A stretch of 35,697 bases of DNA from positions 1 to 35,697 of the IMG/VR virus record IMGVR_UViG_3300043427_001582, one strand, 5' to 3'. The first letter of the stretch is position 1. Each line of letters begins with the position of its first letter. The position numbers and the translations under genes are program-made. Under the pieces are notes generated by a model, which was not told the DNA's origin, did no database searches, and saw nothing but the letters and a program-made list of their open reading frames with translations. The stretch is from a virus. Shown here one piece after another: positions 1 to 35,697 of this stretch.

Positions 1-135
1 ATCCGTCAGAACGGATTATGAGGATCCAAGAGCGCCCGACACCCTACACATGAGGGTGATGATATAGTCCGAGCTGCATCGATAGCAAAGATGCAGAACT
101 AGGGGATAAAGAGCCCTTAGGGTAACACAACTGCG
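1..135 (+). ncRNA. Group I intron 1 of the capsid gene, 3' part only
   Basis: This is the tail of a self-splicing group I intron whose 5' part lies outside the window. A P8 hairpin (CACCCT, loop, AGGGTG, near 40-57) is followed by the S element GATATAGTCC (P7 3' strand), a P9-type hairpin, and the hairpin around GGGATAAAGAGCCC that all five introns in this gene share, then GTAACAC. By comparison with the other four, the terminal G is position 133 or 135. After that the reading frame of the capsid protein resumes (D-N-D-F-P-K-L-L-G-A). The exact 3' splice site cannot be fixed because the guide sequence is not in the window. Confidence 0.8.
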
Positions 136-3100
136 ACAATGATTTTCCGAAGCTGCTCGGCGCAGAACTCTACCGTCCGCACCCTGCGTAAATAGTGCGC
201 CCTAAGCACGTAAGTGTTTAGTGATAACCGCGTGAATTGCTGGGACCCCTCCATGGGCTATGCTCTTGGGGAATCAGCAGCCAAGCCGATTGGAAACAAT
301 CGGAAGGTTCAACGACTACCTTTGTCGATTTTTTTAGAACTCACGGTTTGGGATTAGTCCCTGCCCACGTGGGGCTATAGATCGACCTCATCTTGATCTT
401 TGTAGATGAGCGAGCCCAAGTGCAACAGCAACGGGCAATAAGGAGGCAAGAGTGCGCGGCAACCTGAGTATAGGTTGATGATATAGTCTGGCCTCACAGG
501 ATGGTAAACTGTGAGAACTGAAAGATAAAGAGCTTTCAGGATAACACACGACGTGGTAGAGATGGCTGCAGAGCCTGTGGTTGTACACGATTTCTTGGCC
601 TAATTAGGTACGGGAACTTCCGGGTGAAAGTCCGGTCGAATAACTCCGTGAATTGCTGGGACGCCGGACCCGTAAGGGAGGCCAATCAGCAGCCAAGCCA
701 ATCGGAAACGATTGGAAGGTTCAACGACTACCGTTGTGGTTTTCTCTGCTTTGAAAAACCACCCTTTGTTTCCACGCCGCGATTGAACTCGTTGGTTGAG
801 GTAAAGGCGAGCCTGACCATCCCTTTAGTGGATGAAGGCGATAAGGCGGCACGAGCGCGGAGCACCCACGAGAATCTGCAGCGTGGGTGATGATATAGTC
901 TGACCTTGCAGGATTGTAAACTGCAAGAACTAGAGAATAAAGAGTCTCTAGGGTAACACTTGTATCGCTTCTGGGGAAACCCAGGGAGCAAGGAATCGCG
1001 TGAGCGTACTGCAGAACAGACCATCGGTACTGCGAACAGCAGGAACATTGTCAAGGACAAAGTTCTTGTTACCCTTCGTGAGTTAATGTGTAGCTCCCTT
1101 GCGGCGTAATCCGCATTGAATAACGGAGTGAATTGCTGGAAGCCCTCTACCAGGTAGTCTTATGCCCTATACTGGTCGGGTAATCAGCAGCCAAGCTAAT
1201 CAGGAATGATTAGAAGGTTCAACGATCACCGTTATCTACCTTGAATAAGTCCGACGAACTGCTTCTACTCTCGTTTGCTTTAGGAGATGGTTGTCTCCAC
1301 AAAGAGCCTAAATGGGGCTCGGTTAGTTTTAGACTTGGTCGAGCGGCGCGTTACGAGGATTATGCTCGTTGGCAGCTTGAGCAAGTTAATTCTATACTAG
1401 GTACAAAAGCAAACCTCAGGTACTTCTTGGCAAAAGGTAAGTATCCTTTTGTTGAGTTTGCCGCTGGGAACAAGGAACTTCTTACACCTCTGTATTCCCT
1501 TTTGTATTCCAAGGGTACAAAAGTTTTTAGTGAGGAAGTTTTAGCTCCTTTATCCTTACGAGAGTTGGCAATTTTATGGATGGACGACGGCTCCTTAGAG
1601 GTAAGGAAACGTCAGCGACCCCGTTCCGTAAAAATTGAACGATCCGCGTGGTTGGCTATATGTGAAGACGAAAAACAGACCGATTTAGTCGGTTGCTGGA
1701 TTGAGTCTTTAACGGGAGCCCGCTACACGAAAGTTAAGCATTCAAAAAGCGGGAAGTATTACTTAAGGTGGCACAGTGCTCAGTGCAAGACACTGATAAA
1801 CGCTGTTGCTCCTTTTTGTTTTCCTTCTCTGGAGTACAAGGTAGATCTTAATCGCACTTGTTCTGTCAAGGAGTGGTTAAGCGAGTCCCAACTTTCTTTG
1901 AGAAAAGTGGACGATAAGGCGGCACGAGCGCTCCGCACCCCAACAGAAATTTCTGTGGGTGATGATATGATCTGACCTTACGGGATTGTAAACCGTAAGA
2001 ACTAGAGGATAAAGAGCCTCTAGGTTAACAATGTGACACTGGTCCTGCAGACCCGAGCGATCCCACACAACCCAGCACTTTTAAAGTTGCTCGGGAAACC
2101 CTGATTACCGCTCAGCGCTTACTGCTGGATACTGGTAATCTCACTGCCTTCCATCAATCTATTGGCTCTCTTACGCTTTTAGATGATTATAGGCGCTGGC
2201 GTGATCGGGTGTTCATTAACGAACTCCTGAAAACCGTTTCTAAGGGTCAGTCCTCTGACTCTCAGGGTGGCTATTACTACCCTGGCGACCTGGCTGTTGG
2301 TGCTCTTACCTATACCAACGCCGAGCAAGCGAAGTTTGACGTCAAAGACGACTTACTGCGCGTGGTCAAGTCGCTGCGCAAGCGTAATACGCCGACTTTC
2401 CAAGACGGCTTCTACCGCTGCGTGTGCGATCCTACGTTCCTGATGCACCTTCGTCAGAACAGCGACTTTCGCGAAGTGGCCCGTTACACCGGTAACGGTC
2501 AGATCAACCCCCTCATGTCGGCTATGCAGCCTAACGCTGCTATCTACATGGGTCAGGGTTTTGGTCAAGCTACATTCGTGGCTGGTGAGCCGATCATGCC
2601 GACCGGCTTTGCCTTTGAAGGAGTGCGATTCTTCGAATCGACCAACATGCCTTCGCAGACTCAAACTGCGACCATCGGTGGTGCTGCTGCTTCCTACGAA
2701 GCTGCAATTGGTATGTTCTTCGGTCCTCAAGCCGTAGGCGTAGGTATTGGTGGGAACAACGCTCAAGTTCTCCTCAATAACAACGACGATTTCTCGCGTA
2801 AATATGTTGCGCCCTAATCACGTAAGTGATTAGTTCACAGAGGGTGAATTGCTGGGACCCCGCCTTTTAAGGGGAATCAGCAGCCAAGCCAGAGAATATA
2901 CGCTCTGGAAGGTTCAACGACTAGATCCCGAGAGGAAACTCAGTAACGGATCCACGAGTGCCCTCCACCCAACCAGCAGACGCTAGGGGGTGAAGATATA
3001 GTCTGAGCTACTGCGATGGTAAAGCAGTAGAACTATCGGATAAAGAGCCGATAGGTTAACACACTGTTCATCATGATGATTTGGAGCCTGTACGCAGGTT

Positions 3101-3153
3101 TCGAACTTCTGAACGCCGATTTCGCCACGGTCGCCTACTCTTTCAACGTTTGA
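134..3153 (+). CDS. Major capsid protein, split by at least five group I introns (5' end outside window)
   Basis: Six exon pieces read as one frame: about 134-189, 551-591, 963-1083, 2036-2799 and 3067-3153, after an earlier part upstream of the window. The joined product runs FPKLLGAELYRPHPA, then Y-VVEMAAEPVVVHD, then YRFWGNPGSKES...VTLRE, then YTGPADPSDP... through FSR, then FIMMIWSLYAGFELLNADF and stop. Each junction restores the frame exactly, and no exon has an internal stop. The body (RRWRDRVFINELL, YYPGDLAVG, GFYRCVCDPTFLMHLR, IMPTGFAFEGVRFFEST) has the look of a phage major capsid protein with an HK97-like fold; that assignment is by family resemblance, position and context. A Shine-Dalgarno (GAGGAGG) directly after the stop serves the next structural gene. 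Confidence 0.8.
190..550 (+). ncRNA. Group I intron 2 of the capsid gene
   Basis: The intron is about 361 nt. The 5' exon ends GCGT and pairs with the guide TGCGC a few bases into the intron, giving the U-G pair that marks 5' splice sites of group I introns. Core elements are all present: P (AATTGCTGGGA, 235-245), Q (AATCAGCAGCC, 272-282), R (TTCAACGACTA, 308-318) and S (TAGTC of P7 at 484-488, complementary to GACTA at 314-318). A P2-like hairpin CTAAGCACGTAAGTGTTTAG follows the guide and is nearly repeated in intron 5. No endonuclease ORF. The terminal G is 550 and the frame resumes with ACGTGGTAGAG. Confidence 0.88.
592..962 (+). ncRNA. Group I intron 3 of the capsid gene
   Basis: Core elements: P at 651-661, Q at 684-694, R at 720-730, and S with TAGTC at 896-900. 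The 3' end is G962, after which TATCGCTTCTGG continues the capsid frame. The 5' site is less certain than in the other introns. The frame requires it at a codon boundary, and CGAT (ending at 591) can pair with GTCG at 635-638, giving the expected U-G pair; but this makes a long P1 containing its own hairpins. The segment GATAAGGCGGCACGAGCGC and the P7-P9 part are nearly the same as in intron 4, so the two are close relatives. An 88-codon open frame across the core is a shadow, not a gene. Confidence 0.85.
1084..2035 (+). ncRNA. Group I intron 4 of the capsid gene, carrying an endonuclease gene
   Basis: The longest intron (952 nt). The 5' exon GAGT pairs with the guide GCTC (1093-1096) with the U-G pair at the splice site. 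P and Q lie at 1131-1141 and 1182-1192. The P7 strands differ from the sister introns: GATCA at 1224-1228 and TGATC at 1968-1972, still fully complementary. P3 is TAACGG (1121-1126) with CCGTTA (1229-1234). The P8 loop holds the LAGLIDADG ORF. The P9 region and the final hairpin match intron 3 closely. The terminal G is 2035, and ACACTGGTCC resumes the frame (E-Y-T-G-P). Confidence 0.88.
1241..1975 (+). CDS. LAGLIDADG homing endonuclease inside intron 4
   Basis: A 244-residue protein with two LAGLIDADG helices: LLSFALGDGCL at about residues 9-19 and LAILWMDDGSL at about 109-119. The acidic residues of both (GDG and DDG) are kept, so one chain can form the whole active site. Such enzymes cut intronless alleles of the host gene and so spread the intron; some also help folding (maturases). 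The reading frame opens with TTG at 1241. No ATG or GTG lies between the upstream in-frame stop (1211) and the first motif, and no Shine-Dalgarno is close. Its last codons run through the P8/P7 strands of the intron core and stop at 1973-1975, so RNA and protein sequence constrain each other there. Confidence 0.9.
   Translation: MNKSDELLLLSFALGDGCLHKEPKWGSVSFRLGRAARYEDYARWQLEQVNSILGTKANLRYFLAKGKYPFVEFAAGNKELLTPLYSLLYSKGTKVFSEEVLAPLSLRELAILWMDDGSLEVRKRQRPRSVKIERSAWLAICEDEKQTDLVGCWIESLTGARYTKVKHSKSGKYYLRWHSAQCKTLINAVAPFCFPSLEYKVDLNRTCSVKEWLSESQLSLRKVDDKAARALRTPTEISVGDDMI
2036..2799 (+). CDS. Largest coding exon of the major capsid protein
   Basis: This is the 764-nt exon between introns 4 and 5 and codes for about 255 residues of the capsid protein. 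The frame enters with AC ACT GGT (completing a Tyr codon begun by the T at 1083) and leaves with TCG CGT at 2799. An ATG-initiated subframe from 2209 exists, but the coding continues smoothly upstream of it (TGPADPSDPTQPSTFKVARETLITAQRLLLDTGNLTAF and on), so a start at 2209 would truncate the protein. The last residues of the unspliced frame after FSR (KYVAP) are intron sequence. Listed separately only to make the exon visible. Confidence 0.85.
2800..3066 (+). ncRNA. Group I intron 5 of the capsid gene
   Basis: The shortest intron (267 nt). The exon end GCGT pairs with TTGCGC (2808-2813), with U-G at the splice site and two further A-U pairs. Core elements: P at about 2847-2857, Q at 2875-2885, R at 2913-2923, and S with TAGTC at 2999-3003 (complementary to GACTA at 2919-2923). 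The hairpin CTAATCACGTAAGTGATTAG near the 5' end repeats that of intron 2 with small changes. It has no ORF. The terminal G is 3066, and TTCATCATGATG continues the capsid frame to the stop at 3151-3153. Confidence 0.88.
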
Positions 3154-3167
3154 GGAGGTAACTAACC

Positions 3168-4046
3168 ATGGCGATTAACCCGAATCAGCTTGCAGTCACC
3201 AAGATTTATCCTGGTAACTACACCAACGTTCTCCGGTATTGGCACGACCCCAAGTCCGTTACGTATTTAGACGCTAACGGCAACACCACCACACTCGCCA
3301 ACCAACCGGTCGGCGGCCCCGTGGGTGTTATCTTCCGTCCCGGCTGGATTGCCCAGCAGGCCGTGGGATATGTTGATCTGTCGTATCAAGCTGCTGGTAC
3401 TACCAACCAGCTTGACTACTATGCTCAACCCTATAGCTCGGGTCTGAACAATACCAACGCTCCGTTCTATAACGCGAACGTTGTCATCCCGTCTCCTGAT
3501 TTCCACAAAGATATCCGTGCGGATATCACAACGGGAATTGTTGTGCCTTCTGGTGCTTACGTTTACCGGACTGGCGTTCGTCTGGACGGCGGCGATGTTG
3601 TCAGCAGCGGCGTTGCCGGTGTTGGTACCGCGACTACCGCCCCCACGCTGGGTCTTGGCCCCGCTGTTGGCGTCGGTCTGACCACTACTCCCTCTGCTAG
3701 CGGTTTCTTCGCTGCTGTTGCGGGCTCGAACAGCCGTATTACCAACGGTTCGTACAGCTCCTCGAACGCGTGGAATCCCGCTCAGATGCACGTGGTCACT
3801 GCGGACACGACCTACAAACTGTTCAGCGTGTTTAACCAAGGCTCTGCGATCTCTGGTTTCCGCCAGGGTTCCGGTGTCTATGATCCTCGCGCTGGTGTGG
3901 GCCGTCTTGCGGGCAAGGACAAAGCACTCGCTATCTGCGAAGTGTGCTGGCTTGTTCCCGATGAACCCCCGCAACGTGATGATGTCGCTCTCCAGCCTGC
4001 GGGCGTGGTTGAGTCCAACATCTACACCTCGACTGTGCCCCAGTGA
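3168..4046 (+). CDS. Virion structural protein following the capsid gene
   Basis: A 292-residue protein translated from an ATG 9 nt after a perfect Shine-Dalgarno (GAGGAGG) that overlaps the end of the capsid gene, so the two are translated together from one mRNA. It is rich in Gly, Ala, Val, Thr and Asn with many short beta-prone runs (VGVIFRPGWIAQQAVGYVDLSY, IVVPSGAYVYRTGVRLDGGD). It has no signal peptide or membrane span. Position and strong ribosome site suggest an abundant head protein, possibly a decoration or second capsid protein. I do not recognise the family, so the role is inferred from context only. Confidence 0.75.
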   Translation: MAINPNQLAVTKIYPGNYTNVLRYWHDPKSVTYLDANGNTTTLANQPVGGPVGVIFRPGWIAQQAVGYVDLSYQAAGTTNQLDYYAQPYSSGLNNTNAPFYNANVVIPSPDFHKDIRADITTGIVVPSGAYVYRTGVRLDGGDVVSSGVAGVGTATTAPTLGLGPAVGVGLTTTPSASGFFAAVAGSNSRITNGSYSSSNAWNPAQMHVVTADTTYKLFSVFNQGSAISGFRQGSGVYDPRAGVGRLAGKDKALAICEVCWLVPDEPPQRDDVALQPAGVVESNIYTSTVPQ

Positions 4047-4077
4047 TCCGTTAGGATTTTTCTGGAGTGAGGATACA

Positions 4078-4106
4078 AGCCCTTCGGATTCCGAGGGGCT
4101 TTTTTT
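4078..4106 (+). terminator. Rho-independent terminator of the capsid operon
   Basis: The stem AGCCCTTCGG / CCGAGGGGCT (10 bp with one T-G pair, loop ATT) is followed by a run of seven T. It closes the capsid transcription unit. The T run also contains the stop codon of the converging gene on the other strand (4105-4107). Confidence 0.9.
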
Positions 4107-4545
4107 ATAGCCCTAAGCTGCGCCAGTCAACATTAGTTAAGCCTTTGGAATTTAACATACCTTGCTTAAGCTTGTTAAGTTCCTGTACTGCTTTTTGGTA
4201 ATCCGCTGCCGTCCGTGGGTCAGACCGACCTGTAGTAATTTTGTACCCCACGTCCCGCAGTGGTAAGTAGGGGTCAAGTGCTGGGGCTGCCCGTCCTACC
4301 TGTGTGTCACCAAGAACTAAGGGTGTTACAGCCGGGATAAAGTCAAGCCCGCCAGTTACGGCAGATGCCGCTGCACCTCCTGCTCCTGTAGTAATAGCGT
4401 TTACAATCCGCTGCTTCCAGCTTGGTTCTGGGTAGGGAGGAGCTACTAGCTCAGTTACAGCAGTTACAGCGTCGCCTACGAATGGAACATTACGCAAGAA
4501 CCTACCCGCCATTCTGAATCCGGCGGGAACTTTAAGGTTCGGCAT
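4105..4545 (-). CDS. Small protein of unknown function, convergent to the capsid operon
   Basis: A 146-residue protein on the minus strand between two plus-strand structural units. It has a basic N-terminus (PNLKVPAGFRMAGRFLRN), a Gly/Ala-rich hydrophobic middle (about residues 48-70: NAITTGAGGAAASAVTGG) and a charged C-terminus (about 105-135). It could be a small membrane-active or head-interior protein; nothing in it is diagnostic. The gene stops inside the capsid terminator. Being antisense to its neighbours, it must have its own promoter, and I see no clear one. The family is not recognised. Confidence 0.6.
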   Translation of the reverse strand: MPNLKVPAGFRMAGRFLRNVPFVGDAVTAVTELVAPPYPEPSWKQRIVNAITTGAGGAAASAVTGGLDFIPAVTPLVLGDTQVGRAAPALDPYLPLRDVGYKITTGRSDPRTAADYQKAVQELNKLKQGMLNSKGLTNVDWRSLGL

Positions 4546-4613
4546 CTGCTCTACTAAGTACCTGTTGATTATTCTACCTGTGCTCTATACTGACGGCAGA
4601 TTGTGTCTGCATA

Positions 4614-5048
4614 ATGACTGTCGCAACCTCTAAAGAGTTCACTTTCAAACCTAATGGCGTCAAAGTCGAAGTCCTCAGCGCACATGACGACGGTGACTAT
4701 TACATGGTGCGTTCCCTGACCACGGGGAAAGTCTTCTTTGCGTACAAAGATCAGATCGAAGAGAAAGATAAGGAACTCCCAGAAGAGGAAAAATCCGTTA
4801 AGCAGCGGCGTGGACGGCAGATTGCTCGTCCGGAAGTCGTTGCGATGAATCGAGTTAACTTGAACAGCGCAACCCCGCAGATGCTGACTCAGGTTCTTAA
4901 AGGCGTGGGCCTTAAGACTGCTACTGAGATCAAGGAGCTTCAGCAATCAATGCCTGGTGAGCGCTTTACAAAGCTGGAACAGCTTCGCTCGATCAAGCGT
5001 GTTGATTGGGACAGTGTTCTTGAAGACGACCACATCTATGTGGAGTGA
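4614..5048 (+). CDS. Helix-hairpin-helix protein, ComEA-like C-terminus
   Basis: A 144-residue protein. The N-terminal half is a small beta-rich part (FTFKPNGVKVEVLSAHDDGDYYMVRS). A charged linker (DQIEEKDKELPEEEKSVKQRRGRQ) leads to a helix-hairpin-helix repeat of the ComEA type: VNLNSATPQMLTQVLKGVGLKTA, then FTKLEQLRSIKRVDWDSV. ComEA-type domains bind DNA without sequence preference, so the protein may act on DNA during packaging or repair. It starts at the ATG at 4614 without a Shine-Dalgarno, 22 nt after TATACT (4586-4591). Confidence 0.75.
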   Translation: MTVATSKEFTFKPNGVKVEVLSAHDDGDYYMVRSLTTGKVFFAYKDQIEEKDKELPEEEKSVKQRRGRQIARPEVVAMNRVNLNSATPQMLTQVLKGVGLKTATEIKELQQSMPGERFTKLEQLRSIKRVDWDSVLEDDHIYVE

Positions 5049-5126
5049 ATCTTAGTTTGTGCCGCGTGGGGAATAATTACGCTTCTAAAAGCAGTAAACT
5101 AAGGTAACTCCCCGGAAATCGGGTTC

Positions 5127-5747
5127 GTGGCACAACTTTCTACACAAGAATTAGAGCAAATCCAGAGTTATTTAGCTCAGCAAGGATTTGTATCGCAACC
5201 TGATACTACTGACGCCACAAAGCGCGAAGTAATCTACGCTGCGGTTAATCAGTTAACCCGAAACCCCGCGCAAGTTTTTGGTTTTCGGTTAGATGATTTT
5301 AACTTCAGTCGTGTTGCGTATCATCTCGGGTACAACATCGCCACGGTTCCCGCTGGTGATTACGCCCGTTTGATGGAGGCATCGAACAGTATTCCCAGCG
5401 AGTATTACTTCGACAAAATCGTTCAACAGATCGAGCGTTGCGAGGAAGCGGAGCGCTTAACGGAGCTTGCGACGGGTCGCGCTACAAGCAGACAGGAAAC
5501 TATTTTAGGTGACGTCAGTCGTTCTATTAACATTCAAGATAAAAGAGAAACGGCGCGGATCTGGCGCGAAAACTATCTTTACGAATGTGATCGCCTGGCG
5601 CATATGCTTTATGTGCCTAACTACCGCGATCCTGTTGCTGCTCGCTACCGCTTTGAGAGGAGTGGAGGTGAGTTCATTCAGGCAATTCCTGGGCCTCCTG
5701 ATGTCTCGCGGTCTGATCGTCTCTACTTTTATGCAAACTGGCGCTAA
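5127..5747 (+). CDS. Virion-module protein of unknown function
   Basis: A 206-residue soluble protein starting with GTG at 5127. It is mostly helical and charged (KIVQQIERCEEAERLTELA, SINIQDKRETARIWRENYLYECDRLA) with no recognised motif. The start is supported by a TAAACT hexamer (5095-5100) 26 nt upstream, like several neighbours. A small hairpin (CCCG, loop, CGGG) sits just before the start codon. Its place between the capsid unit and the large Pro-rich gene fits a connector or neck protein, but that is only position. Confidence 0.7.
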   Translation: MAQLSTQELEQIQSYLAQQGFVSQPDTTDATKREVIYAAVNQLTRNPAQVFGFRLDDFNFSRVAYHLGYNIATVPAGDYARLMEASNSIPSEYYFDKIVQQIERCEEAERLTELATGRATSRQETILGDVSRSINIQDKRETARIWRENYLYECDRLAHMLYVPNYRDPVAARYRFERSGGEFIQAIPGPPDVSRSDRLYFYANWR

Positions 5748-5772
5748 GATACTTTTAGATACGCGGCGCTAG

Positions 5773-7590
5773 ATGGCTAATCCTCTTGTTCGGCTGGGAG
5801 GGCAAATCGGGGATATCCCTGAAAACCTCAGCACGTTTTTGCGTGCTTTTCAGCGTACTTTTATGCAGCCGTCGCCTCCCCCTCGGAGAGCACTACCTCC
5901 CGCTGGTCGCGCGCCTGTGCAGGGTCCCCCGGCACCCCGTCCGCGTCCCGCCGCTCCCCAAGCAACTCAACTTCGTGCTCCTTTACGGCAACCTGCTGGC
6001 GCTCGTGATTACAGCGGTAGAGCGGTTGGCGGCCAGGCGACACGAGGTGGATCTAGCTTCCCACGAGACGTTGAGACTGCTCGCTTAGGTATGCAGCGCA
6101 GCGTGGGCGAGACTCCAAGCATCCCACGCCCTGTTAATCGTGTTCCTGGGCAGCAACTCGACCTCCTTACATCCGCCCCCGCGCCCGAATTCATTACCCG
6201 ATTCAATCCTGCTCGGTATTCGAATGAAGTTCTGAATGTCGGCGCTAATGATCCCGGCACTTTAACTTCGCTACAACGTATCGCCGCGAGTGTTGAAGAT
6301 ACTTATGGTGTTCCTGCTCAGGAAGCTCTGGAGCGTTTAGTTCAGGGTGGCCCTAGTGGCGGTACAAACTTCCTTCGGCAACTGGAATCTGCGCCGATTG
6401 TGCCCTCTCCTCGCGGCGCAATGCAGCCTCCCGGCGGTGCGGGTTCATTGATGCGAGCCGGTGAGCCGGGCGGAACTGTGGTTCGCTCTCCTGGAGGTGC
6501 TTTGGGCGAGCCTGCTCCCGTGCAGCGTGTAGTTGTTTCTGACGTGACGCCTACTTCTCCGCGAGTCGACTCTCAAGGTTTTACGGATGTGACTCCTCAA
6601 GCTCAGCAAGTCAGCGCACAGATGTTCCGGTCGGATGGTCCTATTGACATGACCGCCATGCGGAACGCTGTGGGCGGGATCCGCATGGCCGACCTCGCGG
6701 GCTTTGCTGCGGGCGGTGCGGCGACTCTTGCTGGTGCTGGTCTCGCGGGATTCTTTAACAGACAATCCATCCTGGGTCAGCCTACGGCTAGCCCTGATCA
6801 AGGTCCGAGCCTCCCCGCCGTTACCGGCGAAGAAGTTCCCGGAACTACTACTCCGATTAGTCAGTCTGCTCCGCTTGCGTCGCCGATTTCTACCTTGCCC
6901 AGTCGCGATGAAGTCGGCATGTACATGTCTGGTGCTCCTGTCGCCCCTCCGATTGGTCAACAACCCGTTCCTTCCGCGCCTATTCTTCCCCCGCCTGGTG
7001 TTACTGGCGCTGGTCAGGTTGTTACTCGGACTCGCGGTGATCGCGATGCTGACCTTCGCACTGAGTATCAACGAGCCATGGCTGGGTCTCGGTTAACGAT
7101 GCAACCGGGCGAGATGAAAGATTACAACGAGGCTAAGTCGTACTACGGGGTTCGCGGCAATTACGCCGCTTCCCCTGAAGGTCGTAAACAAACCCAACAG
7201 AAACTTCAGGAAGCTGGTGGTGCTCAAGCGTTCGGAGTTGAGTCGCAAGCCGCCTTCGACGCGTGGGCCAAAGCTAATCCCGCGTTGGCTTACGATCTCG
7301 CACAACGTCGTATGCCTCGTCTGCCGCAGCAACAGATGCCGACGCAAGTTGGCGTTGCGCTAGGTACTTCGTTTGGTACTAACAATATGAACAATCCTGT
7401 TGGTGCCTCTATTGCTGCTGCGGATGCTGCTGTTCGTCCCACGCAGGGTGCTGTCGATATGGCTGACGCTCTCCGTCCTCAGGTTTATCCTGTTCTGTCG
7501 AACGTTGATTACCGTGAAGTGGAGAAGCTGTTCTATGGCCCCGATGGCGTTAACCGCCGCTTAGCTGCTCCTGGGACTCAGCCTCGCTGA
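5773..7590 (+). CDS. Large Pro/Ala/Gly-rich virion protein, unknown function
   Basis: A 605-residue low-complexity protein. Residues 1-130 are rich in Pro and Arg (PSPPPRRALPP, APRPRPAAPQ). A Gly/Ala hydrophobic helix lies at about 306-328 (MADLAGFAAGGAATLAGAGL) and could cross a membrane or pack inside the particle. The C-terminus ends in a motif DYREVEKLFYGPDGV (about 579-593) that returns at the N-terminus of the next protein. The features fit an internal head or ejection protein, but no family is recognised. It starts 25 nt after the preceding stop without a clear Shine-Dalgarno. Confidence 0.72.
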   Translation: MANPLVRLGGQIGDIPENLSTFLRAFQRTFMQPSPPPRRALPPAGRAPVQGPPAPRPRPAAPQATQLRAPLRQPAGARDYSGRAVGGQATRGGSSFPRDVETARLGMQRSVGETPSIPRPVNRVPGQQLDLLTSAPAPEFITRFNPARYSNEVLNVGANDPGTLTSLQRIAASVEDTYGVPAQEALERLVQGGPSGGTNFLRQLESAPIVPSPRGAMQPPGGAGSLMRAGEPGGTVVRSPGGALGEPAPVQRVVVSDVTPTSPRVDSQGFTDVTPQAQQVSAQMFRSDGPIDMTAMRNAVGGIRMADLAGFAAGGAATLAGAGLAGFFNRQSILGQPTASPDQGPSLPAVTGEEVPGTTTPISQSAPLASPISTLPSRDEVGMYMSGAPVAPPIGQQPVPSAPILPPPGVTGAGQVVTRTRGDRDADLRTEYQRAMAGSRLTMQPGEMKDYNEAKSYYGVRGNYAASPEGRKQTQQKLQEAGGAQAFGVESQAAFDAWAKANPALAYDLAQRRMPRLPQQQMPTQVGVALGTSFGTNNMNNPVGASIAAADAAVRPTQGAVDMADALRPQVYPVLSNVDYREVEKLFYGPDGVNRRLAAPGTQPR

Positions 7591-7613
7591 TTTCTGTTCT
7601 TGGTTTACCTGCC

Positions 7614-8000
7614 ATGAATGACGACCTCTTTGATTACAAAGCTACAGAGAACCTTTTTTACGGTCCTGGCGGCGTAAAGTCCTCGGTTCCTGCTGGTGGC
7701 GCTGCGGCAAGAAAAGACGACCCTGAATCGAAGTGGCTGGGGTGGGTTTCGCTGCTGGAAGGCGCGGCTAACGTTGCGCGTGGGATTCGCGGTATGCCTG
7801 AGGGGCCTCCGGGTGCGGCTACTCAGGCTCTGCAACGAATGGCCTCCGAGCGTCAGAACGCAGAGCAGCGACAGCAGCTTCTGGCGATTCTTCAGGCTAC
7901 CGGGGCTTTTGAACAAGGCCGAGCCGGTGGCATGAAGATGAGCGGTCAGAATCCCGCTGTGTCTGACATTCTCGGACTTACCGGCTCTCAAGCTTCATAA
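7614..8000 (+). CDS. Small virion-module protein sharing an LFYGP motif with its neighbour
   Basis: A 128-residue protein. Residues 7-21 (DYKATENLFYGPGGV) repeat the C-terminal motif of the upstream protein. It continues with a Gly/Ala-rich part, a helical Gln/Arg-rich part (ALQRMASERQNAEQRQQLLA) and a Gly-rich tail. It begins 23 nt after the stop of the upstream gene and is probably co-transcribed with it. The shared motif may be a docking peptide or a proteolysis site; no function is known. Confidence 0.7.
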   Translation: MNDDLFDYKATENLFYGPGGVKSSVPAGGAAARKDDPESKWLGWVSLLEGAANVARGIRGMPEGPPGAATQALQRMASERQNAEQRQQLLAILQATGAFEQGRAGGMKMSGQNPAVSDILGLTGSQAS

Positions 8001-8036
8001 CTACAGTAAACTGCGTTATAGCGGACGTAACTTGCA

Positions 8037-8591
8037 ATGAGTTCCACCAGCACAAATAAAAGCCCCTGCCTCATTGACCGTCCGTTTTTACGCGGGGCGC
8101 GGATCACGAGTTCGACGACTCGTTGCAATCCCACAAACCCCAACTTGACTGATTTGGTTCAGTTAGTCCGCGTGGGCGATTTGCCTTCTGAAGATGCGGC
8201 GATTGTTGAAGATATTACAATCGTAAGTAACGAAGATTATCCGGATAACAGTGGTCTTCGTACTGCCGATGTAGCTCTCTACGTCTATGCCCCCAACCAA
8301 GCTGCGCCGTCGACTTCTTCGGCTCTGATGATCGGCCGTTTTGAAGTCGGACTTAGCGGCAGCACTTTTGGTTATCCAATTTCGATGCAGTTGTTTGCAT
8401 CGAACGCTCCTGTTCCTTTGGTGGGCGATACGAACTTTGAGTCTCCGATTTCCATCGGTAAAAACGAAGCTATCTATTTAGAGAAAGGTTACATCCTGTG
8501 TTTCGGCTATATCGGTAACGGGCCTTCTTCTGTTTCTGGTGGTTTGAGTCCTTCCGGTATTAACATCTTCGCACAAGGCGGATTCTATTGA
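8037..8591 (+). CDS. Beta-rich virion protein, unknown function
   Basis: A 184-residue protein dominated by beta-prone stretches (TADVALYVYAPNQ, ALMIGRFEVGLSGSTFGYPISMQLFA, EAIYLEKGYILCFGYIGNG) and ending in Phe-Tyr, as subunits of particle surfaces or tails often do. It starts at the ATG at 8037, which lies 24 nt after TAAACT (8007-8012) with no Shine-Dalgarno. It is followed within 3 nt by the next structural gene. I cannot name a family; a tail or head-surface role is inferred from the neighbours. Confidence 0.72.
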   Translation: MSSTSTNKSPCLIDRPFLRGARITSSTTRCNPTNPNLTDLVQLVRVGDLPSEDAAIVEDITIVSNEDYPDNSGLRTADVALYVYAPNQAAPSTSSALMIGRFEVGLSGSTFGYPISMQLFASNAPVPLVGDTNFESPISIGKNEAIYLEKGYILCFGYIGNGPSSVSGGLSPSGINIFAQGGFY

Positions 8592-8594
8592 GTC

Positions 8595-10130
8595 GTGTCA
8601 CGCCGTAAAGGGTCAGATAACTTCGGCTTCTCGGGATTTAAAAGCACTAACGATATAAGCGGAATTAAGACCGTCAAAGGTACGGACAATAGTGGCGAGT
8701 TGCTACGTCCGCTACCTTTTAACCGTCGCTTCCGTCCTGCGACGGGGACTAAGGACTTTAGTGTTCTTAGTGACTACGATTACGCGTCCCTTTGGACACG
8801 TTGGCGCCGTGGGTACGAGATGGCTATGTACTCACAACAGGCGTACGACGGATTAGTATATACTTTTAAATACTATGTAAGCGGTTCTGCTGGAATCGGA
8901 GCGGCGCTTCCGGGGGCTTGTTTTATGTACCCCACGACGCGTTCTGACATGCGTATGTGGGCGGTAGGGATTCGTCCAAGAGATTCTTTTAACTTTTTGG
9001 ACTATGGTTACTCCATTACAGAAGTTACAAACTACAGCGAAGATGTTTATGCAGTTAAGTTGAATACACGCTTCGGCGCTCCGATTTCGTTTTTTGCGGG
9101 AGAGGTATTATCTAACAGGTTTAATGCTGACGGTACTGCAAAGACTTTTGGATATAATAACTATACGGTTGTAGGTGTAGGGAGAAATAATACAATCTTA
9201 CCTCCAAGTTATATACCTTCTTTTGATACTTTGTTTTTGTCTCATACAGCAAAGACAAGCTGGGCTGTTGTAGACGCAAATACCTTGGCTGTTCCGGCTA
9301 CTGGTCCCCCGAGCGTGGGCGAGTACTTAACTACAGAAATGCGGACTCAGTGCACTTGTCCGGACTTCTTAGCTCGCGAAAATTTTAATCTCTACGAAGC
9401 ATCTTTGCGTATGCGTTATCCGTATACGCGAGTGCAGAATACGGATCCGGGCTTTTATGATGCGGGTCCCGAAGAGAGTGTCCGGCGCAGTAACTCTGCA
9501 GATAACCCCGGCTATGCTCGTACGTTTGGCTTTATTTATCTAAACGAAATTTACAACACACCGACTTTTTCTGAGGAAGTTTACTCAGATCCCAATGTTT
9601 ATTATTACCAACCGAGATGGTGTAAGCACATATACGCTGCTATGTGGGATATGCAGCTTCGGTATAACCAAGAAAGCGCGACTAGCCCGTGGTTGCCTCA
9701 GCCTTCTGATGAACCAATGAATGAGTGGTATCGAGAGAAGTTTGAGAAGGATTTAGAAAAGCAGTTCACGTTCTTTAAACGCGAGCGCGACTTAGTTTGG
9801 TGGCAGCGTTATTCGCCTACTAAGGACAGTATGCCGCAGCACATGACATATCCTGACATGTATAATATGATGTCGAAGACTTTGAACTTCGGCAATTTAT
9901 CTCAAAGCGGTGTGATTGAAGCACCTAACTTTGAGATGTTTACCTTAGATGAATTTAACCCATTTGCTCCCACGGATGTTGAACGTTTTGTTACATACAA
10001 TGGCGGGGTTTACAGCAGCGGTACTCTTGTAACCACGTCTACACGTATCCTCGACGGTGGGAGGTACTCAAATGGGATTAAAATCCCACCGAGCGGGTTC
10101 CCTTCGCTTATTAACGGAGGTGTGTACTAA
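8595..10130 (+). CDS. Large virion protein with SWIM-like CxC...CxH pattern
   Basis: A 511-residue protein beginning with GTG (MSRRKGSDNFGF). Rich in aromatic residues. It holds C-T-C-P-D-F at residues 253-258 and C-K-H-I at 343-346. This spacing-altered CxC...CxH pair resembles a SWIM zinc finger, which normally has 6-25 residues between the halves; here about 87 lie between. The Trp/Tyr-rich C-terminal half (MNEWYREKFEKDLEKQFTFF, DLVWWQRY) is soluble. It forms a tight cluster with 8037-8591 and 10131-10688 (gaps of 3 and 0 nt). It is probably a tail or fiber-type structural protein, and the zinc idea is an inference. Confidence 0.75.
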   Translation: MSRRKGSDNFGFSGFKSTNDISGIKTVKGTDNSGELLRPLPFNRRFRPATGTKDFSVLSDYDYASLWTRWRRGYEMAMYSQQAYDGLVYTFKYYVSGSAGIGAALPGACFMYPTTRSDMRMWAVGIRPRDSFNFLDYGYSITEVTNYSEDVYAVKLNTRFGAPISFFAGEVLSNRFNADGTAKTFGYNNYTVVGVGRNNTILPPSYIPSFDTLFLSHTAKTSWAVVDANTLAVPATGPPSVGEYLTTEMRTQCTCPDFLARENFNLYEASLRMRYPYTRVQNTDPGFYDAGPEESVRRSNSADNPGYARTFGFIYLNEIYNTPTFSEEVYSDPNVYYYQPRWCKHIYAAMWDMQLRYNQESATSPWLPQPSDEPMNEWYREKFEKDLEKQFTFFKRERDLVWWQRYSPTKDSMPQHMTYPDMYNMMSKTLNFGNLSQSGVIEAPNFEMFTLDEFNPFAPTDVERFVTYNGGVYSSGTLVTTSTRILDGGRYSNGIKIPPSGFPSLINGGVY

Positions 10131-10688
10131 ATGACTTCAACTCCATCTACTATTCTTCTGTTGCGTTCCGGTAACGCTGCGGACAGGCCCAGCGGCGTCA
10201 GTGTTCAAGGCGGTGAAACTGCACTATGTTTCGGTGCTGCGGACCCCGGTTTGTATTTTGAAGATACGACAGGTGCTATCCGCAAGATTGGTCCAGTTCA
10301 TTACGGAACAACGCCCCCTAATACAAACCCCGTGGGCTTGTCGGGGAACATCAATGGGGAGCTATGGACAGATAATACCCCCGGCCCTCAGACTTACTAC
10401 ATGAAGGTGTGGGACGGAAGTAGCTGGTCGAAAGTTTCTGCCGGATTTGCCGACAGCGTGGGGAGTACACCTTCTGCGTTGACTGCAATCCTTGCTTCAG
10501 GCGCAATCGCGGCTAGTGGTGCTTTTAGCGCTGTTATCTCTAGCGGAACTGTGTTAGCTACAGGTGTTCCTGTTGCCGCTATTGTGTCCGGTTTGCCCGC
10601 TGCTTCCGTATCCGGAGCACTCGTTTACCTGACTACCGCTCCTAGCGGTTTGTACGTCGGATTTGCTGCTGGCTGGGCTAGGACTTAA
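10131..10688 (+). CDS. Putative tail/fiber-associated protein
   Basis: A 185-residue protein following the previous gene without a gap. The N-terminus (ILLLRSGNAADRPSGVSVQGGETALCFGAADPGLYFEDTTGAIRKIG) has the pattern of phage fiber repeats that describe a trimming or anchoring region. The middle (GELWTDNTPG..YYMKVWDGSSWSKVS) resembles the short beta motif seen in many cyanophage fibers. The C-terminal half is an Ala/Ser/Gly-rich low-complexity run ending AGWART. Its last codons overlap by 4 nt the end of the minus-strand dps gene. Role inferred from composition and place. Confidence 0.7.
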   Translation: MTSTPSTILLLRSGNAADRPSGVSVQGGETALCFGAADPGLYFEDTTGAIRKIGPVHYGTTPPNTNPVGLSGNINGELWTDNTPGPQTYYMKVWDGSSWSKVSAGFADSVGSTPSALTAILASGAIAASGAFSAVISSGTVLATGVPVAAIVSGLPAASVSGALVYLTTAPSGLYVGFAAGWART

Positions 10689-11221
10689 TTGCGAAGGGTA
10701 GCTTTCAGGAACCACGCCGACTTGAACGAAGCCGCTACAAGGTCCGCCATATAGTTCTCGACATCGGGAGCTTCGACTTCCCGAGCCAGAGCGCCAAGAT
10801 CTTTGGCTCGCATACCCAGATCTTCTAAGTTTTTGAGATAAGTCATAAGCATATCCTTGGCTTCGTACGATTTAACGTGCTTGAAACCTTTGTGCGCTGT
10901 TAGTAAGCCGCGCTGACACATAGGCATGAAGTTGTCCAGAGTGCGGACGAACTCTGCTGTCGCGTCAAATTGCTCAACGTGAGCGTCGTACTGATCTTTC
11001 AGAAACTCGTGAATTGAGAGAAAGATCGGAGTTTCTATGTTTAAGTGAATAAGATGTGCTTGTGTGTAAATCTGGTGGAGATAAGAGCTTAAGGCCACCA
11101 GAGAGAACACTAAGTCCTCTACGGTGGCCCGTTTTTCTTCCGGCGTGGGCGGGACGAATTGAGAGGCGTCGTCTTGTGCAGTCGGTGCCGCTGTGTCCTT
11201 AAATGCGCCGGAAAAAGTCAT
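10685..11221 (-). CDS. dps: Dps-family ferritin-like protein
   Basis: A 178-residue protein. Dps proteins form 12-mers that oxidise Fe(II) with peroxide and protect DNA. The ferroxidase ligands are all present at the family spacing: H59 (in AHLIHLNIETP), H71 (SIHEFLKDQYD), D86 and E90 (FDATAEFV). The 12-15-4 residue spacing equals that of E. coli Dps (H51, H63, D78, E82). The C-terminal helix (DVENYMADLVAASFKSAWFLKATL) also fits the family. The N-terminal tail is Asp/Pro-rich, not Lys-rich, so DNA binding through the tail is doubtful. It is translated 1 nt after the HTH gene 11223-11492, within one operon antisense to the virion genes. Confidence 0.88.
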   Translation of the reverse strand: MTFSGAFKDTAAPTAQDDASQFVPPTPEEKRATVEDLVFSLVALSSYLHQIYTQAHLIHLNIETPIFLSIHEFLKDQYDAHVEQFDATAEFVRTLDNFMPMCQRGLLTAHKGFKHVKSYEAKDMLMTYLKNLEDLGMRAKDLGALAREVEAPDVENYMADLVAASFKSAWFLKATLRN

Positions 11222-11222
11222 A

Positions 11223-11492
11223 TCAGACGACGCAAGCCGTAGGGGCGGGCGCTTCAGTTACAGCTTCCACTTTAGCGTTAGAAGAACTTTGAAGATACTC
11301 TTCGAGAGCAACTTTGTTGATGCGGTACAGAGATTTCGCACCATTCGGTTGGAGATTCACGTAGGTGGTCTTCGGCCAGCCGCCAAGTTGGTTGGCTTCA
11401 GACAAAGCGATGCGCTTGCGGACAAAACCGGAACTGCAGTTAAGCAGTTCAGCCGTCTCCGCAATGGTGAGCAGGGATTTACCTTCGGACAT
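11223..11492 (-). CDS. Small HTH DNA-binding protein (excisionase/MerR-like)
   Basis: About 89 residues from the ATG at 11492 (a longer frame from 11531 exists, but its first residues look non-coding). The sequence LLTIAETAELLNCSSGFVRKRI is a winged/MerR-type helix-turn-helix, followed by a beta wing (WPKTTYVNLQPNGAKSLYRINKVALEEYL), as in phage excisionase-like and HTH_17 regulators. It ends 1 nt before dps, so it likely regulates itself and dps. A divergent gene starts at 11620, so the 130 bp between may hold the operator. Confidence 0.8.
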   Translation of the reverse strand: MSEGKSLLTIAETAELLNCSSGFVRKRIALSEANQLGGWPKTTYVNLQPNGAKSLYRINKVALEEYLQSSSNAKVEAVTEAPAPTACVV

Positions 11493-11619
11493 TGTGTGAG
11501 CTGAAAAATTCAGGCGTAGATATGGTAGCACCAGTTGTTGTGTACGTGTAAACTCCCGTTTGTTGTAATGACTTCTTAAGGTTTGTGTATGTAGAATGTA
11601 GCTACGTGCTTATCGAGTC

Positions 11620-11865
11620 ATGATTCGTCTCGCTGGGGAAGTATTCAAGGCGTACAATCAGCCAAAGCGAGACGTTCAGAGCGGCAAGCAGTATTCTGTG
11701 GCGGCAAAAGAGGGAGACACTGTGCGGTTGGTGCGTTTTGGGGACCCTAATATGGAGAACCGCAGTGATGAACCTGATCGCCGTAGGGCGTTTCGTTCAC
11801 GGCATAGCTGCGACGAGAAAAAGAGCAAACTGACTCCCGGATATTGGTCGTGCAAAATGTGGTAA
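11620..11865 (+). CDS. Conserved cyanophage-type protein with C-terminal WSCKMW
   Basis: An 81-residue basic protein. The pattern VRLVRFGDPNMENRSDEP..RRAFRSRHSCDEKKSKLTPGYWSCKMW is a family I know from large-genome and cyanobacterial phages. Its role is unknown to me, but Cys/His residues (HSC, SCKMW) suggest metal binding or a structural fold. The ATG at 11620 lies 22 nt after TAGAAT (11592-11597), with no Shine-Dalgarno. It is divergent from the dps operon. Confidence 0.8.
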   Translation: MIRLAGEVFKAYNQPKRDVQSGKQYSVAAKEGDTVRLVRFGDPNMENRSDEPDRRRAFRSRHSCDEKKSKLTPGYWSCKMW

Positions 11866-11944
11866 TTCGTGTGCTGTAAGTACTATGTGAGTCTATCTTT
11901 TGTCTTTGTAACCTTCGTATACTGGAGCTAGCTGCGCGGTATCG

Positions 11945-12199
11945 ATGAGTCGGGACCTGAACAAAGATCCAGGCACCTTCAAGTGCTCCTTGACACTAGA
12001 GGACGAGCTTGTACTGACTCACATTCGAATGCGGGCAAAGTCGATTGATACTAGGGCTGATCGAGACCAATTCTTTTGGACTGTAATTTATAAGTTAATC
12101 TGTAAGGAACGGGCGTATAAAACAGTGCTACAGGAAAATCAGATTCAAATGGCTGTAAAGCTAGAATTAGTTGACGGGGATGAGCTTCCCTTGGAGTAG
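11945..12199 (+). CDS. Small protein of unknown function
   Basis: An 84-residue soluble, charged protein (MSRDLNKDPGTFKCSLTLEDELVLTH...). It starts at the ATG at 11945, 21 nt after TATACT (11918-11923), and has no recognised motif. A short helical middle (DQFFWTVIYKLICKERAYKTVL) could pair with another protein. Probably real because it follows the same promoter-to-start spacing as its neighbours. Confidence 0.6.
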   Translation: MSRDLNKDPGTFKCSLTLEDELVLTHIRMRAKSIDTRADRDQFFWTVIYKLICKERAYKTVLQENQIQMAVKLELVDGDELPLE

Positions 12200-12244
12200 T
12201 CTTCGAGGATTTTGTTAAAGTAGTAATAGGTAGAGTGAGTTAAC

Positions 12245-13624
12245 GTGGCCGCTATCGATGCAAACTCACGTCGTTGGCTGAATCTCCTCGCGTGGGCAGA
12301 GGGTACAGATCCGAATAGAAGCGGCGGCGGATACGACGTACTGTTTGGTGGTAAACGGTTTACAGATTTCAGCCGCCACCCGGATGCCGTTCAAAGAACT
12401 CCGGGTTACGCATCAGCGGCAGCAGGGCGTTATCAGTTCATGCCCGGTACATATGGTCCAATCGCGCAACGTTTAGGTCTGCGGGACTTTGGTCCAGCTT
12501 CGCAAGATTTAGCTGCTCTTGCGTTGATGCGTGAAGCGGGGGTAGAGCCCAGCCGTGATCCAGTGAATGCGCAGACAATCGCAAAGCTTGCTCCTAAGTG
12601 GGCGTCTTTGCCTACAACCTCAGGAAAAAGTTATTACGGACAGCCGGTTAAACCTCTTTCGGATCTTTTAAAAGTTGCAAATGCGCCATTTGGGAGTCAG
12701 CAGTCTGTAGGGACACTGCCTGCGGATGGAACACAGGCAACTGCTGTTGCGCCCACGCCGATCACATTGCCGAAGTTTGACTTCAAGGGCGCAATTCAAC
12801 AGAGTATGTTGAGTTTTTTACCGAAGATTACAGAGGCTGTAGCTGGTGATAATCCACTCGCGCAGCAGTATAAGCAGAAAGCGGAGGAGCTTGCTCAAGC
12901 CGGGGATGAAGATTTTGCCGAAGAGTACGCTCGATTGGCTCGTGGGGTGGAGCTAGAGTCTGGTCCGGAACAGTACGTACAAGGTGCGTTACAAAACATC
13001 ATAAACGTTTCTCGCCAAGGTCAGAAATACAACGCGGATGTAGCTGCTATGGAAGGGCAGTTAAATTCCGCCATGCAGGATATGGCTAGCATGTATAACC
13101 AGGCTGTAGGTGCGCTGCCTGCGGGCTCTCCTGGCGCTCCTGCGGGCGCTCTGAAAGGTCCGACAATGGCGCTTCCCGGCACTGTGGTGACTTCAGCAGC
13201 GGATGCTTCGGGTGAGCCGGGGTTGGACTTTGTGATCCCCGGCGGTCGGGGCGCTTGGTTCAAGGCGCCGTTTAAAGCACAGGTTGTCGGAGTTAAAGGC
13301 GGTCAAAACTGGGAGACGAACTTAGAGAAGAATCCGGGAGGCCCCCGTGGGTACGGCAACTATGTCGACTTACGTGTTGAGGGTCCCGTTGGCACATTTG
13401 ATGTTCGTCTTGCGCATTTTGATAAGTTGAACCCTGGGCTGCGCCCCGGTGTTGTTATTGGTCCCGGAACTCCGATTGGAACCCAAGGACGTACAGGGTC
13501 GACTACCGGAGCGCACGTTTCTATGGATCTTTATGATCCCGGCAAGACTTCAACACGCCCAGAAGTTTTATCGCTGCGAAATCAAATTGCTAAAAATTTA
13601 GCTTCCGGTCGCCCGCTGTGGTGA
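12245..13624 (+). CDS. Virion-associated lysozyme (GH104-like) with degenerate M23 domain
   Basis: A 459-residue protein from GTG at 12245. Residues about 10-110 (LLAWAEGTD, YDVLFGGKRFTDFSRHP, SAAAGRYQFMPGTY) match GH104-type muramidases, with E19 as the expected catalytic acid. A helical linker follows (about 165-290). The C-terminus (about 310-450) has the outline of an M23/LytM endopeptidase (GNYVDLRV, RLAHFDKL, TGAHVSMDLYDPG). However, the first metal motif is E-P-G-L-D rather than H-x-G-x-D, and the last is HVSMD instead of HxH. The peptidase half is probably inactive and may only bind peptidoglycan. It is likely a tail enzyme that thins the wall at entry. TAAAGT lies 23 nt before the start. 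Confidence 0.82.
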   Translation: MAAIDANSRRWLNLLAWAEGTDPNRSGGGYDVLFGGKRFTDFSRHPDAVQRTPGYASAAAGRYQFMPGTYGPIAQRLGLRDFGPASQDLAALALMREAGVEPSRDPVNAQTIAKLAPKWASLPTTSGKSYYGQPVKPLSDLLKVANAPFGSQQSVGTLPADGTQATAVAPTPITLPKFDFKGAIQQSMLSFLPKITEAVAGDNPLAQQYKQKAEELAQAGDEDFAEEYARLARGVELESGPEQYVQGALQNIINVSRQGQKYNADVAAMEGQLNSAMQDMASMYNQAVGALPAGSPGAPAGALKGPTMALPGTVVTSAADASGEPGLDFVIPGGRGAWFKAPFKAQVVGVKGGQNWETNLEKNPGGPRGYGNYVDLRVEGPVGTFDVRLAHFDKLNPGLRPGVVIGPGTPIGTQGRTGSTTGAHVSMDLYDPGKTSTRPEVLSLRNQIAKNLASGRPLW

Positions 13625-13678
13625 CACACGGTAACTTGTACTTTTTCTTGGTAAACTAAAGTATCGCGAGTCTTAGTT

Positions 13679-14224
13679 ATGGCTGCTGGTGGTGGTGCGG
13701 ATGCTCAAGCTGCTCGGGCTGCACGTGGTGCGGCAACCATGGCTTTAGAGCAGCAAAAAAAGCAACAGATGCTTGCTGAGCAAAAAACGTCTAAATACGA
13801 AAAAGGTGCGGACAAGCTTATTAAACAGCTCGCAGGTATTACTGGTCAGACTTTGCCCGATTACATTAAAAGCACTGGAACAAACTGGAACCAGTACGTC
13901 TCTTCAGAACGTCCGCGTCTGACCCAATCAATCGAAGCGTTTGATCCCAACATCCTCGGTTCCGCCAGTGCCCAACGCGCTTCCGCAGCGTACCGTCAGA
14001 TGGCCGGGGAATACCAAACAGGCATTCGTGGGCTGACAAGTGACATTTCTGCAAATCTTCGGGGTGTTGCCCAAGATGCTCCTGAGCAAGTGTTCTCTCG
14101 CTTAGCTAGCAACCCTGCGTTTAATTTGCAGTACGACCGTCGCGCTATGCGGCTTGCTGCGAAGCCTCCCACACAGAGGTCTGACGTTGAGTCCATGAAG
14201 GATCTGTACACCTACAATGTTTAA
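13679..14224 (+). CDS. Ala/Gln-rich helical virion protein, unknown function
   Basis: A 181-residue protein, mostly helical (AAGGGADAQAARAARGAATM, SASAQRASAAYRQMAGEYQTGIRG). It resembles internal head or ejection proteins in composition, without a recognised domain. The ATG at 13679 follows TAAACT (13652-13657) by 21 nt. Its stop overlaps the start of the next gene (ATGTTTAA), which points to translational coupling. Confidence 0.7.
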   Translation: MAAGGGADAQAARAARGAATMALEQQKKQQMLAEQKTSKYEKGADKLIKQLAGITGQTLPDYIKSTGTNWNQYVSSERPRLTQSIEAFDPNILGSASAQRASAAYRQMAGEYQTGIRGLTSDISANLRGVAQDAPEQVFSRLASNPAFNLQYDRRAMRLAAKPPTQRSDVESMKDLYTYNV

Positions 14225-14522
14225 TCCTTCCCGTTTGTCTAAACACGAACGGCAGGTTGAGTTTCACGGCGAAGCGCCGTTTGCGAAGCACGATTACAGA
14301 TTCCGTAGTCGTGACTCAATCCGAATGGCAGGTTCTATCTGGGCCGAAAGTCCGGACGAAAGAGCGTTTCGGTTAAGTCGCGAGTTGCAACGGGAGCGTA
14401 TGCGGAATACTCCGGTCGGCGTGGGCTTCGGCCAGGACGATGTTTACGGTCCTGACGACGACTACTCCACTGTCGAATTCCTTAGTGATACACGCGACCA
14501 AGGGTTTCAAACGTATCGATAA
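14217..14522 (+). CDS. Small charged virion-module protein
   Basis: A 101-residue protein rich in Arg, Glu and Asp (RLSRELQRERMRN, GPDDDYSTVEFLSDTRDQGF). It begins inside the last codons of the preceding gene (8-nt overlap), so it is translated with it. It ends in a tail-to-tail overlap of 41 nt with the minus-strand methyltransferase-like gene. No family recognised. Confidence 0.7.
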   Translation: MFNPSRLSKHERQVEFHGEAPFAKHDYRFRSRDSIRMAGSIWAESPDERAFRLSRELQRERMRNTPVGVGFGQDDVYGPDDDYSTVEFLSDTRDQGFQTYR

Positions 14523-15060
14523 ATTCGCCCACGCGCTGATGCGTATTCAGTAGAGGGGGCATGTAGTAGATAAAGCCATAGCATTTATTAGAACGCACTC
14601 TGTCTAGTGCCGAGGTATCCCAGAACAATTTAGGGTGCGTCTTCATAATACAAACAGGAAAATCTATTTTAAGTTTCTGCAGCACAATTATCGCAACCTC
14701 TGTCGAAGTTATAAACAAGATACCTTCGTCAAATTCGTTGCGCGTGTACTTTTTAAGAGCTTCTTCAATCCATACGCGCTGCGCTGACTTGACAAATCGT
14801 TTTTGTTTGACAAACAGCGCTGTGTTTGGCGGCTGTTCTGCCGAATATAAAACGCTGCGTGGGGGATACAGATATACTGATGACGCTTTCCAACCTTGTT
14901 TTAATCCGTTATCGGCGGGAGTGTAAAAGCGATCTGCAGCAACAATCGTGTTTGCGTTTTCGCTCGATGCCGGATCTAGATCAATCTTCCCGCCGAAGAA
15001 CGCTGTGACGTTTGCTAGTACGTTTATAGGACTTATAAAGTCGTCAGCTTCGTAGGGCAT
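14482..15060 (-). CDS. Dam-like phage N6-adenine methyltransferase, altered catalytic motif
   Basis: A 192-residue protein of the phage Dam type. The N-terminal AdoMet/substrate region INVLANVTAFFGGKIDLDPASSENA and the following DRFYTPADNGLKQGW fit the family well, in which the catalytic motif is (D/N)PP(Y/F). Here the corresponding stretch is Y-P-P-R (residues about 65-68 of YLYPPRS). The aromatic residue that stacks on the flipped adenine is gone, so activity is doubtful. The gene starts within the end of the upstream gene (15044-15466) and forms one operon with it. Confidence 0.75.
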   Translation of the reverse strand: MPYEADDFISPINVLANVTAFFGGKIDLDPASSENANTIVAADRFYTPADNGLKQGWKASSVYLYPPRSVLYSAEQPPNTALFVKQKRFVKSAQRVWIEEALKKYTRNEFDEGILFITSTEVAIIVLQKLKIDFPVCIMKTHPKLFWDTSALDRVRSNKCYGFIYYMPPLLNTHQRVGEFIDTFETLGRVYH

Positions 15061-15466
15061 CTTCTACTTGCTTATCAATCATCATATTCGCTTTTTCAAG
15101 ATCGATTACGTGCGCTGACATGCCGGTATTGTCGACCATTACTACCACGGGTTTATCCGAATCCTGCTCTTTTTCAATGACGTTTATGAGATCTGCCAAA
15201 AACTTGCAGAGCTTGGAGTTCATCATCTCCTCCGCAAGCGTGATATCTTTACGAATTTCGGGAATCGTAAGATACTGACTTTGGTCAGAGTAAGAGGGAT
15301 TGAAGAAAAGAGCGCCCGCACCTTCGGCCTTACGGAACTCTCCGTAAAGGGTAGTGATGTCTCCGATAATCATTTTCACCGCGTTAGCGGAGATGCGATT
15401 CTTGATCTCGCTTTTCCCAAACAAAACTTGTTTGAGGTTTTGAAGTTGTCTGCGGAGATTACTCAT
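15044..15466 (-). CDS. Protein of unknown function in a minus-strand regulatory operon
   Basis: A 140-residue soluble protein with mixed helix and a beta segment (KPVVVMVDNTGMSAHVIDL). Its start codon overlaps the stop of the upstream gene by 8 nt and its end overlaps the methyltransferase-like gene by 17 nt, so the three are coupled. No motif recognised. Confidence 0.7.
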   Translation of the reverse strand: MSNLRRQLQNLKQVLFGKSEIKNRISANAVKMIIGDITTLYGEFRKAEGAGALFFNPSYSDQSQYLTIPEIRKDITLAEEMMNSKLCKFLADLINVIEKEQDSDKPVVVMVDNTGMSAHVIDLEKANMMIDKQVEDALRS

Positions 15467-15791
15467 TTTCGTACCCTGTGAAGGAGGTCCAAGCGTCTTT
15501 CAGAACTTTAGCCGAGTCGTACAAAAAGCTATTTGTGTTGTTGTCCGAGGGTTGGAGTTTGCAATAGTGCCGCCCTTCCACAAGTCCAGACTTTCCTTTG
15601 GAGGCAACACCTTGATGCACTAATTTATCTATGGCAATTGGCGGTACACCCATCCGAGTTGCCAAAGCTTTCTTGGTAATGAACGCCGTGGTTAGGTTGC
15701 CACTTTTCGCGTTAGCTAAAATCTGCAAACTGGTGTCGATGCTGTCGAGCGTTTTGAGCAACGCTGGCAGGAGGTTAGAGTCTGGTTTCAT
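15459..15791 (-). CDS. Putative winged-helix DNA-binding protein
   Basis: A 110-residue protein. Residues 39-70 (ITKKALATRMGVPPIAIDKLVHQGVASKGKSGLVEGRHY) form a helix-turn-helix followed by a likely wing. This is the pattern of phage excisionase-like or DNA-binding regulators. It is the first gene after the structured leader (15809-15892), so that leader probably acts on this operon. Regulatory role inferred from the HTH. Confidence 0.68.
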   Translation of the reverse strand: MKPDSNLLPALLKTLDSIDTSLQILANAKSGNLTTAFITKKALATRMGVPPIAIDKLVHQGVASKGKSGLVEGRHYCKLQPSDNNTNSFLYDSAKVLKDAWTSFTGYENE

Positions 15792-15808
15792 TTTCGTTTA
15801 GATAAAGA

Positions 15809-15892
15809 GCAGAGGTAGCCCCTCCACCGAGATCTCGGCAAAGCGGCACCTTGCGGCGTGGGAGAAAAGGCTAAAAGCCCACGCACCTCTGC
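15809..15892 (-). promoter_or_regulatory. Cloverleaf-like structured leader
   Basis: A perfect 8-bp outer stem (GCAGAGGT, 15809-15816, with ACCTCTGC, 15885-15892) encloses three hairpins: CCGAGATCTCGG (15827-15838), GCAA/TTGC (15838-15854), and a 7-bp GCGTGGG/CCCACGC stem (15856-15862 with 15878-15884). The element lies just upstream of the minus-strand operon starting at 15791, with a TTTATC hexamer between. It could be an untranslated leader, a riboswitch-like element, or a replication or packaging site; none of the standard classes is recognised. Confidence 0.4.
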
Positions 15893-15938
15893 GGGTATCG
15901 AAGGCGGCCTTTCTTACGCCCTCGACACCGCCGCCATA

Positions 15939-16358
15939 TTACAGCAATTTCTCCAGTTGCGTCTGGAAGTCGACAGGCTCCTCGATCAGCAGGTTAATTA
16001 GCGTGTTAAGTTTTTGATCCAGTACCGCTGGGGTTGTCTCGCGCTCGTTAAGGATCAGCCAATACGTATACGCATTCAAAAGGTACATGTGCGTCTGCTT
16101 AGCTCGCAGCGCCTGGGTTTTCCACTTGTCGTAGTCAAAGCTGTTCGTGTGTCGGCTGTTTCCTGTCTTTAATTCAAGGTCGCGAACCTCGATCTGAAGC
16201 TCAATGTCCTTGATCGTGTACTGCAGGGCTGAGATCTTCGCCTTGCACTCCGTGACCGACTCGGGCTCTTTGTTGTCTGTATAAATCCACGTTGGGAGGT
16301 TCTCAATGATGTACTGTTTATCCCACGTGATCGGTTTCGTGGTCGTAGTGTAAGTCAT
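15939..16358 (-). CDS. Helical protein of unknown function
   Basis: A 139-residue protein with a long coiled-coil-prone middle (ECKAKISALQYTIKDIELQIEVRDLELKT). It starts at ATG overlapping the stop of the upstream gene (ATGA), so it is coupled with it. No recognised domain. A charged helical protein in a regulator operon could be a partner protein of one of the neighbouring DNA-binding proteins; this is only context. Confidence 0.68.
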   Translation of the reverse strand: MTYTTTTKPITWDKQYIIENLPTWIYTDNKEPESVTECKAKISALQYTIKDIELQIEVRDLELKTGNSRHTNSFDYDKWKTQALRAKQTHMYLLNAYTYWLILNERETTPAVLDQKLNTLINLLIEEPVDFQTQLEKLL

Positions 16359-16576
16359 TCGTTTAAAACGGACTGGATAATAGAGTTAAATTTGCCGTTA
16401 ATACAGTACAACACGTGTGATTCAAAATCAACTCGGATAACTATGTTGTACTTGATCAATCGTGACAGTTCTCGGAGTAAGCGCTGTTTGGGAACGTTTA
16501 ACTCCTCAATTAACTCAACGACCGATAGCGGCTGGCGAAATACTAGCAGACGTATTAGGTCTGAGTAAAACTTCAC
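16355..16576 (-). CDS. Small winged-helix protein
   Basis: About 73 residues from the GTG at 16576, whose GTGA overlaps the stop of the upstream gene. The longer frame up to 16687 (TTG start) overlaps that gene by 115 nt, so the short start is preferred. Residues such as SVVELIEELNVPKQRLLRELSRLIKYNIVIRVDFESHVLYCI form a helix-turn-helix with a following beta wing, like small phage repressors or ArsR-type folds. Probably a DNA-binding regulator. Confidence 0.65.
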   Translation of the reverse strand: MKFYSDLIRLLVFRQPLSVVELIEELNVPKQRLLRELSRLIKYNIVIRVDFESHVLYCINGKFNSIIQSVLNE

Positions 16577-17232
16577 GCAAGCACGGATTTTTTTATGTTC
16601 GTGATTGTGCGCAAAGACACTGTAACTTGATACTTCTTGTGTAGAAGCTCCTTGATCGCGCGTGGGTGCAGCCGCTGTTGCATCCAAAGAAGGACGTCCT
16701 CTCTCATAGCAGGCGTCACCTTAGCGGCAGGACTCGCCGCTCGCATCATGTGGTACGGGTTGAGGCAGTCAGGATCGCCGCAGGTATTTAAGATCTTGTC
16801 TTTCTGCCGAAGCTCGACGTTGTAGAACTTAGAGTACACGAATCGACGCGGGCGCATGATCGTGCTGTCGGAGAGGTCGACAAGGCGGGCGACCACCGTG
16901 GGCAGGTAGACGTGCGCCTCGGGATTTAGTTGAGTGCGGTTCTGGTTGAACCAGGCATGGACCTTGGCGGACGCTGATCTGGCGGCTTTAAGTTCCTCAA
17001 CGCAGATTGAACAAGCGAACGTGCCCGCAACCGGACGGATTCTCTCTATATCGGTTTTAGGCAGGGCGAACTGGTCTGTTCGGCCGCACTTGCAGCGGAA
17101 CACGCAAGTATCTGTAAAAGTCTGGACTTCGAAGTGATCGAGGGTTGTCGTTTCTACGGGTGTGTCCTCTGGTATCGGGACAAGTTCTGAATGTAAAAGC
17201 CCGAAAATGGCGATCAGATCTTTTTTGGTCAC
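16573..17232 (-). CDS. Zn-ribbon/HNH-like protein with C-terminal HTH
   Basis: A 219-residue protein from GTG at 17232. It has CxC and CxxC pairs (VFRCKCGRTDQF, FACSICVEEL), then CGDPDCLNPYHMM, the Cys-Cys-Asn-Pro-His pattern seen in HNH-type zinc folds. The C-terminal part (REDVLLWMQQRLHPRAIKELLHKKYQVTVSLRTITNIKKS) is an HTH of the resolvase/invertase class. A protein with the same order (C..C.NP.H, then HTH) is encoded at 34052-34630. The role may be DNA binding (regulator) rather than cutting, since no HNH catalytic His-Asn-His run is visible. Confidence 0.68.
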   Translation of the reverse strand: MTKKDLIAIFGLLHSELVPIPEDTPVETTTLDHFEVQTFTDTCVFRCKCGRTDQFALPKTDIERIRPVAGTFACSICVEELKAARSASAKVHAWFNQNRTQLNPEAHVYLPTVVARLVDLSDSTIMRPRRFVYSKFYNVELRQKDKILNTCGDPDCLNPYHMMRAASPAAKVTPAMREDVLLWMQQRLHPRAIKELLHKKYQVTVSLRTITNIKKSVLA

Positions 17233-17577
17233 TGAGTGCTACGGAGTGTTCTGGTGCTTCTGCAAGCATAGCATGGACGACCGGTTCTATAGAAGTGATT
17301 TTTCTCTAAGGAGGGTTACTTTACGTGAATTTCCAGGCCAAACTGGAGTTTTTAAAAGCCCGTGGAGGTAGGTGCGTTATGCGGTAATAGTAATTTATAA
17401 TATAATTTTAAATACTTTAACTAAGCCCACCTACTAGGAAATTCATGTTAACTCGCGGCGGTCTGCGAGTAAGTTGCCGAAAAACACGATCTGAAAAGTC
17501 AGCGTGGGAACATGCACTACAAACATAAGTTAAAACTCGTGTTACGATTCGAGGTGTAGTGATGTCAGTAAAGCCCC
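17233..17577. promoter_or_regulatory. Divergent intergenic region with AT-rich core and nested inverted repeats
   Basis: This 345-bp region separates the leftward operon (16-17 kb) from the rightward one (17.6 kb on). It contains an AT-rich core (about 17387-17423). Two nested inverted repeats flank it: TGAATTTCC (17326-17334) with GGAAATTCA (17437-17445), and GTAGGTG (17368-17374) with CACCTAC (17428-17434). A short 20-codon ORF with a strong Shine-Dalgarno also lies here. The layout fits a bidirectional control region or a replication origin; which is not settled. Confidence 0.5.
17325..17387 (+). CDS. Possible leader peptide, 20 residues
   Basis: A GTG-initiated 20-codon ORF with a near-perfect Shine-Dalgarno (AAGGAGGG, 17308-17315, 9 nt before the start), unusually strong for this genome. 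The peptide is NFQAKLEFLKARGGRCVMR after the start. It may be a leader peptide or the 5' remnant of a larger gene. Its start overlaps the outer inverted repeat. Confidence 0.3.
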   Translation: MNFQAKLEFLKARGGRCVMR

Positions 17578-17754
17578 ATGACTCCTGCAACTCGTGATCA
17601 CCGGCAGATCGAAGAAACACCTGACGTTGATTTCTGGCGATACTGCCGTAAAGAAGCAGATCGTCGCAATGTGCCCGCTTGGATGCTCGCTGAGGAGGCG
17701 TTCGCACACGAGGACTTGACACGGGTCTCCGGGAACGCTAGGGTGCGCCGGTAA
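17578..17754 (+). CDS. Small protein of unknown function, 58 residues
   Basis: Codes for 58 residues (MTPATRDHRQIEETPDVDFWRYCRKEADRR...), highly charged and helical. It lies 12 nt before the sigma-like gene on the same strand and is probably co-transcribed with it. Support is its codon usage and its position in a packed block; no motif is known. Confidence 0.5.
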   Translation: MTPATRDHRQIEETPDVDFWRYCRKEADRRNVPAWMLAEEAFAHEDLTRVSGNARVRR

Positions 17755-17766
17755 TCAGATTTTCAG

Positions 17767-18153
17767 ATGTACAACGAAAAACGCGCTGGGTCCCAAAAGC
17801 GGATTGAGCGTTATAAAGAGATGTATTCGCTTTACTGCGAGGGGCTCACCTACGATCAAATTGGACAACGCTACGGAATCACTCGGGAACGCGTTCGGCA
17901 GATTTTCCTGCGGGGTGCTAGCCCTGAGGAAGCCGAGCATCTTCAGTCTCTGCTCCGTAAGCGGCGGCTGGGAGCGTCCGAGCAGGCCCCCCAGATCCTG
18001 AAGCTACTTGCGGAGGGCAAGACCCAGAAGCAGGTCGCAGAGGCTGTCGGGGTGTCCGTCTTCGCCGTCAAACGGGTCGCCAAGAAGGCTCAGGTCGAGG
18101 CGTGGAAGGAAGCCGCAGCTAAGTTGGCTGCAGGGGAGGTCAGCCATGGATGA
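17767..18153 (+). CDS. Sigma-70 region 4-like HTH protein
   Basis: A 128-residue basic protein. Residues 28-50 (TYDQIGQRYGITRERVRQIF) match the region-4 helix-turn-helix of sigma-70 factors, the part that reads -35 boxes. A second HTH lies at about 84-104 (KTQKQVAEAVGVSVFAVKRV). No region 2 (-10 reading and core binding) is present, so it is not a full sigma factor. It may be a regulator that acts on host RNA polymerase or on promoters. It overlaps the next gene by 8 nt. Confidence 0.8.
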   Translation: MYNEKRAGSQKRIERYKEMYSLYCEGLTYDQIGQRYGITRERVRQIFLRGASPEEAEHLQSLLRKRRLGASEQAPQILKLLAEGKTQKQVAEAVGVSVFAVKRVAKKAQVEAWKEAAAKLAAGEVSHG

Positions 18154-18382
18154 GCACTACGAATGGGAGTTAGAGGACTCCAACGGAGAGTGGGTTGCGG
18201 GCGGGTCTGCCAATGATCTTGGAGACGTGCAGCAAGAGGGTATGCGTTATCTGTTGATTTACTCGCAAGACGGACCGCACAAACTAATCGTCCGTAGGCA
18301 TGAGGTTCGCACCGTTATGGAGATGTGCAAACCAGTTATTGACGATACATCTAACCACACAAGTCAAGAGGACTACGACTGA
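18146..18382 (+). CDS. Small acidic protein of unknown function
   Basis: Codes for 78 residues from the ATG at 18146 (GGGGAGG precedes it), inside the end of the sigma-like gene. A frame from 18008 is a shadow of that gene. The protein is acidic (MDEHYEWELEDSNGEWVAGG) and ends NHTSQEDYD, similar to the end region of the protein at 18559. The stop overlaps the start of the next gene (TGATG). Confidence 0.65.
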   Translation: MDEHYEWELEDSNGEWVAGGSANDLGDVQQEGMRYLLIYSQDGPHKLIVRRHEVRTVMEMCKPVIDDTSNHTSQEDYD

Positions 18383-18543
18383 TGAAAAGCCTTGACGATT
18401 ACATCTCAATCGGAGCGGTTTTTTTAGTGTTGCTGCTCATGGTTGGATTGAATTGTTGGTGGCTGCCCCAGAAATGGCAAGCCTGCCAAAAGCTCTACGA
18501 CAACAAACCAGCCCAGGTGCTTTGCCTGATGGCATCGAAGTGA
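18382..18543 (+). CDS. Small membrane protein, 53 residues
   Basis: A single hydrophobic segment (IGAVFLVLLLMVGLNCWW, about residues 10-27), a short acidic N-terminus (MKSLDDYIS) and a basic Trp/Lys/Gln-rich tail. This is the layout of small phage membrane proteins such as holin or spanin parts, but it is not near the lysozyme gene. Its start overlaps the previous stop (TGATG), and a TGAGGGAG stop is followed 15 nt later by the next gene. Confidence 0.6.
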   Translation: MKSLDDYISIGAVFLVLLLMVGLNCWWLPQKWQACQKLYDNKPAQVLCLMASK

Positions 18544-18558
18544 GGGAGACTACGACTG

Positions 18559-18792
18559 ATGGCTGAGCAACCGTTATGGGAGCAGTTAAGGGATCAAGCT
18601 ATGCAAGGACTTAAGAACTGGAAGCCTGCACCGCAGGCGCCGACAGACGAGGAGCTTGTCGCCTTTTTTGAGCAGCATGACTGGAACTACATCAGCCCTG
18701 AGACTTTCTGCGAGATTGCTCGGGCTGTTCTTGATACTTTTGGCAACCACACAAGTGAAGACAACTTCCACTTAGCGGACTCCGAGGAGTGA
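18559..18792 (+). CDS. Small acidic protein of unknown function
   Basis: Codes for 77 residues (MAEQPLWEQLRDQAMQGLKN...). The end FGNHTSEDNF shares N-H-T-S-x-E-D with the end of the protein at 18146, and the DNA shares AACCACACAAGT. A second shared stretch, GACTACGACTGATG, precedes this start and the start at 18382. The cluster has been reshaped by duplication. Function unknown. Confidence 0.6.
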   Translation: MAEQPLWEQLRDQAMQGLKNWKPAPQAPTDEELVAFFEQHDWNYISPETFCEIARAVLDTFGNHTSEDNFHLADSEE

Positions 18793-18828
18793 ACCCGTTA
18801 TTATGGTCTTAGAACTCGGGCTAGTTTT

Positions 18829-19476
18829 GTGCCTTGGTCTGTACATAGTCTCAATACGCCTAATTTTGAAGGCATTATTGCGGCTTTAACAAGTTGTTTT
18901 GCTTCGATAAGCGGCGTGGGCACTACATCGTTTGCTCTGAATCCGTCTGGGTATCCTTCTAATTTTGAAGGTGTAGTCAGGTGTATCGAAGATCTTAATA
19001 TCACGGCAAGTGGTCTCAAACCACTCTATCGTTACGGTGCTTTTTACGACACCACAATTCAGACTAACCCTGTTGCAAGTGGAACAAATTATTTTACTTT
19101 AAATACTACATCGCTTCAGGACGGTATTGCGGTTGTCTCCGGCTCTAGGGTTGTCGTCCCGTCGTCTGGTGTTTACAATATCCAGTTTTCTGCTCAAGCG
19201 GATAAAACTGACAGCGGTACTGACACCCTTGATATTTGGTTAGTCCGGAATAACGTCAACGAGTCTTGGTCTAACAGCAGAGTTACTCTCGACGGCAATA
19301 ACGCCAAAGCCCTGCCTGCTTGGAACTTCCTCGTCAACGCTAACGTTGGGGACAATTTTCAGATCGCGTGGTCGTCGCCGGATACCGACGTTCGACTGTT
19401 TGCTGCCAGTGGGTTAACAAACCCCACGCGACCTGAGATCCCTTCCGTTATTCTGACTGTTAATCAAGTGTATTGA
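18829..19476 (+). CDS. Tail fiber with C-terminal C1q/TNF-like domain
   Basis: A 215-residue protein from GTG at 18829 (TATGGT lies 21 nt upstream). The N-terminus has a short repeat (N-F-E-G twice: TPNFEGIIAALTSCFASI and YPSNFEGVVRCIEDL), probably trimer stalk. The C-terminal 140 residues (GVYNIQFSAQADKTDSGTDTLDIWLVRNNVNES, GDNFQIAWSS, NPTRPEIPSVILTVNQVY) match the C1q/TNF-like beta sandwich common at the tips of cyanophage fibers. It would bind host surface sugars or proteins. Confidence 0.75.
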   Translation: MPWSVHSLNTPNFEGIIAALTSCFASISGVGTTSFALNPSGYPSNFEGVVRCIEDLNITASGLKPLYRYGAFYDTTIQTNPVASGTNYFTLNTTSLQDGIAVVSGSRVVVPSSGVYNIQFSAQADKTDSGTDTLDIWLVRNNVNESWSNSRVTLDGNNAKALPAWNFLVNANVGDNFQIAWSSPDTDVRLFAASGLTNPTRPEIPSVILTVNQVY

Positions 19477-19665
19477 TTATTTTTTCGCCAGTTTAGTTAA
19501 CAAACCTGCACCAAATTCAATATAGCGGTAGAAACGATTATAGACTTCGTTATCTGTTTTAGAGGGAGTTAAGTTAACGATAAAGAGGCAGATTGTATGC
19601 ACTGCAGCAATAACTGTGACCAGTTCACCGCCTTTAGTCAGCAAAAAGTTCAGCGTGGGGTCCAT
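19477..19665 (-). CDS. Holin-like small membrane protein
   Basis: 62 residues. A hydrophobic segment (LVTVIAAVHTICLFIVN, about 15-31) is followed by NLTPSKTDNEVYNRFYRYIEFGAGLLTKLAKK, a polar, basic tail typical of small phage holin-like proteins. The gene lies antisense, tail to tail with the C1q-like fiber gene. If it is a holin, it would let the endolysin out; the assignment is by general pattern only. Confidence 0.55.
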   Translation of the reverse strand: MDPTLNFLLTKGGELVTVIAAVHTICLFIVNLTPSKTDNEVYNRFYRYIEFGAGLLTKLAKK

Positions 19666-19765
19666 AAATAGTTTTCAAGTAGTTGTAGTTTAAAGTACCT
19701 ACCTTCGATTAGTACTGAGTTTTTGCTAAATTTTTACAAACAAGATATCAAGAGAGTTAAGTCAG

Positions 19766-20851
19766 ATGTCAGAGTTTGCGAAAAATTCGGAGTTCAACAG
19801 TACATTACAAACGGGTGTACGCTCTTTTAATCAGCGCACATGTTCTACAAGTTTTGATCAGCGCAGAGTAGTTAGCTCTAGTGGAGTAGTAGTAAATTTA
19901 GCTGGGTCTAAAACGTATCAATCTGACGGGTCTTACGGACTGTCTGATTATTATCCTTTAACTGTAACTGCTACAGGATTACTCCAAGTTGATCTTCAAA
20001 ATCAACGTAATTGTGGTGATGTAATTATTTTAGATGCTGCTGGATCGGAGGTAATGATCGTTTCTCCGACGCAAGCTGATGAATGGGGATCTACTGTAAG
20101 TCAAAAAGCTATAAATAGCTCTGGATTATATAGTGCTTATATTCAAGTTAGAGGGCGCTCTAGCGCAAAGTATGTGATTGATGTATCTGTAGTACAACCT
20201 GTTATTTCAGGCGACCCTTATTTTAATAGTGTTAGTCTGCTCCTTCACGGGGAAGGTACTGATGGCAGTACCAGTATTATCGACAGCAGCCCCAGAACTA
20301 AAACTGTAGTAGCTTCTGGTACAACTGCAATTAGTACAACTCAGGCAAAGTTTGGATCATCAAGTATAGGTCTAGGTTCTGCTGGGAGTCTAGTTACTTC
20401 TACGGCATCGAATGAGTATTCCTTTGGCACCGGAGATTTTACAGCCGAGGCGTGGATCTATTATGTGTCTAATACAGGGGAAACCCGTGTCTTTTCGTTT
20501 GCTGATGGAGCACCTAATACAACTTTAAATATCGGTTACGGTTTTACTGCAAATAGGTTTACTATCGTTAATGAAGGGGTCGCTCATATAGCTACTTCTT
20601 CCGTTGGATTTACTCCGAATGTTTGGCAACATGTTGCTTTTACGCGTGCCTCTGATCAGTGCAGATTATTTTTAAATGGATCTGGAATCGCTAGTGTTGT
20701 CTCAAACGTTGGCAATAATTCTTCTGGAGTTTTTACAGTAGGTTACGGGTCATTTAATGCTTATTATGATGAAGTACGTGTAACGAAAGGTATTGCACGT
20801 TATAGTTCTGATTTTACTCCTCCCAGTTCTCCTTTTCCTGACAGTTTGTAA
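19766..20851 (+). CDS. Fiber protein with LamG-like lectin domain
   Basis: A 361-residue protein. Residues 1-145 are a paralogue of the whole protein at 21213 (MSEFAKNSEFNSTLQTGV and SFDQRRVV, YYPLTV, CGDVIIL, AYIQV in both). Residues about 155-360 form a laminin-G/concanavalin-like sandwich (LLLHGEGTDG, DFTAEAWIYYV, VWQHVAFTRASDQCRLFLNG, YDEVRVTKGIARYS). The gene is AT-richer than its neighbours, which may mean recent transfer. It probably reads carbohydrate on the host surface. Confidence 0.75.
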   Translation: MSEFAKNSEFNSTLQTGVRSFNQRTCSTSFDQRRVVSSSGVVVNLAGSKTYQSDGSYGLSDYYPLTVTATGLLQVDLQNQRNCGDVIILDAAGSEVMIVSPTQADEWGSTVSQKAINSSGLYSAYIQVRGRSSAKYVIDVSVVQPVISGDPYFNSVSLLLHGEGTDGSTSIIDSSPRTKTVVASGTTAISTTQAKFGSSSIGLGSAGSLVTSTASNEYSFGTGDFTAEAWIYYVSNTGETRVFSFADGAPNTTLNIGYGFTANRFTIVNEGVAHIATSSVGFTPNVWQHVAFTRASDQCRLFLNGSGIASVVSNVGNNSSGVFTVGYGSFNAYYDEVRVTKGIARYSSDFTPPSSPFPDSL

Positions 20852-20863
20852 TAAAAACGCAGC

Positions 20864-21118
20864 TTAATCTTTTTCTAGTAGTATCAATTTATCTAGTTTG
20901 TCGTTAATGGACCGTAACCAGCTCTGTATGTCGTGCATTCTTGTATCTAAATCAGATTTCAGTACATAGTTTATTGACATCTGCTCAATCTTTTTCTCCA
21001 GAGATTCAGCACGTCTGTCTATAAAATCAAACTTATTTTCAATAACACGTTGCTTTCTCTCGTGGTTCCACGTAAGAAAAAGTACGATCCCGCTTACCGC
21101 TCCAACAACCGCTTCCAT
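20864..21118 (-). CDS. Small membrane protein with coiled coil
   Basis: 84 residues from ATG at 21118 (CAGGG lies 9 nt before it; GTG at 21136 is the other choice). One membrane segment at the start (AVVGAVSGIVLFLTW), then a long charged coiled coil (RAESLEKKIEQMSINYVLKSDLDTRMHDIQSWLRSINDKLDKL). The layout resembles spanin-type or holin-accessory proteins. It lies antisense between the two fiber paralogues, exactly as the holin-like gene does before the first. Function not proven. Confidence 0.55.
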   Translation of the reverse strand: MEAVVGAVSGIVLFLTWNHERKQRVIENKFDFIDRRAESLEKKIEQMSINYVLKSDLDTRMHDIQSWLRSINDKLDKLILLEKD

Positions 21119-21160
21119 CGAAAGTGTACCCTGCACTATTTACAGTTTAAACATCGGTGA

Positions 21161-21189
21161 TTAGCAAGTGCACAAAAATTCTCTATAAT
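21161..21189 (+). promoter_or_regulatory. Sigma-70-like promoter of the short fiber paralogue
   Basis: TTAGCA (21161-21166), a 17-bp spacer, then TATAAT (21184-21189), the consensus -10. Transcription would start near 21196, giving a leader of about 17 nt before ATG 21213. Confidence 0.55.
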
Positions 21190-21212
21190 TAAGTCACGCG
21201 AACTTTACACCA

Positions 21213-21644
21213 ATGTCGCAGTTTACCAAGAATTTAGAGTTAAATAGTGTATTACAGAGTGGCGTCTTATCTTCCGCTCAACGTCCGTACTCAACGAGCT
21301 TCGATCAACGACGCGTGGTCAGTCAGAGCGGTGTTGTCGTTAATACGGCTTCTGCTCGCACGTATCAAGCGGATGGTCTTTACGGTATTGCGGACTATTA
21401 CCCGTTAACCGTAAACGCGACTGGAATCTTGCAAGTCGATATTCGCAATCAACATAATTGCGGAGATGTAATTATTCTTAACTCCGCTGGTAGCGAGGTT
21501 ATGATCGCCTCTCCGTCTCAGTACAGCGGACGTAACGCTTCCATTACTCGCACAACAATCAACGCTTCCGGTGCGTACACCGCATACATTCAGGTCAAAG
21601 GACGTTCCGGAGCCAAGTACCGCGTGGGCATCGGCGTTAACTGA
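21213..21644 (+). CDS. Short fiber protein, paralogue of the LamG fiber N-terminus
   Basis: A 143-residue protein equal to the N-terminal domain of the 19766 protein alone, with about 60% identity by eye (SFDQRRVVSQSGVVVN, YYPLTVNATGILQVDIRNQ, NCGDVIIL, SEVMIASP). The core ends in GAKYRVGIGVN. It lacks the LamG part. Either this is the original form and the other gained a lectin domain, or this one lost it. Its own TATAAT promoter precedes it, and it is followed 2 nt later by the endolysin gene. Confidence 0.7.
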   Translation: MSQFTKNLELNSVLQSGVLSSAQRPYSTSFDQRRVVSQSGVVVNTASARTYQADGLYGIADYYPLTVNATGILQVDIRNQHNCGDVIILNSAGSEVMIASPSQYSGRNASITRTTINASGAYTAYIQVKGRSGAKYRVGIGVN

Positions 21645-21646
21645 GC

Positions 21647-22882
21647 GTGAAACTGTCAGAAACTGGCGCAGCCCTCATTAAGGAGTTTGAGGGCCTTGAA
21701 CTTGGTGCCTATCGTGATTCTGGAAACGTCCTAACTATTGGGTACGGTCATACAGGACCGGATGTAACTGAAGATCTGAAGATCACAAAAGAACGCGCCG
21801 ATGAGTTATTTAGTCAAGATGTAAAAAAGTTTGAAGAAGGCGTATCGCGACTTGTTCGAGTACCTCTAAGTCAAAACGAGTTTGACGCTTTAGTTTCATT
21901 CAGTTTTAATTTGGGTTTAGGTGCCTTAGAGCGCTCTACTTTGTTTCGTTTGCTTCACGAGGGGAAGTCTAAGACTCAGATTGCACAGGAGTTCCCTCGC
22001 TGGAATCAAGATGGTAACGGTCGTGTTAGCGCAGGTCTCACACGGCGGCGTTTAGCCGAAAAAGCCCTATTCTTGTTTCAACCAGCTTCGCCCCGCGTGG
22101 AACATTCAATCATTGCCAAGCAAGATACATGGTTGAAACGCGAGCCCGTGCAGTCTTCTGCGCTGCCTGCTGAGAAGAAGCTTTTTGTACCTAAAGGGTC
22201 AGCCCACGTATTTAACGAGATTTCGATTCTTCCAGGGAAAACTGATTATCGAGTTGAGTTAGAGTTTCAGCCAAACAGCGAATGGTGGTTTTTCCCGGAG
22301 CACTGGGAGATCCGCAATTCAAACGCTACTCCTGCGCCCGCCCCAAAACCTAATACGGTTCTGCTGCCAATTCCGTATTACAGCCAACGGGACAACTATA
22401 AAGATCCCTTGCGCACGTGCTTCTCTAGTTCGTGTGCGATGATGCTCAAGGGACTTAAACCTAGCAGCATCGCTGGCGATGACCAGTATCTGCAAACTGT
22501 GTTTAGTTATGGGGATACTACAGATCCTTATACGCAAGTAAAAGCATTAGATTACTACGGAGTTAAAGCCAAGTTTCGTCAAAATGCCTCGTGGGCCGAC
22601 GTCGACGCGCAGTTAGATAAAGGTATCAGCGTCCCGATTGGCATCCTTCACAAGGGACCTGTTTCGGCTCCCAGTGGTACGGGGCACTGGATCGTTCTTA
22701 TCGGATACACCGAAGATAAGACTGAGTATTATGTTCACGATCCTTACGGAAATCTTAATTTGACTTCGGGTGAGTACGTCAGCACCAACGGTCAAAAGCT
22801 GAGGTATTCTAAGAAAGGTCTCGGTCCTCGCTGGTTGGTTGAAGGACCTAAGTCCGGGTGGTGTATCGAAGGTTTTAAATGA
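21647..22882 (+). CDS. Three-part endolysin: GH24 lysozyme, SH3-like linker, C39-like cysteine peptidase
   Basis: 411 residues from GTG at 21647. N-terminal GH24 lysozyme: E15, D24 and T30 sit at the T4-lysozyme spacing (EGLELGAYRD, then TIGYGHT). The middle (about 155-225, WLKREPVQSSALPAEKKLFVPKG...WWFFPEHWEI) is an SH3-like wall-binding part. The C-terminal half is a C39_2-like papain-fold peptidase, with Q247, C258 (RTCFSSSCAMML), H347 (GHWIVLIGY) and D365 (YVHDPYG). The enzyme would cut the glycan and perhaps a peptide of the cyanobacterial wall. Two catalytic domains of different kinds in one lysin are uncommon. Confidence 0.88.
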   Translation: MKLSETGAALIKEFEGLELGAYRDSGNVLTIGYGHTGPDVTEDLKITKERADELFSQDVKKFEEGVSRLVRVPLSQNEFDALVSFSFNLGLGALERSTLFRLLHEGKSKTQIAQEFPRWNQDGNGRVSAGLTRRRLAEKALFLFQPASPRVEHSIIAKQDTWLKREPVQSSALPAEKKLFVPKGSAHVFNEISILPGKTDYRVELEFQPNSEWWFFPEHWEIRNSNATPAPAPKPNTVLLPIPYYSQRDNYKDPLRTCFSSSCAMMLKGLKPSSIAGDDQYLQTVFSYGDTTDPYTQVKALDYYGVKAKFRQNASWADVDAQLDKGISVPIGILHKGPVSAPSGTGHWIVLIGYTEDKTEYYVHDPYGNLNLTSGEYVSTNGQKLRYSKKGLGPRWLVEGPKSGWCIEGFK

Positions 22883-23106
22883 GCCTAAATCCCAGTGTCG
22901 ACTGGACCGCAATTGCGGACTGTGCGAATCAGCGAGCTTTTGCGCTGACGTTTAACTTTGATGATCTTTCAGAGCAGTCGCCTCTCGGTGAGCTAGAGAC
23001 ACGGGAGATGGCAAACATGATGGAGTATCGGAAGAATTTGCTGGCAAACGTATATCTTTCAGTTCTTGCAGAGCTTGAAGATTCTGTTGCGAACAGCGTC
23101 AAGTGA
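22879..23106 (+). CDS. Small protein of unknown function after the endolysin
   Basis: 75 residues, acidic, with a helical core (ETREMANMMEYRKNLLANVYLSVLAELEDSVANS). It starts at ATG overlapping the endolysin stop (ATGA) and is coupled with it. It has no membrane segment, so it is not a holin; no recognised domain. Confidence 0.65.
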   Translation: MSLNPSVDWTAIADCANQRAFALTFNFDDLSEQSPLGELETREMANMMEYRKNLLANVYLSVLAELEDSVANSVK

Positions 23107-23156
23107 CCCAAAGCGCGGCTCTGTGTGGGTAAGCTGTACCCTTCTTCGATGTTGCA

Positions 23157-23390
23157 ATGGTCTCGTACGACGAAAAGGACGTTCTGTCTGCTTGGGATAT
23201 CAAAGCTGAAGATCGTAAAGTTGCGTTTTTAGACAAACTGTATTTCTTTTACGAACCCGCGAGTCGTACGTATTCTGGGCTTACGCAACGTTTTGCGCAG
23301 GACGTTCAGGACTATTTTCGGCGTCTTGGTCGGTTTATGGATGAAGCTGAGTCGACTAAGTTTTCTGATTTTCTGTTAACATTAAAGTAG
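23157..23390 (+). CDS. Small protein of unknown function
   Basis: 77 residues, helical, aromatic (DVQDYFRRLGRFMDEAESTKFSDFLLTLK). The ATG at 23157 lies 21 nt after TAAGCT (23130-23135) without a Shine-Dalgarno, the spacing seen at other starts. Its end is 16 nt before the next gene. No motif recognised. Confidence 0.6.
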   Translation: MVSYDEKDVLSAWDIKAEDRKVAFLDKLYFFYEPASRTYSGLTQRFAQDVQDYFRRLGRFMDEAESTKFSDFLLTLK

Positions 23391-23406
23391 ATAAAGTAGT
23401 CTGCTG

Positions 23407-23628
23407 ATGGCTAGAGACTATAAGAAGGAGTACGAAAACTTCCATAGTCGACCTGAAGAACGTAAGCGTCGGGCAGCACGGAACAAAGCGCGTCGTTATA
23501 TGGAGAAGAATGGGCGGGCGCACAAAGGTGACGGGAAGGACGTCGACCACAAAAACCACGACGCAGAAGACAATCGGCCGAGTAACCTTAGAGTTATAGA
23601 TAAGAGTGCTAATCGGAGCGACAACTGA
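23407..23628 (+). CDS. Small HNH-like protein (cyanophage conserved family)
   Basis: 73 residues: a basic N-terminus (MARDYKKEYENFHSRPEERKRRAARNKARR) and an HNH-like core (DGKDVDHKNHDAEDNRPSNLRVIDKSANRS), where D-H and the following N-x-R-x(n)-N resemble the beta-beta-alpha metal site of HNH nucleases. The DHK...NLRV pattern is common in cyanophages. It may be a homing-type or packaging-associated nuclease. The stop overlaps the next start. Confidence 0.72.
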   Translation: MARDYKKEYENFHSRPEERKRRAARNKARRYMEKNGRAHKGDGKDVDHKNHDAEDNRPSNLRVIDKSANRSDN

Positions 23629-24125
23629 TGGCTATTGTTCCGGGTTCCGATCAAAGGGGCAGAGCGCCTGAGGCTGCGCTTGAAACTCGCCTCATGCCGG
23701 GTTTTGCGGGGTTTAATCAGCCCGAAGCCATCAACCTGCGCCGTTCGTTGACGTACGACAATCCGATTCGACTTGCAACGCAGCTTTTAACTAACCGAGG
23801 CGTGTACAGTCGAGCCCCCGTGGGGCCAGTCGAGTACACGGAAGGCAACATCAAAAAATCCGCGTACCTGACTGGTTTGCCTGGCTATAACCAACGAAAC
23901 GTTCCGATTCCGGACAGTCCAGACGATATGTCGCAGGCTGATTACTTGGCATCGCTTCAACAAATGTCGCCTAAGGCTGTGACTCAGACGCAAGCCGCTA
24001 TCATCAACCCCAATCAGAACTTCCTGAGTACACCGTCGATGCCGGGAGACTTCCCCAGCATGTCGCACAACATGCCTAACAGCCTGCTGTCGCTCGCCCA
24101 CCAGATCAAGAAGAGCAAGAAATGA
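23628..24125 (+). CDS. Virion-module protein of unknown function
   Basis: A 165-residue Pro/Asn/Ser-rich protein (TRLMPGFAGFNQPEAINLRRS, IPDSPDDMSQADYLASLQQMSP) ending in a basic tail (AHQIKKSKK). It starts inside the stop of the HNH-like gene (TGATG). Similar low-complexity proteins occur in cyanophage heads, but no family is recognised. Confidence 0.65.
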   Translation: MAIVPGSDQRGRAPEAALETRLMPGFAGFNQPEAINLRRSLTYDNPIRLATQLLTNRGVYSRAPVGPVEYTEGNIKKSAYLTGLPGYNQRNVPIPDSPDDMSQADYLASLQQMSPKAVTQTQAAIINPNQNFLSTPSMPGDFPSMSHNMPNSLLSLAHQIKKSKK

Positions 24126-24253
24126 GGGACAACGACTTTCCGATCCGCATGGCGGGCCAAGGTCTCCGCATCCCCGCTCAGGCGCTGCGTGGGATTACGC
24201 CGCAAGACGTGACGCGTCAGCTACGCTACCAGCAAGCTTTCCCTAAATCCTGA
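24122..24253 (+). CDS. Small protein of unknown function, 43 residues
   Basis: A 43-residue ORF (MRDNDFPIRMAGQGLRIPAQALRGITPQDVTRQL...). Its ATG overlaps the previous stop and its stop TGA overlaps the next start (TGATG). The unbroken chain of overlapping stops and starts with thyX argues it is translated. Arg/Gln-rich; no motif. Confidence 0.55.
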   Translation: MRDNDFPIRMAGQGLRIPAQALRGITPQDVTRQLRYQQAFPKS

Positions 24254-24429
24254 TGCGCTTCGCCGGACCCCAACTAGAGCTTGATCCTGGCGCCATGCCG
24301 TACCTGGCAGACCGCTTTGCCGGGGCTGTAATCAAAGAAGACCCTTCGCTGCCTTCTCGCGTCGCTGAGGCTATTATCTCTCAGCAGCCCGCAGCGCCGT
24401 CTGATGTCGAACCCGAGCGTCCCTTCTAA
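24253..24429 (+). CDS. Small protein of unknown function, 58 residues
   Basis: 58 residues (MRFAGPQLELDPGAMPYLADRFAGAVIKEDPSLPSRVAEAI...), Pro/Ala-rich. It starts at TGATG with the previous gene and its 3' end overlaps the beginning of thyX by 26 nt in a different frame. Part of the coupled block 23628-25135. No motif. Confidence 0.5.
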   Translation: MRFAGPQLELDPGAMPYLADRFAGAVIKEDPSLPSRVAEAIISQQPAAPSDVEPERPF

Positions 24430-25135
24430 CTGGTCGGTTGGGCTGGATTGGATTACACCCGAAGCTGAGTTAGTTGTCGCCCGCCACGCAAGGGTTTCTA
24501 CCAAAAACCCTGATCGACACGAGTATCTCAAACTTTTAACTTATTGCATCGAGCACGGGCACTGGAGTGTGCTTGAGCAAGCTTCTGCGTCTTTTGCAAT
24601 TGTTACAAGTAGGGATATTTCAGCGCAGATTATTCGCCATCGGTCGTTCCACTTTCAGGAGTTTTCGCAGCGGTACTCGGATCCTACGGACGTCCTCGGT
24701 GAGTTTGAGACGAACTGCTGGGACTTTGAGTTGCGCGATCAAGATTTTAAGAACCGGCAGAACAGCATTGAGCCTACGGATGCCGTGAAGGTTCGAGTTT
24801 TTAAAGAGCGGTGGCGTATTCTTTATTCGGATATACGAAATACGTACAAAGATATGCTTGAGGCGGGGATTGCCAAAGAGTGCGCCCGTCGCATCCTCCC
24901 AATGTGCAGTCCGACGCGTCTTCATATGCAGGGGACTTTACGAGACTGGATCTTTTATGTGGGACTTCGTGCCGCGCCTGGTACGCAAAAGGAGCATCAG
25001 GTTATTGCTCAGGAGATCGGCAAGAGGCTAGAGCAGGAAGTTCCTACCATTATAAGTGCGGTTAAATGCACGGCAGTACTTGATAAAGATCGCGGACTTA
25101 AAGGCTGGCAGACTCTAATTACTAAGCAGAAATAA
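24404..25135 (+). CDS. thyX: Flavin-dependent thymidylate synthase
   Basis: A 243-residue ThyX, which makes dTMP from dUMP with FAD and methylenetetrahydrofolate. The signature RHRSFHFQEFSQRY (R78-H79-R80, then seven residues and S88) is the ThyX motif RHRx(7)S that binds the flavin and dUMP. EHGHWSVLEQASASFAI and IRHRS match the family, as does the length. The start at ATG 24404 overlaps the preceding ORF. Cyanophages often carry thyX to raise dTMP for replication. Transcription runs on into a region with its own promoter and terminator. Confidence 0.93.
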   Translation: MSNPSVPSNWSVGLDWITPEAELVVARHARVSTKNPDRHEYLKLLTYCIEHGHWSVLEQASASFAIVTSRDISAQIIRHRSFHFQEFSQRYSDPTDVLGEFETNCWDFELRDQDFKNRQNSIEPTDAVKVRVFKERWRILYSDIRNTYKDMLEAGIAKECARRILPMCSPTRLHMQGTLRDWIFYVGLRAAPGTQKEHQVIAQEIGKRLEQEVPTIISAVKCTAVLDKDRGLKGWQTLITKQK

Positions 25136-25148
25136 GCCCTGCGTGGGC

Positions 25149-25177
25149 TTTACAGGCTTCTTCAAGTGCGATAAAGT
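25149..25177 (+). promoter_or_regulatory. Sigma-70-like promoter upstream of the sRNA/tRNA
   Basis: TTTACA (25149-25154), 17-bp spacer, TAAAGT (25172-25177). Transcription would start near 25184, well ahead of any gene on this strand, so it likely drives the small transcript ended by the terminator at 25245-25273. Confidence 0.5.
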
Positions 25178-25183
25178 AAGTTC

Positions 25184-25273
25184 ACTGAGTAGTTACCTAA
25201 AACGCGGAGGAGCCGCTGCGCTTTACGGACTGTTTAGTAACTTGAGCCCTGAGGTTTCTCGGGGCTTTTGTTT
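25184..25273 (+). ncRNA. Candidate small RNA of about 90 nt
   Basis: Between the promoter at 25149-25177 and a strong terminator, the transcript would fold. AGTTAC-C-TAAA (25191-25201) pairs with TTTAGTAACT (25233-25242), ten pairs with one bulged C. The loop holds a small hairpin GCGG/CCGC (25204-25207 with 25213-25216) presenting AGGAG. No ORF lies in it. The layout (own promoter, folded body, terminator hairpin) is typical of a phage-encoded sRNA, but expression is unproven. Confidence 0.35.
25245..25273 (+). terminator. Rho-independent terminator before tRNA-Thr
   Basis: AGCCCTGAG / CTCGGGGCT (9 bp with one T-G pair, loop GTTT) followed by TTTTGTTT. It ends thyX/sRNA transcription just before the tRNA gene. 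Confidence 0.85.
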
Positions 25274-25274
25274 G

Positions 25275-25347
25275 GCCGCTTTAGCTCAGTCTGGTAGAGC
25301 AACGTACTTGTAATGCGTTTGTCAACGGTTCGAATCCGTTAAGCGGC
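25275..25347 (+). tRNA. tRNA-Thr (anticodon UGU)
   Basis: Clover-leaf complete: acceptor GCCGCTT / AAGCGGC (7 bp), D arm GCTC / GAGC, anticodon stem ACGTA / TGCGT with loop CTTGTAA (anticodon TGT), T arm AACGG TTCGAAT CCGTT. The 3' CCA is not encoded. It reads ACA and, by wobble, ACG codons. It lies just after the terminator, so it may be transcribed by read-through or by an unseen promoter. The 3' half overlaps, on the other strand, the end of the zinc-finger gene 25322-25567. Confidence 0.95.
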
Positions 25348-25567
25348 TTCTGTTGTCCTTAACCATGAATTCTGCCCTGCCCTTCATTAGGTACCCCCAA
25401 TCTCTTGTATCACATACCCCAGTATTTTCTCCGCAAACGTCGCAATACCCTTCCCACATTGAAGAGTATTTTGTCGCTGAGCGCCCATAACGCTGCCCGC
25501 AATCTGCACAACATGCAGTTGCCCCAGCTAATCTTTGCGACATGAGGGATTCAAAAGAACCTTCCAT
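25322..25567 (-). CDS. Small zinc-ribbon protein
   Basis: 81 residues with two CxxC pairs: CCADCGQRYG and YCDVCGENTG, then CDTRDWGYLM, a layout common in small cyanophage zinc-ribbon proteins of unknown role. The C-terminal codons (LTDSNR) are antisense to the 3' half of tRNA-Thr, so both share the DNA 25322-25347. The start is ATG at 25567. Confidence 0.7.
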   Translation of the reverse strand: MEGSFESLMSQRLAGATACCADCGQRYGRSATKYSSMWEGYCDVCGENTGVCDTRDWGYLMKGRAEFMVKDNRSRLTDSNR

Positions 25568-25575
25568 GACTTTAA

Positions 25576-25848
25576 TTACGGTTGATTTTGTTCGTTAGCC
25601 GCTCTGATGCGCTTACGCAGTCTAATACTCCATAAAAAAGCTCCCCCTACAGCGGCAATTGGTAGCGGCCCCGGTACTTCTGCTGGAGGCTTGCAATAGT
25701 AAGAGTAGTTTTTGTAACAGTGTGTTTTTTCTGTGCGGAAGTAAGAGCGGTGTTTCTTCTGTTCAGCAAAGTAAGAGGGGTATTTCTTCTGTTCGGCAAA
25801 GTAGGAGGGATGTTTTTGAGGCTCAACGAAGTAGGAGTGTGTGATCAT
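25576..25848 (-). CDS. Small repeat protein with PEP-CTERM-like C-terminus
   Basis: 90 residues. The N-terminal half consists of near-identical 10-residue repeats (YFAEQKKYPS type, about three and a half copies). The C-terminal part is EVPGPLPIAAVGGAFLWSIRLRKRIRA: a Pro-Gly-Pro motif, a hydrophobic stretch and a basic cluster. This is the outline of cyanobacterial PEP-CTERM-like sorting signals (V-P-G-P-L-P variants), which host exosortases recognise. There is no N-terminal signal peptide. It might be a protein anchored in the host envelope; the gene call itself rests on the frame being preserved across the repeats. Confidence 0.55.
   Translation of the reverse strand: MITHSYFVEPQKHPSYFAEQKKYPSYFAEQKKHRSYFRTEKTHCYKNYSYYCKPPAEVPGPLPIAAVGGAFLWSIRLRKRIRAANEQNQP
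25738..25848 (+). repeat. 30-bp tandem repeats within the PEP-CTERM-like gene
   Basis: Three direct copies of a 30-bp unit starting at 25738, 25768 and 25798 plus a partial copy at 25828. All begin (G/A)AAGTA(A/G)GAG. They encode the repeated YFAEQKK-type decapeptides on the other strand and keep the frame. Confidence 0.85.
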
Positions 25849-25895
25849 TTGACTTGTTTGAAGTACATGAACGAAAAAAACTTACTGAGGCAGAT

Positions 25896-26279
25896 CTACT
25901 TTTGATCAAGCCTTCGATTCCCCCAGCGTGCTAGCACAGCGTGGGCGTAACCAACGTAGTCAAAGCCGAAGTCTTCTTTTGACTCACAACCTAAAACAAA
26001 GTCGTGCATGACGCTGCTTAATTCTTTCTCCGTAGGTCTTTCTTGTTTAATTTGAGTTAAAACGGGCGTTCTAGACATTTCAGATTCAACGGAAGCAAAT
26101 GGATGATCCCAATAAGGTTTCCAAGCAGAAGAAGTACTAGAGATTGTTTCCCAAGGTAGGAGCCTCCAGTATCCTGTATTTGAGCCAAGTAATACATATC
26201 CCCAGCACATGCCAGCCCACTGCATATTCGCAGGCCAGCAATCCTCTGGACCGGGAGTTCTCTCAAGTACCGAAATCAT
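25896..26279 (-). CDS. Trp-rich protein of unknown function
   Basis: 127 residues with a Trp-rich first half (CWPANMQWAGMCWGYVLLG, SAWKPYWDHPFAS) and a charged helical second half. The spaced Trp residues recall small DUF551-like phage proteins, but I cannot assign a function. Preceded by a 30-bp gap from the membrane protein gene at 26310. Confidence 0.6.
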   Translation of the reverse strand: MISVLERTPGPEDCWPANMQWAGMCWGYVLLGSNTGYWRLLPWETISSTSSAWKPYWDHPFASVESEMSRTPVLTQIKQERPTEKELSSVMHDFVLGCESKEDFGFDYVGYAHAVLARWGNRRLDQK

Positions 26280-26309
26280 TTGAATTAAGTGTGTGTGTGT
26301 GTTCGTTGA

Positions 26310-26891
26310 TCAGACGAGTCTGTTCCAGGGATCAACCGGAGCGCGGTTCTGTTCTTTAAAAACAGTCTGTTGCTCCTGTGTCAGTTGCTCGGGCTGAATC
26401 ATAGACGCCAGAGCGATCTGCTGCTTTAGCTGCGCAAGCTCTTGCAACAAAGGCTTTGTCTGGTCTTCCGCCCACGCAATAGCGTTGTTAGTCAATTGGT
26501 CTAGCGCCCCCTGTGGGTGAGGGAAGTTATACAGAACTACAGGACCGTTGTTTGTCGGCACCGTGATTTTCTGTCCGCCTGTTTCTGTAGCCAGCTTCTC
26601 TAAGAAGTTGACTACACGAGGCAAAGGCGTGTTTGAGTTGATACTCAGTTGTTCTGGGTTTACAAGTCCTTTATTTGCTTCATACAAACTAGAGAACGTT
26701 TGTGTTGCCATCAACGCTTCTTGTTCGTCGTCAGTGACATCTTTATGCTGCCTTACAAACACGGATACAGCCATCAAGCTTGCGCCTGCTCCCGCTGCAG
26801 CCATCGGAAGCACCTTGGGGTTCATGACGACACCCAAACTCGCGAGGCTGAGCCCAAGTAGAAAAGAGACTTTGGGCATTAGGTTGTTCAT
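26310..26891 (-). CDS. Membrane protein with a long soluble tail, unknown function
   Basis: 193 residues: two hydrophobic stretches at the start (VSFLLGLSLASLGVVMNP; VLPMAAAGAGASLMAVSVFV), then a soluble Gln/Thr-rich part ending in a proline-containing tail (APVDPWNRLV). It begins 4 nt after the stop of the PrimPol-helicase gene, so it is coupled with it. It may link replication to the membrane, but no family is recognised. Confidence 0.65.
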   Translation of the reverse strand: MNNLMPKVSFLLGLSLASLGVVMNPKVLPMAAAGAGASLMAVSVFVRQHKDVTDDEQEALMATQTFSSLYEANKGLVNPEQLSINSNTPLPRVVNFLEKLATETGGQKITVPTNNGPVVLYNFPHPQGALDQLTNNAIAWAEDQTKPLLQELAQLKQQIALASMIQPEQLTQEQQTVFKEQNRAPVDPWNRLV

Positions 26892-26895
26892 GTAA

Positions 26896-29691
26896 TTAGT
26901 CCTTAGGTTTGTCGTGCGTTTCGAAAGCCGAATCCCACAGGGAAGGATCCGCTGCGTATTCTACCGGTGAGGGCAAGCGGCAATCTCCGGAAGATGCGCG
27001 ATCTGTACTGACATCGTATGGCTTCAGTCGGATCCCGCGAACCACAGCCTTACCGTTTATATATTTGAGATCGATGCCAGGTACGCGAAGCACGTTGTGC
27101 ACCGTCTCTTTTAGACGATCTACAAACCTTGGCTTCGCCGAAGCCTTATAGCCGTTGGACTTCGCAAAGTTTGCGTAGGAGGCATAGACCTCGCTGTATG
27201 CGTTTTTGACGTACAAGCCCCGCTCCTGTTCGTCGATGGTCGGACGGAAGGCGCCGCCGCCGAGCCCAGCGTGGGAGTTCGGGGCGTACAGGCAGCACTC
27301 TGCGAGCCAGGCCACGATGGGGTTGTTGAAGACGAGAGCTTCGAGGTTGGTGGCGTTCAGGTTCGGGCAGTACTTAACAGGATTTGCCAGCGTGTCTCGC
27401 ATAGCGTCATAAGGCATACTGAGCACCCAAGCAGCGATGTTGGGAAGCTCGTCGGCGAATTCGCCTTCAATACGATCCGCAAACACGCTGATCAGGTTGC
27501 GGCGGTTCGACGCAGCGACAACGTTGTTCATGACGATTGTCAGCCTGCGACGCTCAAGGCCGCTACTGATGTCGGACGAACTGATGTGTTCGTTACTAGC
27601 GATTGACACAAGCAACTCTGGCTTGAAGTTAATTACTTGTGTCCCGTACTTACGCTCAGCCCGCAGCGTGTCGGAAGCTGACGTCAGTTTTTTAAGTGTG
27701 TCAAGTCGCTTGCTGAATGAAGCTTCGTCCGTCAAGAGCAGAAGACGCTTACCGATAAGACTGTGCGCTTCGAATCTATTTGTTTCAATAGTTTCGAGGT
27801 CAGATGTATGCGTACCAGTGAAACCAGCCAAAGCGATCAAAACCTGCTGCAGCGTGGACTTACCAGAGCCGCCCGCACCGATCAGGTGCAGGAATTTTTC
27901 GCCCGTCGTGTAACCAGTCAGGACAGCACGGCAGAAAGCTTGAATCAAGCAGACTTTATCCGTACCAACAGCCCAGTCCAACCACGTCAGAAACTTGGGG
28001 CAGCGTGGGTCGTCGCTGTAGTCAAACGCCAGCTTCGTCTGGAAGTACATATCTTTTTGATTGCCGGGGCTGAACTCAATCGTTTTTGTGTTGAGTACAC
28101 CGTTCTGGAACGCCACCAGCCCACGGTTGCTCTGCCAGATCGAAGCTCGACCGCCCTTAACGGAGCGCAGGAGTTTAGCTTTTAGGATCTGAAAAACGGA
28201 GTTGACGGTCGCAGAGTTGTACCGTTGGAGTACGCCAGCTTGAATCAGCGTGTCAAGAGTCTTTACGATGCGGCGTTTGATGTGCTGTTCGTCGTTGATG
28301 TACCAGATACCTTCGTCGTTGTCGTACGTAAAGAACTCGTCGAGGCTTGAGTCGAACAGGAACGCATCGCCGTAGTTGCTAACAATGATCTCCGCAATAT
28401 CATTTTCGGAGAACTGATTGTTGTTGTTCTGCTGCAATTGAATCAACTGCGCAGGAGTCTGAGGCACCGTGGGGACCATAGTGTTATCGGATTGGGGTGT
28501 TGATGTTGTTGTTGATTTTGAAGTTGATGAAGCGACTTCAGCTACTGCAACCGTTGTTGTGGGAGGTTCACTTTCTAAGGTGAAATCGTCGATCTGTAAG
28601 ACTGAGTTACTGGGTTTTGGTTTGTCTTGTTGAATTGCATCTTTGATTTGATCGGGGCACTGTTCGTCAAATGTTTGACGATTCGTGTACTTTATCTTTT
28701 TCCAAAGAGCTGCGTCTGGGTTGTCGGCTGCAAAGGCAGCGGCAGGCAGCAGATCGTCGGCGTTGCTGAGGCTCTCTAGGATCCGGTTGAATTTGCCATC
28801 GAGTTCGGGGCTGTACTGGTAGACATTCTCGAACACATGGTGCGCGATGTCAAGGGGGGCCTCCCGAAGGGAGAGGTCGTTTGCCCTCAACCAGTTGCAC
28901 CAGCCCAAGATTTCCTTGAGTGCCGCCGCCATGCTGAATGATCGATCCTCGGGTTCTTCCCCTTCCAGCAGCGACCTGACGGTGCCTGAGACCAACGCCC
29001 TAAGATCGATACCCTCGCCCTGCGTGGGCACCTCAAACAGTTCTAAGGACGCCTCTGTGGTCGCCGCTTCTTTCGGCAGCTTGCTGTACGCCTCGTAAGC
29101 CTCGTCAATTTTGGCCGCCGGTATGTAGCTCTGGGTGGTTACGATTAAATCTGATTTGCTTTTACCGCCATAGAATAAGTTAGGGACTTGGGTTGCCCGT
29201 CGATCTGAACCGGGGATCTGCGCCGCAATCTGCCGCGTGAACCATTGGTAGAAGTCGGTGTCGATGATCGGCTTTTCAAGGCCAAACACCAGTCGAAACC
29301 TCGGCCACCCCTCTGCGTTACTCGGAGAGTAGTAAGCAAAGCTCAAATACTTTTTACATATTTCCAGTTCGTTAATCTGCTGTACATCAAGTTGCTGATC
29401 TTGAATCTTATTTCCGTCTGCGTCTTTGCCGTCCGCCTGATTATCAATGTCGATGATTATCAAGCCCGCTTTGATGCAAACCGTCGTGTCTTTCGATCTC
29501 TTTCCTTTAACTAAATGCCACGCACATAAACCCGTCCCGGCCGCTACTTCGACCGCAATCTCGTCGGTTGTTTTTTCATCAGGTATCCAATTCTCATTGA
29601 ATGCCGTGAAGTTTCCGCCGGGTGGAATCTTGCCTGTTCGGGAATTGACGTGCTTACGAACTTCAACGTTGTAACTAAACGGAAAGCGCAT
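26896..29691 (-). CDS. PrimPol-SF3 helicase (D5-like) replication protein
   Basis: 931 residues. The N-terminal part is an archaeo-eukaryotic primase/polymerase domain: the metal motif IIIDIDN (D81, D83) and the further motif FRLVF. A Ser/Thr/Gln-rich linker (about 355-425) leads to an SF3 helicase: Walker A GAGGSGKST at 605-613, Walker B LLLLTDEAS at 650-658, sensor SNEHI at about 699, and arginine finger GLERRR at 712-717. Such proteins prime and unwind phage DNA. No TOPRIM primase is present. It lies in the leftward replication unit with the nuclease, SSB and polymerase. Confidence 0.92.
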   Translation of the reverse strand: MRFPFSYNVEVRKHVNSRTGKIPPGGNFTAFNENWIPDEKTTDEIAVEVAAGTGLCAWHLVKGKRSKDTTVCIKAGLIIIDIDNQADGKDADGNKIQDQQLDVQQINELEICKKYLSFAYYSPSNAEGWPRFRLVFGLEKPIIDTDFYQWFTRQIAAQIPGSDRRATQVPNLFYGGKSKSDLIVTTQSYIPAAKIDEAYEAYSKLPKEAATTEASLELFEVPTQGEGIDLRALVSGTVRSLLEGEEPEDRSFSMAAALKEILGWCNWLRANDLSLREAPLDIAHHVFENVYQYSPELDGKFNRILESLSNADDLLPAAAFAADNPDAALWKKIKYTNRQTFDEQCPDQIKDAIQQDKPKPSNSVLQIDDFTLESEPPTTTVAVAEVASSTSKSTTTSTPQSDNTMVPTVPQTPAQLIQLQQNNNNQFSENDIAEIIVSNYGDAFLFDSSLDEFFTYDNDEGIWYINDEQHIKRRIVKTLDTLIQAGVLQRYNSATVNSVFQILKAKLLRSVKGGRASIWQSNRGLVAFQNGVLNTKTIEFSPGNQKDMYFQTKLAFDYSDDPRCPKFLTWLDWAVGTDKVCLIQAFCRAVLTGYTTGEKFLHLIGAGGSGKSTLQQVLIALAGFTGTHTSDLETIETNRFEAHSLIGKRLLLLTDEASFSKRLDTLKKLTSASDTLRAERKYGTQVINFKPELLVSIASNEHISSSDISSGLERRRLTIVMNNVVAASNRRNLISVFADRIEGEFADELPNIAAWVLSMPYDAMRDTLANPVKYCPNLNATNLEALVFNNPIVAWLAECCLYAPNSHAGLGGGAFRPTIDEQERGLYVKNAYSEVYASYANFAKSNGYKASAKPRFVDRLKETVHNVLRVPGIDLKYINGKAVVRGIRLKPYDVSTDRASSGDCRLPSPVEYAADPSLWDSAFETHDKPKD

Positions 29692-29750
29692 TTGATTCAG
29701 GGTGTTTGGTCATTGTGCCACGAGCCTGCGTGGGCGGGGAGGACTGCAAC

Positions 29751-30530
29751 TCAATGTTGATCGAGCTTTTCGTAGAAACTTCTAAGAACTTCAAACCATT
29801 GTTTTTCGTGTTTCTCGATATCTCTCTCGCTGAAAGTGAAAATCTGCACGGGGTATTCGGGGAGTGCTGTTGATACGAAAATTTGAGTCTTGTCGATTTT
29901 TATTCCAAGGCAACGTTCGGCGGCGATTTTGTATGCAGCAAGTTGCAGCGTTGTCTTTTTGAGTTTGAAAACACCGGACACGAGTGCCCGACGGAGTTTC
30001 TCGTCGATTACAGCTTTGGCGCTTGGGAACTTGGCTGAGTACGGACCCACGGAGGTTTTGAAGTCTCCAAGAATCACTTCGCCGTTTTTATCTTCGTAGA
30101 TAATGTCGCAGCAACCTGCGTAACCGTGCCCTGTTTCTTCGTTGTAGTAGTGGATGCGGCCTACGCCGTCGTCACCCACGTATTTTGACCATTGCGGTTG
30201 GTTGTAAGGCTTCTCCGACCACAGCACTCGGCCGCCTTCTAAGATCTCGTCTACTTTTTCGGGAACTCCGTCCCAGTAACCTTTATAACTTTGTGGCGGG
30301 TTTACCCGTAATCCTCGGATGTGATTTTCGACCGCGCCGTGGATCCACGTGCCCCGCTCAGCCGCTTTATCGGCTTCGCCTGGGTTCATTAGGTTCCAAT
30401 GCGCTAGCTTCTGCTTCGTTTCTTCTGTTTGTGATGCCGACAGAACGCTTGTGACGGACGGAAGCGGTACGCTAACTCCAGCGCAATTGTAGTGACGTAG
30501 TCCGTTTACAGTGAGTCGAGTTTGGGACAC
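29751..30530 (-). CDS. PD-(D/E)XK nuclease, Cas4/RecB-like
   Basis: 259 residues. Motifs of the RecB/Cas4 nuclease family: GTWIHGAVE (H64, E68), GCCDII (D142), the core LGDFKTS (D156, K158) and QLAAYKIA. A phage enzyme of this class processes DNA ends in replication or recombination. There is no Fe-S cluster cysteine set, as found in true Cas4. It lies 59 nt upstream of the PrimPol-helicase gene on the same strand. Confidence 0.85.
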   Translation of the reverse strand: MSQTRLTVNGLRHYNCAGVSVPLPSVTSVLSASQTEETKQKLAHWNLMNPGEADKAAERGTWIHGAVENHIRGLRVNPPQSYKGYWDGVPEKVDEILEGGRVLWSEKPYNQPQWSKYVGDDGVGRIHYYNEETGHGYAGCCDIIYEDKNGEVILGDFKTSVGPYSAKFPSAKAVIDEKLRRALVSGVFKLKKTTLQLAAYKIAAERCLGIKIDKTQIFVSTALPEYPVQIFTFSERDIEKHEKQWFEVLRSFYEKLDQH

Positions 30531-30570
30531 GGAAGGTGTGTCAATTTAAACTCACTCTAACGTAACTTTT

Positions 30571-30597
30571 AAAACAAAGCTCTTTGAGCTTAGAGCT
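30571..30597 (-). terminator. Terminator on the minus strand after 30596-30994
   Basis: AGCTCT (30592-30597, minus) pairs with AGAGCT (30578-30583), followed by TTTGTTTT on the minus strand. The hairpin overlaps the stop codon region. It separates this gene from the nuclease gene downstream. Confidence 0.6.
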
Positions 30598-30994
30598 ATT
30601 TATGCTGCGCTCTAGCGTATTGCTTGACTACGCTTTCATAGTCTTTGATGGTATCTTCCTCGACCTGAACGCCGGGAGTAAGATCTTTGTCCATGTCGTA
30701 TTCCTCCGTAGTCAGTACAAATTTAAGAGTTAAATAGTTATCTACACAACTTGCTTCAAGACCACCCACGCTGTAGTAACCGTCTTCTTTCTGAGCAATG
30801 CTGATCCGTATGGCTTCAATTAAAGCTTTACGAGCGGTTATGAGTATGTCAGGCTTCGTGGGAGGAACAAGCCTTCCGTTTATCAGCCACCTCCAGCTAG
30901 TAGAGTGCATAGCATTTAATACTCTAGTTACGTCAAAGTTACTTATAATCGTGTCTACAGCCTTTAATTGCTCGGGGGTTAGTTGAACCATCAC
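30596..30994 (-). CDS. Protein of unknown function
   Basis: A 132-residue soluble protein (LTPEQLKAVDTIISNFDVTRVLNAMHSTSW...) with a helical first half and a charged tail. It begins 7 nt after the stop of the upstream gene and ends at the minus-strand terminator. No recognised domain. Position within the replication arm is the only hint. Confidence 0.65.
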   Translation of the reverse strand: MMVQLTPEQLKAVDTIISNFDVTRVLNAMHSTSWRWLINGRLVPPTKPDILITARKALIEAIRISIAQKEDGYYSVGGLEASCVDNYLTLKFVLTTEEYDMDKDLTPGVQVEEDTIKDYESVVKQYARAQHK

Positions 30995-31000
30995 TAGGGA

Positions 31001-31363
31001 TTAAAAACGACTCGGTATTCTGGGAACAAAGTCGGAAGCGTTTGGATCACTGTCGTCAGGGTCTTCGCCAAACGGAGGATCGACCAGCGCTCCGTTGAGG
31101 AAGAACTCTGACTTTTGATATTCGAACTGTTTTGTCCTGTCTTTGATTTCTTCGCCTAAGCACATGCCGGCAAAGTAGCTCTCGTTAACAATCTCGGCAC
31201 ATTGTTCGGCTGTGCGTACTTCACCTTCAGGGGAGATGCACTCATTCAGAAGTTGCTGAGAAATGGTCAAAGAAATTAACTTATCTAGTTTGCTGTTTGT
31301 CTCTGTAAGAAGCTCAGAGAGTTGCTTTTGAAATTCAGCAAAGCGATCTGATGAGGAAGTCAT
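31001..31363 (-). CDS. Coiled-coil protein of unknown function
   Basis: About 120 residues from ATG at 31363, whose ATGA overlaps the stop of the upstream gene (the longer frame to 31402 would start from TTG within that gene). A helical N-terminus (RFAEFQKQLSELLTETNSKLDKLISL) and an acidic, Pro-rich tail (DPPFGEDPDDSDPNASDFVPRIP). Coupled with the following and preceding genes. Unknown. Confidence 0.65.
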   Translation of the reverse strand: MTSSSDRFAEFQKQLSELLTETNSKLDKLISLTISQQLLNECISPEGEVRTAEQCAEIVNESYFAGMCLGEEIKDRTKQFEYQKSEFFLNGALVDPPFGEDPDDSDPNASDFVPRIPSRF

Positions 31364-31938
31364 GGGAGCGGCGGAAGCGAGTCGGTGTCCAAGCGGTCCC
31401 AATTTACAGCGTAGTGAATGTACGTGCCATCCATCCAGTTCTCGGGGCGCTGGAAAACGAACCAGCAGCTTGTAACCGAATCACGCGTCGAACCTGTTGC
31501 TCTGTATTTGGGGCGTGGGCTGAGAACAACCATATCGGAGAGCTTGTACTTAAGCAGAAAGGTGCGGCGCTTCGTAACCGGCTCCAAAAAAGAAAGTCGG
31601 TCAAGGATCGCGATTCCCTTTGTTCCTGTTTGCATTCCGTACTCCAGCACGTACTCCGCGCAGTTGCCGAGGCCCATCGTCGCGCACACAACCCAGTCGT
31701 ACTTTTTAGATTTCTCAGAAGTCCACCAAATAGGATCGACGAGGTTTTCTTCGTTAGTGTTTGTAGTTACTTGAAATTTATGTGCTTTAAGTTGCTGAGT
31801 TAATGTTCCGTCTGTATCGTATGGGACAAGCACTGATCCACACACCAAGGTATGTTTTACCAGTTGATGCGGAACTTCCTTTGGGATCACATAGAAACTG
31901 TCCATCTGCATCGGAGATCGAGGAGTTGACTTTAGCAT
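31360..31938 (-). CDS. Degenerate adenine-methyltransferase-like protein
   Basis: About 192 residues from ATG at 31938 (an in-frame TTG at 31947 and ATGs at 31911 and 31905 are alternatives). The layout (V-L-V-P-Y-D-T-D-G, then KYDWVVCATMGL, FLLKYK, VVLSPRPKYRATGSTRDSVTSCWFVF) matches small phage N6-adenine methyltransferases, in which the third piece reads DWIVTNPPF and the last TDSxAYAWFVW. Here NPPF is replaced by C-A-T-M and the AdoMet loop is altered, so it is likely inactive or changed in function. It is divergent from nblA. Confidence 0.6.
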   Translation of the reverse strand: MLKSTPRSPMQMDSFYVIPKEVPHQLVKHTLVCGSVLVPYDTDGTLTQQLKAHKFQVTTNTNEENLVDPIWWTSEKSKKYDWVVCATMGLGNCAEYVLEYGMQTGTKGIAILDRLSFLEPVTKRRTFLLKYKLSDMVVLSPRPKYRATGSTRDSVTSCWFVFQRPENWMDGTYIHYAVNWDRLDTDSLPPLP

Positions 31939-31953
31939 AGTAGTCAATAGAGT
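31926..31953 (+). promoter_or_regulatory. Sigma-70-type promoter of nblA
   Basis: TTGACT (31926-31931), 16-bp spacer, TAGAGT (31948-31953). Initiation near 31960 gives a leader of about 35 nt before the ATG at 31995. It is the best sigma-70-like box on the plus strand in this otherwise leftward region. Confidence 0.7.
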
Positions 31954-31994
31954 TCACGGTGTGCACTGAATGTTTCAGTACCAACCTTAAAACA

Positions 31995-32255
31995 ATGGAA
32001 AATCTGTTCGCGCTGAACACTGAACAGTCGTTCACCCACGTGCGGTTCATGTCCCTTGCTGAGAGTCTCGACAAGAAAGAGCTTTTAGAAGTTCTCGACA
32101 GGACTCACACTCAGTACGCGATCCAGAAGAATCTGTTTACTCAGTTGACTAAGTGGTGTGTACGAAATCGTGTTGAGCTTCCGTGCTTTACGGAACTACT
32201 AAAGCAAACACCGCCAGACCATCCTGCGGATAATAAGCAAAGCCCAGACGCTTGA
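31995..32255 (+). CDS. nblA: NblA-like phycobilisome degradation protein
   Basis: 86 residues from ATG at 31995 (a GTG at 31959 sits at the promoter start and is rejected). The first 55 residues (LFALNTEQSFTHVRFMSLAESLDKKELLEVLDRTHTQYAIQKNLFTQLTKW) follow the NblA/Ycf18 pattern: L-x-x-E-Q-x-F near the start, then two amphipathic helices, ending with L-x-K-x-W. NblA triggers breakdown of phycobilisomes by linking them to Clp protease. Known cyanophages carry nblA to free amino acids from the host light antenna. The tail is longer than usual. The 3' end overlaps 32188-32565 tail to tail. Confidence 0.72.
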   Translation: MENLFALNTEQSFTHVRFMSLAESLDKKELLEVLDRTHTQYAIQKNLFTQLTKWCVRNRVELPCFTELLKQTPPDHPADNKQSPDA

Positions 32256-32565
32256 GGAATAAGGAGAGCAGCACAGTTCGTTCGTTTCGATGCACCGTGG
32301 TCAGGACGGTGCCCGACCTAAGCTTAGGAATGTGTTCTCTTAAAAGCTTATAGACTTTATAAAGCCCCACAAAGTTTACTGCCTTTGCTTCATGATTTTG
32401 TAAACTGCGTGTACGTTTATTTTGTCTGTTGTTCTCCCAATCATTTGCCGCCCGCATTGATTTGGACACTACGATAGAAATGTTTGTATGAGACCTCATA
32501 TCTCTCAAGTAAATGCAAACCCAATAGCCGTCGTGTTTAACTCGTAAAGCTCGGCTGCGTTTCAT
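32188..32565 (-). CDS. Basic protein of unknown function
   Basis: A 125-residue Arg/Lys-rich protein (MKRSRALRVKHDGYWVCIYLRDMRSHTNISIVV...NKRTRSLQNHEAKAVNFVGLYKVYKLL). Basic and aromatic, possibly nucleic-acid binding; no family recognised. The start lies 7 nt upstream of the terminator hairpin tail (32573-32600). Confidence 0.6.
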   Translation of the reverse strand: MKRSRALRVKHDGYWVCIYLRDMRSHTNISIVVSKSMRAANDWENNRQNKRTRSLQNHEAKAVNFVGLYKVYKLLREHIPKLRSGTVLTTVHRNERTVLLSLFLKRLGFAYYPQDGLAVFALVVP

Positions 32566-32572
32566 GATCGCT

Positions 32573-32600
32573 AAAGAAAAGACGGGCCTTGCGACCCGCC
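32573..32600 (-). terminator. Terminator of the SSB/recombination unit
   Basis: On the minus strand GGCGGGTC, GCAA loop, GGCCCGTC (8 bp with T-G pairs), followed by TTTTCTTT. The loop is of the stable GNRA type. It ends the transcription of 32627-33439. Confidence 0.85.
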
Positions 32601-32626
32601 TCGTAGTGTTCTAGTCGATCTCTAGA

Positions 32627-33439
32627 TTAGAAATCGATACCCAGCTTCTCAGCTTGTTCGGCAGTAAGTTCCACAGCCTTTTTGGCTTTGGCCGTGGGAG
32701 GCTCAGCCGCCTTTTCGGGTGCAGAGGGAAGTGCCGCAACAGGTTCCGGAGCTTGCGTGAACGACCGCCGTTCAGGAGCATCGCCCCGTGTTGCGCTGAA
32801 CTGGGCTTTGATCTCACCGTGGTCGCTGCCTAACGGAAGCTCCACAAGATCTGAACCAGCGATGTGTGAGCGAAGCGCCGACGAAATCATGTCGACCCCT
32901 TCGCCTTTGAGGTAGTCGCCGACATCTTTAAGGAGTTTCTCCTCCTTATCGTTGCCAGCGGGTCGATCCTTGAACTCCAGAGCGTTGAAGTTGATCTTAT
33001 TGCCGTCTGCGCCCGTTACAGGATCCCGTTCCGCAAAACTCTTAGTGACGAACTTAGAGCAAGTGATAACAGACGCGCAGTTAATACGGTTGTTATACAA
33101 GGTCTGAAAGTAACTAATGAAGTTCTTCTGACTCGACTTGCCGCTGATAACGGAAGTCGTCACGCAGCGGGGCGGAAGCAGCCTGTGGTTAGGCGAGACG
33201 CCGATGTACGCGATCCTTAGAAACTCCTCTTGGTTGCGCATCCCGAGGTTGCCGAAGTACGGCATGAAACCCAAAAGAATGAACTCAATCGGAATCCCGT
33301 TGTCATTGACGTCGGTGATTGCGCTGTCCGGGTCAACATCGGATTTCCAGCGGCGAGCTTGAAGATCAATGCGAAGAGTGTGCGGAGGAAGATTGCAGAG
33401 AATTTCGTCTTCCGAAAAATTGCTTGCGATAAATACCAT
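32627..33439 (-). CDS. DNA-binding/replication-associated protein with acidic-tail motif
   Basis: About 270 residues from ATG at 33439 (the frame to 33460 would start from TTG). The protein has a beta-rich middle (YFGNLGMRNQEEFLRIAYIGVSPNHRLLPPR) and a long Pro/Ala/Glu linker. It ends EKLGIDF, like the SSB-type protein next to it (GSIDFSL), and this kind of acidic/aromatic tail is the usual protein-docking tip of single-strand binding proteins. The family is not recognised; a role with ssDNA is inferred from the tail and position. Confidence 0.6.
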   Translation of the reverse strand: MVFIASNFSEDEILCNLPPHTLRIDLQARRWKSDVDPDSAITDVNDNGIPIEFILLGFMPYFGNLGMRNQEEFLRIAYIGVSPNHRLLPPRCVTTSVISGKSSQKNFISYFQTLYNNRINCASVITCSKFVTKSFAERDPVTGADGNKINFNALEFKDRPAGNDKEEKLLKDVGDYLKGEGVDMISSALRSHIAGSDLVELPLGSDHGEIKAQFSATRGDAPERRSFTQAPEPVAALPSAPEKAAEPPTAKAKKAVELTAEQAEKLGIDF

Positions 33440-33456
33440 TAGTAGTACTCCAGAAA

Positions 33457-34101
33457 TCAAAGAGAGAAGTCAATCGAACCGAGAGCAGCAGCGGCGACTT
33501 TACCTTTTTCAGGATCGGCCGCCTTTTTAGGAGTCGTTTTGTTCGTCTTAGGAAGATAGAGAATCTTGTCGACGTTGTAGTTGAGGTACAACTTGTCGTC
33601 CTTTTCGGAACTGGAAACTTTACCTACGGCAATTGTAGGTGTGCCAGGTGCGAGATCAGCAAGTTGTTTGGAGTGCTCGGCCCACGCCGTAAGTTTGAAC
33701 CAATTCGTTTCCTTATCTTCGGATTGCCAAGCCAGGGATCGATTGGTGACGGTCGTATCGCTGAGTTCAACTTCTTCCGCTTTAGGACCAAGGCCCCCGG
33801 TAGCGACAAAGAGGTTGATTGCCAGCAGATCGTCGAAACTGTCGTGAGTGATGATGAGCATTGGCTGCATCTGAAGCACGGAGTCAGGAGTCGGCCGCGT
33901 GGGACCAACCGCGAGCACCGTATCCCCCTCAGCCAGAGTTTTTAAAGTCTTGCCAACGTAGTGATCTTTCTTCTGCATCAACTGAACTTTCGTCGCCACG
34001 CGTTTGTCGTTTGACGGCAAAGATTCAGCAAGCACATTCAAAATCCCTTCGTTATCTTGTGCTTCTGCTGTGATGCGGAGGCCCAGTAAAAAGACGTTCA
34101 T
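33457..34101 (-). CDS. ssb: Single-strand DNA-binding protein with two OB-like parts
   Basis: 214 residues. The C-terminal half (about 115-180: TNRSLAWQSEDKETNWFKLTAWAEHSKQLADLAPGTPTIAVGKVSSSEKDDKLYLNYNVDKILYLP) matches the bacterial SSB OB fold (the W-F-K-L-T-A-W strand and the following loop). The N-terminal half (MNVFLLGLRITAEA, VATKVQLMQKKDH, EGDTVLAVG) looks like a second OB fold. It ends with an acidic tip (GSIDFSL). It would coat single strands at the fork. The start overlaps the end of the upstream gene by 50 nt. Confidence 0.75.
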   Translation of the reverse strand: MNVFLLGLRITAEAQDNEGILNVLAESLPSNDKRVATKVQLMQKKDHYVGKTLKTLAEGDTVLAVGPTRPTPDSVLQMQPMLIITHDSFDDLLAINLFVATGGLGPKAEEVELSDTTVTNRSLAWQSEDKETNWFKLTAWAEHSKQLADLAPGTPTIAVGKVSSSEKDDKLYLNYNVDKILYLPKTNKTTPKKAADPEKGKVAAAALGSIDFSL

Positions 34102-34630
34102 GATTGAGGTTTCTGTAGACCGTTGAAGGATGTACCTTTAGTACCTTGGCAATCTGCTTTGGGCTGACGCCTTGGCTCGCGTAGGCTAGGAGCAAACTGG
34201 TCCCACCGCAAGTCAGTTTCGAGTTTTTGCCCTGTCTGTACTCGAAGTGCAACGGATTAACACAGTTCTTACAGCCGCAGCTAGGTTTCGGCAGACAGTC
34301 CTCATTCGGGATATCTAAGTATCTGACAATTAGGTTTCTAATGTAATAGCGTTTTTTAAGTGCGTATACGCAAGGGACAGCGTTCGTGTACGATCCAGTC
34401 CACGGAACACACGTTTTGTAGTCGTAGTTATTAAATGCAAGGTTTTTAAATAGCCTCGCCAGGGAGGTCTCCTTTGTTTCGGAGTAGTCTAGTTTTGTTT
34501 TAGTAGCGTTTAACGCACGACCGATATCAATCGCCTGCGCTTGCGCGTGGGCAGTGCCGTTTGCATAAAGAGGGAGCGTCAGCTTCGACCCGTTTCGGTA
34601 GACGAACAGAGTGTGCGTCAGCAGGGTCAC
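34052..34630 (-). CDS. Zn/HNH-like protein with C-terminal HTH
   Basis: 192 residues. Middle: CGCKNCVNPLHFEY, the same Cys-Cys-Asn-Pro-His pattern as the protein at 16573 (CGDPDCLNPYHM). C-terminus: LLLAYASQGVSPKQIAKVLKVHPSTVYRNL, an HTH of the resolvase type. Between these and the N-terminal part (residues 1-110) no HNH catalytic run is seen. It overlaps the SSB gene by 50 nt and is coupled with the gene upstream (34627). Probably a DNA-binding protein. Confidence 0.68.
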   Translation of the reverse strand: MTLLTHTLFVYRNGSKLTLPLYANGTAHAQAQAIDIGRALNATKTKLDYSETKETSLARLFKNLAFNNYDYKTCVPWTGSYTNAVPCVYALKKRYYIRNLIVRYLDIPNEDCLPKPSCGCKNCVNPLHFEYRQGKNSKLTCGGTSLLLAYASQGVSPKQIAKVLKVHPSTVYRNLNHERLFTGPPHHSRSTR

Positions 34631-35190
34631 ATGCCCTCCCGGAGCCAGTAAAACCTACGGAGTTTATGACCTTTCTTTAGCACCATGTCAAGCGTATTTA
34701 GTCTGTACACTGCGTCTTCGTAGCTCTTAAAAACCTCGGCTTTCTCTTGATTTTTGGAGTATTCCGCGATCACACCACTGCACAGAGACCGTTTGACGTA
34801 GGTCGTTCCTGCGGGGCTGACGATGAGCCACACCTCGCGAAAGCGGAGATATGGTTTTTCCTTCATCTCAGTTTCGGAATACAGGTTTTTAGCCCTCCGA
34901 ATTGTAGTGCGAAAGAAGCCCTCCTCCGCATCTTGACCTTTCTTAACGATTGGCTTCGGTGTGGTTTGTGTTGCGTCACTAACGATGCTCATCTGAATGT
35001 TGAACTTCTTCTTTGCGGAACGCGCCGCGTTGCTCGCTTTCAGCGGGGAATCGAACGCCTGTGGGAGAACATGTAGGTCATTGTCGCTTTGAATAACACC
35101 AAAGTACTTACCGTCGCTGGTCTGCACGGTAAAGATCTCCTTTGTAGGGTTTTTAGAAATTTTGAACGGTTCCATCATTTCGATGCCCAT
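34627..35190 (-). CDS. Protein of unknown function next to DNA polymerase
   Basis: 187 residues, basic (KISKNPTKEIFTVQTSDGKYFGVIQ; KASNAARSAKKKFNIQM; FFRTTIRRAKNLYSETEMKEKP), with an alpha/beta C-terminus. Its start overlaps the 3' end of the polymerase gene (16 nt) and its stop overlaps the next start (ATGA). It could be a replication partner of the polymerase; no family recognised. Confidence 0.65.
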   Translation of the reverse strand: MGIEMMEPFKISKNPTKEIFTVQTSDGKYFGVIQSDNDLHVLPQAFDSPLKASNAARSAKKKFNIQMSIVSDATQTTPKPIVKKGQDAEEGFFRTTIRRAKNLYSETEMKEKPYLRFREVWLIVSPAGTTYVKRSLCSGVIAEYSKNQEKAEVFKSYEDAVYRLNTLDMVLKKGHKLRRFYWLREGM

Positions 35191-35697
35191 GTGTCTCCTA
35201 CGCTTGCGTCGGCTGAAGCTGGTACGGATCGTAGCACCGTCTCCGCAGCTTTGATCATAATGTTTTCTAGAATAGTTTTATACTCCTCGGCTAGATCCTC
35301 CCGTACTTCAAGGACGATTTCATCGTGTACACACGCAACCATGGTTACGTCGCAAGTATCTCCTTGAATGTGGTCGTTTAGTTCTGCGATTGCGATCTTT
35401 AGAATGTCCGCACCGCTACCCTGAATCAAGGTGTTGGCAGAGCACATCATTGTCGCGTCGTCGTAGCTCAAGAGTCGGCGCCTGCCGCAGGCAGTACGGA
35501 TGTAGGCCCAACCGTCTTGAACAAGGGACGAACGCTCTTTGTGCCATTCCCTAAGGCGAGGGTACGCAGCGTGGAAGGCAGCGTGGGCGACCTTAGCCTC
35601 TGACAAAGATATAATTTTGCCGCTCTGCGCCGCATACGTTTTGTACTTCCGGTAGCCCATTCCGTACAGCAAAGCGAAGTTCAGGGTTTTACCGTCC
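35175..35697 (-). CDS. DNA polymerase A (family A) C-terminal part, continues beyond window
   Basis: The frame is open to the window edge, so the polymerase begins outside. The motif DGKTLNFALLYGMGYRKY is the family A O-helix (K, NF, YG), and VACVHDEIVLEV is motif C (H-D-E). Between them lie RRRLLSYDDATMMCSANTLIQGSGAD and the palm strands. An ATG at 35672 inside this frame is not the start. It is the phage replicative polymerase and stands at the head of the leftward replication genes in the window. Confidence 0.93.
   Translation of the reverse strand, partial: DGKTLNFALLYGMGYRKYKTYAAQSGKIISLSEAKVAHAAFHAAYPRLREWHKERSSLVQDGWAYIRTACGRRRLLSYDDATMMCSANTLIQGSGADILKIAIAELNDHIQGDTCDVTMVACVHDEIVLEVREDLAEEYKTILENIMIKAAETVLRSVPASADASVGDTWASK

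Follow-up and report, generated by a model that had tools for sequence, protein, structure and literature searches.

At least five group I introns interrupt the major capsid gene of an S-EIV1-like cyanophage, a gene that is a likely hot spot for mobile introns

Landthaler and Shub are said to have described, in 1999, multi-intron genes in phages of the Twort group. Phage genes with up to three introns have been reported (PMC11878797; PMC3653736), and single introns interrupt the capsid genes of Tuc2009 and of the Cluster J mycobacteriophage LittleE (PMC3706429); in LittleE, splicing of the capsid intron was shown by RT-PCR and N-terminal sequencing (PMC3706429). In the literature searched, we found no phage gene in which the number of group I introns exceeds three, and capsid introns occurred only singly. 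The subject of this study is a 35,697-base IMG/VR virus record, the whole of which is referred to here as the window. It begins inside a major capsid protein (MCP) gene, which occupies the first 3.15 kb and is interrupted by group I introns (Table 1).

Our overall account, to which we assign a probability of about 0.92, is that this MCP gene is a hot spot of mobile group I introns that home into it and undergo endonuclease loss, and that it likely contains six introns. Each intron would occupy its own fixed position in a conserved stretch of the capsid sequence, to which it presumably spread by homing with an endonuclease encoded in the intron (LAGLIDADG on the sense or antisense strand, or HNH on the antisense strand), and the endonuclease gene would often be lost after the spread. 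The ribozymes would have to remove themselves from the capsid mRNA, with the result that several tiny exons would be joined in frame.

The original prediction that the interrupted gene is a major capsid gene was borne out. The spliced exon product was 65.3% identical over 99% of its length to a reading frame that is uninterrupted in Synechococcus phage S-EIV1, and it matched phrog_1357, 'major head protein' (E 5e-20). Foldseek analysis of a modelled intronless relative returned phage capsids as the best PDB matches (E 1e-4, with low TM-scores), that of cyanopodophage Pan3 at the top; the model had a mean pLDDT of 55 and a poor N-terminal arm. The phrog_1357 match and this model of moderate quality indicate that the gene product is an HK97-fold major capsid protein. 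The homologous MCP and the similarity of the neighbouring genes, which were compared by eye, place the source virus in the S-EIV1-like cyanophage lineage. In the S-EIV1 record itself (KJ410740, our locus L005), the capsid frame at 7920-9146 (383 aa, GTG start) is annotated only partly, and a reverse-strand ORF and a 3' capsid fragment are listed where it runs. An intronless relative of the capsid (56%) is located on a 793-kb contig of the cyanobacterium Nodosilinea nodulosa PCC 7104 (NZ_JH976538, L475) and is perhaps part of a prophage. The window also carries a tRNA-Thr (UGU) gene at 25274-25350, and an ARAGORN tRNA-Cys call at 2645-2742, which sits antisense within a capsid exon, is probably false.

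We scored the introns with the Rfam covariance model RF00028, using a cut-off of 50 bits. At least five group I introns had been expected, and matches were obtained at four sites of the window, while the fifth intron, truncated by the contig end, belongs to a site at which complete copies in relatives match the model. The proposed introns 190-550, 1084-2035 and 2800-3066 and the partial first one were thus identified as group I by covariance matches, and the introns do share one core, as had been noted. No intron in the window scored above the cut-off beyond the matches at 180-515, 575-927 and 2790-3030, and BLASTN of introns 2800-3066 and 1084-2035 against phage records gave short core matches only. 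The truncated intron has the same 3' end and exon (CTG, then CGACAATGAT) as the nt-8 introns of L037, L076, L083, L089 and L102; complete nt-8 introns in relatives are 354-355 nt long, and the three that were scanned (L037, L083 and L089) scored 57-70 bits. The nt-64 intron still carries the two terminal parts of a LAGLIDADG gene that has been deleted, and its core is 86% identical to that of the same-site intron of L083, which carries a full endonuclease gene. The nt-265 intron is nearest to the same-site intron of L096, which is without an endonuclease and scores 73.4 bits. Its P7 is GAUCA/UGAUC, compared with GACUA/UAGUC elsewhere; both strands have changed with the pairing kept, as would be expected for a working ribozyme. 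The frame is open and continuous through 134-189, 551-591, 963-1083, 2036-2799 and 3067-3153. The claim that intron removal restores the frame exactly holds for 190-550, 1084-2035 and 2800-3066, and for the second intron only by virtue of a boundary that had been picked to fit.

Table 1. Features of the MCP locus in the window (nt and residue numbers refer to the MCP coding sequence and product).
Feature	Position	Strand	Remarks
Group I intron, 3' part, inserted after MCP CDS nt 8	1-133	+	Contig starts inside intron
MCP exon, 56 nt, residues 3-22	134-189	+	
Group I intron at MCP nt 64	190-550	+	RF00028 66.2 bits (match 180-515)
MCP exon, 45 nt, residues 22-37	551-595	+	
Chimeric intron	596-962	+	RF00028 64.3 bits (match 575-927)
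MCP exon, 121 nt, residues 49-89	963-1083	+	
Group I intron at MCP nt 265	1084-2035	+	RF00028 37.1 bits, E 5.8e-7, under the 50-bit cut-off
LAGLIDADG homing endonuclease ORF within nt-265 intron	1241-1975	+	PF03161 E 8e-13; phrog_11023 E 9e-13
MCP exon, 764 nt, residues 89-343	2036-2799	+	
Group I intron at MCP nt 1029	2800-3066	+	RF00028 66.3 bits (match 2790-3030)
Last MCP exon, 87 nt, up to stop TGA	3067-3153	+	
Next gene, anchor outside MCP for locus sampling	3168-4046	+	

Relatives were collected by IMG/VR scans, which yielded about 360 MCP loci, some of them from one contig. Their introns were mapped by a spliced protein-to-DNA aligner in which introns were allowed only after T and ending in G; L007, in which an exon frameshift misled the aligner, was placed by hand, and the mapping of L455 was ambiguous. 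Introns were found at 21 insertion sites: nt 8, 12, 18, 19, 51, 57, 64, 92, 107, 109, 144, 154, 233, 265, 321, 397, 418, 432, 831, 854 and 1029. Covariance matches back 19 of these sites (27 matches in relatives were over the cut-off), those at nt 92, 831 and 854 lying only below it; the scanned copies at nt 233 and 321 gave no RF00028 match, and both sites rest on spliced alignment and LAGLIDADG genes. Closely spaced sites, 18/19 and 107/109 among them, may reflect shifts within a single lineage. The largest number of introns per gene in relatives was five (L089); four were mapped in L406, whose contig is 59 kb long, and three of these have Rfam matches of 56, 50 and 33 bits. Every gene with several introns was taken from a metagenome assembly. 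The introns at nt 107 and nt 109 (e.g., L012 and L050) are closely related and 2 nt apart, and their guides differ to match the exons (GAGUC for GACUU and GGGAA for UUUCU), so that the pair looks like an insertion-site shift within one lineage. At nt 92, L016, L017, L019, L020, L022 and L023 carry an intron of 1127 nt that contains a LAGLIDADG_3 gene on the opposite strand, and a 334-nt form occurs together with the nt-109 intron in L452, L470 and L471.

The initial queries came from the middle of the capsid gene, and sampling was therefore repeated with the next gene as the anchor. Among the 64 complete capsid genes in the anchored sample, some of which represent the same population, 51 had no intron, 10 had one, and two, four and five introns were found in one gene each. 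The insertion sites are crowded near the 5' end: 7 of the 12 sites in the anchored sample fall within the first 154 of 1113 nt (binomial p 4e-4), as do 12 of all 21 sites (p 4e-6). Codon conservation was 0.91 at insertion sites versus 0.83 at random ones (p 0.0006); since the N-terminal region is more conserved than the rest, the crowding of the sites and their conservation are not independent. The 3' end of the introns was also considered as a capsid-specific feature, and was rejected when a broad scan showed the same end in phage introns of many genes.

On a tree, introns from the same site grouped together, with 16 label changes against a minimum of 15 and a shuffled mean of 23.5, and none of 200 shuffles gave a number as low as 16; the tree is without the site-8 and most site-12 introns, which the core finder missed. 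The grouping of same-site introns of different phages is consistent with homing at a fixed position. Recent duplication of introns within the genome was rejected, as each intron groups closer with same-site introns of other phages. The nt-1029 intron, with a 5' domain similar to that of the nt-64 intron, may be an exception: their first 50 nt (2800-2850 and 190-240) are 80% identical, the 5' exons of both end in GCGU, and the two may have shared a guide domain. Pairing with the exons was examined as well. Site-144 introns form a P1 of 6-7 bp with the 5' exon and a P10 of 6-7 bp with the 3' exon, and P1 of at least 5 bp was found in 72% of introns versus 39% when wrong exons were used; P1 was strong at nt 18, 51, 144 and 154, and the nt-265 and nt-1029 introns have a weak P1 of 4 bp. 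The U at the 5' exon end and the G at the intron end were imposed by the aligner and are not independent evidence. Endonuclease genes of the LAGLIDADG kind lie on the sense strand at nt 64, 107, 109, 144, 233, 265 and 321 (nt 107 by similarity to nt 109) and on the opposite strand at nt 92, 418, 831 and 854, and an opposite-strand HNH gene is found at nt 12. Intron copies with and without the endonuclease gene occur at the same site, which, together with the remnant at nt 64, points to endonuclease gain, decay and loss.

The second intron departs from what had been predicted. Its natural boundaries are 596-962, not 592-962; a cut at 592 keeps the frame but misfits the P1 pairing, and the supposed 41-nt exon is in reality one of 45 nt that was followed by a 35-nt microexon, now lost. 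From 596 to about 695 the intron follows the site-109 introns and from about 721 to 962 the site-144 introns, the identity switching at 696-720, and on this comparison it is two introns fused. The window capsid is without residues 37-48 (SKQPGQTVQLDR in relatives), 12 conserved residues of which eight (P40, G41, Q42, T43, V44, L46, D47 and R48) are invariant in 30 diverse capsids, and the microexon between nt 109 and nt 144 is absent. In relatives, the two ends of the missing stretch, nt 109 and nt 144, are precisely where separate introns sit: both introns, with the small exon retained between them, are present in L089 and L096, and L090 has the nt-144 intron and one at nt 107 or 109. The natural join of 595 to 963 gives a frameshift, with a stop after 46 residues counted from residue 4. 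Seventeen contigs had the site-144 3' end pattern; L087 among them gave no capsid match, and the other 16 do not show the fusion. Nor was the fusion found in any clearly mapped contig among the 25 with the nt-109 start. The frameshift on natural splicing, the loss of invariant residues and the occurrence in a single contig argue that the fusion arose by assembly collapse or belongs to a dead variant, an assembly error being the most likely cause. The real virus would then probably have six introns (nt 8, 64, 109, 144, 265 and 1029) and the 35-nt microexon.

One could envisage instead that a real recombination deletion produced a viable phage with a shifted 5' splice site and a capsid lacking the 12 residues. 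The two halves meet at a homologous position in the ribozyme core, and the resulting core is complete and scores 64 bits; in relatives, the longest identical stretch shared by the nt-109 and nt-144 introns measures 20-28 nt, too little to make a merger by an assembler easy; and a frame-keeping cut at 591 or 594 is possible on paper. However, the P1 that fits (UUUCU/GGGAA) puts the cut at 595, where the frame shifts, the P10 pairing with the new 3' exon has disappeared, and neither the invariance of the missing residues nor the restriction of the fusion to the window contig favours a viable phage; we regard such a deletion as unlikely. Far less probable still is that this MCP copy is a decaying pseudogene and its introns dead relics. 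One fused intron with a frameshift and one intron with an endonuclease remnant would be in keeping with decay, but the other exons are open, the largest (2036-2799) encoding protein 94-95% identical to intact relatives, the P7 pairing of the nt-265 intron was kept through two-strand changes, and the same architecture is seen in relatives on contigs of up to 59 kb (L406). Moreover, a six-frame motif search of the contig, itself incomplete, revealed no second MCP copy.

Apart from these readings of the window copy, it may be asked why introns would persist in a capsid gene. It had been suggested that they are under selection for fast splicing and time late gene expression, which is speculation. 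In favour of a role in regulating capsid expression, the median in-frame stop lies at most 49 nt past the 5' splice site whichever insertion site is considered, and follows it immediately at nt 144, and therefore unspliced mRNA cannot make capsid. On the other hand, 51 of the 64 complete loci in the anchored sample are intronless and the introns are therefore dispensable, and no more than 12 of 19 sites have their in-frame stop ahead of those in the other frames, a test for protection from ribosomes that is suggestive only; we consider a regulatory role improbable. A tentative reading, which we find rather doubtful, is an arms race of endonucleases. Introns would cut the capsid genes of co-infecting rivals, and an occupied site would protect the carrier, so that introns would pile up at adjoining conserved sites (nt 107, 109, 144 and 154) and leave exons of only 35-56 nt. 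Recombination between neighbouring introns would then delete microexons and kill genomes, capping the intron number.

If our account of a mobile-intron hot spot is correct, the lineage offers a natural series in which to study how introns home, lose their endonucleases and recombine with one another, and how exons are skipped, in an indispensable gene, with five or six introns in one capsid gene, exons as short as 8, 35, 45 and 56 nt and at least 21 alternative sites. The case is also a warning: surveys built on capsid sequences, and gene callers, will overlook this common S-EIV1-like lineage or assemble it wrongly, and even the public S-EIV1 record mis-annotates the capsid gene. In the literature searched, which did not include the S-EIV1 genome paper, there was no report of S-EIV1-like capsid introns, and the MCP of S-EIV1 (KJ410740), a homologous capsid with 65% identity, is intronless. 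The capsid genes of LittleE and Tuc2009 resemble the window MCP in bearing a group I intron, but have one each, whereas five are seen and six inferred in the window and 21 sites are used in the lineage. Twort, Brochothrix A9 and the Bastillevirinae likewise have several group I introns per gene, some with homing endonucleases (PMC11878797, PMC3653736), although these number at most three and lie in polymerase, terminase or reductase genes rather than in a capsid gene. Several LAGLIDADG-bearing group I introns also share one gene in Synechococcus sp. C9, but that is a 23S rRNA gene of a cyanobacterial host, with three introns, and not a phage capsid gene (PMC1995217). In another published case, a phage intron endonuclease reportedly takes part in competition between co-infecting phages (PMC11620839). 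The view that at least five introns in a major capsid gene are unusual is upheld, and what is new is the use of 21 sites over about 360 MCP loci, with up to five introns in a gene, sites crowded within the first 154 nt and endonucleases of three kinds.
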